From Thermococcus sp. CX2 (lineage in GTDB: Archaea; Methanobacteriota_B; Thermococci; Thermococcales; Thermococcaceae), in assembly GCF_012027555.1 (NCBI RefSeq), contig NZ_SNUQ01000006.1, forward strand, positions 1-64,000: DNA of 64,000 nucleotides. Reading direction: 5' to 3'. The notes below the pieces were generated by a model. The model did no database searches. It was not told the origin of the DNA and was given only the letters and a program-made list of their open reading frames with translations. Shown in pieces: positions 1 through 64,000 of this stretch. Position numbers and translations under genes: made by a program. Each line of letters opens with the position of its first letter. The first letter of the stretch is position 1.

Positions 1-74
1 ATATATATCTTGCGCTTCTATGTGCTGATTTATAACACACGCACATTATAGGAACATGGGGAAAAAGGGAGACA

Positions 75-2033
75 TCAGTGAACTGAAGCGAGCACTAAGA
101 ACGACCACGGTTCCAGCGGGAGGTATCTTAATCCGCCCGTAATGGGGAGGTACACCCGGGGGATTTTAACTTCCTGGGCGTTGGGTGAATAGTTTATGGC
201 TACAAGAACGTGCTCGTTTCCATAGGTTCTCTCATATACGAGGAGCCGCCCTTTGAACTTTATCGGCCTGAAAAGCCCGAGCTGCAGGGCTTTACTGGTT
301 CTCCTCAACTGTATCAGTGCTTTTGTCACCCCGAGTATTTCGGTGTTCCACGCTTCCTTCTCCCATCTCATTGGAGTCCTTGGACTTTCCATCCCAAAAG
401 CGCCCATTCCCCTCAGTCCTATTTCGTCACCGTAGAAAAGTGCTGGAATCCCCTTGTAGGTCATCAGGAAAGCGAGAGCGCAGAGGTATTTCTGCTCGTC
501 ACCGACGAGGTCGAGGAACCTCTCAACATCGTGGTTGTCGAGGAAGTTGTACATGGAATATTCCGCTGGCCCATAATAGGCACTCAGAAGCTCGAGCCAG
601 TTGAGGAACTCTTCGGCGTTCATCTCTCCACGCACGAAGAACCTTAGAATGGCCTCGTACAGGGGATAGTTCATCGTCCCGTGGAACTTGTCGAAAAGCC
701 AGGGCCTTGCGTCGTCCATCACTTCTCCAATCAGATACGCGTCCTCCGGCATTCTCTCCCTGACCTCGCGCCACAGCTCTGGCGGGACGCCGTGGGCGAC
801 ATCCAGCCGCCAGCCGTCGGCACCCTTCTCGAGCCAGTGTTTCATTACCCTGACTATGAACTCCCTAACCTGTGGGTTGTCATGGTTCAGGCGGGGCATG
901 AGCCACACCGAGAAGAAGTTCTCATAGTTCTGACGGAGCTTCTTCAGCCTCTGGTACTTCCGCTCCGGTGGTTCGTTCGAGTTGAGAACCCGAAGGAAGT
1001 CCTCCGACACCACCGGGAACTTCAGGATTCTGTAGAAGTCCCGGTATCTGCTCTCTCCTCCATTCTTCACGACGTCCTGGAAATAGGGGTGGAAAAAGCT
1101 CGTGTGGTGGAAGACGCCGTCTAGAATCAGTTTTATGTCCCTCCTTTTCAGCTCCCCGGCGAGCTCTCTGAAGGCCTCGTTACCTCCGAACTTTCCAGCG
1201 ACCTTGAAGTAATCAACTATGTCGTAGCCATGGTAGGTCATGGACTCGAAGATTGGGGTCAGATAGAGAGCATTCACACCGAGCTCCTCAAGGTGGCCGA
1301 GCCTCTTCGCGATTCCGACTAAATCGCCACCGTGGTGCCCCAGACCGGTTTCGATTCTCCTTCCCAAGGGCTTTTTGATTATACCTCTCTCGAACCTGTC
1401 GGGCATTATCTGGTAGAAGACCCGGTCGAATACCCATTTCGGAACTTGGAGCTCTCTCGGTTCTGCGGTGAAGTTACCGTATTCGATTGTTCCCTCTCCC
1501 GTATCTATCTCGAAGTGGTAGCTCAGCTCCCCAGTTCTTGGAAGAACGGCCTCGAAGTAGTCGAAGAACTCGTCGCTTGCCTTCTTTCTCATCTCTATAC
1601 GCTCATCGGCGATGAGGTACGTGGAGATTGCTTTCCCCTTCACAGCCCTCAGCAGGACGTGAGTTCTGTTGGCAAAGGAGTAGAGATAGGTTAGCGCTGG
1701 CTCGTGGTAGAAGTCGTCCCCAGCCGAGATCTTGGCAACACTCACATCTCTCTCGAATTTGTATGACAGCCGTCTGTAGGTTATCTTCTCTGGATTCTCT
1801 GGGTCTGGAGCGTATTTTCCGTCAATTGAGAAGCCGTAGTACCAGATCCCCTCCGGCAGCTCGACCCTTATCCGCCACCTTCCTGCCTCTCTTCTCATCC
1901 GAAAGCTGCCTTCATTGAAGGCGTTGAAGCTCCCGACGAGGTAGGCGTAGCTTCCCCTGGACGGGACTGAAAATTCAACCTTTGCGACCCGGCCAAAGTA
2001 CTCGTTTGACTCGAATCCGAAAATTTTATACAC
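75..2033 (-). CDS. GH13 alpha-glucan hydrolase, neopullulanase/cyclomaltodextrinase type
   Basis: Hydrolyses alpha-1,4 (probably also alpha-1,6) bonds in maltodextrins, cyclodextrins or pullulan. An N-terminal beta-rich carbohydrate-binding segment (about residues 15-110) precedes a GH13 barrel carrying all four classical regions: DGVFHH (about 310), GWRLDVAHG with the Asp nucleophile (about 410), IGEVMDD with the Glu acid/base (about 440) and DNHDVERF (about 505). The MPDRFERG motif fits the neopullulanase/cyclomaltodextrinase subgroup. No signal peptide is seen, so it should be intracellular. I start at the GTG at 2033 because GGTGGGG lies just upstream; a GTG three codons earlier (2042) is the alternative. 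It is divergent from a TrmB-family regulator, which suggests sugar-controlled expression. The exact substrate is not determined. Confidence 0.9.
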   Translation of the reverse strand: MYKIFGFESNEYFGRVAKVEFSVPSRGSYAYLVGSFNAFNEGSFRMRREAGRWRIRVELPEGIWYYGFSIDGKYAPDPENPEKITYRRLSYKFERDVSVAKISAGDDFYHEPALTYLYSFANRTHVLLRAVKGKAISTYLIADERIEMRKKASDEFFDYFEAVLPRTGELSYHFEIDTGEGTIEYGNFTAEPRELQVPKWVFDRVFYQIMPDRFERGIIKKPLGRRIETGLGHHGGDLVGIAKRLGHLEELGVNALYLTPIFESMTYHGYDIVDYFKVAGKFGGNEAFRELAGELKRRDIKLILDGVFHHTSFFHPYFQDVVKNGGESRYRDFYRILKFPVVSEDFLRVLNSNEPPERKYQRLKKLRQNYENFFSVWLMPRLNHDNPQVREFIVRVMKHWLEKGADGWRLDVAHGVPPELWREVRERMPEDAYLIGEVMDDARPWLFDKFHGTMNYPLYEAILRFFVRGEMNAEEFLNWLELLSAYYGPAEYSMYNFLDNHDVERFLDLVGDEQKYLCALAFLMTYKGIPALFYGDEIGLRGMGAFGMESPRTPMRWEKEAWNTEILGVTKALIQLRRTSKALQLGLFRPIKFKGRLLVYERTYGNEHVLVAINYSPNAQEVKIPRVYLPITGGLRYLPLEPWSFLVLASVH

Positions 2034-2048
2034 CTTCCCCACCCAGGT

Positions 2049-2080
2049 ATCACTAGTGATGATTAAACTGATGCTAGTGA
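2049..2080. promoter_or_regulatory. Operator-like palindrome and repeat in the GH13/trmBL1 divergent promoter
   Basis: ATCACTAGTGAT (2049-2060) is a perfect 12-base palindrome. Its TATCAC and GTGAT halves resemble the Thermococcales glycolytic motif (TATCAC-N5-GTGATA) but with a shorter spacer. CTAGTGA recurs at 2053-2059 and 2074-2080, 21 bases apart, about two helical turns. The site lies between the GH13 start and the regulator start. Binding by the neighbouring regulator (autoregulation) is an inference. Confidence 0.5.
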
Positions 2081-2104
2081 ACTTAAAAAGTTGGAGGTCT
2101 GGAA

Positions 2105-3127
2105 ATGAAGGAAGAGAAAATCGTCGAAAAGCTCCAGAAACTTGGCTTGACTAAGTACGAGAGCCTAGCCTACATAACCCTCCTTAAGCTTGGTCCCAGC
2201 AAGGCCACGGACATAACGAAGGAGAGTGGGATCCCCCACACGAGGGTCTATGACGTTCTGAGCTCCCTTCACAGAAAGGGGTTCGTTGACGTGATGCACG
2301 GTGCCCCAAGGCTCTACAAGCCCGTCAATCCAGAGGTCGTCCTCGAGAAGATAAAGGAGGAGTTCATCGAGGACATAGAGAACTTGAAGGCAGCCTTCCT
2401 CGAGCTCTACCGCCAGGTGCACGGGGAGGAACTGCCTGAGATATGGACGATTCAGGGCTTTGAGAACACCGTCGAGAGGGCAGAGTACGTCATCAGGACG
2501 GCCAAACACGAAGTTTTAATAAACACCCCATTCGAGTTCCTTCGCCTTTTGAGGGACGAGATAAAGCGCCGGAAGGACATAATCTTCGTTATAATCAGCA
2601 ACTTCGAGGAGATTCCAGAGTGGCTCAGCGGCGACAACGTTATTCTGGCAAAGACAGGAGGTGCCCCGTGGCTCATGGCGAGCTGGATAATCGGCGACAT
2701 TGACTATGCACTCTTCTTCGGTGCTCTGCCGAGGGACAAGAGGCGCGAGAAGTTCTACTCCTTCTGGGCTAAGAGTCCAAAGATCATCCAGAACTACATG
2801 CACTGGTTCTACACCATATACCTCGACAACAGTGAGATCATCAAGCCCCTCAACTACGATAAGCTTCCCAAGCCACTATCGTTTGTTAACATTAGAACTC
2901 TCATAACTGTCTTGAAGTTTACAGAGCTTCCAAGGAGGGCTGAAGTCATCGGCAGGCTCGTCGAGACGAAGAAACCAATAACCCTCGATGGGGAGATAGT
3001 TGGGTACGAGTACACGCCGCTTATGGCCAACGTTACGGTTAAGGCCAACGGTAAGGAATGGAAGATCGGCGGAATAGGGAGTTACTTCGAAGATGTTGAG
3101 GGTGAGAAGTTCATACTTTTGGAGTGA
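2105..3127 (+). CDS. trmBL1: TrmB-family sugar-responsive transcription regulator (TrmBL1/Tgr-like)
   Basis: A 340-residue DNA-binding regulator. The N-terminal winged helix-turn-helix (about 10-75) includes LTKYE, the usual TrmB helix start, and HTRVYDVL in the recognition region. The C-terminal sugar-binding TrmB domain follows, with GGAPWLMASW and the downstream IGDIDYALFFG stretch. Length and order match TrmBL1 (Tgr), the global regulator that represses glycolytic and activates gluconeogenic genes through the TGM motif until maltodextrins bind. The start ATG has GGAGGTCT upstream. It lies between a GH13 enzyme and glycogen synthase, both expected targets. A TrmB paralogue other than TrmBL1 cannot be excluded without alignment. 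Confidence 0.85.
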   Translation: MKEEKIVEKLQKLGLTKYESLAYITLLKLGPSKATDITKESGIPHTRVYDVLSSLHRKGFVDVMHGAPRLYKPVNPEVVLEKIKEEFIEDIENLKAAFLELYRQVHGEELPEIWTIQGFENTVERAEYVIRTAKHEVLINTPFEFLRLLRDEIKRRKDIIFVIISNFEEIPEWLSGDNVILAKTGGAPWLMASWIIGDIDYALFFGALPRDKRREKFYSFWAKSPKIIQNYMHWFYTIYLDNSEIIKPLNYDKLPKPLSFVNIRTLITVLKFTELPRRAEVIGRLVETKKPITLDGEIVGYEYTPLMANVTVKANGKEWKIGGIGSYFEDVEGEKFILLE

Positions 3128-3167
3128 TTTTTCGACCTCCTCTTATTTTTAAAAGGAGATGACCGCA

Positions 3168-4520
3168 ATGCAGATTCTGATATTGGGATTTGAGTACCTG
3201 CCCGTGAAGGTTGGGGGCTTGGCCGAGGCCGTAACCAGCATAGCCGAGGGCCTCTCGAATCTCGGCCACGAAGTGGTGGTCTTTACCCCGAGCCACGGGA
3301 AAGAAATGGGTGAACCTTTCACCTCCTTCAGGGTTTCGGCCTTCGGGGAGAGAGTGGATGTGACTGTGAGGAAGAGGGAGCAAAACGGTGTCATAGTGTA
3401 TTCTCTCGGTGGGGGTGTTCTTGACAGTCCTGACATCTACGGTCCCGGCTGGGACGGCCTGCTGAGGAAGGCCGTTCTCTTCGGCAAGGCCAGTGTTGGA
3501 CTCATGAACAAACTGATAGGTGAGTTCAAGCCTGATGTCCTCCACGCTCACGACTGGCACACGGTCTTCGCGCTCGGTCTTCTCAGAAAATACTTTGGTT
3601 TGAGGAGCGTTTTCACCATCCACAGGCTCAACAAGGCCAAGGTTCCAGCGCGCTACTTCCACGAGGCCAACCTCGATGAGCTCGTCCCCTATCCGGACAT
3701 AGACCCCGAGCATACGGCCGCTTACATAGCCGACGCAGTAACGACCGTCAGCAGGAGCTACCTCCTGGAGGAATGGGACTTCTTTGGGCTCTTCGAGGGC
3801 AAAGTTACGCACGTCTTCAATGGTATAGACTGCTCCTTCTGGAACGAGGATCTGATAGAGACGAGAGACCTCCCTCGGGAGGAGCGCAGGAGGAGGATTC
3901 TTGAGAACCTCGGATTGCGCGATGGAAAGGTCTTTATGTTTATAGGGCGTTTTGACCGGGCACAGAAAGGTGTGGACACTCTGCTGCGTGCGATAGAGCT
4001 CCTTTCCACTGACCCATCTTTCAGTGATATGCGGTTCCTCATCATCGGCAAGGGGGATCCGGAGCTGGAGGCATGGACAAGGGCCATGGAAAACCGTTTC
4101 CCAGAGAACGTGAGGGCAATTACTAAACTTCTCAGCAGAGAGGTCGTTAGGGAGCTCTACGGCTCCGTGGACTTCGTGGTAATCCCGTCATACTTCGAGC
4201 CTTTCGGCTTGGTTCAGCTCGAGGCGATGTGCCTTGGTGCCGTTCCGATAGCTTCCGCCGTAGGAGGGTTAAAGGACACGATAATAGACCTCAGCAGCGA
4301 TCCGGAGCATGCCACGGGGATGCTCGTCCCCCCAAGGGACGCCTTTGCCCTGGCAAGTGCGATGATATGGGCCAAAGAGCTCGACGACGAGACCTTGGAG
4401 AGGCTCAGAGAGAACGGGAAAAAGCGAGCCAGGGAGGACTTCAGCTGGGAAAAGGCCTGCGAGCGATATGTGAGGGTTTATGGGGGGAGGGTTGATAAGG
4501 CTGTTTCCTTCCTTCGCTGA
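3168..4520 (+). CDS. glgA: Glycogen synthase (GT5 family)
   Basis: Elongates alpha-1,4-glucan from a nucleotide-activated glucose (ADP- or UDP-glucose in archaea). The N-terminal KVGGLAE is the family's sugar-nucleotide loop. The C-terminal GT-B half carries GRFDRAQKG (about 265) and the EPFGLVQLE motif with paired glutamates (about 345-355), followed by a GGL turn. At 450 residues it is the short archaeal type. The ATG at 3159 touches the GGAG, whereas the ATG at 3168 sits five bases after GGAGATGA, so I use 3168. It lies 31-40 bases after the TrmB-like gene on the same strand and is probably cotranscribed. Confidence 0.9.
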   Translation: MQILILGFEYLPVKVGGLAEAVTSIAEGLSNLGHEVVVFTPSHGKEMGEPFTSFRVSAFGERVDVTVRKREQNGVIVYSLGGGVLDSPDIYGPGWDGLLRKAVLFGKASVGLMNKLIGEFKPDVLHAHDWHTVFALGLLRKYFGLRSVFTIHRLNKAKVPARYFHEANLDELVPYPDIDPEHTAAYIADAVTTVSRSYLLEEWDFFGLFEGKVTHVFNGIDCSFWNEDLIETRDLPREERRRRILENLGLRDGKVFMFIGRFDRAQKGVDTLLRAIELLSTDPSFSDMRFLIIGKGDPELEAWTRAMENRFPENVRAITKLLSREVVRELYGSVDFVVIPSYFEPFGLVQLEAMCLGAVPIASAVGGLKDTIIDLSSDPEHATGMLVPPRDAFALASAMIWAKELDDETLERLRENGKKRAREDFSWEKACERYVRVYGGRVDKAVSFLR

Positions 4521-4522
4521 TT

Positions 4523-4885
4523 TTATTTCCATCCGAATTCACTCAGGAACTTTCTCTTCAGCCTCTTTATCGTCCCAGAAACGCCAAGCGTCCTGAAAAT
4601 CGCCTTAGAGCCGTTTATGTGAGTGACGAGCGTCAGGGCGAAGCGAAGCTCCTCCACGTGCTTTCTATCAACGCGCACTATACCAGTCTGGCTCTTCTCG
4701 TCGAACTTTATGAACCAGGGCTTGGCCCGAGCGGAGCCGAGCGTCCCGAGGGTCGAGAGGCTCGCCTCCCAGATGGCCCTCTTTATCTCGTCCTTTGTGA
4801 AGGTTCTCTCACCGATGACCTGAAAGGCAATATAGCGGTGCTTGTCCCTCAGTGTCGGCGGCAGTGTCTTGGGTCTTTCCCTCAT
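4523..4885 (-). CDS. rnp2: RNase P protein component 2 (Pop5)
   Basis: A 120-residue protein component of archaeal RNase P, which trims tRNA 5' ends; Pop5 pairs with Rpp30 on the catalytic RNA domain. It opens with the typical [17 protein letters not shown] segment, then the RRM-like core with [11 protein letters not shown] and [14 protein letters not shown], and ends in a basic [15 protein letters not shown] tail. Length is normal. The start has GGTGTTGAA upstream. It converges on glycogen synthase with a two-base gap and diverges from the radical SAM gene, so it is a single-gene unit. Confidence 0.93.
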
Positions 4886-4967
4886 TTCAACACCTTCTCA
4901 GATTTGGTGACCAACCTTTTTAAGGCCTGCTCCTCTGGTTGTGTTAGCGAGAGCTGGAGGGATTTGG

Positions 4968-6050
4968 ATGTGGGAGACCCCTTACTTTTCATACGCCGTG
5001 AGAGAACTGCCGAAGGGCTGTCAGATGTGCGTTAGAGGAGAGAAGCTCGTCCTCTTCACCACGGGCGCATGTCCGAGGGACTGCTTCTACTGCCCGCTGA
5101 GCCCTTGGAGGAGGGAGGATGTCGTTTACGCCAATGAGAGACCAGTTAAGAGGATAGATGACATTATTGAGGAGGCCAAAATTCAGGAGGCGAGGGGAGC
5201 AGGAGTCACCGGCGGCGACCCGCTGGCGAGACTGGAGAGAACAGCTGAATATATTCGAGCCTTAAAGGAGCAGTTCAGGGAAAAGTTCCACATCCACCTC
5301 TACACGACCGGAGCTCTCACAACGAAAAAGGCTCTCGAAAAGCTCTACGACGCCGGTTTAGATGAAATTCGCTTCCATCCGGACCTCTTCAACCCGAACT
5401 CAAGGCTCTTCAGGGTGGAGATTGAGAACATAAAGAACGCATTCGACTTCGACTGGGACGTTGGAGGAGAGGTTCCCGCCGTTCCTGGTCAAGGCGAGAG
5501 GATTAAGTGGTTCGCGGAGTTTTTGGACGGACTTGGAGCGAGGTTCCTCAACATCAATGAGCTGGAGTTCAGCGAGACCAATTTAAGGAACCTCCTGGAT
5601 AGGGGGTACCGGCCCATCAGCGACGAGAGTTCGGCGATTAAGGGAAGCTTAGAGCTTGGCCTCGAAATCCTCCGCTGGGGGGAGGAGAACACCTCACTGA
5701 GCTACCACCTCTGCACCGCCAAGCTCAAGGACGCGGTTCAGCTCAAGAACAGGCTGAAAAGGATGGCGAGAAACGTCGCTAAGCCTTACATGGAGATAAC
5801 CGAGGACGGAACGCTCCGCTTTGGCATAGCAGAGTACGAGGACTTAGACGAGCTCTACGCTCTTCTCGTGGAGGAGGCTGAGGTTCCCGAGGAGTGGCTT
5901 TACGTAAACCGCGAGAAGGGCAGGATAGAGATGCCTGAGGAAGTAGCTCTGGAGCTTGCCGAGGCGATAGAAGGCGACGTCAGGTTCTTCATCGTCGAGG
6001 AATACCCGACCTGGGACAGGATAGAGGTCGAAAGGATGCCGCTACCGTGA
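4968..6050 (+). CDS. Radical SAM protein
   Basis: An iron-sulfur enzyme that cleaves S-adenosylmethionine. The cluster motif is CPRDCFYC (CxxxCxxC, about residues 35-42), followed by a GVTGGDP glycine motif. An extra upstream Cys pair (GCQMC, about 18-22) could bind another metal or cluster. The N-terminal layout resembles pyruvate formate-lyase activase-like archaeal proteins. The C-terminal third (about 260-360) is acidic and helical with no motif I recognise. I start at ATG 4968, seven bases after GGAGGGAT; a GTG at 4941 would extend it by nine residues. The substrate is unknown. Confidence 0.8.
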   Translation: MWETPYFSYAVRELPKGCQMCVRGEKLVLFTTGACPRDCFYCPLSPWRREDVVYANERPVKRIDDIIEEAKIQEARGAGVTGGDPLARLERTAEYIRALKEQFREKFHIHLYTTGALTTKKALEKLYDAGLDEIRFHPDLFNPNSRLFRVEIENIKNAFDFDWDVGGEVPAVPGQGERIKWFAEFLDGLGARFLNINELEFSETNLRNLLDRGYRPISDESSAIKGSLELGLEILRWGEENTSLSYHLCTAKLKDAVQLKNRLKRMARNVAKPYMEITEDGTLRFGIAEYEDLDELYALLVEEAEVPEEWLYVNREKGRIEMPEEVALELAEAIEGDVRFFIVEEYPTWDRIEVERMPLP

Positions 6051-6082
6051 GTTTTACTTTTTCAGGTTGCTGGTTCTGGGGG

Positions 6083-6111
6083 CGTAAGTAACTTACGGGG
6101 GCGTAAGTTAC
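6083..6111. repeat. Compound inverted repeat after the radical SAM gene
   Basis: GTAACTTACG (6088-6097) and CGTAAGTTAC (6102-6111) form a perfect 10-base stem with a GGGG loop. The overlapping CGTAAGTAACTTACG (6083-6097) is a second palindrome, so the central arm can pair either left or right. It lies 33 bases after the upstream stop. It lacks a T-run, so it is not a typical archaeal terminator. An operator or transcript-end structure is possible. Confidence 0.6.
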
Positions 6112-6327
6112 GAGGGTTTCGAGAGTTGTTTACCTCACTCTCTCAGAGAACTTCCTCTGGAAGAGTTTTCGGAACAAGCCCAAGCACTTCTGGATGAGAT
6201 GGCTGGGGATTTTCTCAGGGGCATTTCTGAGGAAAGACAGAGAAACGCCAGGTTAAAGATAATCGTGGGAATTGCTGGTTTGACTGTCTCTATACTCGCC
6301 ACAGTTCTTCTGGGTAAGATGCTTTAA
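6088..6327 (+). pseudogene. Remnant of a small C-terminally membrane-anchored protein
   Basis: This frame is open for 79 codons with no ATG, GTG or TTG until ATG 6199, and an in-frame stop (6085-6087) closes the upstream side. The translation is protein-like: an acidic helical region (LPLEEFSEQAQALLDEM), a charged linker (ISEERQRNARLK) and a hydrophobic C-terminal helix (IIVGIAGLTVSILATVLLG). It looks like the tail of a larger small protein whose start is lost. The alternative is a 42-residue protein starting at 6199, with no clear ribosome binding site. The family is not recognised. Confidence 0.4.
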
Positions 6328-6344
6328 AGGAAAAGGGAGAGAAG

Positions 6345-9300
6345 TCAAACCCTCTCAATCCCTATCTTCGCCTGAACCTCGGGCCATTCAACAACGAAGC
6401 CCCTAGCCTCCTCGAACTTTACTTCGACAGCTCTCGTCTCCTTCATTATGTAGTCGAGGTTCTCCTGAAGAAGCTCGCGGTTCTCGTCGGTGGTCTCTAT
6501 GGTGACGATTATCCTGTCGTTGACGTCCAAATCGAGGCGCTTCCTCATCTCCTGTATCCTCCTCACGAACTCCCTCGCGAGGCCCTCAGCTAACAGCTCC
6601 CTCGTGAGGGTCTTGTCCACGAAGACCCTTCCGCCGTCGAAGTCTTCGCTGACGAAGAAGTCTGGCAGCTTCTCCTCTATGCTGAGGTGCTCCCTTGTGA
6701 GGTGGAAGGTCTTTCCTTCGATCTCGACGTCCATCTCGCCGGCCTCGTAGAGTTCCCTGCCGTGCTCGGCTATCCACTGGGAGACGAGCCTAGCGTCGCC
6801 CTTGAACTCCGGCCCGACCTTCGCGAAGTTCGGCTTTATGATGAGCTCGCGCTCGACCTTTTCTACAACGACCTCCTTGGCGTTGAGCTGGTCGCGGAGT
6901 ATTCTGTTAAGCCTATCGACTGCCTTGGCGACGGTTTCATCCTCCGTCTCTATGATTATCCTCCTAACCGGGTAGCGGAGCTTTATCTTTGCCTTCTGTC
7001 TGGCACTTGAGCCGGCCTCGACTATCTTTCTTACGGCTTCCATCTCCTTCTCGAGCTCTTCATCAATGGCATTCTCGTCGGCTTTGGGCCAGTCAAGCAT
7101 GTGGACGCTCTCAACGCCAAGGAACGGCTTGAGGAGGTTCTGGTATATCTCTTCAGCTATGTATGGCGTGAAGGGTGCCATAAGCCTCAGGAGGACGTTG
7201 AAGACCTTCCAGACGGTGTAGTAGGCAGCTAACTTGTCCGGGTCGTCGCCTTCAACCCACATGCGCTTCCTGATCAGCCTGATGTACCACCTGCTCAGGT
7301 CCTCGACGACAAAGTGGTATATCGCCCTCGTCGCCCTGCTGAGGTAGAAGCTCTCTATGCCGTTCTCGACCGCTCCGATTAGGCTGTTGACCCTGCTTAG
7401 TATCCACCTGTCCTCCTCGCGGAAGGGCAGCTCTTCGGGGTTGACTCTCGTCGGGTCGAAGTTATCCAGGCTCATGTAGGTGGCGCTCAAAACGTAGACG
7501 TTCCAGAGTATGTTGAGCATCCTCTTGACCTGAGCCAGGCCCTTCCAGCTGAACTTGAGGTTCTCCCAGGGGTTGGTGGCCCAGAGCATGTAGAACCTGA
7601 ATGGGTCCCTTCCCTCCTTCTGGACGACCTCTTCTGGCCTTATGATGTTGCCGAGACTCTTGCTCATCTTGTCGCCCTTTTCATCGAGGACGTAGCCGTG
7701 CATGGCGACCTTCCTGTAGGGGACTGTGTCGAAGGCTATAACACTGGCCGCCTGCTGGGAGTAGAACCACTTGGTTACCTGGTCTTCACCCTCAACTATA
7801 AAGTCCGCCGGCCAGAGCTCCTTGAAGAGCTCCTCGTTCCTCGGGTAGTCGAGGGAAGCCCAGCTGGCTATTCCGCTGTCAAACCAGACGTCAACGACGT
7901 CCTTAACGCGGCGCATCTCCTTGCCGTTGACCTTTATGATGAATGCATCCACGTAGGGCCTGTGGAGGTCCTCCGGGCCGAGCTTCTCTTCGATGACCTT
8001 GAGCTTCTCTTCGTAGCTCTCCGGCAGCTCTATTCTCTCGCCGTTCACCTCTATGGCCACTGAGAGCTTGACAAGCTCCTCAAAGCTCCCAACGACGTGT
8101 ATCTCCCCGTCCTCGCTCTGCCATATCGGCAGGGGTATTCCCCAGTAGCGCTGTCTGCTTATGACCCAATCTCCGGAGTTCATGACGCCGTTGTCGTACC
8201 TGACCTTCACCCAGTCGGGGTACCAGGTCACCTTCTCGTCGTTCTCCTTAATTATCTGATCCTTGACCTTGCTGACCTTGAGGAACCACTGGTCGGTGGC
8301 GCGGAATATAAGCGGCGTCTTACAGCGCCAGCAGTGCGGGTACTTGTGCTCTATCGTTCCGGCCTTGACGAGGTAGCCCTTCTCCTTGAGGTGCTCTATG
8401 ATCTCAGGGTTGGCGTCTTTGACGTAGACTCCCTTCCACTTGCCCTCCACGTATCTGCCCTGGTCATCAACTGGTGAATACGCTGGAAGGCCGTACTTCC
8501 TTCCGACTTCGAAGTCTTCCTCACCGTGGCCTGGAGCGGTGTGGACAAGGCCAGTACCGTCCTCCAGGGTAACATGTTCTCCGAGGATCACGCGGTGGGC
8601 CCACTCGTACCTCTCGTTGAATTCTTTCTGAGTTGGGTACTCCTCCATGAGTATGTGCATGTAGCGGAGTCCCTCGAGGTCTTCACCCTTGAACTCCTCC
8701 ACTACCTCGCCCTTGACGCCGACCTCGTTGAGAACCCTCTCAGCCAAGGCCTTGGCCACTATCCAGTACTCCTCGCCGTTCTCGGTCTCGACCCTGACCT
8801 TGACGTAGTCGTATTCTGGATGAACGGTGACGGCGAGGTTTGCCGGCAGGGTCCACGGCGTGGTTGTCCAGATGAGGAGGAACTCTTTTTCCTTCCCCTC
8901 AATCGGGAACTTGACGTATATGCTCGGGTCCTTCCTTATCTTGTACTCACCGCGAACCTCGTGCTCAGCCAGGGCCGTCTCACAGCGCGGGCACCAGTGC
9001 AGAACCCTCTTGTCCTTCTCGAGGAGGCCCTTCTCCCAGGCGCGCTTGAGCGTGAACCAGCCCGATTCTATGTACTCGTTCTTTATGGTCATGTAGGGGT
9101 TGTCCCAGTCCATCCATATGCCGAGCATCTTGAACTGCTCGGTCATGACCCTGAGGTTGTTGAGGGCGAACTCCTTACACTTCCTTATGAACTCGTCAAC
9201 GCCTATCTCGGTCTCTATGTCCTTCTTGGTCTTCAGGCCGAGAGCCTGCTCGACCTTGACCTCTATCGGCAGGCCGTGCATGTCGAAGCCTGGCTGCCTG

Positions 9301-9542
9301 CGAACGTTGTAGCCCTGCATGGTCCTGAACCTTATCACCATGTCCTTGATTATCTTGTTCCAGGCCGTTCCGAGGTGTATGGCACCGCTGACGTAGGGCG
9401 GCCCGTCGAGGAAGTAGTACTTCGGTCCATTCGCCCTGCTGGCTTTAACCTTCTCGTAGACCTCGTTCTCCTTCCAAAAGCGCTCTATCTTCTCTTCCAG
9501 CTGAGCTGGAGAGTACTCCCTAAACTCTGGCTCCTTGATCAT
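6345..9542 (-). CDS. ileS: Isoleucyl-tRNA synthetase
   Basis: Charges tRNA-Ile. It is a 1065-residue class Ia synthetase with the HIGH-type motif GAIHLG (about 54), a CP1 editing domain (about 185-400, including TTTPWTLPANLA), zinc-type pairs CPRC and CWRC, the KMSKS signature DKMSKS (about 605), and an anticodon-binding and C-terminal domain. The WKENEVYEK start and the length fit the archaeal/eukaryal type. GGGAGGTT precedes the ATG. It is transcribed alone; the upstream 430 bases hold no convincing gene but include the GC-rich block described separately. Confidence 0.97.
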   Translation of the reverse strand: MIKEPEFREYSPAQLEEKIERFWKENEVYEKVKASRANGPKYYFLDGPPYVSGAIHLGTAWNKIIKDMVIRFRTMQGYNVRRQPGFDMHGLPIEVKVEQALGLKTKKDIETEIGVDEFIRKCKEFALNNLRVMTEQFKMLGIWMDWDNPYMTIKNEYIESGWFTLKRAWEKGLLEKDKRVLHWCPRCETALAEHEVRGEYKIRKDPSIYVKFPIEGKEKEFLLIWTTTPWTLPANLAVTVHPEYDYVKVRVETENGEEYWIVAKALAERVLNEVGVKGEVVEEFKGEDLEGLRYMHILMEEYPTQKEFNERYEWAHRVILGEHVTLEDGTGLVHTAPGHGEEDFEVGRKYGLPAYSPVDDQGRYVEGKWKGVYVKDANPEIIEHLKEKGYLVKAGTIEHKYPHCWRCKTPLIFRATDQWFLKVSKVKDQIIKENDEKVTWYPDWVKVRYDNGVMNSGDWVISRQRYWGIPLPIWQSEDGEIHVVGSFEELVKLSVAIEVNGERIELPESYEEKLKVIEEKLGPEDLHRPYVDAFIIKVNGKEMRRVKDVVDVWFDSGIASWASLDYPRNEELFKELWPADFIVEGEDQVTKWFYSQQAASVIAFDTVPYRKVAMHGYVLDEKGDKMSKSLGNIIRPEEVVQKEGRDPFRFYMLWATNPWENLKFSWKGLAQVKRMLNILWNVYVLSATYMSLDNFDPTRVNPEELPFREEDRWILSRVNSLIGAVENGIESFYLSRATRAIYHFVVEDLSRWYIRLIRKRMWVEGDDPDKLAAYYTVWKVFNVLLRLMAPFTPYIAEEIYQNLLKPFLGVESVHMLDWPKADENAIDEELEKEMEAVRKIVEAGSSARQKAKIKLRYPVRRIIIETEDETVAKAVDRLNRILRDQLNAKEVVVEKVERELIIKPNFAKVGPEFKGDARLVSQWIAEHGRELYEAGEMDVEIEGKTFHLTREHLSIEEKLPDFFVSEDFDGGRVFVDKTLTRELLAEGLAREFVRRIQEMRKRLDLDVNDRIIVTIETTDENRELLQENLDYIMKETRAVEVKFEEARGFVVEWPEVQAKIGIERV

Positions 9543-9689
9543 TTCAAAACCTCCCGATGGTCGTTGACAGGAAAGCTAAGACTAACTAACTCAGAATAGC
9601 GAGGGGCCTTACTCGAAACGAGCCAAGCGAAGGATAAAACACTCCCCCCTCATTGGCATCGGGGCAAAATTGGGAACTTTCCTTATAAG

Positions 9690-9850
9690 GTTTTTGGATG
9701 GGAGGCGCTGCGCGTCTCTCATTCCCCAAACGTTCCCTCCCGATTTTGGCTTGCTGGAGACTAGTGGAGAGAAGTGTGCCCTCCCCGACCGACCCCAGGT
9801 CACGTCTCCCAGGGGCGTGAGGGGGGAGGGCGCGGTGATGATTATCTCTC
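9690..9850. ncRNA. Candidate GC-rich structured RNA upstream of ileS
   Basis: This block is much richer in G+C than the surrounding gap, the classic signature of structured RNA in a hyperthermophile. A strong hairpin spans 9778-9831: GCCCTCCCC (9778-9786) pairs with GGGGAGGGC (9823-9831), and TCACG (9800-9804) pairs with CGTGA (9816-9820) inside it. The flanks carry TATA-like elements for both directions: CCTTATAAGG (9681-9690) for a plus transcript, and AATTTAAA (about 9857) for a minus one that could also be the ileS leader. On the minus strand ACA follows the hairpin at once, as in H/ACA guides, but the pocket is not clean. Strand and class are unresolved, and the small open frames across it look spurious. 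Confidence 0.4.
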
Positions 9851-9974
9851 TAGAGAATTTAAACCTCACGGAGAACTGGGTGACGTGAAGAGCTCGGTGG
9901 GAATTAGGGGTCTCCCAGAGGCTTGTTTACTTGGCTTGTGGTCAAAAAGACAGGATTAGAAAATCGAAAGGGGC

Positions 9975-10349
9975 TTACTCCGTCTTCATCTGCCTCTCTT
10001 CCTCCGGCTCACCCTTTCTTCTGCTCTCATTCTTGATGACCTGGATGACGTAGTCTATGAACTTCCTGACCTCTTCGAGGTCTTCCTCGGGGATGTCCTG
10101 GATTTTCTTGTTCTTCGTCTTGTACGTGAGGAGCTTGAGGAGTGCGAGCCTGCCCAGTGCAGTCCTGGTGCTTATCTCACCCTCTTTCCAGTCTCGCCAG
10201 ATGGCGTTGGCTATGCCGTAGAACTCGGGGATGCTGTCGAGGCCGGGATCTCCGACGTCGATGACTTCCTTTCCGAGGTACTTGTAGCGCTTCTCCTTCT
10301 CTTCCTTCGAGAACTCTCTGGCCTTTTCCTTAATGTACGCGTGGACCAT
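9975..10349 (-). CDS. Conserved hypothetical protein, 124 residues
   Basis: A soluble, strongly charged helical protein. It has a lysine/glutamate-rich N-terminus (about 1-30), a central segment with IPEFYGIANAIWRDW, and a helix FIDYVIQVIKNESRRKG before an acidic tail. No catalytic or metal-binding motif is visible. I start at ATG 10349 because GGAGGTGAT lies just upstream; the GTG and ATG at 10358 and 10355 overlap that ribosome binding site. It is the last gene before the ileS leader region, downstream of the exporter. Function unknown. Confidence 0.7.
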   Translation of the reverse strand: MVHAYIKEKAREFSKEEKEKRYKYLGKEVIDVGDPGLDSIPEFYGIANAIWRDWKEGEISTRTALGRLALLKLLTYKTKNKKIQDIPEEDLEEVRKFIDYVIQVIKNESRRKGEPEEERQMKTE

Positions 10350-10412
10350 CTTCATCACCTCCAGAAGAGTGTACTCTGAAAAATTTATTAACTTTTTGTT
10401 GGTAAATATCTC

Positions 10413-11243
10413 TCAGCTCTCTTTTCTGACCTCGTTCCATATGCCGGCCATGATCAGCGCCGCGCCGAGGTAGCCTTTGAGGCTGAGCACCTCCCGTATC
10501 GTGAGGAAAGCCGATATGTGGCCGAAAATGGGCTCTGCGGAGTAGATGAGGGCCGCCCTGTGGGCCTTGGTGTGGCGCTGGTGCTTGACCTGGAGGGTGA
10601 AGGCAATAACCGTGGCGAACACCGACGTGTAGAGAACCCCAAGCCACGGTATCGGGTCCTTTGGAACCATCAAAGGCTCGAAGGTGAGCGCGAAGGCCGA
10701 GGAGAAAACGAAGTTCCAGAATATCTGCCAGAAGGCCAGGCTCAGGTAATCTCGCTCCCCGAACTTTTGGACGAGGACTATCTGGAAGGCAAAGCTCAGC
10801 GCGCTGAGGACGGTCAGCAAATCGCCGTAGTTGAAGTTTAGGCTCGCCCCGGATATGAGGTAAAGGCCTGTCAGCGCCACGATCAGGGAAAGAACGTCCC
10901 TCCCCTTAAACCTGTCTCCAAGCAGGAAGTAGGCTATAAACGGCGTGAAGACGACGTAGAGCGACGTTATGAATGCCGAGTTCGATGCCGTCGTGTACTT
11001 CAGGCCGACTATCTGGAAGCCGTGGCCGAAGAAGAGGGTTAGACCGAGGATGAAGCCTTCCTTCAGGGTCTCCTTCCTGAGAACCCGCGAGCGGAAGAGA
11101 AGGAGCATCAGGAGGAATGCTATGCCGAAGCGGTAAGCTAGGAACAGGATTGGGGGCAAATAGCCGAGACTTACCTTCATGGCTGGAAAAGTGAAGCCCC
11201 AGATTGCCGTGATGCCCAGGAGGATGAGCTCAGAGCGGTTCAT
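10413..11243 (-). CDS. EamA/DMT-family membrane transporter
   Basis: A drug/metabolite-transporter superfamily protein with about ten membrane helices arranged as two EamA repeats. The first begins LILLGITAIWGFTFPAMK; the second contains WLGVLYTSVFATVIAF. Such proteins usually export amino acids, nucleotides or other small metabolites; the substrate cannot be read here. I start at ATG 11243 because the TATA box at 11265-11274 lies 26 bases upstream, indicating a leaderless transcript. The longer frame, starting at 11312, would include the promoter. It diverges from the ferredoxin/WOR4 operon. Confidence 0.85.
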   Translation of the reverse strand: MNRSELILLGITAIWGFTFPAMKVSLGYLPPILFLAYRFGIAFLLMLLLFRSRVLRKETLKEGFILGLTLFFGHGFQIVGLKYTTASNSAFITSLYVVFTPFIAYFLLGDRFKGRDVLSLIVALTGLYLISGASLNFNYGDLLTVLSALSFAFQIVLVQKFGERDYLSLAFWQIFWNFVFSSAFALTFEPLMVPKDPIPWLGVLYTSVFATVIAFTLQVKHQRHTKAHRAALIYSAEPIFGHISAFLTIREVLSLKGYLGAALIMAGIWNEVRKES

Positions 11244-11264
11244 CGCAGGTTTCTCATGTTCTAC

Positions 11265-11274
11265 ATTTATAAGC
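11265..11274 (-). promoter_or_regulatory. TATA box of the EamA gene (leaderless)
   Basis: On the minus strand the sequence reads GCTTATAAAT. Its centre is about 26 bases from the chosen ATG at 11243, placing the predicted transcription start at or next to the start codon. This spacing decides the start against the longer open frame. Confidence 0.55.
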
Positions 11275-11316
11275 GCTTCTGTTTGTATAAACGCCAATCT
11301 GAGCGTTTTCACAAGA

Positions 11317-11328
11317 GTTATATATTTT
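11317..11328 (+). promoter_or_regulatory. TATA box of the ferredoxin-WOR4 operon
   Basis: GTTATATATTTT lies about 25 bases before the AGGTG ribosome binding site at 11348-11352 and 37 bases before ATG 11359. That gives a very short leader beginning close to the ribosome binding site. Confidence 0.55.
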
Positions 11329-11358
11329 GGGTTCCACTCTTGATATTAGGTGTTCCAG

Positions 11359-11889
11359 ATGAATGACGCTGTGTCCGATGAGAGGATGTGGATACTGATA
11401 ACTCCCGACAAGTGCAGCGGATGCAGGCTCTGCGAAGTGGCCTGCTCACTTGAACACGAGGGTGTAATATGGCCAGAGGCATCGCGCATAAGGATTTTTG
11501 AGGAATTCCCAGGCGTTAACGTCCCACATACCTGCGTCCAGTGTCCTGACTATCCGTGCGTAAACTCATGCAACTTCGGAGCCCTGAGCGTTGATGAGAA
11601 AACCGGGGCCGTTCTCGTGGACGAGGATAAGTGCACCGAATGCGGCGCATGTGTCTTGGCATGTCCGGGCCGTGTTCCACGGATTCCTGCCGGCAAGGAA
11701 AGCGTTGTTATCTGCGATCTCTGTGGGGGCAGCCCTAAGTGCGTGGAAGTCTGCCACGAGGCCGGCCACGACGCCCTAAAGCTCGTCAGGGGCAACTACC
11801 GTTCAATATACAGGACGTTCGTGAAGGACCCGCTTGAAAAAACCGGCGATTTGGCGAGGAAGCTCTACGGGGAGGAACTGATGAGGTGA
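11359..11889 (+). CDS. Polyferredoxin, four [4Fe-4S] clusters, WOR partner
   Basis: An electron-transfer protein with four Cys groups: KCSGCRLCEVAC, CVQCPDYPCVNSC, KCTECGACVLAC and CDLCGGSPKCVEVC. These are enough for four [4Fe-4S] clusters, as in the HycB/DmsB-type ferredoxin family. It ends four bases before the tungsten oxidoreductase and surely forms an operon with it, passing electrons from aldehyde oxidation onward, probably to ferredoxin. The start ATG 11359 follows AGGTG; a GTG at 11350 is in frame but overlaps that site. It is cytoplasmic, with no signal peptide. Confidence 0.9.
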   Translation: MNDAVSDERMWILITPDKCSGCRLCEVACSLEHEGVIWPEASRIRIFEEFPGVNVPHTCVQCPDYPCVNSCNFGALSVDEKTGAVLVDEDKCTECGACVLACPGRVPRIPAGKESVVICDLCGGSPKCVEVCHEAGHDALKLVRGNYRSIYRTFVKDPLEKTGDLARKLYGEELMR

Positions 11890-11893
11890 TACC

Positions 11894-13765
11894 ATGTACG
11901 GCTACGCTGGGAAGCTCCTAGACGTTGATTTGAGCAGGGAGAGCGTGAAGGTAGTTGAGCTCGACGAGGAGATGAGGAAGTTCTACGGAGGCAGGGGGCT
12001 GGGGGTTTACATCCTGTGGAAGGAGCTCGGTAAGGACTGGGAAAATATCGACCCCCTTGGCGAGGAAAACCTCCTGCTCATCCTCACGGGCCCGCTAACG
12101 GGCTACTACCCGGGCATGAAGACGGCCGTTGTTTCAAAATCGCCCGAGAGCAACGGCGTCGTGGGGAGCGTCCTGAGCAGCGAGGTTGGGCTGGAGCTGA
12201 AAGCGGCCGGCTACGATGGGATAATCATCAGGGGAAGGGCAAAGAGCCCGGTATATCTCTTCGTGAATGATGATACCGTTGAAATCCGTGATGCTTCCAA
12301 GTACTGGGGTATGGGTGGAGTGGAGCTTCATAAAACTCTCCTCAAGGAGGTGCATGAGGAGATAAGGAAGAAGGAGAAGCTCAAGGGAATCCCAAAGGAG
12401 CCCGCCATGATGTACATTGGGAAGGGTGGAGAGAACAAAGTCCGCTTCGCCGCGATAATGACGAAGCTTATGCACGCCGCTGGCTACGGCGGCTTCGGGG
12501 CGGTGATGGGCAGCAAGAACCTGAAGGCAGTAGTTGTTAAGGGGAGCAAGGCCCTTCCAGAGGTTTATGACAAGAATAAAGTCAAGGCCATGCTGAGGGA
12601 ATTCTGGAGTGAGCTGTTTCAGATGACCACATTCAGGGAGTGGGGCACCGGGTCTGGCGGCTACAGCGTAGGAAAGGACCGCTCGAGCCAGCCCATAAGG
12701 AACTGGCAGGAGGAGTACCATGACGACGAGAGGATAAGCGTGGTGAACTTCGAACTCAAGGCCTGGGTGAAGAAGTACTGGGCCGACTATGGCTGTCCCG
12801 TTAACTGCATGAAGATTTCCTACCTCCGCTACGGGCCGTATAAGGGAGCCATCACAGACGCCCCGGACTACGAGCTGATGGCCTACATGGGGACCAACCT
12901 CGGCATCTTCGAGCCCGAAAAGATAGTCTACCTCTCATACCTCGTGGACGAGCTGGGCTTAGATGGCATAAACGCTGGCAACGTCCTCGGCTTTGCTGCC
13001 GAGCTCTACCAGAGGGGCATCCTCACGGAGGAGGACATCGGCTTCAGGCTTGAGTGGGGCGACGAGAAGGCCTTTGCAAAGCTCTTAGAGCTCATAGTCG
13101 AGAGGAAGGGTATCGGTGAAATCCTCGCGGAGGGAACCTACAGGGCGGCCATTAAAATAGGTGAGATGAAGAACGCCGATGCCCTCAGGTATGCGGTTCA
13201 CGTCAAGGGGATAGGCGTCGGTGCCCACGGAGTTAGGAGCGATCTCGACTACACAAAGGATATAAGCTACGCAGTCTCCGTTCAGGGAGGCGACCACACC
13301 GCGACGGCTGGCCTTCCGGCGAGGAGCTATGAGGGTGAGCTCGTGAATGCCTTCTACGACTCTGCAGTGGTCTGTATGTTCGTAACTCGGCCAGGCTTCG
13401 AGAGAATCCTCGAGTTCGGGAACGCGGTTACCGGCTTTGAGCTCACTCCCGAAAAGTGGTTCAACGAGACCGGCCTGAGGATAATCCACCTCCAGAGGAT
13501 TCTGCTCCTTCTTGGCGGCCCCGACACCTACTGGGACCCGAGGAGGGACGACGACAATCCACAGCGCTTCTACGAGCCATTGCCGAGCGGTCCTGTTAAA
13601 GGCAAGGCCCCAAGCAGGGAGGAGGTACGCTCCAAAGTCATGCAGTATTACGAGGAAGTCGGCTACGACGAGAACGGCATTCCAAAGGAGGAAGTCCTCG
13701 AGGAGCTCGGCCTCGGCGAGGCGAAGCGCGAGGTTAAGCGCATAAAGGAGCGCCTTGGCCTCTAA
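11894..13765 (+). CDS. wor4: Tungsten-containing aldehyde ferredoxin oxidoreductase family, WOR4-like
   Basis: Oxidises aldehydes to acids on a tungsten-bis(pyranopterin) centre. The N-terminal domain has the family's FYGGRGLG (about 30) and GSKNLKAVVVKG (about 205) pterin-binding motifs. The iron-sulfur motif, normally CxxCxxxC, reads DYGCPVNC (about 300-307), so Asp replaces the first Cys; the distal Cys lies in VVCMFVTR (about 495). Length (623) and this substitution point to WOR4, one of the five P. furiosus tungsten enzymes, whose cluster has been described as [3Fe-4S] (recalled, not checked). It follows its ferredoxin partner and precedes a MoaD-like protein. The physiological substrate is not known. 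Confidence 0.85.
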   Translation: MYGYAGKLLDVDLSRESVKVVELDEEMRKFYGGRGLGVYILWKELGKDWENIDPLGEENLLLILTGPLTGYYPGMKTAVVSKSPESNGVVGSVLSSEVGLELKAAGYDGIIIRGRAKSPVYLFVNDDTVEIRDASKYWGMGGVELHKTLLKEVHEEIRKKEKLKGIPKEPAMMYIGKGGENKVRFAAIMTKLMHAAGYGGFGAVMGSKNLKAVVVKGSKALPEVYDKNKVKAMLREFWSELFQMTTFREWGTGSGGYSVGKDRSSQPIRNWQEEYHDDERISVVNFELKAWVKKYWADYGCPVNCMKISYLRYGPYKGAITDAPDYELMAYMGTNLGIFEPEKIVYLSYLVDELGLDGINAGNVLGFAAELYQRGILTEEDIGFRLEWGDEKAFAKLLELIVERKGIGEILAEGTYRAAIKIGEMKNADALRYAVHVKGIGVGAHGVRSDLDYTKDISYAVSVQGGDHTATAGLPARSYEGELVNAFYDSAVVCMFVTRPGFERILEFGNAVTGFELTPEKWFNETGLRIIHLQRILLLLGGPDTYWDPRRDDDNPQRFYEPLPSGPVKGKAPSREEVRSKVMQYYEEVGYDENGIPKEEVLEELGLGEAKREVKRIKERLGL

Positions 13766-13788
13766 CCTTTATTTTGGGGGTGGTTCCT

Positions 13789-14010
13789 ATGAAGATTAGG
13801 CTGGTCATCTATGGAGAGCTGGCACTTCGCTTCTCACCGAAGATGGAGCTTGAGGTCGAGGAAGGAACAACCGTGGGTGAGGTACTCAGAAGACTTGGGA
13901 TAAGCGCCGCCGAGCACCACATCCTCGTGAACGAGAGAAAAGTTGATGAAAGCCGCACACTGAAGGATGGCGATGTCGTTAAGCTTCTTCCTGTGATCTA
14001 TGGAGGCTGA
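13789..14010 (+). CDS. MoaD/ThiS-like ubiquitin-fold sulfur carrier
   Basis: A 73-residue beta-grasp protein ending in GG, the tail that is adenylated and thiocarboxylated by an E1-like enzyme. The motif order KIRLVIYGELA, EEGTTVGEVLRRLG, LVNERKV, LKDGDVVKLLPV fits MoaD. It probably donates sulfur for the pyranopterin dithiolene of the tungsten enzyme just upstream (23-base gap, same strand). An archaeal SAMP protein-modifier role is the alternative. The start ATG 13789 follows GGGGGTGG; the TTG at 13774 overlaps that site. Confidence 0.85.
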   Translation: MKIRLVIYGELALRFSPKMELEVEEGTTVGEVLRRLGISAAEHHILVNERKVDESRTLKDGDVVKLLPVIYGG

Positions 14011-14319
14011 TCATTCCCCCGGCCCGTTTACGCACCCCATGTTCATCGCCAGAAGCATCTCGACGAAGCCAGACTCAAGATTCTCAACTATCCTGCCCCT
14101 CAGGCTCTTGAACTCCTCTAAAGTCAGCGGTCTCTTATTCTTCAGCCACTTTATCTTTCCGTCGTTCCTGTCGAGGACGACTATCTCTCCATCAGCAATG
14201 AGCGGGACGTAGTTGATCTTAATTCCATACATCTCCTCGGCGAAGGCCATCTTGGCCCTGAGGAGCTCGAGGTAGTTGGCCAAATCCTCTCCCAAAAGCC
14301 TCCTGAACTCCCTCTCCAT
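14011..14319 (-). CDS. Conserved hypothetical protein, 102 residues
   Basis: A small soluble protein: a helical N-terminus (FRRLLGEDLANYLELLRAK), a beta hairpin with GEIVVLDRNDGKIKWL, and a helical C-terminus ending CVNGPGE. No enzyme motif is visible. It converges on the MoaD-like gene, whose stop codon abuts its own, and diverges from the GH57 gene. Family not recognised. Confidence 0.65.
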   Translation of the reverse strand: MEREFRRLLGEDLANYLELLRAKMAFAEEMYGIKINYVPLIADGEIVVLDRNDGKIKWLKNKRPLTLEEFKSLRGRIVENLESGFVEMLLAMNMGCVNGPGE

Positions 14320-14416
14320 TCTCCCACCGAAATTATTTCGGGGGTCAGACTTATTAGCCTATCGGTCAAATTTGTGTAAGAATGAACTCCCGAAAGGGCA
14401 ATAAACTTGAAGGTTA

Positions 14417-14433
14417 TATCACTCTCGGTGAGA
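14417..14433 (+). promoter_or_regulatory. TGM-like operator (TrmBL1/Tgr site) before the GH57 gene
   Basis: TATCAC-TCTCG-GTGAGA matches 11 of 12 defined bases of the Thermococcales glycolytic motif TATCAC-N5-GTGATA. It ends two bases before the chosen ATG at 14436, thus downstream of any TATA box. In the published model that position goes with repression in the absence of maltodextrin. The cognate regulator is encoded at 2105. Confidence 0.7.
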
Positions 14434-14435
14434 CC

Positions 14436-16163
14436 ATGCCCATGAAGTTTGGCCATCACTTCCACGCCTACCAGCCGGGTGATATAGTTTATGTCAAGGA
14501 CGGTGATGGGAGTAAGCCAATAGAGTACGAAGAGCGCAAGAGTCCGGTCGCCATAAAAATCCGCGGGGAAGAAGTTAAGGGCGAAAACTGGACGAGGGCA
14601 ATGCTCTATTCCTACGAACACATAGCCGATACACTCTGGCGGATGAAGGGAATAAGCATAGATATTGAGCCGTTCACCTTTCTAATGCTCCTCCGCTACC
14701 ACAGGAAGGCCTTCGAGGAGACGGTTTCCCTCTTGGAGAAGTTTGACGCTGTTCCGACCACACCCTTCCATCCAATTGTCCCGCACCTCGACGAGTTCGA
14801 ACAGAGGATTTTGGCGAGGGTCTCCTTTGACTTCTATGCACCCCTCATTGAGAAGAGAACGATCATCGGCTACTGGCTTCCCGAGGCGGTCATAACAAGG
14901 AGGAGCACCGAGATAGTCGAGTCCTCAACCGACAGGAGGCTTGTCTTCCTTCTCGACGAGAGGCAGCTCCTCTACGACTTCCCCCATGCGAAATACTCCT
15001 GCAACCGCTATTCTAACTCATTCGTCTTCGGTCGCGAGTGGGAGCTGAGCGATGCCTTCGCATTCAACACCCTCGACGTTCCCGGACTCATCAGTAAAAC
15101 CCTCGAAAGGAGAGACGGCTACAAGGAGAACGCCGGAGTTCCCTATCTGGTTTTCACGGCAAGCGACTTGGAGAGCCTGCTCGGCAACCCAGAGCAGCTC
15201 GGCCGCTTCACGGCCTGGATGAAGGGCCTTGAGGAGAATGGAATAGAGAGGGTCTCGGCTCAGGAGTTCGTCATGAAAAAGCTCTCCGGCGAGTTCAAGC
15301 GCCTCGAGGGGGAATGCGAGTTCGAGATGGGAGTTAAGGACTACTCGGCTTGGAGCGACTACTTCGATTTAAGCCCCGATGGAAAGACGAGCGACTCTAG
15401 GTGGCTCGGCTATCTGAGGGGAGATGGGAAGGTCTTCGCGAGGAAAGTCAATGGGAGGAAGATAAGCCAGCTCTGGAAGGTCGCCTTCACTAAGCTCTTC
15501 GAGGAGCTAAACAGGGCCGTTAGATGGGGAGTGCTTGAGGGGTTGAGGGAGCTTGGAGTAAAAAACCCTGAGGAGTTCCTCGTGAGATATGCGAGGATTT
15601 TCTTCAAGGATTACTATGACTACTTCGGCATTGAAACTTCAATAAGCTACGTCCTCGAGCCCGCTAACGGCGAGAAGCAGGCTCTGAAGCTCGGAAGGAT
15701 TTACTATCTTATGCTCCTGGCGAACCACTCATGTCCACGCTTCTGGGAGAACCTCGACACGCGCGTGGCCTTCGGCAACGTCTCCGTTATTGCCAAGGCC
15801 CTCATCGAGCTGATGAACTATTTTGAGGACGAGAGGGGGAGCGTTTTCGTTGAAGCATACCTCAAGCTCCTGAACTTCGGTAAACTCTATCACCTTTGGA
15901 ACCTCGGCTCATTACCGGCTCTCGAAGGCTGGGAAACGAGCGAGAAAGCGTGGAATAGCGCGCTGAAGCCAGAGGTACCCAGCAGCGGCTACAACGTGGT
16001 GACGAGAGCCGCCCTCTACGTCGGGAAGAGGGACATGAAGGGCGAGCTCAGGAGGATAATAGACCCCTACAACCTCGAGTGGGCCGTTGCCGACACTGGC
16101 CACATTCCGGGCGAGAGGCACGGCCACTGGGAGAACCAGGGGTGGTGCGAACATAGAGACTGA
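14436..16163 (+). CDS. GH57 glycoside hydrolase
   Basis: An alpha-glucan-acting enzyme of family GH57. It opens with the HFHAYQP motif (about residues 6-12) in place of the family's HQP region, and has GYWLPEAV (about 148) supplying the catalytic Glu of the WLPE motif. The remainder, to about 575 residues, is a long helical C-terminal domain. Members include alpha-amylases, 4-alpha-glucanotransferases, amylopullulanases and branching enzymes; the specificity of this one is not evident. There is no signal peptide. GGTGAG precedes ATG 14436, and ATG 14442 is an alternative. The TGM-like operator at the start links it to maltodextrin control. Confidence 0.8.
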   Translation: MPMKFGHHFHAYQPGDIVYVKDGDGSKPIEYEERKSPVAIKIRGEEVKGENWTRAMLYSYEHIADTLWRMKGISIDIEPFTFLMLLRYHRKAFEETVSLLEKFDAVPTTPFHPIVPHLDEFEQRILARVSFDFYAPLIEKRTIIGYWLPEAVITRRSTEIVESSTDRRLVFLLDERQLLYDFPHAKYSCNRYSNSFVFGREWELSDAFAFNTLDVPGLISKTLERRDGYKENAGVPYLVFTASDLESLLGNPEQLGRFTAWMKGLEENGIERVSAQEFVMKKLSGEFKRLEGECEFEMGVKDYSAWSDYFDLSPDGKTSDSRWLGYLRGDGKVFARKVNGRKISQLWKVAFTKLFEELNRAVRWGVLEGLRELGVKNPEEFLVRYARIFFKDYYDYFGIETSISYVLEPANGEKQALKLGRIYYLMLLANHSCPRFWENLDTRVAFGNVSVIAKALIELMNYFEDERGSVFVEAYLKLLNFGKLYHLWNLGSLPALEGWETSEKAWNSALKPEVPSSGYNVVTRAALYVGKRDMKGELRRIIDPYNLEWAVADTGHIPGERHGHWENQGWCEHRD

Positions 16164-16241
16164 ATATTCGGACTTCAAATATTGTGGAGAACGAGAAGAG
16201 GTTGGCAAAAGAAAACTGCTCCCTTCACAAGGTGATGCTGA

Positions 16242-16385
16242 GTGAAGGAGTCCAAATCCTCTGGCGGGAACTCTCTCATACTGGAGCTGATATTTGGAAC
16301 TCTGGATGGGAAGGAGTATTTGAAGTTGAAACGAATACTGGAAGAAATTGAAAAGCTGTTCAATGAACGGGAACTTCCGCCCTAG
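16242..16385 (+). CDS. Small hypothetical protein, 47 residues
   Basis: A GTG start preceded by AAGGTGATG opens a 47-codon frame with amphipathic character (LILELIFGTLDGKEYLKL, then ILEEIEKLFNERELPP). It lies 78 bases after the GH57 stop and overlaps the stop of the convergent CCA gene by four bases. Other frames upstream also look partly coding (for example MLSEGV), so this may be the tail of a frameshifted gene. Family not recognised. Confidence 0.4.
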   Translation: MKESKSSGGNSLILELIFGTLDGKEYLKLKRILEEIEKLFNERELPP

Positions 16386-17749
16386 CCCTTTAAATCCCAT
16401 TTTTTCCTGCTCAGGAAGAGGTATGCTTCCCTCTCGAGCTCCCCTGGAACATAATCCACCAGAATACCAGCGGAGTGGATGAACTCTCTTACCTGCTTGC
16501 CCAGGGCAACTTGATTTTTCCCCAGAAGTTCCACGATGACGTCAACCACGTTCTCCTTGACTCTCTTCTCGGCGTAGAGCCTCTTTCCGATCAGCCAGAC
16601 CTTTTCGTTCTTCCGATAGAAGTCGCGGCCACTCTCGGTGAAGAACTCGGGGCCGGGCTTTATCATTACCCTCTCGCGCTCGGCCCTGTCCAGCTCAAGC
16701 ATTATGAATGCCTTATCCCCTACATAGCCGTAGTCCCAGCCGAGAACCCTAAAGTTCTCCCGAGTTAGGGCCTTCTCAAATCCTTTAGCGCTCCTCTCCA
16801 GCTGGGGAAGGAGGATGTCATCAACGAGTTCGGGTTTGGGGAACAGGAGCGTCACCAAATGAGTGCCCTTCCTCCGAAGTTCGCCGAGGTAATCCCCGCT
16901 CGGTTTCTCCCTTGGGAAGAAGAACTCCACACTTGGTTCATCAAGGAAGGTCTGGGCTTTGAAGTAGAAGATTCCGTAGCGCTCCCAGCCAAGATTTGCA
17001 GCAACGTTCCTCCTGGGATCAACGGGGTCTATGACCACGAGCGGTTTGTCCTCCTCTCCCTCCTTCCTCACAGTTTTCATAGCCATCTCCCGCTCGCGCT
17101 TGAGCCAATTTCCTGGGTCGATTATCTTCTGCCTCAGTATGAAGTCGGCCTTCTCCAGAACGTCCAGGAAAGAGCCGTACTTGATGACCAGAATCTCGGC
17201 GAGGTAGCCCGAGAAGCCCCTCACGTAAATCTCGCTGCCGTAGGCTTTTATGCCCTTAAGGAAACGTTTTAAGAGCCTAACATCGTCGTTCCTTCCGCTG
17301 AGGTTCTCTATAACCCACTCCGTGTGGAGTATTGACCTGTCCACGGCCGTTCTGACGTCCTTCCAGCTCTTCACGTTGTAGCACGGCACGAGATCAATCT
17401 TGACGCCCCTATAGACCGCCCTTACGTATGGATGCTCGGCGTAGGCGACCTCATATCCACCGAGCCTCGTCCCTATCTCTTTCCCGAGCTCCAGCCCCCT
17501 GGAGCGGAGCTCCTCGAGGGGGGTATCGGGGGGAAAAGCTAGGAAGAGGTCAACGTCGTGGTCACCAGCGAGATAGGTGTCCTTGGCGAGCGAGCCGACG
17601 AAGTGTGGCCTAACGTCGAGGCCGAGCTTTTCAATGGCTTCGAGGGCGATGGCCTTGATCTCGTCCATCAAGCTCTCTACAAAGGCCCTCTCTTCCTCGC
17701 TCGGCTTGATTCTGGCTAGGACTTCTGAGATCACATCTTCAACCTGCAT
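16382..17749 (-). CDS. cca: CCA tRNA nucleotidyltransferase, archaeal class I
   Basis: Adds or repairs the 3'-CCA end of tRNA using CTP and ATP without a nucleic acid template. The nucleotidyltransferase core has GSLAKDTYLAGDHDVDLFLAF (shown here as the GS motif followed by the DxD pair, about residues 50-70). The central and tail domains of the archaeal class I enzyme follow; 455 residues is normal. It is co-directional with thpR, from which a decayed ATPase fragment separates it. Confidence 0.95.
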   Translation of the reverse strand: MQVEDVISEVLARIKPSEEERAFVESLMDEIKAIALEAIEKLGLDVRPHFVGSLAKDTYLAGDHDVDLFLAFPPDTPLEELRSRGLELGKEIGTRLGGYEVAYAEHPYVRAVYRGVKIDLVPCYNVKSWKDVRTAVDRSILHTEWVIENLSGRNDDVRLLKRFLKGIKAYGSEIYVRGFSGYLAEILVIKYGSFLDVLEKADFILRQKIIDPGNWLKREREMAMKTVRKEGEEDKPLVVIDPVDPRRNVAANLGWERYGIFYFKAQTFLDEPSVEFFFPREKPSGDYLGELRRKGTHLVTLLFPKPELVDDILLPQLERSAKGFEKALTRENFRVLGWDYGYVGDKAFIMLELDRAERERVMIKPGPEFFTESGRDFYRKNEKVWLIGKRLYAEKRVKENVVDVIVELLGKNQVALGKQVREFIHSAGILVDYVPGELEREAYLFLSRKKWDLKG

Positions 17750-17823
17750 GGGCTCTTCTCAGCGCCGATGCTTAAAGGGATTTCGCATTTGGAATCTTCC
17801 AGATTTGATGACGTGGAATCGAG

Positions 17824-18082
17824 GGGTTTATACATTGGTTGATTCCGTGACATTACGGGAAGATTATGGAGGTTCTCGATACGTACTTTTCTGCAGCCAC
17901 AAGGAAGTCGACTTCGTAACGCCCCCATTTGGCATTGAGGTTAAATGGCAGGGAAAGGTTAAACCGAGCGGCTTTTCCTCGCGTTGCCATCAAAAACAAG
18001 CTCCTGCGCTCAAAAAAAAGGATTTGGATTTCGTGGGAAGAGGAACCTTGTGATAATCCTGGTCCTATTCCTCCAGCTTTAA
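17824..18082 (+). pseudogene. Decayed C-terminal fragment of an archaeal AAA+ ATPase (DUF4143/DUF234 type)
   Basis: Three frames together rebuild the tail of a familiar archaeal ATPase. Frame one gives LREDYGG, then HKEVDFVTPPFGIEVKWQ and KVKPSGFS, which includes the PD-(D/E)xK-like D...ExK motif. Frame two gives VAIKNKLL. Frame one resumes with KKDLDFVG, and a third frame ends [12 protein letters not shown] before TAA at 18080-18082. At least three frameshifts and the absence of the N-terminal ATPase domain show it is dead. It lies between cca and thpR and overlaps the thpR stop. Confidence 0.75.
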
Positions 18083-18636
18083 TCCCCCACCAGCTCAAAC
18101 CTCGCAACGGTCTCATAAATCGGGCCTTTCGGTGTCAGCGTGCTCTTCTTGAGCTCTATGGCCTCGACCTCAAACTCTCCGAAGTCCTCATTGGCGAGGT
18201 CTTTGAGCGCCATCGCCAGCTCCAGCTTGTCCCTCACGAACTTCACCCTTCCGATTGTGATATGGGCGACGAAGTCCTTATCCTTCTTGAAGCCCAGCCT
18301 CCTCATGGCCTTCTCTACGTCCTGGGCTATCGCCTTTATGCCCTCGTCGTTCTCTATTCCCGCCCAGATGACGCGGACGTAGTTCGGGTTGGGGAAGAGG
18401 CCGATGCCCTTTACCCTAACGCGGTGCTTCTTGTGCTTCTTCGCTATTTCTGCCAAAGCCCTCTTCACTTCTTCGGCGGTTGCCTCGTCAATCTCACCGA
18501 GGAACTTGAGCGTGACGTGGAAGTTCTCCCTCTCGACGAACTTTATCTTTGCCGCTTTATTTCCAATCCTTTCCTGAGCCTTCAGGAGGTTGTCCCTGAC
18601 CTCGTCGCTAACTTCGATGGCTATGAACGCCCTCAT
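18079..18636 (-). CDS. thpR: RNA 2',3'-cyclic phosphodiesterase (2'-5' RNA ligase family)
   Basis: A 2H-phosphoesterase with its two HxT/Sx motifs, FHVTLKF (about residue 40) and AHITIGR (about 125), and the opening MRAFIAIEV. It opens 2',3'-cyclic phosphates on RNA ends. I start at ATG 18636 behind GGGTGGTGAT; the longer frame adds four residues. It lies upstream of cca on the same strand; in Thermococcales these two tRNA-end genes are commonly neighbours (recalled), here split by the ATPase remnant. Confidence 0.92.
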
Positions 18637-18693
18637 ATCACCACCCAAGAAAAATTGGGGGGAGGGGTTAAAGGGGTTTCGAGTCGTTCTTTC

Positions 18694-19011
18694 CTAATGC
18701 TTTCCGAGGAATCTTTCAACGAGGATCACTACAACCAGCTCGATAATGAGGCCCAAGAGTATAAAGTACTCTTTCTTGATGCTGATGAGGAATGCCAAAG
18801 CAAGCCACAGGAGAGTGAAGGCTCCGATCGTTATCAGTACACCCTTCGGAATGCTCCCATCGAGGTATCTCCCAAGCACGATCATGAAAATTAGTCCACC
18901 AATTTGAATCCACATCCATTGGCGGTTGATCTGTCGTGGGAAGTCCATGAATGCCAGTGCAAAAAGGAAGAGGAAGTAAATGAATGGAAGCACGAAAGTC
19001 CAGCGCTTCAT
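18694..19011 (-). CDS. Small membrane protein, about four helices, partner of the secreted protein
   Basis: A 105-residue integral membrane protein with hydrophobic stretches at about 5-20, 33-47, 54-73 and 80-98 (for example FVLPFIYFLFLFALAF and YFILLGLIIELVVVIL). No family recognised. ATG 19011 follows GAGGTGAAAAGC and lies ten bases after the stop of the upstream secreted protein, so the two form an operon. By position it could protect against, anchor or export that protein; this is inference only. Confidence 0.7.
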   Translation of the reverse strand: MKRWTFVLPFIYFLFLFALAFMDFPRQINRQWMWIQIGGLIFMIVLGRYLDGSIPKGVLITIGAFTLLWLALAFLISIKKEYFILLGLIIELVVVILVERFLGKH

Positions 19012-19021
19012 GCTTTTCACC

Positions 19022-19906
19022 TCAAGGATTCGGTAGATGGTAGTCATTTTTAAGTGTGTAGCTGGCTATTCTTAGGTATTTTAGAACGGGTTCGTATACA
19101 TATCCTGGGGGTATCCAGCGCCAGTGATATTCCCATTTCCAAGCGAACCATATCCACAAGCAACCATATTCATCTAAAAGGTAGTGCCCAAATGCTATTC
19201 CCCCTGCCAAGCCTACTATGGCTCCAACAATAGCCCCCGGCACATTGGCGAAGTAAGCACCTATAGCGGCTCCTAATGCAGTAGGGCCAACCTGAAGGAT
19301 AAATGCTGATTTTGCATTGGAAAAGTGCAGGTGTGTGAGCTTATTACCTTTGATTGAAACAGTGTCCCATGGTTCTATCCCATAGTACTCGTAATCTGGA
19401 TGCGGGTACCGTATCATGTAGCCTTTGACAAAGTATACTCCATCCCACCAGTAGTGTTGCTGTGTATTATAAGCTATGGTAGGGAAAGGCTCTTTGTTTA
19501 TCAATGACTTTGATATTAACTGTTTTGTTCTCAATCCTGGGGCTATTATATTTATGGGAGTCCTTATGGAGTAATTGGCTCCTGAGGAATCTCTGACTGT
19601 CAGTAGGTATGAGTTATCAATCTTGGTGGATGTTATATAAACAACGTCTACTATCTTATCTGTAGTTGTGTTCTTGATTAGTATCGTTGCTTCATTGCCA
19701 TTGGTTTTGTAGTCAATCAGTAGGTCTCCAAAAATAAAGACCTGTCTTGTGGATGTATTCACTAAGAGTTTAGTTGGGAACTCCTTCATAACCACTACCT
19801 TTGCGTGAGGATTTTGGGCGGGACTTGGCATCGCTACCGCGCTCCCTGCCGTCACTCCAACCATCAGCAGTCCAAGCAGGACTGCAAACAACGACTTCCA
19901 CTTCAC
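19022..19906 (-). CDS. Secreted protein with a C-terminal glycine-zipper segment
   Basis: An N-terminal signal peptide (FAVLLGLLMVGVTAGSAVA) precedes about 180 residues of extracellular, beta-rich, Asn/Thr-rich sequence. A glycine-zipper segment, GPTALGAAIGAYFANVPGA plus VGAIVGLAGGIAFG, follows at about 205-240, then a Trp-rich stretch (WIWFAWKWEYHWRW). Glycine zippers insert in membranes, and the layout is like pore-forming toxin precursors, but no homologue is recognised. I use the GTG at 19906 after GAGGTGG; the GTG at 19915 adds three residues. The gene is AT-richer than its neighbours and has its own promoter (CTTATAAG upstream). Confidence 0.7.
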   Translation of the reverse strand: MKWKSLFAVLLGLLMVGVTAGSAVAMPSPAQNPHAKVVVMKEFPTKLLVNTSTRQVFIFGDLLIDYKTNGNEATILIKNTTTDKIVDVVYITSTKIDNSYLLTVRDSSGANYSIRTPINIIAPGLRTKQLISKSLINKEPFPTIAYNTQQHYWWDGVYFVKGYMIRYPHPDYEYYGIEPWDTVSIKGNKLTHLHFSNAKSAFILQVGPTALGAAIGAYFANVPGAIVGAIVGLAGGIAFGHYLLDEYGCLWIWFAWKWEYHWRWIPPGYVYEPVLKYLRIASYTLKNDYHLPNP

Positions 19907-20104
19907 GAGGTCCACCTCTCCAAGGTTTTTGCATTATATTCTATCCAACTTAATCTTATAAGTTTTTCCTTTTACTTTAAGTAAAAATTCTTCCTTTTTT
20001 TTTTCAAGTATAATTTTATTCAGAATTGTGTTTTCCTTTTAGAATGAATCAAAAGAAGTCTGAGTAAGGAAGTTGCATGGTCATGCACTTGGAGAAAGTG
20101 GGGG

Positions 20105-20119
20105 CTAAAAATCAAAAAC
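20105..20119 (-). terminator. T-rich terminator after the phosphoribosyltransferase
   Basis: On the minus strand the stop codon is followed at once by GTTTTTGATTTTTAG, two T-runs typical of intrinsic archaeal termination. Confidence 0.45.
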
Positions 20120-20584
20120 TCACTCCCTCACAACAACAGGGAACTCTTCCCATGGGAAGACTATCCACTGGTCGGTTCTGAAGACATAGAAGTCAGGAAC
20201 GACCTTAGTCCAGGGCTTCATGCTGAGGCAGGCGACCTTTACCTCCCTGGCGCCGGCCTTCTTGACTTCCTCTATGACGACCTCAAGAGTCTTACCTGTG
20301 TCGCTGACGTCGTCGACGATGACGACCCTCTTTCCATCCAGCGAGCCGTGCAGCGGTATGGTCACCACAGGTTTCTCCATGTGCTCCTCTATATCCTTGT
20401 AGAACTTGACGGCTATGACCTTGACGTCAACGTCACCGAGGATGTGGCTGAGCCTTACAGCTGGAATGAGGCCGCCCCTGGCGACGCCGACTATGACGTC
20501 GGGCATGAATTTCTTCCTCATTTCTTCGGCGAGCGCGAAGACGGCCCTATCTATCTGCCACCAGGTGAAGTAAACCTTGTCCAT
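20120..20584 (-). CDS. Purine (xanthine/guanine-type) phosphoribosyltransferase
   Basis: A 154-residue type I phosphoribosyltransferase that salvages a purine base with PRPP. The PRPP loop is VVIVDDVSDTGKTL (about 85-98), and VGVARGG (about 33) is the pyrophosphate loop. WIVFPWE near the C-terminus fits the XGPRT/Gpt-like archaeal group. Which base is used cannot be read from sequence. It is transcribed alone, ending in T-runs. Confidence 0.85.
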   Translation of the reverse strand: MDKVYFTWWQIDRAVFALAEEMRKKFMPDVIVGVARGGLIPAVRLSHILGDVDVKVIAVKFYKDIEEHMEKPVVTIPLHGSLDGKRVVIVDDVSDTGKTLEVVIEEVKKAGAREVKVACLSMKPWTKVVPDFYVFRTDQWIVFPWEEFPVVVRE

Positions 20585-20720
20585 GCTAACACCTCCGAAT
20601 AGCGCAGGTTGGAAAGGCCCTTACTTTAAGGCTTTCGTCCGATGGGGAGAAGTTAAAGCCGTAGACTTAAAAAACCTCCGTTGACAGGGAGATGTCAAAG
20701 CATAAGAAAAAGGGGAGAAG

Positions 20721-23516
<2,796 letters not shown>

Positions 23517-23540
23517 TTATGGCTATCACCCCTACATATA

Positions 23541-23605
23541 CCTTACCCCAGTGGCCTTTGCCGGGGTGACGAATTTAGGGCTATAAATTTGCCTGTGGGG
23601 TAAGG
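23541..23605. repeat. Inverted repeat in the nrdJ upstream region
   Basis: CCTTACCCCA (23541-23550) and TGGGGTAAGG (23596-23605) form a perfect 10-base stem around a 45-base insert. The insert contains GGCAAATTTATAGCCC on the minus strand, with a TATA-like core. Two more CACCCC/TACCCC elements flank it (23527-23532 and 23606-23611). It could be a two-site operator at the nrdJ promoter or, if transcribed, a leader hairpin. Confidence 0.55.
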
Positions 23606-23643
23606 GGGTAGAAAAGGATGATGTCGGACAAATTATCCAAACG

Positions 23644-24078
23644 TCAAAGCCCCTCGTAGACCAGCCTGAGCCTGTAGGCGTGCTTGAGCTCCTCGCTGGC
23701 CATCATTCGGAAGATCTGACTCAGGGAACCGTCCAGGATTTCAGAGAGCTTTGTGTAGAGCTCGTAAGAGTGCTTTTCTCTCACGAGGGCTTCCAGTATC
23801 AGCTCTTCAAGGCTTTCTGGCTCGGCCCTCTCGTCGCTCAGCATGGGTTCAAGGCTCAGGGAGTCAAGGTATTCTATCACCGCCGTTCCTTCAAGGGTTC
23901 CCCCTGAGAGCATGTCCTCGAGGGTCTTCCTGTGCCTCAGTTCCTCCTCGGCTATGAGACGGAACGTCTCGACGAACTCGGGCCTTTCGTAGGTGGCGAA
24001 CGTTTCGCCGAGCTTGTACAGGTTGTAGAGCTCGTTCTCCTGCCAGATGAGCTTTTCAAGCAGCTCCCCAAGGTTCAT
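23644..24078 (-). CDS. Ferritin-like (rubrerythrin-type) four-helix protein
   Basis: A 144-residue helical protein with repeated carboxylate/His pairs for a di-iron site: ENELYNLY, EEELRHRKTLEDM, EKHSYELY and EELKHAYRL. There is no rubredoxin domain, so it is an erythrin-like protein, possibly handling iron, peroxide or oxygen. The stop overlaps nothing downstream; the start overlaps the stop of the HAD gene by four bases, so the two are cotranscribed. Confidence 0.8.
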   Translation of the reverse strand: MNLGELLEKLIWQENELYNLYKLGETFATYERPEFVETFRLIAEEELRHRKTLEDMLSGGTLEGTAVIEYLDSLSLEPMLSDERAEPESLEELILEALVREKHSYELYTKLSEILDGSLSQIFRMMASEELKHAYRLRLVYEGL

Positions 24079-24881
24079 TTGGAAGCCTCCACTTTGACTT
24101 TCAGGTATTCGAGGAGCTCCCCCACGCTCGGGAGGATCAGGTCGGGTTTTACCTCGCTCTTCTCGACGTCCTTCAGCGTGCTGACACCGGTTAAAACCAT
24201 CACCGCTTTCATGCCGAATCTCTTGGCAAAGGCTATGTCTGTATCGAGCCTGTCCCCGACCATCCAGACCTCGTCCACATCTCCAAGCTTCTCCATAACT
24301 ACCTCGTAGGCCGGCTCGTTGGGCTTGCCGATTATCAGGGGCTCCCTTTCGGTTGAGGCTTTCAGTGCCGCTATTACCGAGCCGGCTCCAGGGTAGAGGC
24401 CCTCCTCAGTGGGGTAAGTTGTGTCGGGATTGGTTCCTATGAAGTGCGCCCCGTTCCTTATGGCGAGCGTTCCGTACTTGAGCTTCTCGTAGGTTAGGGC
24501 CGGGTCAAGGCCGACCACGACGTATTGGATTTCCCTCCATCTCTCCCTCGCTTCCTCGACGCTTATCACCGGCCAGCCTATCTTCTTTATTTCCTCTTGG
24601 AGCCCTTTCCCACCGATGACGAAGATCGGCCCCTCCTCAAAGTGGGTCTCAAGGTATCTGGCAGTAGCGTAGCCTGAGGTGACGATTCGCTCTTCCTCGA
24701 CGTCTATTCCCATCCCGAGGAGCTTCTCACGGTACATCCGGGCGTTCTTGGTGGAGTTGTTGGTGAAAAAGGCGAAGGGGATGCCGTTTTCTTTCAGGAA
24801 GTTTATTACCTCCCGCGCGCCATCTATGGGCTTCTTGCCCCGATACATCACGCCGTCCATGTCGAATATTATGCCAATCAT
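24075..24881 (-). CDS. HAD-superfamily sugar/nucleotide phosphatase (NagD-like, subclass IIA)
   Basis: A phosphatase with HAD motif I FDMDGVMYRG (about 5-14), motif II FFTNNST (about 37-43), the lysine in GKPNEPAYE and motif III VGDRLDTDI (about 205). The IIA cap and the length of 268 fit the NagD/4-nitrophenylphosphatase group. Substrate unknown. I start at ATG 24881 after GGTG; a start three codons upstream is possible. The four-base overlap with the ferritin-like gene suggests translational coupling. Confidence 0.87.
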   Translation of the reverse strand: MIGIIFDMDGVMYRGKKPIDGAREVINFLKENGIPFAFFTNNSTKNARMYREKLLGMGIDVEEERIVTSGYATARYLETHFEEGPIFVIGGKGLQEEIKKIGWPVISVEEARERWREIQYVVVGLDPALTYEKLKYGTLAIRNGAHFIGTNPDTTYPTEEGLYPGAGSVIAALKASTEREPLIIGKPNEPAYEVVMEKLGDVDEVWMVGDRLDTDIAFAKRFGMKAVMVLTGVSTLKDVEKSEVKPDLILPSVGELLEYLKVKVEASK

Positions 24882-24922
24882 CGTGAGCACCGGAAAAAGA
24901 AAAAGGTGAGGAGTTTAAAAGC

Positions 24923-25519
24923 TCACTGCTCGGCGTTTATTTTCATGTCTACTTCCACTTTGTCGGTCTGGCACTCGTTGCCTGCTTCTGGTGAGAACCT
25001 TATCCTCATGACGACCTTTAGCACCTCGCCCTCTTCCAGGGAGCCTTTGAAGAGCTCTACCTCCTTCCTGTCGAGTTCTTTCAGGGTTTTGCCCGCTACC
25101 TCCGTCAGGTCTGTGGTTATATTCCCGTGCTGTACCGAGAGGCCGGTTATCACGAGATAGCCGCTCAGCTCGCCCCTATCTGTGGTGTTGTCGACCTCCT
25201 TCTCGGCGGGAGAGAGGGCACCGTCCTCTAAATCGTTAACGTAAATGGTCATCGTAATCCTCGAAACCTCGAGGTCTCCGCGGTTCTTCACGTAGAATGT
25301 TACTGTCCTCTCGTCGCCCGGCTTTAAATCCGAGAAGTCGAAGAGCTTGAGGTCGTTGTAGAATCTTTCCCCATCCTTGCTTATGCCTATGTCGAACTCC
25401 CCGGAGGAGATCTCGTTGTTCTCCGAGAGAGCAACGTCTGTGAAGAGGGAGCGGGAGAACCCCGCGAGCGCAACCAGCAACAGAAGGGCCCCAACTAATA
25501 CTATCTTCTGGTGTCTCAT
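24923..25519 (-). CDS. TasA/camelysin-like secreted fibre-type protein
   Basis: A signal-peptide-bearing extracellular protein (VLVGALLLLVALAGFSRS, about 6-23). It is followed by the SLFTDVALSENNEISSGEFDIGIS pattern in its family form (a short FTD motif, then a Ser/Gly-rich turn and the mature first strand), typical of TasA/CalY fibre proteins. Beta-sandwich strands with PGDERTVTFYVKN follow. In archaea, relatives of TasA assemble into bundling pili or threads (recalled). The start ATG 25519 follows GGTGG. It lies next to a DUF1616 membrane protein. No SipW-like peptidase is seen in the window. About 200 residues, normal for the family. Confidence 0.7.
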   Translation of the reverse strand: MRHQKIVLVGALLLLVALAGFSRSLFTDVALSENNEISSGEFDIGISKDGERFYNDLKLFDFSDLKPGDERTVTFYVKNRGDLEVSRITMTIYVNDLEDGALSPAEKEVDNTTDRGELSGYLVITGLSVQHGNITTDLTEVAGKTLKELDRKEVELFKGSLEEGEVLKVVMRIRFSPEAGNECQTDKVEVDMKINAEQ

Positions 25520-25602
25520 TTCCACCACCGATGATAGTATTCAGTGACGATTACGTATGACTAACTTATAAAGTTTTCTCTCAAAATAGTAAGAAGTGAG
25601 AC

Positions 25603-26589
25603 TCAGGGGATTACCTTCACGTTGAGCTTGAGGCTCTGTATCGTGCCGTTTATTGCCTCAAGGATGAGATTCCTAGCATCGGTTTCGGCGTAGTTCCCGT
25701 CCGGCGGTGCCGGCGGGAGCTCTGGCGGCTCGTCCTTGAAGAGGAGGAACCAGACCTGCCACTGGCCAGGTCTGTCTATGCTGAAGGTGTAGTTGGTCTC
25801 GAACTGGGGCGTCCAGTTGCCCTCGATGTTGACGGGGACGTCTGGCAGGGTGACGTTGAACTCGTACATCGGGTACATTTCGTAGATTATCGTCGTGTTG
25901 GTCGTGTTGTCCCACGTCAGGTTGACGAGCCATATCTGGACGTAGTAGGTGACGTTCCTATGCTCGTGGTTCACTATGCCTATTATCACCCTTCCCTCCT
26001 GGCCGACCCTCAGCTCGGTTGGGTAACCGGCGGCCTTGCCCTCCGGCCCGAGGATGTAGAACTCCGTGAAGGCCTCGCCGGGCTTCGGGTGGGTTATGAC
26101 GTAGCCCAGCGTTCCAATGGAGGTTATGATGGCGATTATTAGGATCACCGTGAGGGCCTTGTCGAGCTTGCTCGACTCCTCCCACTCGAGCTCATCCTTT
26201 ATCCTCTCGAGCGTTATCCATGGAATCCACGGTTCGAAGGCCTTTGCCCTGCGGTATATGGCGATGAGCGAGAAGGCGACGTTGAAAATCGTTAGGCTGA
26301 TGAGTATCGGGATGAGCCTTATTCCCCAGGGAGTGTAGTTTAAGGCCAAGCCTATGAGCGGGACGATGGCTATGCTGAGACCGAAGCTGAGGGCAAGCCT
26401 CTCGAGGTTGTCGAGCTCCTTCCTGTTGGGGAAGAGGGCGGTTATGAAGACGTATCCCGGGAAGAAGAGGACGAAGGCTAATCCGAGGGCTTTTCTGAGC
26501 AGGCTGTCCGGGAAGAAGGCTATCAGGAGGTCGAGGATCAACGACAGGGCGAGGATTATGAGCAGATCCCAGTAGTCTTTGAGCTTCAT
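25603..26589 (-). CDS. DUF1616 membrane protein
   Basis: Four N-terminal membrane helices (about 8-115, including LGLAFVLFFPGYVFITALFP, the hallmark DUF1616 segment) and a fifth near 145-165. An extracellular beta-rich domain (about 170-328) follows, with Asn-x-Thr sequons and strands such as VTYYVQIWLVNLTW. DUF1616 proteins recur with surface or S-layer genes; no function is proven. A TATA-like TTTTAAGC lies about 40 bases upstream. It probably shares a transcript with the TasA-like gene, 83 bases downstream. Confidence 0.8.
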   Translation of the reverse strand: MKLKDYWDLLIILALSLILDLLIAFFPDSLLRKALGLAFVLFFPGYVFITALFPNRKELDNLERLALSFGLSIAIVPLIGLALNYTPWGIRLIPILISLTIFNVAFSLIAIYRRAKAFEPWIPWITLERIKDELEWEESSKLDKALTVILIIAIITSIGTLGYVITHPKPGEAFTEFYILGPEGKAAGYPTELRVGQEGRVIIGIVNHEHRNVTYYVQIWLVNLTWDNTTNTTIIYEMYPMYEFNVTLPDVPVNIEGNWTPQFETNYTFSIDRPGQWQVWFLLFKDEPPELPPAPPDGNYAETDARNLILEAINGTIQSLKLNVKVIP

Positions 26590-26649
26590 CCGACTCCCTC
26601 CCTTTGGACGGGGTTGCTCCGCTTAAAACCCTTTCTTCCAAAACGTAGA

Positions 26650-26710
26650 GTAAGGTGGGCGCGTGGGTGCAACCATTCCGGATTAGGTCCGGCTGGGATA
26701 AAGGAGGGCA
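26650..26710. other. Intergenic stretch with a short hairpin
   Basis: The 180-base gap between the 184-residue membrane gene and DUF1616 (26590-26769) has no gene I can support. On the minus strand a T-run (CCCCTTTTTTCG, about 26752-26762) ends the upstream operon. A GC-rich part then includes CCGGA-CCTAA-TCCGG, a five-base-pair hairpin. It may be only terminator and promoter sequence. Confidence 0.3.
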
Positions 26711-26769
26711 GACTTCGGTAAACCGCAAAGAGGATGGTAGTGAAAACCTGCGAAAAAAGGGGAATCCCA

Positions 26770-27324
26770 TCACTTCCTTCCAAAGAGCCTCACCTCAAGG
26801 AACTCAACGTCTTTCCGCTCGGCGAGGAGTATGAAGAGCAGGCCGAGGCCTATGAGGACGAAGGACTGACCCACGGGGTCACTGAGGCTGTCCTTTGTCA
26901 GGTACATCACCGCGGCAGAAACGCCCAGCCAGCCGGCGAGATAGGCAACCACTTTCCCGGAGTGCCTGTAGGCCGAGTAGGTGACGACGGCCAGGAGGGC
27001 TATGAGGAACGTGTAGTCCGTGAGGGCTGAAGCTATGAGGACTGCCGAGAGGATGAGCTCCTCTTTTCCGACTTTAACCCCTCTAAGGACGTCGTCGAGT
27101 GCAAGAACCGTGGAAATGGCCACGAACCCAGCGAGTCTTAGCCCCTCCCACGTGTAAATCGAGATACCCGGGAGCGAGACTGCCATGAGGAGGACGTAGA
27201 GATAGAAAGCGGCCAGTGATAGGTCTCTGTCCTTGAACCGCAGTACGTAGGCTGGTATAACCAGGAGGAAGACGTAGTTGCGGAGTGCTATTCCGGTCAG
27301 GATAGTCGCTATCAGCCCTATCAC
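26770..27324 (-). CDS. Small polytopic membrane protein in the MoxR operon
   Basis: A 184-residue protein with about six membrane helices (for example LIATILTGIALRNYVFLL, VLLMAVSLPGISIY, VAYLAGWLGVSAAVMYL and FVLIGLGLLFILL). No family is recognised. Its start overlaps the DUF58 stop by four bases and it is the last gene of the DUF4129-DUF4350-MoxR-DUF58 operon, so it is likely a membrane component of the same system. Confidence 0.7.
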   Translation of the reverse strand: MIGLIATILTGIALRNYVFLLVIPAYVLRFKDRDLSLAAFYLYVLLMAVSLPGISIYTWEGLRLAGFVAISTVLALDDVLRGVKVGKEELILSAVLIASALTDYTFLIALLAVVTYSAYRHSGKVVAYLAGWLGVSAAVMYLTKDSLSDPVGQSFVLIGLGLLFILLAERKDVEFLEVRLFGRK

Positions 27325-28604
27325 AGTCTACCCACCACCCTCGGAAGCACATCTTTGGGGCCCACTTCAACGACCCTTATTCCGTTCATGACCTTCCTCA
27401 TGATGGCCTTCCTCTCGCGGTAGCCGCGGTAGAGGATCTCTATCTCCCTCTCGGTGAGTTCGTCCTTGTTGACGAAGAGGATTGGGTTTGGATATATGAG
27501 GGCCGCCTTTGAGCCCTTTCTCTCAAGCACCCTTGCCGCCTTTAGTATCTCTCCCGGGTGGAGGCCCAGGTCATCGACCATTATCACATATGCCCCGTTC
27601 TCGACCTTCATGGCAGCCTTGAGCGGACCGGAGGCGGTGGAGCCGCGCTTCATCTTCAAGATCAACCTGCCCATCTTTGAGGGAGACGATATTCCTGCGG
27701 GTTTGAGCGGAGGCAAGCCCCTCTCGCCCCTGAGCCCGAGCTCGGAGATTGCGGTTAACGGGTCCCTCGCGTACTCAATCACCTTGACGATGTCGTTCTC
27801 GTCGTAGGCTATCAGCTTCACGCTGTGGCCGAACCTTCTGAAGTAGGTGAAGAGCTGGGTGATTATCAGGACGAGGTAGTCTATTTTACCAGCCTTGAGC
27901 TCCCTCCGGAACTTACTGTCCACGTTGACGAGCAGGTACACATCGGCCAGGGTTTCCCTCTTGAAGACCCTGACTATGAGGGTGTTGAGCCTCGACGTGG
28001 CCTTCCAGTCGATCTTGGTTATGTCGTCCCCCGGGAGGAACTCCCTCAGCTCCTCGAAGTCGAGGGTTTCCGCACCGATTCCAAGCGCGCTCTCCGCTTC
28101 GGCCAGGGCTTCGACCTGGCGCCTTTCCTTAAGGGCCTCCCTTATGCTCTTCGGCGACGGAAAGACAGTCATTTCTCCGTGCTCGACTACCTGGAAGTCC
28201 CTCTTGAACAGCCCAAGCTCGTCCTCAAATGTTGCCTCTGCCTTGAGTGTTATCCTGCCCTTTGACTGGGGCACTATCGTCTGTTCGAGGTACTTTCTCT
28301 CACCGGGATTCAGGAATACTTTAAGCTCCTTCGCAAAGACACGCCTCGAAGTTTCCCGTATCCTCAGGAGGCCCTTAACCCGCGAGAGGTTCTCGACTTT
28401 GATTCTGGCTTTTGCAGGTTCCTTCTCCGTCCCCCTGTTGGGGACAGTTCTCTCGACCCTGACGTTGGGCTCGAAGCTCAGCCTGGCAAGGGAGTAGTGG
28501 GCCATGATCCCGACCGCCGTTAGCGCCGCCGCTGGGCTGCCCGTCAGGTAAGCGACCGCTGAGACCACCGCCGCGAGGGAGAGCAGGACTTCCGCCCTTT
28601 TCAT
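27321..28604 (-). CDS. DUF58 domain protein (MoxR partner)
   Basis: Two N-terminal membrane helices (about 5-40) are followed by a beta-rich region (about 50-170). The DUF58 segment has DDITKIDWKATSR, the family signature R-x-Y/F-x-PGD-x2-R...I-x-W-x-A (here REFLPGDDITKIDWKAT, about 188-205). A von Willebrand A-like domain follows. DUF58 proteins work with MoxR ATPases, perhaps in assembly or metal insertion of membrane or secreted complexes. It overlaps both neighbours by four bases. Confidence 0.88.
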   Translation of the reverse strand: MKRAEVLLSLAAVVSAVAYLTGSPAAALTAVGIMAHYSLARLSFEPNVRVERTVPNRGTEKEPAKARIKVENLSRVKGLLRIRETSRRVFAKELKVFLNPGERKYLEQTIVPQSKGRITLKAEATFEDELGLFKRDFQVVEHGEMTVFPSPKSIREALKERRQVEALAEAESALGIGAETLDFEELREFLPGDDITKIDWKATSRLNTLIVRVFKRETLADVYLLVNVDSKFRRELKAGKIDYLVLIITQLFTYFRRFGHSVKLIAYDENDIVKVIEYARDPLTAISELGLRGERGLPPLKPAGISSPSKMGRLILKMKRGSTASGPLKAAMKVENGAYVIMVDDLGLHPGEILKAARVLERKGSKAALIYPNPILFVNKDELTEREIEILYRGYRERKAIMRKVMNGIRVVEVGPKDVLPRVVGRL

Positions 28605-29521
28605 TCCGTTGGCACCTCTATCCTTTCGAGGACTTCCCTCACTACCGCCTTTCCGTCGATGCCGTCCACCTCGTACTCCGGTTTGACGACAACCCTGTGG
28701 GCGAGGACGGGAACGGAGAGCTCCTTGACGTCGTCCGGGATGACGTAGCTTCTCCCTTCAAGGTAGGCTTTGACCTTGGCGGCGTAGAGGAGATGTTCTC
28801 CAGCTCTCGGCGACGCTCCGATGATGACCCTCTCGTCGAGCCTGGTTTCTCTGACGATGGAGTAGATGTAGTCGATTATCGCATCACTCACGTGAACCTT
28901 CATGGCTTCCCGCCTGGCCTTAGCCAGCTCGCTCACGGGGACGACCTGGCTTGCCTCCGAGAACTCACCGCGGTTCTTTCTCCTGAGCATGGCCTTCTCG
29001 CTCTCCTCTGGGAGGTAAGTGAGGTCGATCTTCATCATGAACCTGTCCACCTGTGCCGTGGGGAGTTCATAGACTCCCTCCATCTCCACGGGGTTCCTGG
29101 TTGCGAGGACGATGAATGGCTCCGGGAGTTTGAGAGGGAGGCCCTCTATGGTGACCTGCCGCTCCTCCATCGCCTCGAGCAGAGCGCTCTGAGTCTTGGG
29201 CGACGCGCGGTTTATCTCGTCGACCAAAACCACGTTGGCGAATATCGGGCCCTTCCTTATCTTAAACTCTCCCGTGCGCATGTCGTAAAAGGTGTGGCCG
29301 ATTATGTCTGCCGGCAGTATGTCCGGCGTCATCTGTATCCTCGAGAACTTCAGTCCAAGAGTCTGGGCGAAGTTCTTGCTCAGGGTCGTTTTCGCTATTC
29401 CCGGGACTCCCTCCAGGAGTATGTGGCCGTTGGCTATCAGCGCTATCGTCATCAGCTCGACCACATCGTCCATTCCGACTATGGCCTTTCCAACCTCGGC
29501 CTTAATCTTCTCGAGTATCAT
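28601..29521 (-). CDS. MoxR-family AAA+ ATPase
   Basis: A chaperone-like ATPase with Walker A GVPGIAKTT (about 38-46), Walker B VLVDEINRA (about 103-111), sensor 1 ATRNPVE and the arginine region GASPRAGEHLL. The start is ATG 29521 after GGTGGTTGAT; the longer frame adds seven residues. It lies between DUF4350 (one base between stop and ATG) and DUF58 (four-base overlap), the common MoxR-operon order. The substrate of this MoxR is unknown. Confidence 0.93.
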   Translation of the reverse strand: MILEKIKAEVGKAIVGMDDVVELMTIALIANGHILLEGVPGIAKTTLSKNFAQTLGLKFSRIQMTPDILPADIIGHTFYDMRTGEFKIRKGPIFANVVLVDEINRASPKTQSALLEAMEERQVTIEGLPLKLPEPFIVLATRNPVEMEGVYELPTAQVDRFMMKIDLTYLPEESEKAMLRRKNRGEFSEASQVVPVSELAKARREAMKVHVSDAIIDYIYSIVRETRLDERVIIGASPRAGEHLLYAAKVKAYLEGRSYVIPDDVKELSVPVLAHRVVVKPEYEVDGIDGKAVVREVLERIEVPTE

Positions 29522-29522
29522 A

Positions 29523-30521
29523 TCAACCACCCATCCTTTCAAGCATCTCCATTACCTCTTTCTCATCCCAGCCCCGCTCCCTCGCCAAAGCTAAGGCGAG
29601 CTCTTCGGGGCTTTTCCTCTTCCCGAAGAAGCGTGAGATTGGCCTCCAGAGCAGCCTCCCTATGACCCTGAAGGTTCCAAGCTCCTTAAGGAGTATCAGA
29701 ATGCCGATGGCGAGTATGAGCTTAACGGCCAGCTCTTTGGGAAGGATCCTCGTTATCGTCACCGTTCCAGCGGTGTATAGGTTGAAGTCCGGGTGATGGG
29801 CCTCGTCGATGTAGAAAGTATCTCCGCCAAGGTACTCGACGAGGTTCCTCAGGAATGGCTCGTTCTCGTCGTAGAGCTGGTTTATCAGGACGTCCGGGTC
29901 TGCCAGGATTACAACCCTTCCCTCTCCGTATTCGACCTCCGTCAGGAGGGAGTACTGCCTCCTCTGGAAGTTTATCATAGCCACCTTGCTCGCGTAGACC
30001 GCACTGCCTCCCGTCACGAGAACTGCCGAGGGCTCGTTGGTGACTATTTTGGTGACGTTCCTGGCCAGTATGGGATCCTCTATTCTCACGGACACTATCA
30101 GCCTGTCGTCTTCCTCATAGAAGAAGTCGCGGAGCGGATAGCTGGATATGCTAACGGACAGGTTGAGGGCACGCAGTATCTCGTTGCCGGTGCCGAAGTC
30201 GTCCGCTATGAAAAGAGTGTTTCCACGCTCCACGAATGCCTTGAGCTGCTCTATCTCGGCGTCTGTGAACGTCATGTTGGGGCCGACGATAAGTAGAACG
30301 CCGTTTTTGCCACTGATATTGGCTATGTCGAAGGATTCAAAGATCGGAACGATCTGCCTTCCGTCCTCGTGGATCAGCCTGACGAAGTTCGAGATGCCGT
30401 CCCAGTCCGTGTTGAAGGCGCTGTACTGGGTAGAGCTCTTGAAGAGGGGCACCGTTAGGGGCATGGTAATGAGGGTGAAAATGAGGAGGATGAGGGTGAG
30501 GTACTTGATGGTTTTATTCAC
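29523..30521 (-). CDS. DUF4350 domain membrane protein
   Basis: An N-terminal membrane helix (about 7-26), then a GATase-like extracellular DUF4350 domain with VLLIVGPNMTFTDAEIEQLK and RGNTLFIADDFGTGN (about 80-120). A second membrane segment, AVKLILAIGILILLKE (about 260), leads to a cytoplasmic tail. Sequence and context fit the DUF4350 subunit of MoxR operons. I prefer GTG 30521 after GGGGTGG; GTG 30530 adds three residues. It overlaps the upstream DUF4129 gene by eight bases. Confidence 0.82.
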   Translation of the reverse strand: MNKTIKYLTLILLIFTLITMPLTVPLFKSSTQYSAFNTDWDGISNFVRLIHEDGRQIVPIFESFDIANISGKNGVLLIVGPNMTFTDAEIEQLKAFVERGNTLFIADDFGTGNEILRALNLSVSISSYPLRDFFYEEDDRLIVSVRIEDPILARNVTKIVTNEPSAVLVTGGSAVYASKVAMINFQRRQYSLLTEVEYGEGRVVILADPDVLINQLYDENEPFLRNLVEYLGGDTFYIDEAHHPDFNLYTAGTVTITRILPKELAVKLILAIGILILLKELGTFRVIGRLLWRPISRFFGKRKSPEELALALARERGWDEKEVMEMLERMGG

Positions 30522-32253
30522 CGCTTCCACCCCGCAAGAGCTTCTCCAGCCTCTCCCTGAACTCTCTCAGCTCTTCCTCGCTCAGGGAAATTTCACCGTA
30601 GACGGCCTTCTCGTGGAGCCTCGTTACCGCCTCCAGGTCAGTGTAGAACTCCCAGTCGCGGAGGATCCTTAAGACTTCCCTCGGGGTCAGGCTCTCGCTT
30701 ATCCCAAACCTATCCTTTAGCTTTTCCCTTAGGAGCTTATAAGCCTCACCGACGTCCTCGGGTATTTTCTCTTCCCGGATAACTTCATGCTTCACAGGAA
30801 CAGCCTCAGCGACTCTCTGCGGTGCCGGAGAAATTGTCTTTCTCTCCCTTCTCCTCACAATAACGATGGCCAGCGCGAGTAGCAGGGAGAGGAGGGCTAT
30901 CGCTATGTACCTTGGGAGCATGTTCTCCGGCGGGACGACGTTGAGCACCACGACGTTGGAGGTAGCTCTATCATACACCTCGCTGCCAGCGAAGGCAACG
31001 TAGACCCTCAGCTGGCCGGGGCTCTGGGGCTCTACTGTGAAGGAAAAGGTTCCGTTCTCGGCCCCAATGCTGAACTGGGGGGTGTCGTTCACATATACTG
31101 TAAGGGGGAGCGCTATATCCGGCTCAGTCTTTCCGGTGAAGGTAACCCTTTGGCCGAGGGTTATCTCACCTGGCCCGTTGAGGGTTATCGTAACCGGGAA
31201 GCGCCTGAACTCAACCGTGACTATCTCTGAGGTTCCGGTGTGGGTTCCATCGCCGGCGAATCTCAGCGGTACCTGGAACGTCACGGCCTTGGAGGAGTAG
31301 TAGCTCTTTGCAAAGCCTCCATCGGGGCCAGTAACGAGCGTTTCGTCTCCAACCGTTATCTCCCTTCCCTCAAGAGGGTGGCCGTAGTAGTCAACGAGCC
31401 TGCCCGACAACACAAGAGTCTGGTTCAGGAAGGTGCTGTACACGCTTTCCACCAAAAAGAGGGAGGGTATCTTTCCCACGGTCACGTTGAGCGTGTTTGA
31501 TTTCATCCCTCCCTGAGTGGCGTATATCGTGTACGTCCCGAGCTCCTTAAACCTGTAGTTGGCGGAGAAAAGCCCGTTTTGGGGATTGACTATGATGAAT
31601 GACGTGAAGTTCTTCCCGGTGATGACCACCGTAACGGTGCCGTTGCCGGGACAGGAGCCGAAGATGGTAACCCTCTGATAGAGTATAGGCTCGGAATCCG
31701 AGATTCCGATCTCGAACCTCCCGCTTGGGAGCTTTTCGGAGCTCACCTTCTCGATTATCTCGTTTAGATACCCTCGAACCTTTTTGGTGTTGAACTTCAG
31801 AACCTCAGTCCCGTTCATCAGCTCGAGGGTGTCTATCTCGTCCAGAAGGGACTCCATGTTGAGGGCTGTGCCCTTGATTCCGGCTATAATGGCTGGATTC
31901 TGGGTTTTATGGAACTCCAGCAGGAGCTCATTGATGGTTACGAGATTCCGAGAGAACTCGTAGAAAGGGGGGAAGACTTCCATGACCTTGGAGTCGACGC
32001 CCTTTTCCTGATAGTATAAGGCCTCCAGGCGGATGAGCTCCAGCTCGTTTAAGGTGGTGTTGGCTAGCGCGAGGCCGTAGCTCTCGTTGACGAGGGCGTA
32101 CTTCAGGGAGTACTCAAACTGGACAATAACCTGAGAAAAGTATTCATATAGGAAGACGTCCCTCTGGGTTGGCTCCTCCACGGCTTTACTCGAAATGAGT
32201 GGTATAGAGCCGATGAGCAGAAGGGCGATTATTAAAACTGAGAGCTTTCTCAT
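30514..32253 (-). CDS. Membrane-anchored Ig-like protein with C-terminal DUF4129 domain
   Basis: A signal peptide (LIIALLLIGSIPLISS) precedes a helical extracellular region (about 25-170). Three or more Ig-like/PKD-like beta domains follow (about 190-440; SGRLVDYYGHPLEGREITVGD is a typical archaeal Ig repeat strand set). Then come a membrane helix (YIAIALLSLLLALAIVIV, about 455) and a cytoplasmic DUF4129 domain with LREKLKDRFGI, LTPREVLRIL and LHEKAVYGE. It is the first gene of the MoxR operon. In bacteria DUF4129 is often fused to transglutaminase domains; none is seen here. Confidence 0.82.
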   Translation of the reverse strand: MRKLSVLIIALLLIGSIPLISSKAVEEPTQRDVFLYEYFSQVIVQFEYSLKYALVNESYGLALANTTLNELELIRLEALYYQEKGVDSKVMEVFPPFYEFSRNLVTINELLLEFHKTQNPAIIAGIKGTALNMESLLDEIDTLELMNGTEVLKFNTKKVRGYLNEIIEKVSSEKLPSGRFEIGISDSEPILYQRVTIFGSCPGNGTVTVVITGKNFTSFIIVNPQNGLFSANYRFKELGTYTIYATQGGMKSNTLNVTVGKIPSLFLVESVYSTFLNQTLVLSGRLVDYYGHPLEGREITVGDETLVTGPDGGFAKSYYSSKAVTFQVPLRFAGDGTHTGTSEIVTVEFRRFPVTITLNGPGEITLGQRVTFTGKTEPDIALPLTVYVNDTPQFSIGAENGTFSFTVEPQSPGQLRVYVAFAGSEVYDRATSNVVVLNVVPPENMLPRYIAIALLSLLLALAIVIVRRRERKTISPAPQRVAEAVPVKHEVIREEKIPEDVGEAYKLLREKLKDRFGISESLTPREVLRILRDWEFYTDLEAVTRLHEKAVYGEISLSEEELREFRERLEKLLRGGSGE

Positions 32254-32312
32254 AGGCCATCACATCCATAAGGCATAAAAACCTTTTAAGCTTATTCATT
32301 GCCGGTGTTAGA

Positions 32313-33032
32313 ATGGGGAGGATTTTAGGTAGTATCCTACTGGCAGCTGGAATTGTCCTTTGGTACTACGGTGGTGCCTCCGGAATAACTTTCTTGGTCA
32401 ATCTTGGAATAGGTGCAATCATCCTCGGCCTTGTGGTGGCGGCCCTGCCTTCGAGGGGCCAGGTTGATAGGGAAGCCCTTTTCCTGACGTGTGAGTCCTC
32501 CTGCGAGTTCTTCAAAAAGTTCCGAAAAGACCTTGAGCTCAAAGGGGATCCAGTAGTCATACCCCCCTACGAGAACCTCCCGAAGGGTGGCATCTTTCTC
32601 CCGAAGTCCGAGAACTTTTCCCTAAGCCTTGGGAAGTTTGATGAGAAGACCGTTTTCGTGACCGGTACCGAGGAGGAGAGCGGGATTCTGATAAGTCCCC
32701 CCGCCGGGTGGGCGCTGGTGGAGTACTTCGAGGATAATGCCGGTGAGCTCTCTGGAACTGGGCTCGGCTATGCGTCGTCCGCGGTGTCTTCGGGCCTAAG
32801 CGCCCTGGGCCTCGGTTCGGCTGAGGTCTTCGAAACCGAGGACGGAAAGATAGGGGTCTTCATCAGGCCGCTCTGCGCTGGCCCGGTTTACGCCGACCCG
32901 GTTTGTTCAGCCGTCCTGCTCGGAGTGGCCATGGGAACCGGCGAGGTTCTGAGGGTAGAATCGGCCGAGAAGGTTAAGGACCACGTTAGGATAACCCTTG
33001 AGAGACTCGGTGGGATCGAGAGATGGCTATGA
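32313..33032 (+). CDS. Hypothetical membrane protein, 239 residues
   Basis: Two N-terminal membrane helices (ILGSILLAAGIVLWYYG and FLVNLGIGAIILGLVVAAL), then a cytoplasmic domain of about 180 residues with a conserved-looking VIPPYENLPKGGIFLP segment and a Cys pair in LTCESSCEFF. No enzyme motif. It diverges from the MoxR operon across a 60-base promoter region with TTTTAAGC. It overlaps the following small gene by ten bases. Confidence 0.72.
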   Translation: MGRILGSILLAAGIVLWYYGGASGITFLVNLGIGAIILGLVVAALPSRGQVDREALFLTCESSCEFFKKFRKDLELKGDPVVIPPYENLPKGGIFLPKSENFSLSLGKFDEKTVFVTGTEEESGILISPPAGWALVEYFEDNAGELSGTGLGYASSAVSSGLSALGLGSAEVFETEDGKIGVFIRPLCAGPVYADPVCSAVLLGVAMGTGEVLRVESAEKVKDHVRITLERLGGIERWL

Positions 33033-33262
33033 GGGAGAACGTCGTCCTGTTCCTTGCGGTATGGATCGTAATAGCCGCGCTCGTAAGCCCCTCCGTTGAG
33101 ATATTCCTGACCATCGCCCTCATTGGGATCCTGATAACGCTCGAGATAGGCGAGTTCTACCTCCCAAAGGACGTCAAGAGTGCTCTGAAGCTCTCCGCGT
33201 ACCTGCTGCTGCTAGCATTTGCCTCCATAGTGGCGAGAAAAGTGTATGAAGTGATAAGATAA
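33023..33262 (+). CDS. Small membrane protein, 79 residues
   Basis: Two or three hydrophobic helices: VVLFLAVWIVIAALV, VEIFLTIALIGILITLEIG and LSAYLLLLAFASIVA. The start (ATG 33023, or ATG 33029 two codons later) lies inside the end of the upstream gene, so translation is coupled. No family recognised; probably a partner subunit of the 239-residue protein. Confidence 0.68.
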   Translation: MAMRENVVLFLAVWIVIAALVSPSVEIFLTIALIGILITLEIGEFYLPKDVKSALKLSAYLLLLAFASIVARKVYEVIR

Positions 33263-33263
33263 A

Positions 33264-34217
33264 CTAAACAGTCGCCAGCAGCTCCCTCACGGTTCTCCAT
33301 ACCGCCTCGTAGCTGTTCAGCCTCGGCCTCCATCCGGTTTTCTTCGCCTTCTCTATGCTCAGGCGCATGAACTTGACGTCGCCCTTCCAGCCGCGGCCGC
33401 CGTCAACGCCACCCGTGAACTTGAAGGCCGGCTTCAGCTCCATCTCCTCGCTCACTATCTCAGCTATCTCTTTAACTGTAATCCAGTCGTCGTTCCCAAG
33501 GTTGTAGACATCATAGGTCTTGCCTTCGCTCTTAAAGTGCTCAAATATATGGAGCATGCCCTCGACGGTGTCGCTCACGTGGAGGTAGCTCTTCCTCTGG
33601 GTTCCGTCGCCGAGGATTTCCAGCTCTTCCGGGTTCTCCCTGAGCTTGTTGATGAAGTCGTATATTACGCCGTGGTTGGAGCGCTCGCCTATGATGTTGG
33701 CCAGCCTGAAGACGAGAGCTTTGAAGTCGAAGGTGTGGGCGTATCCGCTTATCAGAGCTTCAGCCGCGAGCTTCGCCCCGCCGTAGACGCTTATCGGCTC
33801 GAGTGGGGCGTAGTCTTCGGGAGTAGGGATAACCTCAGCGTCGCCGTAGACCGTTGATGATGAGGTGAAAACCAAGTATTTGACCCCGGTTTTTCTCATC
33901 GCTTCAAGAAGGTTGTAGGTTATGACGACGTTGGTCTCGTAGAGGAGCTCCGGGCTCTGGGAGCCGATCCTGACCTCCGGATTGGCGGCCAAGTGAAAAA
34001 CAATATCAACACCGTCAACGGCCTTCTCCACGGTTTTCATGTTCCTCATGTCCCCTTTGATGAACTCGAACCTCTCGTGGTTCAGCCAGCGCCCAATGTT
34101 GTCCAAGCTCCCGGCGCTTAAATCGTCAAGAACCCTGACCTCGTACCCGAGCTCCATGAGCCTGTCCACAAGGTGAGAGCCTATGAACCCCGCACCGCCC
34201 GTGACGAGAACCTTCAT
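33264..34217 (-). CDS. NAD-dependent sugar epimerase (UDP-glucose 4-epimerase type)
   Basis: An extended short-chain dehydrogenase/reductase. It has the GGAGFIGSHL nucleotide loop (7-16), the catalytic Ser/Thr region TSSSTVYGD (about 117-125) and YGGAKLAAE, the YxxxK pair (about 146). It interconverts nucleotide sugars, typically UDP-Glc and UDP-Gal, for surface glycans. The start has GGTGGT upstream. Divergent from a sugar-1-phosphate nucleotidyltransferase; together they feed the polysaccharide locus that begins at 37 kb. Confidence 0.88.
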   Translation of the reverse strand: MKVLVTGGAGFIGSHLVDRLMELGYEVRVLDDLSAGSLDNIGRWLNHERFEFIKGDMRNMKTVEKAVDGVDIVFHLAANPEVRIGSQSPELLYETNVVITYNLLEAMRKTGVKYLVFTSSSTVYGDAEVIPTPEDYAPLEPISVYGGAKLAAEALISGYAHTFDFKALVFRLANIIGERSNHGVIYDFINKLRENPEELEILGDGTQRKSYLHVSDTVEGMLHIFEHFKSEGKTYDVYNLGNDDWITVKEIAEIVSEEMELKPAFKFTGGVDGGRGWKGDVKFMRLSIEKAKKTGWRPRLNSYEAVWRTVRELLATV

Positions 34218-34307
34218 TCATACCACCACTCGTGATGAAACGAAATTATTTAAATATGTTTAGGCATAAACCCTATCACGCTAGTTAGTTTACCCGTGGT
34301 GAGTGCC

Positions 34308-35303
34308 ATGAAGGTCCTAATAATGGCCGGTGGCTACGCAACGAGACTCTGGCCGATAACCAAGGATAATCCCAAGGCCCTCCTTCCCGTTGGGAACAAG
34401 GTGATACTCGACTACATCCTGGAGAAGGTCGAGGGACTCAGCCTCGAAACCTACATATCGACCAACAGGTTCTTTGAGATGCACTTCCGTCCCTACGCCG
34501 AGAAGAAAGGATTGAGCCTTATCGTTGAGGACACCCTCCATGAGGAGGAGAAGCTGGGCACGATGGGGGCCATGAAGAGGGCCGTCGAGGAGCTTGGCTT
34601 AGATGACTATCTCGTCATATCGGGGGACAACCTCTTCTCCTTCAGCTTGGCCGACTTCCTCAGGGCCTACGACGGGAAGCCACTCATAGCGGTATACGAC
34701 GTCGGTGACTTGGAGCTGGCCAAGCGCTACGGTGTGGTCGTTCTTGAAGGCGACAGGGTCATTTCCTTCCAGGAGAAGCCGGCAGAGCCGAAGTCTACCC
34801 TCGTCAGCACTGGAGTTTACGTCTTCCCGAGAAGGGTGATGGAGAAAATCGACGAGTACCTCTCCAACGGAAACAGGGATTCACCCGGCTACTTCATCCA
34901 GTGGCTCCTGGAGAAGGGTGAGGACATCAGGGCCTACCGCTTCTCCGAGTACTGGTACGATATCGGAAGTGCGGACAGCTACCTGGAGGCCCTCAAGACT
35001 CTCCTCCGGGAGAGCCACGTCGAGGAGATACAGATAAGCCCCTACGCCAAGATAATCCCGCCGGTGGTAATAAAGCGCGGCGCGAAGATACTGGGCAGGT
35101 CGATAATAGGCCCCTACGCCTACATAGGCGAGGAGTGCGTCATCGAGAACTCCGACATCAGCGACTCGATAATTTTCCGTAGAACCATAATCAGGAACTC
35201 GACGATATGGCGCTCCATCATCGATGAGAAGTGCGAGATAAGGAACCTAGAGCTGAGAAAGAGCCTCGTCGGGGGTCATGCGAAGATACAGAGGGGCGAG
35301 TGA
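34308..35303 (+). CDS. Sugar-1-phosphate nucleotidyltransferase
   Basis: Makes an NDP-sugar from NTP and sugar-1-phosphate. The N-terminal Rossmann-like domain starts KVLIMAGGYATRLWP with the G-G-x-(G/A)TRL signature. The active-site region has VISGDNLFSF (about 105) and FQEKPAEP (about 155). The C-terminal third (about 245-330) is a left-handed beta-helix of hexapeptides (for example GRSIIGPYAYIGEECVIEN), as in GlmU/RmlA-long types. Which base and sugar is not evident. ATG 34308 follows GGTGAG; the GTG codons upstream are inside that site. Confidence 0.87.
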   Translation: MKVLIMAGGYATRLWPITKDNPKALLPVGNKVILDYILEKVEGLSLETYISTNRFFEMHFRPYAEKKGLSLIVEDTLHEEEKLGTMGAMKRAVEELGLDDYLVISGDNLFSFSLADFLRAYDGKPLIAVYDVGDLELAKRYGVVVLEGDRVISFQEKPAEPKSTLVSTGVYVFPRRVMEKIDEYLSNGNRDSPGYFIQWLLEKGEDIRAYRFSEYWYDIGSADSYLEALKTLLRESHVEEIQISPYAKIIPPVVIKRGAKILGRSIIGPYAYIGEECVIENSDISDSIIFRRTIIRNSTIWRSIIDEKCEIRNLELRKSLVGGHAKIQRGE

Positions 35304-35312
35304 GGTCCCGGT

Positions 35313-35600
35313 TTACACTACCTGGCACGAATTGCCCTTTATTGTCCCCTCTATTTGTGTTCTGGTTATGAACACTAAAAGATTGAGGTGTATCAAGCCA
35401 GAGCAGGGCGCCCCCGATGATGTGACCGGGGCTAATGGCCCAATAGTGGGATTATGAAAGGCAACGGTCTCTAGGTTCTGAGAGCTTCCACGCCTTTTGA
35501 CCTGGGAGGATATCATCCGCTGGGCCTTTTGCATCGCTCTTTATTTAGATGTCCAATGACGGTCAAAAACTCGGTTAGTTCTTGGAGGTTGTTGATAGGA
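35313..35600. other. Noncoding stretch with several inverted repeats
   Basis: About 290 bases after the nucleotidyltransferase hold no convincing gene; the 73-codon minus frame here has no ribosome binding site or recognisable motif. Short inverted repeats are present: CCCCG (35407-35411) with CGGGG (35420-35424), GGCCCA with TGGGCC (about 35435 and 35521), and CTCT with AGAG around 35475. It lies downstream (minus strand) of the first twin RNA and may contain another RNA or the RNA's 3' region. Confidence 0.3.
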
Positions 35601-35608
35601 GAAGGTAG

Positions 35609-35774
35609 TGAGGAGCGCCATGCAGACGAGGCCGGAGTGAAGTTCCACTCTTGACAGATCTTTACCCTAGTTAATAGTGACTCCGTGACCCTCTCAGATC
35701 ATGGAATCACTGTTCGGGTTGGATCTGCCTAGGGTGAAGCTTTCGCTTCAGTCTCCTCCACACAGCACTCCTCA
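35609..35774 (-). ncRNA. Structured RNA, copy 1 of a tandem pair
   Basis: A 166-base minus-strand unit closed by TGAGGAGTGC (5') and GCGCTCCTCA (3'), a ten-base-pair terminal stem with one wobble pair. An internal hairpin TGAAGC-GAAA-GCTTCA has a GNRA tetraloop. Long segments match copy 2 (TTCCATGA, GAGAGGG, GGAGTCAC, AAGAGTGG). The TATA box 35795-35804 lies 30 bases from the stem, placing the transcription start at its 5' end. No open frame is conserved between copies. The RNA class is not recognised; it does not fit C/D, H/ACA, tRNA, SRP or RNase P signatures I know. Confidence 0.75.
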
Positions 35775-35794
35775 TATACTGTTAGGTGCTTTAA

Positions 35795-35804
35795 CTATAT
35801 AAAT
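35795..35804 (-). promoter_or_regulatory. TATA box of twin RNA copy 1
   Basis: Minus-strand ATTTATATAG, preceded by AAAG as a BRE-like element. Its spacing to the RNA terminal stem (30 bases) and the sequence between (TAAAGCACCTAA) are almost identical in copy 2. Confidence 0.7.
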
Positions 35805-35932
35805 CTTTGCTTTTATTTAAAGCAAAACTTTTTGACAACTCATTGAAATAATTTCAACCATGCTGGGGTCTGAGTTTGAAGCGGAAGGTATTCATGATGA
35901 GAATAGAAATTGAATCAGGCGCGAGAAGATAG

Positions 35933-36087
35933 TGAGGAGCACCTTGCAAGTGGGGCCTCGGTGAAAATCCCACTCTCAAGGAACACTAGGCTTGTGACTC
36001 CAGCCCTCTCGACTCATGGAACACGTTGGGCTTAGCGCCCGTCAAGGTGAAACTTCTGCTTCGGTCTCACCAACAGGGCACTCCTCA
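35933..36087 (-). ncRNA. Structured RNA, copy 2 of a tandem pair
   Basis: A 155-base minus-strand unit closed by TGAGGAGTGC (5') and GTGCTCCTCA (3'). The hairpin of copy 1 is kept as GAAGC-AGAA-GTTTC, so the stem survives through a C-to-T (G-U wobble) change while loop bases differ. The unit also has GGGC...GCCC near its middle. Divergence between the copies is greatest outside the paired and promoter segments, as expected for a functional RNA family. It lies 158 bases upstream of copy 1 on the same strand with its own promoter. Confidence 0.75.
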
Positions 36088-36107
36088 TATATTATTAGGT
36101 GCTTTAC

Positions 36108-36117
36108 CTATATAAAC
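36108..36117 (-). promoter_or_regulatory. TATA box of twin RNA copy 2
   Basis: Minus-strand GTTTATATAG, 30 bases from the terminal stem of the RNA, in the same context (AAAG before it, TAAAGCACCTAA after it) as the copy 1 promoter. Confidence 0.7.
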
Positions 36118-36307
36118 CTTTGCTTTTTTATGATACAAGTATATATCTGAATCTTTTTGAAATATATCCAAGTCATTAAGCCCCAAAAATAAATAAAAGG
36201 CGTCACTTCCGCTCAGCGGCGGTTTAGAGAAAAAGGCGCGCCGATGCCCTTCCAAACTCAATCCTTAAATTTTGCAAAGATCAGAGCAGTATATGGGGGT
36301 GTGGGCG

Positions 36308-36952
36308 ATGGGCGAGAGATTGGTTAAGGTGCTGACGGTTCTGGTGGTGGTTCTGCTTATCTTCAACATCGGCATGGTCTACGGTGCGCTCAAAGCCAGG
36401 AGCATAGCGCTGGAGGAAATCGACAGTGTCATAACCCTCGTGGAGGGCATGAAGAACGAGAGGATAACCATCCACTATCCGCTGGATCAGGAGATAAAGG
36501 TACCTCTCAGGATGAACCTCAGCGTCCCGGTTTCCATGGTGGCCAGGGTCCCGGTCAACGAGGAGATTGCCGTGAAGGTTCCTCTCGATACCTACGTTGA
36601 CGTTCCAGTAAACAAGACTGTGAAGGTGCACATCGTCCAGAACATAACCACCACCGTTGAGGTGAACGGCAAGCAGGAGACGGTGATAATTCCGCTTGAT
36701 ACCTACGTCGATGTTCCTATAGTCACGACGGTCAGGGTTAGGGTCAGGGACGTTATAGACACCACCGTGCCTCTCAACATGACCCTAGAGGTGCCGATAA
36801 ACCAGACGGTCGTTGTGCCCGTTGATGAGACGCTGAACGTCCCGGTTAAGATGAACCTCACCATCGAGACGACGCCGGAGGAGATGGGTCTGGGTGAGCT
36901 GATTGATAGAGTAGTGGTGATGCTGGAGGGAATAAAGGCGGCGATTGGGTGA
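36308..36952 (+). CDS. Membrane-anchored repetitive beta-strand protein
   Basis: One N-terminal membrane helix (VLTVLVVVLLIFNIGMVYG) is followed by an extracellular region. There a unit of roughly 10-16 residues with alternating hydrophobic and polar positions and VPV/VPL/IPI triplets recurs at least ten times. PLDTYVDVP appears twice exactly (about 98 and 143). The pattern suggests a beta-solenoid or long extended rod. A short helix ends the protein. ATG 36308 follows GGGTGTGGG; the frame could extend 12 codons upstream. Family not recognised. It lies between the twin RNAs and the polysaccharide locus. Confidence 0.7.
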   Translation: MGERLVKVLTVLVVVLLIFNIGMVYGALKARSIALEEIDSVITLVEGMKNERITIHYPLDQEIKVPLRMNLSVPVSMVARVPVNEEIAVKVPLDTYVDVPVNKTVKVHIVQNITTTVEVNGKQETVIIPLDTYVDVPIVTTVRVRVRDVIDTTVPLNMTLEVPINQTVVVPVDETLNVPVKMNLTIETTPEEMGLGELIDRVVVMLEGIKAAIG

Positions 36953-37129
36953 GTCGCGCGGGACATAAAGTTACATTTGGAATCCCCTCCATCCACTACT
37001 CTAAGGATACTGATCGTTACGACGGCCACGATAAGTTTTTATTTTCTTGGATAGTATTGGTATAAGGGCTTTGACAGAATACGGATCCACAATGCCTGGT
37101 ACGGAAGAACAATATTGGGGAGATTATGC

Positions 37130-38362
37130 ATGGTAGCGGGCTTAATTAAGAGTGAACTTAAAAATCTCAAAAATCCTCTCTACAGAAACTCCATTTATAT
37201 CTCCTTATCGTCTATGATGACAGCAGTTGCAGGCTTTCTCTTCTGGAACGTTGCGGCCAGGCTCTATCCATCTGAGGATGTTGGAGTTGCCTCTGCTTTG
37301 GTGTCAGCGATAAACTTCGTCTTCATGGTATCCCTTCTTGGCCTGAACTTCTCCCTAATCCGCTTTTATCCAGAGTATAAAGAGAGGGCCGCGGGGAGTG
37401 CTTTTATCTTAACTCTCGGAGCGTCCTTCGTGGTCTCCTTGCTTTACGTTCTTGTTGTGGTGAGGTCTGAATCATTCCGTGGGGTTTTTTCTACTGAGTT
37501 TTTACTGCTCTTTGTGCTCTTTTCCATGGCGGGAACAGCCTACAACATTCTCTCGACCTACGCAATAGCCAAGAGAAAAGCCGAGCACAGCTTTGCTCAG
37601 AGCGTCCTTTTTTCATTGAGGTTCTTGTTTCTGTTTGTTCTCGTATCATTTGGTGTCTTAGGCATAATGACTGCCTTTGGACTGGGCTTGACTTTAGGAG
37701 TGCTTTACGGCTTTATTTTTATCGATGATATTAAGCCCAAGCTGGATTTTGAGTTCCTAAGAGAATCGTTCAAGTTCTCTCTTGGAAACTACATAGCTAA
37801 CATTGCCAACCTCGCACCGACATACATAATGCCTACGATAGTTCTGATAACTGTGGGGAAAGAGGATGCCGCATATTTTTATATAGCCTTTGCAGTTGGA
37901 AACTTGATTCTCTTAATCCCAAATGCGATAAACATGGCGTTGTTTGTAGAAGGGAGCCATGGGCTTAAAGATTTAAAGAAAACTCTGAGGAAGGTTCTAA
38001 CAATTGTCTATGCATACCTTGTAATGAGTTCTATGTTTGTATGGTTCTTTGGTAAATTTATTTTGAGATTATTTGGAGATGAGTACATAAGTGGTTTGAA
38101 CTTGCTAATTGTTATTGTATTGTCGAGCTTTTTTGTTGTTGTTGTTAATATCTATTGTACCCTTCTGAATATATTGAAGAGAGTAACAGAACGTGTTATA
38201 ATATATCTTTTAAAGGCAATCCTTTTTTTGACTTTTAGTTATGTACTGATATTAAAATTTGGGATTGTAGGGGTGGGATATGCGTGGATTACTACTTATG
38301 GGCTAATACTCATTTTCTTAGTAGTTGTGATCAGAAAATTTGAATGGCCTAGCTTTAGTTAG
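37130..38362 (+). CDS. Polysaccharide/oligosaccharide flippase (Wzx-like)
   Basis: A MOP-superfamily membrane protein with about 12 helices, beginning SIYISLSSMMTAVAGFLFWNVAARLYPSEDVG in family style (helix 1 and the first loop, where the AR-x-x-x-x-EDVG pattern is typical of Wzx/RfbX). It flips lipid-linked glycans across the membrane. I start at ATG 37130, six bases after GGGGAGATT. Base composition changes within the gene: the first half resembles the chromosome while the last third is markedly AT-rich like the island beyond. Convergent with the glycosyltransferase operon. Confidence 0.85.
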   Translation: MVAGLIKSELKNLKNPLYRNSIYISLSSMMTAVAGFLFWNVAARLYPSEDVGVASALVSAINFVFMVSLLGLNFSLIRFYPEYKERAAGSAFILTLGASFVVSLLYVLVVVRSESFRGVFSTEFLLLFVLFSMAGTAYNILSTYAIAKRKAEHSFAQSVLFSLRFLFLFVLVSFGVLGIMTAFGLGLTLGVLYGFIFIDDIKPKLDFEFLRESFKFSLGNYIANIANLAPTYIMPTIVLITVGKEDAAYFYIAFAVGNLILLIPNAINMALFVEGSHGLKDLKKTLRKVLTIVYAYLVMSSMFVWFFGKFILRLFGDEYISGLNLLIVIVLSSFFVVVVNIYCTLLNILKRVTERVIIYLLKAILFLTFSYVLILKFGIVGVGYAWITTYGLILIFLVVVIRKFEWPSFS

Positions 38363-38395
38363 TATAATTGCATTTTCTGCTTTGACATTATTTTA

Positions 38396-39427
38396 TTATA
38401 TTAATTCTTCCGTAATTTTTCTAAATTCTTCTATCAATTTTTGTTTTTCATAATTTAGTCTATCTATGTCAACTCTTACTATCTCCTTAGTTATGTCTTT
38501 ATCTAAGACTCTATTAAATAGTGCTGCTCTAGGAGTGCTTGAATATAGTTTTGCTTTTCGTCCGTAGGATAAGGCAGCCACACAGGCATGAACTCTGTCA
38601 GAGTGTACCTCCATTGCATTTGCATAGAGAAATAGATAATCCTTTATATTATCTGATACTAGGACGTTACTCTTTTTGAGGATTTTAGCTGGATGAAGGT
38701 GTAGAATCTTTGAGAGCGTCGTTTGTGAAGCTCGTAGAATTGGATGGCTTAGGCTTGCTAAATAAAATGGTTCGTGGTAGGCTCTAATTATTGGGTATTT
38801 TGTAGGTATCTCGGGCTCGGAAGATGAATCGAAAGTAAATACAACAAATTTTTTTCTGGAATGGGGTGGAGTATAGTAATCGCTCACGAAAAACCCACAA
38901 TCAATACCATTATATGAGTATTTTGCGAAGGGGGCATATAATTTATAAGCTATAGAATCTCTGGACATAAATCCGTATAACTTGATTTTTCTCAGAATGT
39001 TCCTTACAGGTTTTACAACTTCTAAGGAATAACCATTTCCGCCTCCTCCTACAATTACCAATGGAATCCCATTATCCGTTAAAGTTTTCAAAGTTGGATA
39101 ATATTTTATCAAGTTTATATCCATCACACAACCTGGAAGTACTGCAAGGTCAAAATCTTGAATGTCCATGAGCTCAACAATGTTGATTGTATGCCTTTTT
39201 GCTTGTAATATGTTGGATTTGTAAAGCAATCCGCTTTTTAACGTCGTTTTTAACATCTCTCTAGTTTTTAGGGACAAATAATATCCAACATGATCAGGAT
39301 AACCACTGACTTCTATGATTTCTGCTTGTGGGATTGCTTTTTTAATACATGCCTTAGCTCCTTCTTCAATGAATCCATTTCCGATATTCAATAGCCATGT
39401 CCTTAATAGCAATATCCTAACTTTCAT
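38396..39427 (-). CDS. Polysaccharide pyruvyl transferase family protein
   Basis: Adds pyruvate ketals to surface glycans from phosphoenolpyruvate (PF04230 family). It opens ILLLRTWLLNIGNGFIEEG, close to the family's G-x-x-N-x-G-D start, and has VIVGGGGNGYSLE (about 125), GFMSRDSIAYKLY (about 158) and SDRVHACVAALSYGRKA (about 290), the family's HRxH-like region (here SDRVHACV). Last gene of the minus-strand glycan operon; it overlaps the 633-codon membrane gene by four bases. AT-rich. Confidence 0.82.
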   Translation of the reverse strand: MKVRILLLRTWLLNIGNGFIEEGAKACIKKAIPQAEIIEVSGYPDHVGYYLSLKTREMLKTTLKSGLLYKSNILQAKRHTINIVELMDIQDFDLAVLPGCVMDINLIKYYPTLKTLTDNGIPLVIVGGGGNGYSLEVVKPVRNILRKIKLYGFMSRDSIAYKLYAPFAKYSYNGIDCGFFVSDYYTPPHSRKKFVVFTFDSSSEPEIPTKYPIIRAYHEPFYLASLSHPILRASQTTLSKILHLHPAKILKKSNVLVSDNIKDYLFLYANAMEVHSDRVHACVAALSYGRKAKLYSSTPRAALFNRVLDKDITKEIVRVDIDRLNYEKQKLIEEFRKITEELI

Positions 39428-41316
39428 GTTATCCCCTCCGTACTATAGTAGATCCAACTCTCATTGCTAGAGTAGATCTTATCCATCTTTGCTAGTCCCC
39501 TATAAAATTTCTTAGTTGGCATTATAATCTTTGCAAGAATTTCCTTACTGAACATAGGGATTAAAAATCCCATCTCGAGATCATATTTTCTAATTATAGT
39601 ATACCCAATTAAATATGTTCTAGGATTTTCGGGATTAATGATGTTTGCCTGTCTGTTTATTAGGATTTTATCAAACGCTTGAAACATAAATCTATTACTT
39701 CCATGGAGGTTCTGTAGATGAATATCTGCATACGTCAAGAATTTGGTTAGAGTTATTTCTGATAATGTGAGAGCCTCTCTGCTGGAAAGGTTTTTTGCAT
39801 ATAAATGACTGTTGGGATTTGCTACTGGAGTGGTTATCATTAAAAACACTAATATCGGGACAATAATAATATTTACATTTAAATGCTTGAACTTTAACTG
39901 TCCTAAACTCCATATACTAAATCCTCCGAAGATGGATAGAAATACTGAGGTAAAGATAAACCATCTACTAGGTAGGCTTTGAGGATAGGCTACCGCAAGA
40001 ATGTACGGGATTAGTATAAATATTGATGTAAATACTGCCATTGGGAGAGCATTCTGGTCATATTTAACAGTCATGACTTTTTTCAAATTAAATGTGCTGT
40101 GAACTATTATATTTAGACTTCCTAATATTCCCATAAACAAAAAGATAGTGTATCCGAGGTCGTATAATAATATATCTTTATATGCATATATAGGTGATAA
40201 AGTAGCCCTCTCTACAGTAGTGTAATCAAAAGTACCTAATGCTGTTTTTATTGTGAGTATAAAAAACGAGAATAAATTACCTTGAATTCCGCTAGAATTC
40301 ATCCACCAAGTCAATGTTAAAATAATCATTAGGAAAATAAATATTGGGGGTATGTTAATATCGCCTAACCTTATTATCTTAACAGATAACTTAATAGTTA
40401 AAAATGAAGTAATAATAATAATCGGGGTTAGTGGATGTATTATAATTAGTGATGTAAATATTAGTGTCATCAAAGCAATATTGGATGACATGTTTCTTTC
40501 ATTACGCAGGGCCAGATAAAACAAAGAAACAAAATACACCCAGCTAAAATAGTTGGGCATATATGAATATCCTGCTTTTATAAAATATGGGGAGAGAACC
40601 ATAATCATCATAGAAATAGTTGCAATCTTCCAATTGAATATTTTTTTGGCAATAAGATACACAAAAAGAGCAAATATTACCTGAACTATGCCAAGAACGA
40701 GACGAGTTAACTTGAATGAGAGGTCTGAAATAACAGTAACAAACACGAATAAGACGTGAAATCCTGGATACTGTTGGTAATGGCCTGGGAATCCTTCGAT
40801 CTTACCGGTCATGAGTATATGTTGTATGAAACTTACATGATAAGATGCATCATTCCCATAATGCTGTGGAAACAAAAACAAAAATGAGGCGATAATGGTA
40901 GTGGCAAGGATAAAGATTTCAAGCATGATTATGTTTTTTTCTAGGGAGTATTCCTTAACGAATAAAAATTGTGCTGTTATTATAGTGACAATTGCCGAAA
41001 TGACCAAAAAATATATTCCGGGCAAGTAGTAATTCTTACTATAGTTCTGATAAATAATTAATGCGATTATTACAAAAATCATAGAGATGGTGACGGTGAT
41101 CTTAAAGTAGTTCCGAATATTTCCCTTCTGTACGGTCACATTATTTAATCTACTCGAATAGGATAGACCCACTGCTGCTAAAGCTCCCATAGACAACGCC
41201 AACCCTATATGTTCGCGGTTAAAGTTATGGATGTGTGAAATGAGCACTATTCCAATGCCCCCGAAGAAATATGTACTTAACGTGATATATCCAACAATTT
41301 TATCGATCTTGTTCAT
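39424..41316 (-). CDS. Large multi-spanning membrane protein of the glycan locus
   Basis: About 630 residues with 13 or more hydrophobic helices and a loop QHYGNDASYHVSFIQHIL (about 165). Its Asp-His-type pattern resembles the first extracytoplasmic loop of GT39/GT-C enzymes that use polyprenyl-phosphate sugars. It is either a GT-C glycosyltransferase or a glycan polymerase. ATG 41316 follows GGTGGGGATA; the GTG at 41325 is inside that site. It lies nine bases from the upstream GT2 gene. Confidence 0.7.
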   Translation of the reverse strand: MNKIDKIVGYITLSTYFFGGIGIVLISHIHNFNREHIGLALSMGALAAVGLSYSSRLNNVTVQKGNIRNYFKITVTISMIFVIIALIIYQNYSKNYYLPGIYFLVISAIVTIITAQFLFVKEYSLEKNIIMLEIFILATTIIASFLFLFPQHYGNDASYHVSFIQHILMTGKIEGFPGHYQQYPGFHVLFVFVTVISDLSFKLTRLVLGIVQVIFALFVYLIAKKIFNWKIATISMMIMVLSPYFIKAGYSYMPNYFSWVYFVSLFYLALRNERNMSSNIALMTLIFTSLIIIHPLTPIIIITSFLTIKLSVKIIRLGDINIPPIFIFLMIILTLTWWMNSSGIQGNLFSFFILTIKTALGTFDYTTVERATLSPIYAYKDILLYDLGYTIFLFMGILGSLNIIVHSTFNLKKVMTVKYDQNALPMAVFTSIFILIPYILAVAYPQSLPSRWFIFTSVFLSIFGGFSIWSLGQLKFKHLNVNIIIVPILVFLMITTPVANPNSHLYAKNLSSREALTLSEITLTKFLTYADIHLQNLHGSNRFMFQAFDKILINRQANIINPENPRTYLIGYTIIRKYDLEMGFLIPMFSKEILAKIIMPTKKFYRGLAKMDKIYSSNESWIYYSTEGIT

Positions 41317-41325
41317 TATCCCCAC

Positions 41326-42210
41326 CTATTTACTAAATATTAGGGAGATAATCTCTTTTAGGCGTTTTTTTTCAAAATATTTCCGTATTTCTCTATCTGG
41401 AATCTTCTCTTCTTCATACATCCAAGAAGTTACGTATCCTTCAAACATCCAGATACCAAGTTTAGATTTCTTACTTAGATAATAGAAAACGTTTAGGACA
41501 ATCAAAACAGGATTGTATCCAAGGTAGTACATAGCCTTGCCCTTACTGATATATCCGTTTTTTAAACCTTCTTTACTACCTCCAACCCTATATTCATAAA
41601 ACGGTAAGTCCTCTACTCTTTTTGTTTTCCAGCCCTTATTAATAGCTCGTAATACAATGACGACATCAGGTGAACAAGTTATTGGAAATCCCCCCATATC
41701 CTCTATACATTGGATTCTGTATAGCCTGGTATCTGGAAGTTCGTAAGGATATGTAGAAACATATTTGATATCTTTTCCATCTTTTACTAAATACTGAACG
41801 CCACTTGCTATTCCTAGCCGATGATTTTCTTGGAACTCCAATAATAGCCTCTCAAAATAATTGAAGGGTATCTTAACGCTGGCATCGACTTTGCCTATAT
41901 ATTCTAAGCTGATCTTCTTTTTTTTGGCAATCCATTTGGCATATTCGTATCCTTCCCATACGGCTAACGCAAAATTTAGATGGGGATGTTTGTCCCTGAA
42001 ATAATGTTTTTGTTTTATCACGTATATCCATTTGTGTGGATGGTTATATTTTTTTGCAAGAGTATTTGCATATTCAAAACTTCCATCAGTACTATTTCCA
42101 TCCACAATAACCCAGATTACTGGCTGTATTGTTTGACTAGTTATGTTCTTAAATAAGCTATCCATATTTTCAATTTCATTTCTTATTGGAGTTATCAACG
42201 CATAACTCAT
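41326..42210 (-). CDS. Family 2 glycosyltransferase
   Basis: A GT-A fold enzyme. It opens SYALITPIRNEIENMDSLF with VIVDGNSTDGSFEYA (nucleotide-binding DGxSTDGS), then GKVDASVKIP in place of the DxD metal site (about 107) and VIVLRAINKGWK. No membrane anchor is obvious. It adds a sugar to a lipid-linked or growing glycan; donor unknown. Expressed within the AT-rich minus-strand operon, 19 bases from the HPr-kinase-like gene upstream. Confidence 0.82.
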   Translation of the reverse strand: MSYALITPIRNEIENMDSLFKNITSQTIQPVIWVIVDGNSTDGSFEYANTLAKKYNHPHKWIYVIKQKHYFRDKHPHLNFALAVWEGYEYAKWIAKKKKISLEYIGKVDASVKIPFNYFERLLLEFQENHRLGIASGVQYLVKDGKDIKYVSTYPYELPDTRLYRIQCIEDMGGFPITCSPDVVIVLRAINKGWKTKRVEDLPFYEYRVGGSKEGLKNGYISKGKAMYYLGYNPVLIVLNVFYYLSKKSKLGIWMFEGYVTSWMYEEEKIPDREIRKYFEKKRLKEIISLIFSK

Positions 42211-42229
42211 GATGTGTCCCCCACGGATG

Positions 42230-43267
42230 TTAAAGAGTACTAATTGCTCTCTGAATATTGTCTACCACACCAATATGGACTCTTTTAGTTTTAATGATTT
42301 GCTTTATCTTTGTTTTTAAAATATTATTGTACAGTCTAATCCAGTTATTCTCTGGGAAGATGTAACTATATGCAAGAATATAATTCGGAAAAGCACGCCT
42401 TTGTAATATTGATGGAATTACGGTTGTATAAAGCTCTGCAATATTATTAGATATCATCCTTAACAATAACGCATCTTTATTGTTTATGGTGAGGTTTTTT
42501 AGCTCTTTATTAATAAATATAAGGTAAAATATTGATCTTAATTTAACGCTTTCGTTTTCCCATATTTGGGGAAGGATAGAAGTTTCTTCCCTAAGAAGAT
42601 ATAATAACCGGATCTTATGATAGAGTGACAAATTTTCCCTTTTAGAATATTTGACAATAAATTCGAATATTTTGGGGAATATTGGAAAGCTATGTACTGT
42701 ATAATTCTCCAAGTCAAGTATGACTCGATCATCCCCTAAGACTCTATATCCACTTTTGATGCTGTCCATTATTATAGTAGTCTTTCTACTACCTGCTCTA
42801 CCAACAAATATTTCTGCATGTTTATTTTTTGATATGCCCCCTGCATGGAGCAACATAAACCCTCTTAGTCCTAATGCTAGCTCGATCATTGGAAGGAGGG
42901 CTAGATCTTGTACCAATAAATCCGGCGCTAAGAGTTGGTAGATTCCACGAATTTTTCCATGAAAATTTATGATTGTGGGAGGTCTCTCAAAACCAATAAT
43001 CTCTAATTTCCACGAGGCTTTTCCATTAGCGGTATCAGAGCAATGGAAATAATTATCCTTAATGTAATACTTGTGATCTACAACATACGAGCCGCTGAGG
43101 TCTGGTTTAAATGGTCCAATATTAAGGATAATATCTGGATCTGTTATGTCCTCATCAACCTCAAAATAACTTAATGGGAAATTAAGTTCTGGGAGTTTTG
43201 CTTTGTTTTGGGTATTAATTTGAATAGTTAAAATATTGTGAATTCTATAGTTCTTAGTTAGCACCAT
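42230..43267 (-). CDS. HPr-kinase-like P-loop protein, paralogue A
   Basis: A 345-residue protein with a beta-rich N-terminal domain (about 1-125, including DPDIILNIGPFKPDLSGSYVV). A P-loop domain follows: EIFVGRAGSRKTT (about 155-165), then YRVLGDDRVILD (about 175), matching the Walker A and (A/G)DDxV of HPr kinase/phosphorylase. Such HprK-like proteins occur in polysaccharide and lasso-peptide gene clusters; none has a proven role in archaea that I know. GGAGGTT precedes ATG 43267, which overlaps the end of paralogue B by 14 bases. No HPr protein is encoded nearby. Confidence 0.72.
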   Translation of the reverse strand: MVLTKNYRIHNILTIQINTQNKAKLPELNFPLSYFEVDEDITDPDIILNIGPFKPDLSGSYVVDHKYYIKDNYFHCSDTANGKASWKLEIIGFERPPTIINFHGKIRGIYQLLAPDLLVQDLALLPMIELALGLRGFMLLHAGGISKNKHAEIFVGRAGSRKTTIIMDSIKSGYRVLGDDRVILDLENYTVHSFPIFPKIFEFIVKYSKRENLSLYHKIRLLYLLREETSILPQIWENESVKLRSIFYLIFINKELKNLTINNKDALLLRMISNNIAELYTTVIPSILQRRAFPNYILAYSYIFPENNWIRLYNNILKTKIKQIIKTKRVHIGVVDNIQRAISTL

Positions 43268-44318
43268 CGTTAATAACCTCCAAAAGTTTTTCTATTGTAT
43301 ATATGTTGATCCGGGTTGGGACTATAGCCTTGTAGTATTTAGTACTATTATCCAAATTTTCATTGAGTCTTCTCTTATATGTTTCCCAGTGACGTGACAG
43401 AGGAGAATCCGGGAAGAAATAAGAATATTCATAAATATATCTGTTAAACAGAGGAAATTCTAACATTTGATTGTAAACGAGATGATCAAGGATTTCTTCT
43501 TTTTTAGTCTCAATGATTTTTGGTTCTATCACATCTGTTCTCGGAAATATAATAAACATTTTTTCGATTTTGGCCTTTTCGCACATATTATTTATCACTC
43601 TCCTTGGATTCAGTTTAGTGAAAAATTTTGCATATCCTTTAGTCATTCTATATATCAAATGTTTAATCTGCAATTCAATTTTTTGCTTTTGTGTTAGATT
43701 GTTCTTGATAATCGGGGCAAGATTATAAGTAAATATGCTCAAAGAGGTTGGAAAGCTTAGTGCAGTACTTTTATGCAAAATCGTAAAATTATCTCCAAGA
43801 AAACCAAAACCATGTTCAACCAAATGTAAGGCTATTGTAGTTTTGCCTCCTCCTCCCCTTGTTGAAAATAAAATCGCCTTATTATTCTTGCATAGTGATG
43901 ATGCATGGATCATCGGATAGCCCATCTCCGTTAGTTTGAAATGTATTAGAAAATCTATGACATTCCCGACGATAAAAATCCTACCTAGTGGGTTACAAGA
44001 AATCCTGATATAGGTAGTTGAAGCTTCTATTCCCTCAATTTCGAACCTCCACTTAGCACCTTTACATTGCTCGTGGGGAACATAGAGATAATCTTGACCA
44101 AAATAGTACTTTCCATCGCCAACATTGTAAGTATTTGAAAGCTTGGGTTTAAATTTACCAATTTCAAATATCATATCTAAGTTTCCGGGTTCATCTTCAA
44201 CTTTAAAATTGGCATAGTGAACTTCAAATTTATCCATGAGTCGGTTAATTATGCTGGTTTTGTCAATTACCGCAAAATTAAGGATATTCTGAACAGAATA
44301 ATAGCTCTTTTTTACCAT
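43254..44318 (-). CDS. HPr-kinase-like P-loop protein, paralogue B
   Basis: A 354-residue homologue of the downstream gene with the same layout: NLDMIFEIGKFKPKLSNTYNVG in its N-terminal domain (compare DIILNIGPFKPDLSGSY), AILFSTRGGGGKTT as Walker A (about 147-157) and FGFLGDNFTILH, where Asn replaces the second Asp of the DD motif. That change suggests altered or lost phosphotransfer. The start lies in GGAGGGGATAACATGG at the end of the Alg14/Alg13-like gene. The two paralogues probably arose by tandem duplication and may act as a heterodimer. Confidence 0.72.
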   Translation of the reverse strand: MVKKSYYSVQNILNFAVIDKTSIINRLMDKFEVHYANFKVEDEPGNLDMIFEIGKFKPKLSNTYNVGDGKYYFGQDYLYVPHEQCKGAKWRFEIEGIEASTTYIRISCNPLGRIFIVGNVIDFLIHFKLTEMGYPMIHASSLCKNNKAILFSTRGGGGKTTIALHLVEHGFGFLGDNFTILHKSTALSFPTSLSIFTYNLAPIIKNNLTQKQKIELQIKHLIYRMTKGYAKFFTKLNPRRVINNMCEKAKIEKMFIIFPRTDVIEPKIIETKKEEILDHLVYNQMLEFPLFNRYIYEYSYFFPDSPLSRHWETYKRRLNENLDNSTKYYKAIVPTRINIYTIEKLLEVINDGAN

Positions 44319-45364
44319 GTTATCCCCTCCAAGGCTCTTTTTAAATTGTCAGGGAGATTAGTCTCATTATTTTTGGAGATTTTTTCAATTTTTTTGGCAA
44401 GCTTACGCAGTGTTTTTGTATAATTTGCAGGATAGTTTGCTAAGGAAGTTACAAGAGAATATAACTCTCCCTTAGTATGTGCTACTTCAGAAAGCCCACT
44501 ATGCTTCATGAATTTTGCGATTTCTAATTGATGGTCATCATTGTGCTCTCCATATCGGCTCAATCTTGGAAAGAGTATCAACATCGCTCCATATTTCAGA
44601 GCAAGGATAATGCTGCCCACCCCTCCATGTGATATAATGATCTTGGAATTCATATTAAAATGTATAATATCTTTATATTCAGGAACAAACGAGAAATACT
44701 TGGCGTTTTTTGGATTATATTTAGTTCTTCCTTTTTGTATCACCATTTCGTAGAATTCTAACTCAGGTGAAATCTCATCAGCGAGTTTAATTAACCTATC
44801 AAAAGGAGCAGTGCCTATTGTTACAAACACTACGTTTTTCTTAGCCATTTTTGACTGGTTAATGTGCGCTCTTTTTGGTACTAACACATTTCCGAGATGT
44901 TTTGCTTTTGAATACCTTTCAGCTAGCTTCTTCCATTGAACAATAAATAGGTCTGAGATACGATATACGGCTTTTCCCGTAAATGAAAGGTCATCAATTC
45001 TACAGACGCTCTCTATGTACACCTTTTTTATATTCAAAAGACTCGCAATGTAAAACGCTGGAATTGCAATTTCAGAACCAGTTGATATCAAAATATCCGG
45101 TCTCTCTTTTATCAATATGTGAAGCTCCTTAATAAAGAGTAGGAAAAAATGGACAAAAAGTATAATACCCTTTTTTATTCTCGCTACTCCCGGATACTTA
45201 ATAAGCAGATTTTCAATTCTATAAATTTTTTTTATTTCTTTAGGCAGATTCAAAAAGTTTTCATTGTATGTGATCAAAAAGACATCATGCTCTCTAAATG
45301 CACTTGTTAGTTGTAACATCTCCGTCAAATGTCCCCCCGGTGAGCATACGATCCCTATTTTCAT
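44312..45364 (-). CDS. Alg14-Alg13-like fused glycosyltransferase
   Basis: One chain carries both halves of the split GT28-type enzyme. Residues 1-160 resemble Alg14/PssD: KIGIVCSPGGHLTEML, a membrane-associated helix, and YIESVCRIDDLSFTGK. Residues 170-320 resemble Alg13/PssE: VVFVTIGTAPFDRLI, SHGGVGSIILALKYGAMLILFPR, and HQLEIA. It likely adds the second sugar to a lipid carrier. I start at ATG 45364, which overlaps the upstream GT4 stop (ATGA) and has GGAG before it; the longer frame is out of family. Confidence 0.85.
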   Translation of the reverse strand: MKIGIVCSPGGHLTEMLQLTSAFREHDVFLITYNENFLNLPKEIKKIYRIENLLIKYPGVARIKKGIILFVHFFLLFIKELHILIKERPDILISTGSEIAIPAFYIASLLNIKKVYIESVCRIDDLSFTGKAVYRISDLFIVQWKKLAERYSKAKHLGNVLVPKRAHINQSKMAKKNVVFVTIGTAPFDRLIKLADEISPELEFYEMVIQKGRTKYNPKNAKYFSFVPEYKDIIHFNMNSKIIISHGGVGSIILALKYGAMLILFPRLSRYGEHNDDHQLEIAKFMKHSGLSEVAHTKGELYSLVTSLANYPANYTKTLRKLAKKIEKISKNNETNLPDNLKRALEGITW

Positions 45365-46524
45365 TTTAGGCTCTCCTCCAATATGCTCTCTTGTATCTCC
45401 AGTATCCGTTTCCAATCATAGTTTCTCTCAACAAACGTTCTTCCCCTGTTCCCAATGTAGTTCCTAGATTCACAATTCTCATAAAGTAACAGGATTTTTT
45501 CTTTCCATTCCTTATTTGTATTTGCATAAAGCACTTCCTCTTTAGCAACATCCATCACAGCGGGTAAAGATGTTGATATAACCGGTTTTTCACATGCCAT
45601 ATACTCGAATAATTTGAGGGGCAGAGCATGTTCAGTTATGGAGTTTAATTTAAACGGGATAACTCCTACATCCATAGCAGAGATATAAACAGGCACCTTG
45701 GAGTAAGGGACATTGCCGACAAATCTAACTTTTTCAATAACACCATATTTCTTTGCAAGCTCTATATTTTCTTGATATCTGCCCTCTTTCCCTACAACTA
45801 AAAATATAATATCTTCTGGGAGTTCTCTTAAGGCCTGGTATATGGGTTCAAAATCAACCCACTCTCTCAAAACCCCCACATAACCAACAACAAAATAATC
45901 CTCCAAACCTAATTGGGACTTAGTGTTGCCATAATTTCTAAACAGCTCGGTGTCTACGCCGTTTGGTAGAACTACAGCCTTATTATTGGGAATGTTGTAC
46001 TTTTCTTTTAGGTAGCTATTTGTAACGGTGATTTTTTTGGATAATTTGATATTCTTTTTTAGAATCTCTCTCCCCACTTTTGCGCCAATCGGCCTTAATG
46101 GTCTTGGTATTTGGGGGGATTCACTTATCATCCCAACCAAATCGTCTGCGAGATCAAATATTGTAGGAACGCCCTGTTTTAATAGAGATTTAGTCGCAAA
46201 ATATCCAAGAGTAAGGCTGTTGTAATTTATGTGGACATCAAAGGATTTATTTTTAAGCAGTCGCTTAATAGCAAAATAAGGATAGGCATTTTCCTGAATA
46301 ACCGGACTAATTCTCTTGTCTGTTACATACACAATGTCTATCTTTTCCAGTACTTTTCTCCATTCTTTGCTGTACTCCTCAAAATCATGTTGCTTTCCTT
46401 TCCACCAATCATTAATGCTCACTACTGTTATATTGTGCTTTTTGGAAAGATATTTTACAAACTGATGCGGCCTATTATGCTGTGATTTGACTAGATCCAC
46501 TATTGAAGTCATCAATATTTCCAT
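45361..46524 (-). CDS. Family 4 glycosyltransferase
   Basis: A GT-B fold retaining transferase. The C-terminal domain has FVVGYVGVLREWVD (about 205), EKVRFVGNVPYSKVPVYISAMDVGVIPF (abridged: the V-P-Y-S-x-V-P-V-Y segment) and EHALPLKLFEYMACEKPVI, whose E...E pair is the GT4 donor site (about 295-305). GGAGGTATAGGG precedes the ATG. It lies seven bases after the stop of the DPM-like GT2 gene and shares the operon. Confidence 0.87.
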   Translation of the reverse strand: MEILMTSIVDLVKSQHNRPHQFVKYLSKKHNITVVSINDWWKGKQHDFEEYSKEWRKVLEKIDIVYVTDKRISPVIQENAYPYFAIKRLLKNKSFDVHINYNSLTLGYFATKSLLKQGVPTIFDLADDLVGMISESPQIPRPLRPIGAKVGREILKKNIKLSKKITVTNSYLKEKYNIPNNKAVVLPNGVDTELFRNYGNTKSQLGLEDYFVVGYVGVLREWVDFEPIYQALRELPEDIIFLVVGKEGRYQENIELAKKYGVIEKVRFVGNVPYSKVPVYISAMDVGVIPFKLNSITEHALPLKLFEYMACEKPVISTSLPAVMDVAKEEVLYANTNKEWKEKILLLYENCESRNYIGNRGRTFVERNYDWKRILEIQESILEESLK

Positions 46525-46530
46525 ATATCC

Positions 46531-47424
46531 CTATACCTCCCTCACCATTTTTGCTAGTACGTTCAATGTCAGTCCAGCAACGAACAGCTGGATTCCGATT
46601 ATCGCGAAGATCCCTGAGCCGATGGCGGGGGTAAGATAGACGGTGCCCTCCCCGTAGTAGGGCAGGAAGGCGAGGTATCCGAGAATTATGGCAGCAAGGA
46701 ATGAGATGAGGCTCAGCATCCCGAAGAGCAGGAGCGGTCTCCTATACCCTATTAAGCTCACAAGATCCGTCAGCACCCCAAACCCGTGAGCCAGGGGGTT
46801 CTTCTTGTGCTTGTTCGGGACGTCGTACCTGACGGTTATCGGCACTTCGGTGATCCTCACGCCCTTCTCCGCCAGGTACACCAGCATGTCGCTCTCCACG
46901 CTGTAGCCGTTGCTGTTGATTTTCATCAACTCACTTAGGGCTTTTTTGTTCATGGCCCGGAAGCCCGACTGAGAATCGGTGATCTTCAGCGTCCCGTTCA
47001 GGCTCATGTTTGTAGTGGTGTTCAGCACCCACAGGCCGAACCTTCTGTAGAAGGGGATGTTCTTCTTGGCCCCGTCCAGGAACCGTGACCCTATGACCAT
47101 GTCGGCCTCATCGTTCAGAATGGGCTCCAGCAGCTTGGGGATCTCTTCAGGATTGTGCTGGCCGTCGGCATCCAAACACACCACGACGTCGTAGCCTTTT
47201 TCCGCCGCGTACTTGAAGGCCGTCTTAAGGGCTTGGGCTTTCCCCATGTTCTGGGAGTGCTTTATCACGTGAGCTCCGGCAGAAATGGCGATGTCATAAG
47301 TCTTGTCCTTGCTTCCATCATCGACGACAAGAACGTCACCATACCTTCTAGAAAGGGCAACGACTGAGCCTATCGTCAGCTCCTCATTGTAGGCTGGAAT
47401 AGCTATCAAGATATTATGTGACAT
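46531..47424 (-). CDS. Dolichol-phosphate mannosyltransferase-like GT2 with C-terminal membrane helices
   Basis: A GT2 enzyme of the DPM1/DolP-glycosyltransferase group: ILIAIPAYNEELTIGSVV, VVDDGSKDKT, VVCLDADGQHNPEEIP with the DxD (about 85-100), and SGFRAMNKKAL. Two C-terminal helices (PLLLFGMLSLISFLAAIILGYLAF in part, and IFAIIGIQLFVAGL) anchor it. It charges polyprenyl phosphate with a sugar that the GT-C enzymes use. ATG 47424 follows GGTGGGAGTT. Its base composition is like the chromosome, unlike the AT-rich genes downstream, so it marks the island edge. Confidence 0.87.
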   Translation of the reverse strand: MSHNILIAIPAYNEELTIGSVVALSRRYGDVLVVDDGSKDKTYDIAISAGAHVIKHSQNMGKAQALKTAFKYAAEKGYDVVVCLDADGQHNPEEIPKLLEPILNDEADMVIGSRFLDGAKKNIPFYRRFGLWVLNTTTNMSLNGTLKITDSQSGFRAMNKKALSELMKINSNGYSVESDMLVYLAEKGVRITEVPITVRYDVPNKHKKNPLAHGFGVLTDLVSLIGYRRPLLLFGMLSLISFLAAIILGYLAFLPYYGEGTVYLTPAIGSGIFAIIGIQLFVAGLTLNVLAKMVREV

Positions 47425-47499
47425 AACTCCCACCGGTGAGACTGTTGCAGTATATCCAAATTTTAGTAGTACTATTGATGATTCAAAATAGCTATACAC

Positions 47500-47775
47500 A
47501 TTGGATTCAGTAGCCTTTTGTTAATATACTCCTTATACTATTTTAAGTTTTTCTAACTGTGGGGATATTCAAGTTTGCACATAAAACGTCACTTATGATG
47601 AAATCGTTCTAGAATGGTGTTAAATGTGAAGCAATATTGGATTCATTGATACATTTTTCCCAAGATTCAATCTGAAACTTGAATTTAATTAACATTTTTT
47701 CCCGCCAATACCACGCGGGTCTGTCCCACAGTACAACTATCGAAAAAATACGAAGAATAAGAGCTTCGGCATGGC
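47500..47775. other. AT-rich intergenic region upstream of the glycan operon
   Basis: About 280 bases with no supportable gene. On the minus strand CTTAAAATAG (about 47540) and GTATATTAAC (about 47520) are possible TATA elements for the operon that starts at 47424. No repeat stands out. Confidence 0.35.
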
Positions 47776-48558
47776 CTAGTTTAGCATAAATGCCATTCTT
47801 ATCCTGCCGCGCCTCGTCTCGACCTCAACCCAGTCGCCGTCGGCTATGCCAAGCCTCTCGGCGTCGCGCTCGTTTATCAGAACCCTCGGCTCCCCCATGA
47901 GCTTGATCAGCACTGGGCTTCTCAGCGCCATCTCGCCTGTGTTGTAGTTGCTTATGAGCCTCACAGTCGTCAGGACGAATGGGTAAGCCCGTCGGGCGTC
48001 TCCCAGGGTGCTATCTGCTCGACAGCTATAAGGCGGGCCTTGCCATCCGGCGTCACGAACTCCCACGTGTGTAGCCTCTTCTGGGGCAGAAAGATTCCGT
48101 CGCCGGATTTCGGCTCCTCGACGGTCCTCTCCTCAAGCTCGGGGAACAGGCGGAAGTATTCGGCCGTTATCTCCTCGACACTCGAGTAGTCAAAGCCCAG
48201 CGAGCCTAAAGCCCTTCCGAGCATCGTTAGAATCTCCCAGTCGGGCTTTGAATCTCCTAGAGGCTCGTAGACTTTGTGGCTCCACTGAATCTTCCTCTCG
48301 CTTTCATGTAGGAGCCGTCCTTTTCGCAGAAGGCACTGGCCGGAAGGATATAATGGGCGTAGCGAGCTGTCCTCGTCATGAATATGCCTTGGACGACGAG
48401 CAGGTCAAGCTTTCTCAGGGCCTCTCTAACCTTCATGAAGTTGGCCTCGCTTACGGCAGGATTTTCACCGACGATGTACAGAGCTCTGACGTCTCCGTTC
48501 CTTATCGCGTCCCAGAGCTCCGTGAGATAAAGTCTCCTCTCCGTCGGCAGATCCTACC
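47776..48558 (-). pseudogene. Truncated, frameshifted molybdopterin oxidoreductase (formate dehydrogenase alpha type)
   Basis: The C-terminal third of a bis-MGD oxidoreductase in three frames. The first runs LYLTELWDAIRNGDVRALYIVGENPA to FCEKDGSYMKA (read in parts; about 48556 to 48312). A one-base loss after SYM shifts to a second frame through KIQWSHKVYEPLG, then LGRALGSLGFDYSSVEE and TWEFVTPDGKARLI. A second shift near 48000 leads to YPFVLTTVRLISNYNTGE and RVLINERDAERLGIADGDWV, the dinucleotide-binding domain. The N-terminal iron-sulfur and catalytic parts are absent and the end is cut. It sits between the glycan island and pdxT. Confidence 0.85.
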
Positions 48559-48623
48559 ACCGATAAACAAATTGCGGCAAAAGATAAAAAGTTTCTAGCC
48601 AAAATATACGAAAATTTGTTAAA

Positions 48624-49217
48624 TTAAAGAACCTTCCTCAGGAGGTACTCGTGAAGCCTCGTGTCATCGGTCAGCTCGGGGTGGAAGGCCAGGCCTATGA
48701 TGTTCCCCTGCTCAACACCTACCACTTCCTCACCGTGCCAGGCTATCGGCTTGACCTTATCACCCAGAAGCTCAACTATCCTCGGCGCGCGGATGAAAAC
48801 ACCTGGGAACGGTTCATCACTGAAGGACAGCTTTAACGGGGCCTCGAAGCTGTCTACCTGCCTGCCGTAGGCGTTTCTGTTAACCCTGACGTCAAGGAGC
48901 TCCAGAAAGCGCTGCCCCTCAACGGCTCCCTCAACCTCCTTGGCCAGGAGTATCAGCCCAGCGCAGGTGCCCATTATGGGCAAACCTTCCTCACCGAGCT
49001 TTTTCACCTCATCAAAGAGGCCGTTCTCCAGCATCAGCCTCGAGATGGTCGTGCTCTCCCCGCCAGGGATTATTATCCCATCAATGCCCTCAAGCTGGCT
49101 CGGCTTCCTCAGCCAGAAAGCATCCCCCTCGACGCCGAGCTTTTCCAAAGCCCTTTTTGTTGCGTCGATGTGCTCGCTCACAGCCCCCTGAACACCTATG
49201 ACACCTATCCTGAGCAC
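48624..49217 (-). CDS. pdxT: Pyridoxal 5'-phosphate synthase, glutaminase subunit
   Basis: Supplies ammonia from glutamine to PdxS. A class I amidotransferase fold with GVQGAVSEH (about 7), PGGESTTI (about 45), the nucleophile Cys in MGTCAGLILLA (about 80) and the His/Glu pair in FHPELTDD (about 170). I start at GTG 49217 after GGGGGTGGG; the longer frame would overlap pdxS and add unrelated residues. It lies 34 bases downstream of pdxS, forming the usual operon. Confidence 0.95.
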   Translation of the reverse strand: MLRIGVIGVQGAVSEHIDATKRALEKLGVEGDAFWLRKPSQLEGIDGIIIPGGESTTISRLMLENGLFDEVKKLGEEGLPIMGTCAGLILLAKEVEGAVEGQRFLELLDVRVNRNAYGRQVDSFEAPLKLSFSDEPFPGVFIRAPRIVELLGDKVKPIAWHGEEVVGVEQGNIIGLAFHPELTDDTRLHEYLLRKVL

Positions 49218-49251
49218 AATCCCACCCCCAGAGGAACAAAAGGGAAAAAGC

Positions 49252-50259
49252 TCAAACGCCCCTCTCCTCGAGGCGGACCTCGAGCTCCTCAATCTCCAGA
49301 CCCTTCATGGGCTCTCCAAGCTCCTTGCTTATCTCCACGAGAACATCTGGCTCATCCCAGTGGTTTACAGCTTCGACTATGGCCTGGGCCATCTTCTCTG
49401 GGTTGGAGCTCTTGAAGATTCCGCTACCGACGAAGACTCCATCCATACCCATCTGCATCATCAGGGCAGCGTCGGCTGGAGTGGCAACTCCTCCGGCGGC
49501 GAAGTTAACAACTGGGAGCCTTCCGAGATTCTTTATCTCCAGGAGAATCTTGTAGAGACCGTCAACAATCTCGCGGTAGGTGTAGTCCCCATAAACCGGC
49601 TCGTTCTCGAGGATCCTCTCTGGAAGGCCGCTTATCTCCCTTATCTGCCTGGCCAGCCTGAGGTAGGGCTCGGCGAACTTTTCAGCCACGGCGTAGACCT
49701 GCTCGTCCGTCATCCTCTGAATCAGCCTTATGTTGTCGCTGACGAGGCGAACGTGCCTTACCGCTTCGACAATGTTGCCTGTTCCGGCCTCGCCCTTGGT
49801 CCTTATCATGGCGGAGCCTTCCCATATCCTCCTGACGGCCTCTCCGAGATTCCTCGCTCCACAGACGAAGGGAACGTGGAACTCCCTCTTGTCTATGTGG
49901 AAGAACGGGTCCGCTGGGGTTAAAACCTCGCTCTCGTCTATCATGTCGACGCCAAGGGCCTCCAGGGCTTTAGCCTCGGCGACGTGGCCGATTCTGACCT
50001 TGGCCATAACCGGTATGGTCACGGCGTCCATTATCTCCTGTATCTTTTCCACTGGGGCCATCCTCGCCACTCCGCCGGCTTTCCTTATGTCGGCTGGAAC
50101 CTTGTGGAGAGCCATCACAGCGACGGCGCCGGCTTCCTCCGCTATTCTGGCCTGTTCCGCGTTGGTGACATCCATTATCACTCCGCCCTTAACCATCTTG
50201 GCAAAACCGCGCTTCAGCCTCTCGGTACCCTTGGCTTCAATAACGTGAAGCTTCCCCAT
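49252..50259 (-). CDS. pdxS: Pyridoxal 5'-phosphate synthase, lyase subunit
   Basis: Builds PLP from ribose 5-phosphate, glyceraldehyde 3-phosphate and ammonia. It has the TIM-barrel sequence [16 protein letters not shown] (catalytic Lys and Asp near residues 20-30), [24 protein letters not shown] (in part) and the phosphate loop [20 protein letters not shown] (in part). Length of 335 is that of the archaeal form. ATG 50259 follows AGGTGATTGCC. The 128 bases upstream contain its promoter and separate it from nadC. Confidence 0.97.
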
Positions 50260-50387
50260 GGCAATCACCTTTTTAGGTTGTGGCCTGCAATAATCTCAAG
50301 GAAAAACTTGAATATAAGCCTTGCCACTGGGGTGCCCGCGGGTTGCTGAAAAATCTTCGGGGAAGAGCGAAAAGATGGAAGAAAACG

Positions 50388-51221
50388 CTAAAGTCTCTCC
50401 ACGATTTCGAGGCTCACGTCGAAGTTCCTGACGGAATGCGTTAGAGCGCCGAGGCTTATGACGTCGATATCGAGTTTCGCGTACTCCTCGATGTTCTCCT
50501 CGGTTATGCCGCCCGAGACCTCTATCTTAACTCTCTCCCTGAGCCCTTCCCTCTTGAGGGCTTCTAAAACCTCGGCTATTTCCTCAGGCTTCATGTTGTC
50601 GAGCATCACAACGTCGGCACCTGCTCTGGCCGCTTTAAGGGCGTCCTCGAGGGTCTCGACCTCGACCTCGACGACTTTGTAGACGCTGAAGACCTTGGCG
50701 CGCCTTATAGCTTCTTCCAGGGGAACAAGAGCCAGGTGGTTGTCCTTTATGAGTACGGCATCGCTAAGGGAAAAGCGGTGGGGCTCACCGCCGCCGATGA
50801 GTATCGCCCTCTTGTCTATCGGCTTGAGGAGGGTTTTTCTCGTTCCGGCAATGCGAACTTTCGGGTTTACCGTCCTCACCTTCTCAACCAGCTTCCTGAC
50901 TTCGGTCGCTATGCCGCTCATCCTGCCCATAACGTTCAACGCTGTCCTCTCGACGAGAAGTATTGCCCTCGCGTTCCCTTCGAGCTCAAGGAGAACGTCG
51001 CCCCTCTTTACGGCCTCGCCGTCCCTCTTCCTGACCTCAACTTTAACCCCAAAGTGCTCGAAGAGGGCCTTAGCTTCCTCAACGCCCGCTATTATTCCTT
51101 CCTGCTTCGCGATGATTACGGCCCTGGCTTTCATGCCCTCCGGAATAACCGCCTCGCTCGTGACGTCGCCAAAGGGGGCATCCTCCTCGATGAAGCGCAG
51201 GAGATAATTGAGGGGAACCAT
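50388..51221 (-). CDS. nadC: Nicotinate-nucleotide pyrophosphorylase (quinolinate phosphoribosyltransferase)
   Basis: Converts quinolinate and PRPP to nicotinate mononucleotide. It opens LLRFIEEDAPFGDVTSE, then VERTALNVMGRMSGIAT (about 100), AGTRKTLLKPIDKRAILIGGG (in part, about 130) and VSGGITEENIEEYA (about 235). A normal 277 residues. ATG 51221 follows GGTGATG; other ATG codons lie within that site. Downstream of nadA by 60 bases in the NAD operon. Confidence 0.95.
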   Translation of the reverse strand: MVPLNYLLRFIEEDAPFGDVTSEAVIPEGMKARAVIIAKQEGIIAGVEEAKALFEHFGVKVEVRKRDGEAVKRGDVLLELEGNARAILLVERTALNVMGRMSGIATEVRKLVEKVRTVNPKVRIAGTRKTLLKPIDKRAILIGGGEPHRFSLSDAVLIKDNHLALVPLEEAIRRAKVFSVYKVVEVEVETLEDALKAARAGADVVMLDNMKPEEIAEVLEALKREGLRERVKIEVSGGITEENIEEYAKLDIDVISLGALTHSVRNFDVSLEIVERL

Positions 51222-51281
51222 CATCATCACCAGCACCAGTTAAGAGGTAAAGAAACCGGGAAAGTTTCCCTCCCCACCGAA

Positions 51282-52190
51282 CTAACTCAGCTCCAGCATT
51301 CTTTCTATTGCTCTCCTTGCCTTCTCCGCGATTTCCTCAGGTACCGTAACCTCATACTTCATGTCCCTGAGCGACTCGTAGATGTGGTTGAGCGTTATCG
51401 CCTTCATGCCGATGCAGATGGCGTCTTCTTTAGCCGGATGGAACTTGATGTCCGGATAGAGCTTCTGAAGGCGGTAAACCATCTCCCTCTCCGTGAAGAC
51501 CACCCACTCGTCGTGCTCGGGGGCGCGCCTTATCATTCCGCCCGTGGAGACTATGATGTCGGCCCTCTCCTGTACCTCTGGCTCGCATTCCGGGTGAACC
51601 ATCAGCTTGGCGTTGGGGTAGAGCTTTCTCGCGCGCTCGACATCCTCAAGGGTGAACTGCCTGTGCACGTAACAGTGGCCGTACTCAGGAACGGGGATGA
51701 CCTTCTTGCCGGTCATCTTTGCCACATAACTCGCGAGGTTCTTGTCCGGACCAAAGATGATGACGTCCGAGTCGAGCTTCTCGACTATTTTGACAGCGTT
51801 GGCAGAGGTAACCGTAACGTCAGCGTAGGCCTTGGTCTCGGCGGTGGTGTTTACGTAGAGAACCACCGGCGCGTCCGGGTACTGCTCCTTGGCCTTGAGG
51901 ATGTGCTCCACCTTGAGCATGTTGGCCATCGCGCAGGTTGCCCTCCTCGCTGGCAGCAGGACGGTCTTCTCCGGATTGAGGATTTTGGCAGTTTCAGCCA
52001 TAAAGTCGACGCCCGCAAAAACTATGACGTCCGCATCAACGTTAACAGCTTTCCTCGCGAGCTCAAGGCTGTCACCTAGGAAGTCCGCTATGTCCTGAAT
52101 CTCGGGCAACTGGTAGTTGTGGGCCATGATTATGGCATTCTTCTCCTCTTTGAGGCGTTCAATCTCCCTAACGAGCTCCTCCATTTTCAT
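51282..52190 (-). CDS. nadA: Quinolinate synthase
   Basis: Condenses iminoaspartate and dihydroxyacetone phosphate into quinolinate using a [4Fe-4S] cluster. The three cluster Cys are in ATCAMANM (about 83), HPECEPE (about 170) and AICIGMKAI (about 257). [15 protein letters not shown] opens the first domain. 302 residues, the usual archaeal length. GGTGAGAGC precedes ATG 52190. It follows the DUF401 permease by 45 bases. Confidence 0.96.
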
Positions 52191-52235
52191 GCTCTCACCT
52201 AGAGAATGCTATGCCCAGGGGTATAAAAGCTTGTT

Positions 52236-53432
52236 CTAAAGCACGACGGCGATGTAAAGAAGCCCGAGCAGGAAGAGGGCCAGAGCTGGAACCAGCAGCC
52301 TCAAATAGACCTTCCGGAGCTCGGCCCCGTAGTACTCGGCCGAGAAAACGAAGCAGAGATGGACGGGACTGAAGAGCATCCCCATGTAGCCGCTTAGATA
52401 GGCAAGGGCGACCCTGTCAAAGCTCGTGAAGAAGGGGAGCAACAGCGGAAAGGCCATGCCGACGTAGGCGAAGCTTATGCCCGTCATCAGGCCGACAACG
52501 AAGGGCGTCACCATGAGGACGAGGGTCACCGGGAGGTTCATGGCCAGCATGGCCTTTGGGAGGGCCTCCACGGCCCCCGTAACCTCAAGGACGTATTTGA
52601 AGTACATGACCGAAACGAGGAGGAAGATTATCTTGGGCTGGAGGGCATGAGCAATGACCTCTTTCAGGCTCACCCTCTTCAGGTTGGGAATGAGAGCCGA
52701 GAGGAAGCCGAGAAAAGCACCGTGGACCATGTCGATGCCCAGAACGATTGAAACGAGTATGATAACCAGTATGGGGTACGTGCTCTTCAGGAGGAGCTTT
52801 AGGCCGGTTCTGAAGTCACCCTCGCCACTCCCGTCATCCGGAAGGGGCCGAATCAGCATCAGGTAGCCGATGATGGCCATAAGAACCGTTAGGGGGAACA
52901 TCTTGGTGCTTATCTCTCTTATGGAAATCCCGACGATGGCGGAGGCGATTACTATGGCCTGGTACATCGGCCAGGAGTGCTCCCATATGTGCCTGAACCA
53001 GTAGTTGACCAGCGTCTTCTCTTCGGGCTTCATCTCAAGCCTGCCCGCGACAGGGTCTATCATGGGGGCCGAAACGAGGGCGCCAGCGGGCATCGGCATG
53101 AGGCCTATGAGGGCCGGAAGCATTGCCAGTGAGTACTTGGCCTTGGGGAAGAGGTTGCCCGCGGCGGCCTCCATATCCTTCAAATAGCCGATCTGTGAGA
53201 ACACCGAGGTCATCCCCATGATGAAGGCGATGATAAGTACGAGCCTGATGGTCTCCCAGGAGGTGGCAGAGTGGTAGAGGGCCATAACCGCATCGGAGGG
53301 GCTCATGCCGAACAGAAAGGTCAGAACAAGTGAGCCGACGAATATCGAGACGCCGATGTTGATTTTAAGCCAGATGAGGGCGATAACGACTGCGAAGGAG
53401 GCTATGAGGTAGAGGAGCTCCACCCGTTTCAC
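52236..53432 (-). CDS. DUF401 family membrane permease within the NAD operon
   Basis: A 398-residue protein with about 10-11 membrane helices of the ion-transporter-like DUF401 family (TIGR00529). Recognisable segments are LIGLMPMPAGALVSAPM (about 108) and NYWFRHIWEHSWPMY (about 143). It sits between nadB and nadA with gaps of about 40 bases, so it is cotranscribed with NAD synthesis. A role in taking up an acidic precursor such as aspartate or quinolinate is a guess from position. GTG start at 53432. Confidence 0.82.
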   Translation of the reverse strand: MKRVELLYLIASFAVVIALIWLKINIGVSIFVGSLVLTFLFGMSPSDAVMALYHSATSWETIRLVLIIAFIMGMTSVFSQIGYLKDMEAAAGNLFPKAKYSLAMLPALIGLMPMPAGALVSAPMIDPVAGRLEMKPEEKTLVNYWFRHIWEHSWPMYQAIVIASAIVGISIREISTKMFPLTVLMAIIGYLMLIRPLPDDGSGEGDFRTGLKLLLKSTYPILVIILVSIVLGIDMVHGAFLGFLSALIPNLKRVSLKEVIAHALQPKIIFLLVSVMYFKYVLEVTGAVEALPKAMLAMNLPVTLVLMVTPFVVGLMTGISFAYVGMAFPLLLPFFTSFDRVALAYLSGYMGMLFSPVHLCFVFSAEYYGAELRKVYLRLLVPALALFLLGLLYIAVVL

Positions 53433-53473
53433 CGGGTATGGTAAGGATTCGATGAGAATTTAAATGTTTGGGC

Positions 53474-54874
53474 TCAGAGCCTGCACCTCCCATCGAAGAA
53501 GCTCGGCCTCTCAAACTCCCTCCTCATGACGGGAAAGTCCTCGCGGTAGTGGCTCCCCCTGCTCTCCTCCCTTGCCAAAGCGCACTCAAGAACACCCTTC
53601 GCGAGCAGCTTAAGCCTTTCATCAGCCTCGATCTCATTAAGCTTTTCCAGGCCAGCCCTCAGGCCCTCGGCAGTCCTCACTATACCAGCGTGCTCCCACA
53701 GTATTTCCCTGAGGGCTTCAACATCGCCTAGAGAGTCGAAGGTGTAGGGAACCTCTGGAACCTCGCCAAGCCTCGGCCTATCTCTCGCTATGGTTCTGGC
53801 AACTTCAAGTCCGCTCACGATGCACTCCAGCAGGGAGTTGCTCGCCAGCCTGTTCGCCCCGTGGAAACCATTGCTCATAGCCTCGCCTATCGCGTAGAGG
53901 TTCTTAATGCCCGTACGATACCACAGGTCGACCGCTACCCCGCCGATGGTGTAGTGGGCTATTGGAAAGACTGGAATAAGATCCTTGGAGGGGTCTATGC
54001 CCTCCTTGATGAGGAAGGCGTATATCTGGGGGAACTTACGTTTGAAGTCCTCTATGCCAGTTGCATCGAGATAGACTCTCTTTCCAGCCTGCATCTGGTG
54101 GTATATGGCCCTCGCCACGATGTCCCTCGTGGAGAGCTCGTTCACGAAGCGCTCACCGTCATCCGTCACGAGCCTGGCCCCAGCCCCCCTGACGGCCTCA
54201 CTCACGAGCTTGACGCCCTCCTTCCCGATGAAGCCTGTGGGATGGAACTGGACGAACTCCAAGTCCCTTGCGGGAGCACCTTTTATGACGGCATCGCCTA
54301 TCAGCGTCCCGAGGTTGAGGGGCGAGCCGGCGGTATACTTGAACAGTGAAGCGAAGCCGCCCGTGGCCAGAAGGGTAGCGTCGAACTTCAGCAGCTCCCC
54401 ATCGAGAAAGACGCCGTAGGCTATACCATCTCTAACGGCGAGCTCTTCGGCAAGGCCTTCGACGAAGTTCACCCCATGTTCTCTTGCGGCCATATGGAGG
54501 AGCTTTATCAGGTGCTTTCCCGTCTCGTTCCTTATCGTGAAGACCCTGTGGAAGGAGTGTCCCCCCTCCGTCTCGTTGGCCTCGAACTCAAGACTGAGCG
54601 AGGTTAGAAAATCGTAAGCCTCGGAGGATTTTGTCACGACGTTCCAGACGACCTCTTCATCGTTGAGGTATTTGCCCGCCCTAACCGTGTCGAGGAAGTG
54701 AGCCCTAGGTGAATCTCCCTCAAGAATCGAGAAGGCTATCCCAGCCTGGGCAAGGTAGGAGTTGGTGTTTTTGAACCCCTTACCTATGACCGTGACGTCA
54801 AAACCTCTCCTCGCCAGGGCTATGGCGGCCGTTAAACCAGCTGCACCATCGCCGACGATTCCAACCTTCGTCAT
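53474..54874 (-). CDS. nadB: L-aspartate oxidase
   Basis: Oxidises aspartate to iminoaspartate, the first step of de novo NAD synthesis. FAD-binding GIVGDGAAGLTAA (about 4-16), substrate-site HSFHRVFT (about 105), RGAGARLVTDDGERF (about 230), HYTIGGVAVD (about 310) and GEAMSNGFHGANRLASNSLLE (in part, about 335) follow the succinate-dehydrogenase/NadB pattern. 466 residues is somewhat short, with a reduced C-terminal helical domain as in other Thermococcales (inference). ATG 54874 follows GGGGGAGAGC. First gene of the nadB-DUF401-nadA-nadC operon. Confidence 0.94.
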   Translation of the reverse strand: MTKVGIVGDGAAGLTAAIALARRGFDVTVIGKGFKNTNSYLAQAGIAFSILEGDSPRAHFLDTVRAGKYLNDEEVVWNVVTKSSEAYDFLTSLSLEFEANETEGGHSFHRVFTIRNETGKHLIKLLHMAAREHGVNFVEGLAEELAVRDGIAYGVFLDGELLKFDATLLATGGFASLFKYTAGSPLNLGTLIGDAVIKGAPARDLEFVQFHPTGFIGKEGVKLVSEAVRGAGARLVTDDGERFVNELSTRDIVARAIYHQMQAGKRVYLDATGIEDFKRKFPQIYAFLIKEGIDPSKDLIPVFPIAHYTIGGVAVDLWYRTGIKNLYAIGEAMSNGFHGANRLASNSLLECIVSGLEVARTIARDRPRLGEVPEVPYTFDSLGDVEALREILWEHAGIVRTAEGLRAGLEKLNEIEADERLKLLAKGVLECALAREESRGSHYREDFPVMRREFERPSFFDGRCRL

Positions 54875-54953
54875 GCTCTCCCCCATGGAGGCTCGAAAAG
54901 GTAGTTTATAACGGTTTTTGGAACCAAACGTGGACGAATAAAGGAAGAAAAGC

Positions 54954-56728
<1,775 letters not shown>

Positions 56729-57019
56729 TTGAAGGTGAGGAGCTTTAGTTTTGAGGAGATTTTGGGTGAAATACTGAAGGAAGGCCTTTTCTGGGCGGCC
56801 CTCGGAAGGCCGTCGGAAGTGATGCCGTTTCTGAGGGGCAAGCTTTTGAACAACGGGTACAGTGAAAGCACCAAGAGGGAGCTCGCGGATTTACTCAGGG
56901 AGCTGGAGATATTCTACAGCCGCGTCGCCTGCTGCGGCAGGATAGAAGAGCGGCACATGAAGGCGCTAAAATCCTTCCAAAGGGACATCATCGCAGTGAT
57001 TTCCTTTGAGAAGGCTTAG
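56729..57019 (+). CDS. Small hypothetical helical protein, 96 residues
   Basis: A soluble helical protein, LFWAALGRPSEVMPFLRGKLL then RELADLLRELEIFYSR, with a vicinal Cys pair (VACCGRIEERH, about 66). The start is uncertain: TTG 56729 after GGAAAGG, or GTG 56735 two codons later. No family recognised. It converges on the surface-protein gene at 57052 with a T-rich stretch between. Confidence 0.6.
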   Translation: MKVRSFSFEEILGEILKEGLFWAALGRPSEVMPFLRGKLLNNGYSESTKRELADLLRELEIFYSRVACCGRIEERHMKALKSFQRDIIAVISFEKA

Positions 57020-57051
57020 CTTTTTAACCCCTCTTCTCCTTGCTTGTCGTT

Positions 57052-58359
57052 TTATCTTCTTCTCACCTTAACTAACCATCCGATGATGAGCAGCGTGAAG
57101 GTTATCCCGAGTAGGGTTAACCAGCGAATCATGGTTTGATCCAAAGGGAGTTTAACGAGTTTAACTTTATACCCGTCAAAATAAGCGAGTTCTTTTTCGT
57201 TGGAAAGCAGGCAACCGTTACCACAATCAGCTATGGTGACGTTGAATGGCAGTTTGAAGGTTTTTCCATCATAGATTAACAGAGTGCCGTTGATTGCAAC
57301 GCTCCTCCCCTCCAAAGTTAAGGGCGCCTTCATGGGCTCTCCCCACTTAAAGACCGCTTGCGGTTCCCTTCTCGTGCAGGACGCCGTTAGGTTTGAGATG
57401 TTATCGATTTTCTCAACACATCCTTGGGAGACGAGAAAGTAACCCAAAGTCATCTCGTGGCACTTCAATGAATCATCTCCCAAGCTGTTGCACCAGTGCT
57501 TGTACTTCCTAACCACCCACGCCCCATCACGACTCCCAAGGAGTTCGAAGTAAACGTTCTCTCCCTCATCCTTGGCAAAGGAGTCAAGGGGAATCAAGCG
57601 AGAGTTCCCGCTCAAGCTGATAACCTGAAGGTAGTACCTCCAAACCGACCCGTTGTAAAAGATCACCTTAAACCAGTTGCTGTCCAAGGCAGCAAAGTGA
57701 GTGCCGTTGAAGCACAATCTCCCCACTGAGAGGTTTACGGGGGTTAAGTTCCCAAAAACAATCCGCGAACCATTGACGGCCAGGAGAAAGAGCTCATCCT
57801 GATAACTCATCGGGTCTTCTCCTTCGAGGAGGTAACCAGCTGGTAGCTCCCACACTCCCAAGAAATAGAGCGAGCTATCCAAGCTTGGGGGAAAGACCTT
57901 GTAAATCTCATCGCCGACTATAGCGTACCAGTTGTAATAATCCCCCCTCTGAGTTGACCAATCAGCCTCAAGAAACAGGTAAAATTTCCCGTTCCAGTAA
58001 ATTTCACTGCCTACTCCCCAGTTGTTAGTCTCGGAGTAGTTTCCTAAGAAGTGCAATTTCCCATCGTAGACATAAAGCTCGAAATCTTGGAAGAATGGCC
58101 CCTTTGAGAGGTTTCGGTAGAGGAGTACTCTGCCCCCTGTGGAGTGGATTAAGGTGAGGTTTAGGAATGTGGCGTTTAAGAGCTTGAAGCCTTTTCCAGG
58201 CTCGAAGAACCAGAGCTGAGTGGTGTTGTTGGAGTAATGGGTCAGAACAAGAAAACCGTCCCGGTAGTGGATTATTCCAGTAATCCTTGGAGAATAGGCG
58301 GAAGTGTAGGGAGAAAACAGGAGAATTAAAAAGAAAAACGTAAAAATACGCTTCTTCAT
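57052..58359 (-). CDS. Secreted/membrane-anchored surface protein
   Basis: A signal peptide (IFTFFFLILLFSPYTSA) is followed by a long beta-rich extracellular region with repeated short strands (HYRDGFLVLTHYSN, YWNGKFYLFLEADW, LPAGYLLEGED) that suggest a beta-propeller. Many Asn-x-Ser/Thr sequons are present. A C-terminal membrane helix, WLTLLGITFTLLIIGWLV, and a basic tail end it. Few Cys (GDCGN-type pair near 385). Function unknown. ATG 58359 follows GGTGAGGTG, overlapping the end of the upstream 297-residue gene's region by coupling. Confidence 0.65.
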   Translation of the reverse strand: MKKRIFTFFFLILLFSPYTSAYSPRITGIIHYRDGFLVLTHYSNNTTQLWFFEPGKGFKLLNATFLNLTLIHSTGGRVLLYRNLSKGPFFQDFELYVYDGKLHFLGNYSETNNWGVGSEIYWNGKFYLFLEADWSTQRGDYYNWYAIVGDEIYKVFPPSLDSSLYFLGVWELPAGYLLEGEDPMSYQDELFLLAVNGSRIVFGNLTPVNLSVGRLCFNGTHFAALDSNWFKVIFYNGSVWRYYLQVISLSGNSRLIPLDSFAKDEGENVYFELLGSRDGAWVVRKYKHWCNSLGDDSLKCHEMTLGYFLVSQGCVEKIDNISNLTASCTRREPQAVFKWGEPMKAPLTLEGRSVAINGTLLIYDGKTFKLPFNVTIADCGNGCLLSNEKELAYFDGYKVKLVKLPLDQTMIRWLTLLGITFTLLIIGWLVKVRRR

Positions 58360-58363
58360 CACC

Positions 58364-59257
58364 TCACCATCCCGGACAGTTAGTTCTCATGTAATCAATA
58401 GTGCTCTCCTCCGTGTCAAAATAGTATGCCCTATCTGGCAGCACATAACCAAATGCCTCTCTCTGAGCATCTACGTATTTACAGGCATAATCTTTGGCGT
58501 CCTCATTAACCCTAACAGTACCATCGGCTTCCATTTCAATGGAGACGTTTGAGGGCATGTATTTGTGTATTGTTTTCAGGATATCAACAAAAAGAGAGTA
58601 TGTGTACGGTATCCCTCCCTTAATAGTTTGGCCTTCTATGTTCATGAAATAATACCCTGGCTGGATGAAAACATTGTTGAAATAGTTCGCTATGTTGGGA
58701 ACGTCCGTTTCATAAGCTACTGCCTCTAAAATATCTTGTTCCGATGAAAAATATCTGCTCACAAAGAGACTCCTCAAGCTCGGTATCCAGATAAACTGGT
58801 AATTCTCACTATACTCCCTTCTGTTCTCCATTATTCTGCCCCATATAGTCTCTATCGTGTATCTGCTCAGCTCTCCCGCTTGAATATACCTGATGTTTTC
58901 CAGTGACCAATAAAATCCCTTGAGTCTCGAACTACTCCAAGCGGCAGCGCCATCAATCCAGCCAAGCCAGTAGTTCAAGTCTCTGGCATGAGGCTTTTGT
59001 TGATATATGAAGTATGGAATCTCCACAATGTAATTCCTGCCCTTTAACCACTGGTTCTCTATCTTTTCGATTAACTCTCCTGCATCGTTATATCCATTGT
59101 TGTATCCCACTCCAGAATATTTGGTTGTGAGACCCTCAGTCCCCCCTGTCCCTCCATCGGTAACGATGATGTAATCAAACTTCTGGTCATTCCAATCGCT
59201 TAGGACCTCGTACTCTGACCCGTCCCACTTATAATACCACAAGCCCCAAGTCGTCAT
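58364..59257 (-). CDS. Hypothetical protein with a DUF4855/TIM-barrel-like look
   Basis: A 297-residue Trp/Tyr-rich protein. Segments such as FDYIIVTDGGTGG, WLGWIDGAAAWSSSRLKGFYWSLE and QFIWIPSLRSLF resemble DUF4855-type glycosidase-like barrels, a tentative match. No signal peptide is seen. ATG 59257 follows GGGTGG; the TATA box at 59301-59310 supports a start near 59280 for the mRNA, so the longer frame (59281) is unlikely. Coupled to the downstream surface-protein gene. Confidence 0.55.
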   Translation of the reverse strand: MTTWGLWYYKWDGSEYEVLSDWNDQKFDYIIVTDGGTGGTEGLTTKYSGVGYNNGYNDAGELIEKIENQWLKGRNYIVEIPYFIYQQKPHARDLNYWLGWIDGAAAWSSSRLKGFYWSLENIRYIQAGELSRYTIETIWGRIMENRREYSENYQFIWIPSLRSLFVSRYFSSEQDILEAVAYETDVPNIANYFNNVFIQPGYYFMNIEGQTIKGGIPYTYSLFVDILKTIHKYMPSNVSIEMEADGTVRVNEDAKDYACKYVDAQREAFGYVLPDRAYYFDTEESTIDYMRTNCPGW

Positions 59258-59300
59258 ATAAACCACCCAACAACTTATCATTAAGAACTTTGAGTAGTAG

Positions 59301-59310
59301 TATATAAACT
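59301..59310 (-). promoter_or_regulatory. TATA box of the 57-59 kb surface-protein operon
   Basis: Minus-strand AGTTTATATA, about 25 bases before a predicted transcription start at about 59280, giving a leader of some 23 bases with GGGTGG before ATG 59257. Confidence 0.55.
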
Positions 59311-59391
59311 TTTCTGACTAAGGATATTTATTAATATAACATCCCCAAGTTAAGCACAGGTTAGCTTTTTAACCCCCTTTCTCTACTCTTC

Positions 59392-59450
59392 TTGGGATGA
59401 TGAGGGAAGTTTCGTCCGAGCGGTGAGGAAACTCGCATGGGCTGACCACC
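59392..59450 (+). ncRNA. C/D box sRNA (2'-O-methylation guide)
   Basis: All four boxes are in order with ideal archaeal spacing: C box ATGATGA (59397-59403), a 12-base guide GGGAAGTTTCGT (59404-59415), D' box CCGA (59416-59419), three-base spacer, C' box GTGAGGA (59423-59429), a 12-base guide AACTCGCATGGG (59430-59441) and D box CTGA (59442-59445). TGG (about 59393-59396) and CCA (59446-59448) can form the terminal stem. D' and C' deviate slightly from consensus, as is usual. Targets would be rRNA or tRNA; I could not assign them. It ends 29 bases before the helicase start. Confidence 0.85.
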
Positions 59451-59474
59451 CCTCAAATTTTAGCGGTGTTGAGC

Positions 59475-61451
59475 ATGAACCTTCTAAGATTCATCAACCA
59501 CCTCAGGGAGCTCGTGGAGCTTGAGAGGGAAGCAGAGATAGATGCCATGCGCGAGGAGATGCGCAGGCTCAGCGGGAGGGAGAGGGAAAAGGCTGGACGG
59601 GCGATTCTCAGGCTGAACGGGAAGGTAATTGGAGAGGAGTTCGGCTACAAGCTGGTCAAATACGGCCGCGAGAAGGAGATAAAGACCGAGATAAGCGTCG
59701 GCGATTTGGTCGTGATAAGCAGGAACGACCCGCTCAGGAGCGACCTGGTGGGAACGGTCACCGAAAAGGGAAAGAGGTTTCTTGTGGTTGCCCTGGAGAG
59801 CGTTCCCTCTTGGGCGCTGAGGAACGTCAGGATAGACCTCTACGCCAACGACGTCACCTTCAGGCGCCAGCTGGAGAACCTAGAAAAGCTGGGCGAGAGT
59901 GGAAAAAGGGCCCTGGAGTTTCTCCTCGGACTTAGAGAGCCGGAAGAAAGCAGGTCTCTCAAGTTCGAGCCTTTTGACAAGAACCTAAACGAGAGTCAGA
60001 CGAGGGCAGTAAGTCTGGCTCTCGGAAGCGGCGATTTCTTCCTCATCCACGGCCCCTTCGGGACTGGAAAAACGAGAACCCTCGTTGAGCTTATCAGGCA
60101 GGAGGTGGAGAGGGGGAACAAGGTCCTCGCCACGGCGGAGAGCAACGTTGCAGTGGACAACCTCGTCGAGAGGCTTTCCGGAGTTGAGCTTGTAAGGCTC
60201 GGGCATCCGTCGAGGGTCTCGAGGCACCTCAAGGAGACCACATTGGCATACAAGGTCGAGAACCACCCGCGCTACAGGCGCGTGAGGGAGTTCAGGAACA
60301 GGGCAGAGAGGCTAGCTATGATGAGGGACGGACTCACCAAGCCGACCCCCCAGTGGAGGCGTGGGCTGACGGATAGGGAAATCCTCAGGCTCGCCGAAAA
60401 GGGCATCGGAACGCGCGGGATTCCGGCGAGGAAGATAAAGGAGATGGCCGAGTGGATCAGGATAAACCGAAAAGTCCAGCTCCTCTACGACGAGGCAAAG
60501 AAGATAGAGGAGGGTATAATCAGGGAGATAATCGAGAACGCCCAGGTCGTGCTGGCCACCAACTCCTCCGCCGCCCTCGAGTTTTTAGATGGGGTGGAAT
60601 TCGACGTCGCGGTGATAGATGAGGCCTCCCAGGCAACGATTCCGAGCGTTCTAATTCCGATAAACAGGGCGAAGCGCTTTGTCTTAGCCGGCGACCACAA
60701 GCAGCTGCCGCCGACGATTCTGAGCGAAGAGGCAAAGGAGCTGAGCAGGACGCTCTTTGAGGGCCTGATAGAGAGGTATCCAGCTAAGGCCCAGATGCTC
60801 GAAGTCCAGTACAGGATGAACGAGCGGCTCATGGAGTTTCCGAGCAGGGAGTTCTACGGCGGAAGGATAAGGGCAGATGAGAGCGTGAGGAAGGTAACGC
60901 TGGCCGATTTGAAGGTGAGGATGCCAGGATTTGGAGAGCCCTGGGACTCGATTTTGGACCCAGGCGAACCGCTCGTCTTCGTGGACACATCCAAACACCC
61001 TGAGAAGTGGGAGAGGCAGAGGAAGGGATCCCAGTCGAGAGAGAACAGGCTCGAAGCGGCGCTGGTTAAGAAAATCGTTGAGAGGCTCATGGGGATGGGT
61101 GTTAGGCCCGAGTGGATTGGGGTCATAACGCCCTACGACGACCAGCGGGACTTAATAAGCTCGCTTTTGCCAGAGGAAGTCGAGGTAAAAACAGTTGACG
61201 GCTACCAGGGCCGGGAAAAGAAAGTTATCATCCTCTCCTTCGTCCGCTCGAATAAAAAGGGCGAGCTAGGCTTCCTAACTGATTTGAGAAGGTTAAACGT
61301 CTCGCTGACGAGGGCGAAGAGGAAGCTGATAGTGGTCGGGGATTCCGAGACTTTAAGCGTTCACCCAACTTACAAAAGGTTCATCGAGTTTGTGAAAGCT
61401 GAGGGTAGGTTCGTTGAGATTGGAAATGATTTTAAGACCAACGGGGGATGA
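59475..61451 (+). CDS. UPF1/IGHMBP2-like superfamily 1B helicase
   Basis: A 5'-to-3' type nucleic-acid helicase. Residues 1-165 include a helical start and a small beta-barrel (VGDLVVISRNDPLRSDLVG), as in SMUBP-2 proteins. The motor has Walker A GPFGTGKTRT (about 198), motif Ia TAESNVAVDNL, Walker B VIDEASQAT (about 380), GDHKQLPPT (motif III), QYRMNERLM (motif IV), VDGYQGREKKVI (motif V) and NVSLTRAKRKLIVVGD (motif VI). DNA or RNA specificity is not evident. ATG 59475 follows GGTG. Followed after six bases by taw3. Confidence 0.9.
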   Translation: MNLLRFINHLRELVELEREAEIDAMREEMRRLSGREREKAGRAILRLNGKVIGEEFGYKLVKYGREKEIKTEISVGDLVVISRNDPLRSDLVGTVTEKGKRFLVVALESVPSWALRNVRIDLYANDVTFRRQLENLEKLGESGKRALEFLLGLREPEESRSLKFEPFDKNLNESQTRAVSLALGSGDFFLIHGPFGTGKTRTLVELIRQEVERGNKVLATAESNVAVDNLVERLSGVELVRLGHPSRVSRHLKETTLAYKVENHPRYRRVREFRNRAERLAMMRDGLTKPTPQWRRGLTDREILRLAEKGIGTRGIPARKIKEMAEWIRINRKVQLLYDEAKKIEEGIIREIIENAQVVLATNSSAALEFLDGVEFDVAVIDEASQATIPSVLIPINRAKRFVLAGDHKQLPPTILSEEAKELSRTLFEGLIERYPAKAQMLEVQYRMNERLMEFPSREFYGGRIRADESVRKVTLADLKVRMPGFGEPWDSILDPGEPLVFVDTSKHPEKWERQRKGSQSRENRLEAALVKKIVERLMGMGVRPEWIGVITPYDDQRDLISSLLPEEVEVKTVDGYQGREKKVIILSFVRSNKKGELGFLTDLRRLNVSLTRAKRKLIVVGDSETLSVHPTYKRFIEFVKAEGRFVEIGNDFKTNGG

Positions 61452-61457
61452 GGGGCC

Positions 61458-62057
61458 ATGTTCCTATTTACCAAGAACTTCGAGCTCCAGAGAGAGAAGG
61501 CAATGGCGGGCCTTAGGGAAGCGCTGGAAGAGGGCAAGGTGGATGAGGACATAATCCCGCTCTTGGAGAAGATAAACTCGCTTGAGAACTACTTCACAAC
61601 GTCCTCCTGCTCCGGAAGGATTTCGGTAATGGAGATGCCAGAATTTGGAGACAAGGTCAACGCCGTCTGGCTCGGCAAGTGGCACAGGGAAGTTGAGCTC
61701 GGAGAAGTCCTTGAAGCTATCAAAAAGCACTCCAGCGGTCAGCTCTGGTTCATGGTGAGGAGCCCCATCCTCCACGTTTCAGCTAGAACTTTGGAGGACG
61801 CTGTAAAGCTCCTCAACTTGGCTATAAGCCTCGGTTTCAAGTACTCCAACATAAAGAGCGTCAGCCACAAGAAGCTGGTCGTTGAGATACGCTCCACTGA
61901 GAGAATGGACGTGCCTCTGGGAGAAGACGGGGAGCTCTGGGTGGACGAGGATTACATTGCGAGAATCGTTGGAATTGCCAACGATCAGTTGAGGCGCTTC
62001 AAGGGGAAGCTGAAGAGACTGGAAGAAGAGATTGATGCTGAAAGATACAAAAATTAA
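61458..62057 (+). CDS. taw3: Wyosine-derivative methyltransferase Taw3 (TYW3 family)
   Basis: Methylates the wyosine precursor at G37 of tRNA-Phe. About 199 residues with the family's YFTTSSCSGRISVME (about 48-60), LWFMVRSPILHVSART (about 95) and SHKKLVVEIRSTERMDVPLG (in part, about 135). Complete. Gap of six bases from the helicase stop suggests one transcript. Its end overlaps the stop of the convergent small membrane gene by four bases. Confidence 0.92.
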   Translation: MFLFTKNFELQREKAMAGLREALEEGKVDEDIIPLLEKINSLENYFTTSSCSGRISVMEMPEFGDKVNAVWLGKWHREVELGEVLEAIKKHSSGQLWFMVRSPILHVSARTLEDAVKLLNLAISLGFKYSNIKSVSHKKLVVEIRSTERMDVPLGEDGELWVDEDYIARIVGIANDQLRRFKGKLKRLEEEIDAERYKN

Positions 62058-62299
62058 AGCCACTTTTTAACGCACAAAAATCCAACAAGCACTCCTATAA
62101 CTGTTCCGGCACTGGTTATTATCCAAGAACAAGAAGTATTGGCTATAAGTTTCATAGCCACGATAACAATCAACCCGCCTATCACCACTCCAATTGCTGT
62201 TCGAAGTACATCGTTCACTTTCGAGTATACAACACCTCCACTAAAAACTAAAATAAAAGAGACAAAAAATGCCAACGCGAGCCCCACAATGCAATCCAT
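62054..62299 (-). CDS. Small membrane protein, candidate immunity or accessory factor of the halocin-like protein
   Basis: An 81-residue protein with three hydrophobic helices: IVGLALAFFVSFILVFSGGVV, AIGVVIGGLIVIVAMKLIA in part, and IITSAGTVIGVLVGFLCV. No family recognised. It starts 12 bases after the halocin-like gene with GGGGGTGGG before its ATG, so the two are cotranscribed. Small hydrophobic neighbours of bacteriocin genes are often immunity proteins; here that is inference from position. Confidence 0.65.
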   Translation of the reverse strand: MDCIVGLALAFFVSFILVFSGGVVYSKVNDVLRTAIGVVIGGLIVIVAMKLIANTSCSWIITSAGTVIGVLVGFLCVKKWL

Positions 62300-62311
62300 A
62301 GACCCACCCCC

Positions 62312-63268
62312 TTAACAATATCTACTGCAAACTGCATCAGCTCCGAGCATACATCCTCCACCAATCAAAACGCCTTGGACGTAATCACAAGTGGGGTAAC
62401 ATATCGCAAAGCACAATGGGGCACCCAATCCAAAGGGCAGACAGACTTCGGCACATGCCACATCACAACCCACATAACCTACTCCAATAGAGCAAAGAAC
62501 CCAGACTAATGCTTTGCAGACGCTACATTTACTAATGTCCATGCTTACAGCTAACCCCATTGCCTTCTGCTGGTTGTATTCTGGCAGTTTGAGTCTTATC
62601 AAGTGCGAGAGGTGCCTCAGCTCGTAGGCAGTCCTGCCCCAAATCCAGTTCGTTTCATCGCCCCTGCGGAGCTTCATGAGGATCTTGTTCAAAGCCCAGT
62701 AGTACTCCGAAAGGGTCAGATTATCCCTAATGACTATAGTGTCACCTACAGGCACAACTCTATCCTCATCATTCGGTGCAATGTTCATCCCAGTGAGGAA
62801 AATCCTGTACTCTCCAGTATAGGGGTCAGCGAGAATTTTTGTAATTAGTGTAAAGTTGTACTGGCTCCTTTCCGCTTTATAAACAAGAGCATACATTGTG
62901 TAATTGAAAGTCTCGTTGTAGAGACTAATTCCAAGGAAAAGCAACTGCTCGTGCTTTTTCGTCATGTTGTAAAGGGTAACCACTGAAACGTTGAAGTTTG
63001 CAGTCAAGTTTGAGGCACTGCAGGAGCTTGAGTTGTGGCATGCACAGGAGGCATTAGTCAAGTTCGCGAAGTCAATGGTCTTATTCACCCACGTGGCGTT
63101 CATCTGAAGCCTACCATTATCGTCATACCAGGCAACCACAGTCCTCCGGAATGTTACGCTGGAGTTGTTGGCGGTCATTGCCGTGGCCTGTGGTGTAGCA
63201 ATCAACTGCAAACTCAACAGCATAGCAAGCAAGAGCAGAGCACCAACCTTCCGGACCCAACCGTCCAT
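62312..63268 (-). CDS. Secreted halocin C8-like precursor protein
   Basis: Signal peptide (VGALLLLAMLLSLQLIATPQATA), then about 215 residues of beta-rich, heavily sequon-bearing sequence (more than ten N-x-S/T sites). The last 75 residues are Cys-rich and hydrophobic with 12 Cys: CSVC, VLCS, GCDVACAEVC, PLCFAICYPTC, GGGC, and CSRYC at the end. Size, Cys spacing and the Gly/Ala-rich helices match the halocin C8-like domain, an antimicrobial archaeocin released from the C-terminus of a longer precursor. In halocin C8 the N-terminal part is the immunity protein. ATG 63268 follows GGGGGTGTG; the TATA box is at 63311-63319. Confidence 0.8.
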   Translation of the reverse strand: MDGWVRKVGALLLLAMLLSLQLIATPQATAMTANNSSVTFRRTVVAWYDDNGRLQMNATWVNKTIDFANLTNASCACHNSSSCSASNLTANFNVSVVTLYNMTKKHEQLLFLGISLYNETFNYTMYALVYKAERSQYNFTLITKILADPYTGEYRIFLTGMNIAPNDEDRVVPVGDTIVIRDNLTLSEYYWALNKILMKLRRGDETNWIWGRTAYELRHLSHLIRLKLPEYNQQKAMGLAVSMDISKCSVCKALVWVLCSIGVGYVGCDVACAEVCLPFGLGAPLCFAICYPTCDYVQGVLIGGGCMLGADAVCSRYC

Positions 63269-63310
63269 AGACACACCCCCAGAGATCATCGCTACATGTA
63301 CGTTAAAATC

Positions 63311-63319
63311 CTTAAAAGC
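63311..63319 (-). promoter_or_regulatory. TATA box of the halocin-like operon
   Basis: Minus-strand CTTTTAAGG, giving a predicted start near 63290 and a leader of about 20 bases containing GGGGGTGTG before ATG 63268. The remaining gap to 63500 is AT-rich with a T-run (63345-63360) and no supportable gene. Confidence 0.5.
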
Positions 63320-63499
63320 TTTTCCAATTACAAGTTTAAATTAGTTCCGTTTTTTTTTTTCGTAGGATTTTCAATTTCTAACCGTAGCATCAAGAAGAGA
63401 ACAAGACGAAAGAAGGCAAAGTAAGAGAGTGGACAGGAGAGCACAATTGATCATACTGACATTAGACAACTTCCCACTTAAAACATGCTTCACATGCCT

Positions 63500-64000
63500 T
63501 CAGACATCGAGCAGGAGCTTCACGTACTCAAGGACGCTTCCCCGAGCCTTCTTTATCTTCACGTGCTCGACGAGGTCCCTGAACTGACCTTCGGCCAGAC
63601 CGTCGGCTATCATCGCGCTCCCCTGGGCGGCTTCCTTAGCCTGCCCTCAAGACCCCTCTGCTTGACGACGGGAAGTCCAAAGCGCTCCTCGAAGAGGTCT
63701 TCCACGTCCTTTCTGAGCTCGTCTATGCGCATCAGCCTGCCGGAGAGGATTATCTCCTTAGCGTTGCCCACAACGGCCAGCTCGCTCGCAACGGCCTTTA
63801 AGAAGCCGTCCTTCATGGCCTCCCAAGCCTTTGCGAACGGTTCTTCGTCGAGCCTCTTGGCAAACTCCTCCGGCGGGAGTATCTCGTTGGCGGCTATTAC
63901 CGTAGCTCCGCCCCAGAAGAGGTGCCACTTCTTGACCTGTCCCATGAGGTAGGTAGCTGCCGATGCCGTCAACGATTTTTCCCCAGCCAAAAGTCGGGAG
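63500..64000 (-). pseudogene. DUF1464 (kinase-like) gene, partial at window edge and frameshifted
   Basis: The C-terminal part of an archaeal DUF1464 protein, an acetate/butyrate-kinase-like ASKHA fold of unknown function. It runs off the right edge (SRLLAGEKS continues past 64000). The frame LTASAATYLMG to VKQRGLEGR reaches a premature stop at 63610. The family-like tail, KEAAQGSAMIADGLAEGQF to GSVLEYVKLLLDV, continues in another frame to TGA at 63500-63502. One base missing near 63638-63645 explains this. It may be a true frameshift or a sequence error. Confidence 0.75.

Follow-up and report, generated by a model that had tools for sequence, protein, structure and literature searches.

Near one end of a 64,000-nucleotide stretch of DNA from Thermococcus sp. 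CX2 (hereafter the window; contig NZ_SNUQ01000006.1), a gene for a predicted secreted precursor lies beside a gene for a small membrane protein. A preliminary description, made from the sequence, took the pair for a halocin C8-like archaeocin locus with a membrane partner. To our knowledge, few archaeocins have been characterised outside the haloarchaea and Sulfolobales. The locus raises the question of whether it encodes a homologue of halocin C8 that stands alone or one member of a larger system, and what role the membrane protein would have.

Architecture of the precursor

The precursor gene lies on the reverse strand (62312..63289), as defined by its open reading frame and by comparison with relatives. 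It encodes 325 residues from the ATG at 63289 or 318 residues from the ATG at 63268, and the latter is the likelier start because a GGGGGTG Shine-Dalgarno sequence precedes it at the right distance and the starts of the relatives match. The N-terminus reads as a Sec-type signal peptide (MDGWVRKVGALLLLAMLLSLQLIATPQATA; 63179..63268, reverse strand) with an AxA end; there is no twin arginine within the N-terminal 37 residues. Cleavage would occur at the AxA end, and A37 is nearly invariant across relatives. Upstream of the gene is a BRE/TATA-like element (GGAAAAGCTTTTAAGG; 63310..63325, reverse strand), a putative promoter judging by its letters. The next gene upstream (63610-63999) ends in ...RLRKPPRGAR, in a different frame from its counterpart in another genome, G029 (...RAKEAAQGSAIIADGLAGG...), which suggests that the window copy has undergone a frameshift or contains a sequencing error.

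The signal peptide is followed by a prodomain (62537..63178, reverse strand) that is conserved among relatives and contains one nearly invariant Cys. Including the signal, it measures about 250 residues, and the mature prodomain about 214. The preliminary description had remarked on its many N-glycosylation sequons; we counted 14 N-x-S/T sequons, compared with 3.2 ± 1.6 in shuffled sequences (not one of 2000 reached 14). The C-terminal domain, which we call the tip, has none. The Pfam scan returned no match for the prodomain. A Pfam/NCBIfam match to the Borrelia P13 porin (15.7 bits) falls below the cut-off and was rejected as a chance match in a hydrophobic segment. The prodomain closes with the junction G245-x5-D251 (62537..62557, reverse strand). 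In the alignment of relatives, D251 is present in 100% of those with a readable junction and G245 in 98%, and the tips diverge directly after D251; the junction is likely both a processing and a recombination boundary. The AlphaFold2 model of the precursor, for which two sequences served as input, has a mean pLDDT of 38.5, and disulfide pairing is not readable from it.

The tip belongs to the halocin C8 domain family

The tip (62315..62536, reverse strand; residues 252-325) was defined by profile search and sibling comparison and assigned to type T1a. It comprises 74 residues with 12 Cys, essentially the hydrophobic 75-residue, 12-Cys domain described earlier. The NCBIfam profile of the halocin C8 domain, TIGR04449, has a curated cut-off of 24 bits. 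The isolated tip scores 25.6 bits (E 1.8e-5), above the cut-off, and 24.2 bits in the genome search; the whole precursor scores only 21 bits, below it. Profile positions 1-69 of 69 align with residues 255-325, the extreme C-terminus. Six sibling tips, which sit on the same prodomain in other Thermococcaceae, score 23.1, 24.2, 37.5, 45.9, 46.5 and 49.3 bits, the value of 23.1 belonging to the closest orthologue of the window tip. The equally Cys-rich tip types T4, T5, T6 and T8 of the same precursor family have no TIGR04449 match and thus serve as a control for composition. The window tip is a member of the halocin C8 domain family with a borderline score of its own, and this likeness, proposed at the outset, is borne out by the profile. 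Halocin C8 itself has ten Cys. The 12 Cys singled out in the preliminary description fit the family, since six of the seven sibling tips on this prodomain have 12 Cys in register; the seventh, at locus L060, has ten.

One prodomain carries at least ten tip types

Of 94 Thermococcaceae genomes, 29 contain relatives of the precursor, and many of these have several. Relatives were absent from same-phylum genomes outside the Thermococcaceae, from plasmids and from viral contigs, and searches of PDB, PADLOC and PHROGs found none. As the 47 precursor genes or large pieces that we extracted show, D251 is followed by one of ten sequence-unrelated Cys-rich tip types, T1 (halocin C8-like) to T10. The types were set by shuffle-based Z scores, which replaced a BLAST clustering that, lacking a composition correction, had pooled 33 Cys-rich tips. 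Between genes that differ in their tips, the median identity is 69% for the prodomain and 20% (maximum 32%) for the tip. The window's own genome holds a second precursor copy, with a T4 tip, at L002/L074 (G000:C1, about 690500-701000); it is accompanied by a 127-residue partner and, further downstream, an orphan partner of the T7 type. By these comparisons, the precursor family is polymorphic, comprising at least ten tip types, and the window locus represents one of its alleles.

When tip types are mapped onto a tree built from 39 prodomains, 16 changes are required, with nine as the minimum. T8 tips that are 99% identical sit on prodomains that are 52.5% identical, and a pair of prodomains 91% identical bears unrelated T4 and T1e tips. 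The window's T1a tip recurs in the genome G059 with 71 of 74 residues identical (78% nucleotide identity), on a distant prodomain and in the cbf5/methyltransferase slot of the chromosome as opposed to the taw3 slot of the window. Eleven loci occupy the taw3 slot and thirteen the cbf5/methyltransferase slot, with many tip types at each. As read from these alignments, tips move between prodomains.

TIGR04449 also matches three proteins that have an unrelated prodomain of about 185 residues and are encoded beside mtnP. This second prodomain family is found in about a dozen genomes, where it likewise bears several tips and the membrane genes go with the tip. One of its halocin C8-like tips shares 37 of 83 residues with the T1b tip (Z 14.8), and the partner of that tip shares 33 of 123 with the T1b partner (Z 7.2), the prodomains being unrelated (Z -0.4). 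Two carriers thus bear a halocin C8-like tip accompanied by its predicted antidote. The prodomains of the second family (L089-L103) contain the motif CPCCSGNVSLP, and the loci often include a conserved lipoprotein-like gene of about 170 residues (YWxSIxSFTAHETIKIGNQTFESYVNFTKPDKI).

The membrane partner follows the tip type

The partner gene (62054..62299, reverse strand) starts 12 bp past the precursor stop and has a GGGGGTG of its own ahead of it; the spacing suggests that the two genes are co-transcribed. Its 81-residue product is modelled with helices at 2-24, 29-54 and 59-80 (mean pLDDT 69), in agreement with the three-helix protein first described. Good scores for this protein were obtained in three genomes only: the window's, G059 (47% identity) and G029 (83%).

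Throughout the family, the first gene downstream of the tip encodes a small or medium-sized multi-helix membrane protein, the family of which tracks the tip type. Partners are homologous (Z > 8) in 70 of 104 same-type pairs and in 0 of 757 different-type pairs, where related genomes contribute loci that do not count as independent; in 5000 permutations of the labels, no value as high as 70 was reached, and the maximum was 24. The same-type exceptions include the T1 sub-types T1a-T1e, which have different partners, T2, whose two partners are not clearly homologous to each other, and T6 loci with reordered partner paralogues. The partner families were defined from tip-adjacent genes, so that the concordance is partly by construction for the single-member types T10, T1b and T1e; what counts as informative is the homology seen among independent loci, together with the lack of mixed pairs and the orphans. 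Among the loci surveyed, no tip lies ahead of a partner of another type.

An intact partner of the same type accompanies each of the 32 intact precursors, and 15 of 18 broken precursors keep theirs, where some of the breaks may stem from faulty assembly of draft genomes. A further 26 near full-length partners are orphans with no tip, and three lie beside tip remnants. A partner that is kept alone or beside a broken precursor, and is never missing from an intact one, is the signature of a toxin with its immunity protein. The specific pairing of tip and partner is strongly supported by these comparisons, and the partner is probably the cognate immunity protein.

At three loci (L051 in G059, L039 in G072 and L067 in G006), the precursor is broken by a single in-frame TAG next to an intact partner, and in two of them the TAG falls within the signal peptide. 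At L059 (G073:C1:1438500-1448000), one precursor is surrounded by an array of additional partner genes, which belong to several types and have no tips, in the manner of an immunity island.

A clean natural deletion is found in G029 (L079/L082; G029:C1:982727-982966 and flanks). This genome has no precursor, and its syntenic slot agrees with the window on either flank. The missing segment corresponds to window positions 62328-63214, about 886 bp of the precursor. What is left is the promoter region, with the BRE/TATA-like element largely kept, and the start of the signal peptide, directly ahead of the partner, whose frame is open and intact (83% identical to that of the window; dN 0.095, dS 0.25). 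The loss of the precursor together with the retention of the partner matches the prediction for an immunity gene.

A probable polymorphic archaeocin system and its alternatives

At the level of sequence, the family has a secretion signal and modular tips, its membrane partners are tip-specific, its cassettes are exchanged and its partners are retained. The Thermococcaceae thus very probably possess a polymorphic archaeocin system with membrane immunity proteins, of which the locus is one allele. In such a system, the precursor would leave the cell through the Sec route with an N-glycosylated prodomain, as the signal peptide and sequons suggest. Proteolysis near the invariant D251 may then free the disulfide-rich, hydrophobic tip. 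Proteolytic maturation has been reported for halocins H4 and C8 (PMC12893001). At the locus, we looked for a dedicated protease or exporter and found none, and no pre-toxin domain was found. The freed tip would insert into or permeabilise the membranes of competitors, which is consistent with its hydrophobicity, its kinship to halocin C8 and the fact that all partners are membrane proteins. The 81-residue integral membrane protein is predicted to shield the producer and, in keeping with the specific pairing seen in comparative genomics, would act on this tip type alone. As the sequences show, cassettes of tip and partner are exchanged at the junction and so pass from one prodomain or chromosomal site to another, and this may give rise to strain-specific discrimination of self from non-self.

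The partner could instead be an accessory of transport or processing for a stand-alone halocin C8 homologue that has its immunity domain inside the precursor, as HalI in proC8. The TIGR04449 match of the tip agrees with this, as does the finding that the N-terminal part of the halocin C8 precursor is an immunity protein (PMC11509114, PMC8628083). Here, however, prodomains up to 91% identical bear unrelated tips, so that the prodomain can hardly hold a tip-specific antidote; it is the downstream gene that co-varies with the tip and persists alone, and the precursor has no twin-arginine signal. We consider a stand-alone homologue highly improbable. In the preliminary description, the domain and the membrane partner stand, the former by the profile and the latter as part of the system, but that reading is incomplete, as the locus is not an isolated homologue. 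The same modularity might serve hypervariable surface recognition or adhesion, with the tips as ligands or antigens, the membrane proteins as receptors or anchors, and no toxicity. The VARTIG modules likewise swap, come with membrane partners and include orphan genes, and no toxin domain was found in them (PMC8416519), and the density of sequons suggests a surface-exposed prodomain. Yet antimicrobial activity has been demonstrated for members of the family to which one tip type belongs, and the Pfam scan gave no Ig family even at E 10. The loss of precursors with retention of partners, and the count of 0 intact precursors without a partner, fit immunity better than a receptor deprived of its ligand. 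We therefore regard a role in recognition or adhesion as improbable.

The polymorphic archaeocin reading can be extended to a previously undescribed class, in which a glycosylated, secreted carrier delivers at least ten interchangeable kinds of disulfide-rich, membrane-active tips cut at D251, each kind having its dedicated membrane antidote, and cassettes that move between carriers and chromosomal slots mediate strain-level killing and recognition of self and non-self in hyperthermophiles; we give this fuller proposal an even chance. On the main reading, heat-loving archaea appear to run a mix-and-match system of antimicrobial peptides and immunity proteins like the polymorphic toxins of bacteria. 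The findings also suggest a modular system in which the halocin C8 domain serves as one warhead. The other tips, about nine unrelated families of Cys-rich peptides that are probably heat-stable, become candidate archaeal antimicrobials. With a predicted antidote for each tip type and genetically tractable species in the Thermococcaceae, the specificity of toxin and immunity is directly testable.

Comparison with known systems

Polymorphic toxin systems and the halocin C8 family are already known, and the locus proteins are not claimed as undescribed. Makarova et al. 2019 is cited as predicting archaeal polymorphic toxins and reportedly also expanded the halocin C8 family. The literature that we searched, which did not extend to that study, holds no description of a carrier-and-tip system in Thermococcales. 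The VARTIG modules of the same order of archaea likewise encode a hypervariable, modular secreted protein followed by membrane proteins (PMC8416519), but the present family differs from them in having no Ig domain match, in its short Cys-rich tips and in one tip type that is a known antimicrobial family.

Polymorphic toxin systems (CDI/Rhs/LXG and archaeal PTS) resemble the family in the conserved N-terminal part, the variable C-terminal effector and the downstream cognate immunity gene, as well as in orphan immunity genes, effector remnants, cassette exchange and effector domains that occur on different delivery modules. In contrast to theirs, the effectors here are short, disulfide-rich and probably membrane-active peptides, not nucleases, with neither a dedicated secretion apparatus nor a pre-toxin domain, and among the genomes searched they are confined to the Thermococcaceae. 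The CDI ionophore toxins are polymorphic membrane-targeting effectors with highly diverse cognate immunity proteins (PMC11630599). They are bacterial helical bundles delivered by CdiA and constitute a functional analogue only, with no sequence relation detected or expected.

The closest likeness in the tip itself is to halocin C8 and TIGR04449, where a hydrophobic, Cys-rich domain of about 75 residues also ends a secreted precursor. The window tip has 12 Cys, compared with ten in halocin C8. The halocin C8 precursor is reported to include the immunity protein within itself and to take the Tat route (PMC11509114), whereas the precursor described here has a Sec-like signal, its prodomain is common to many tips, and the predicted immunity is a separate membrane protein in place of an N-terminal HalI.
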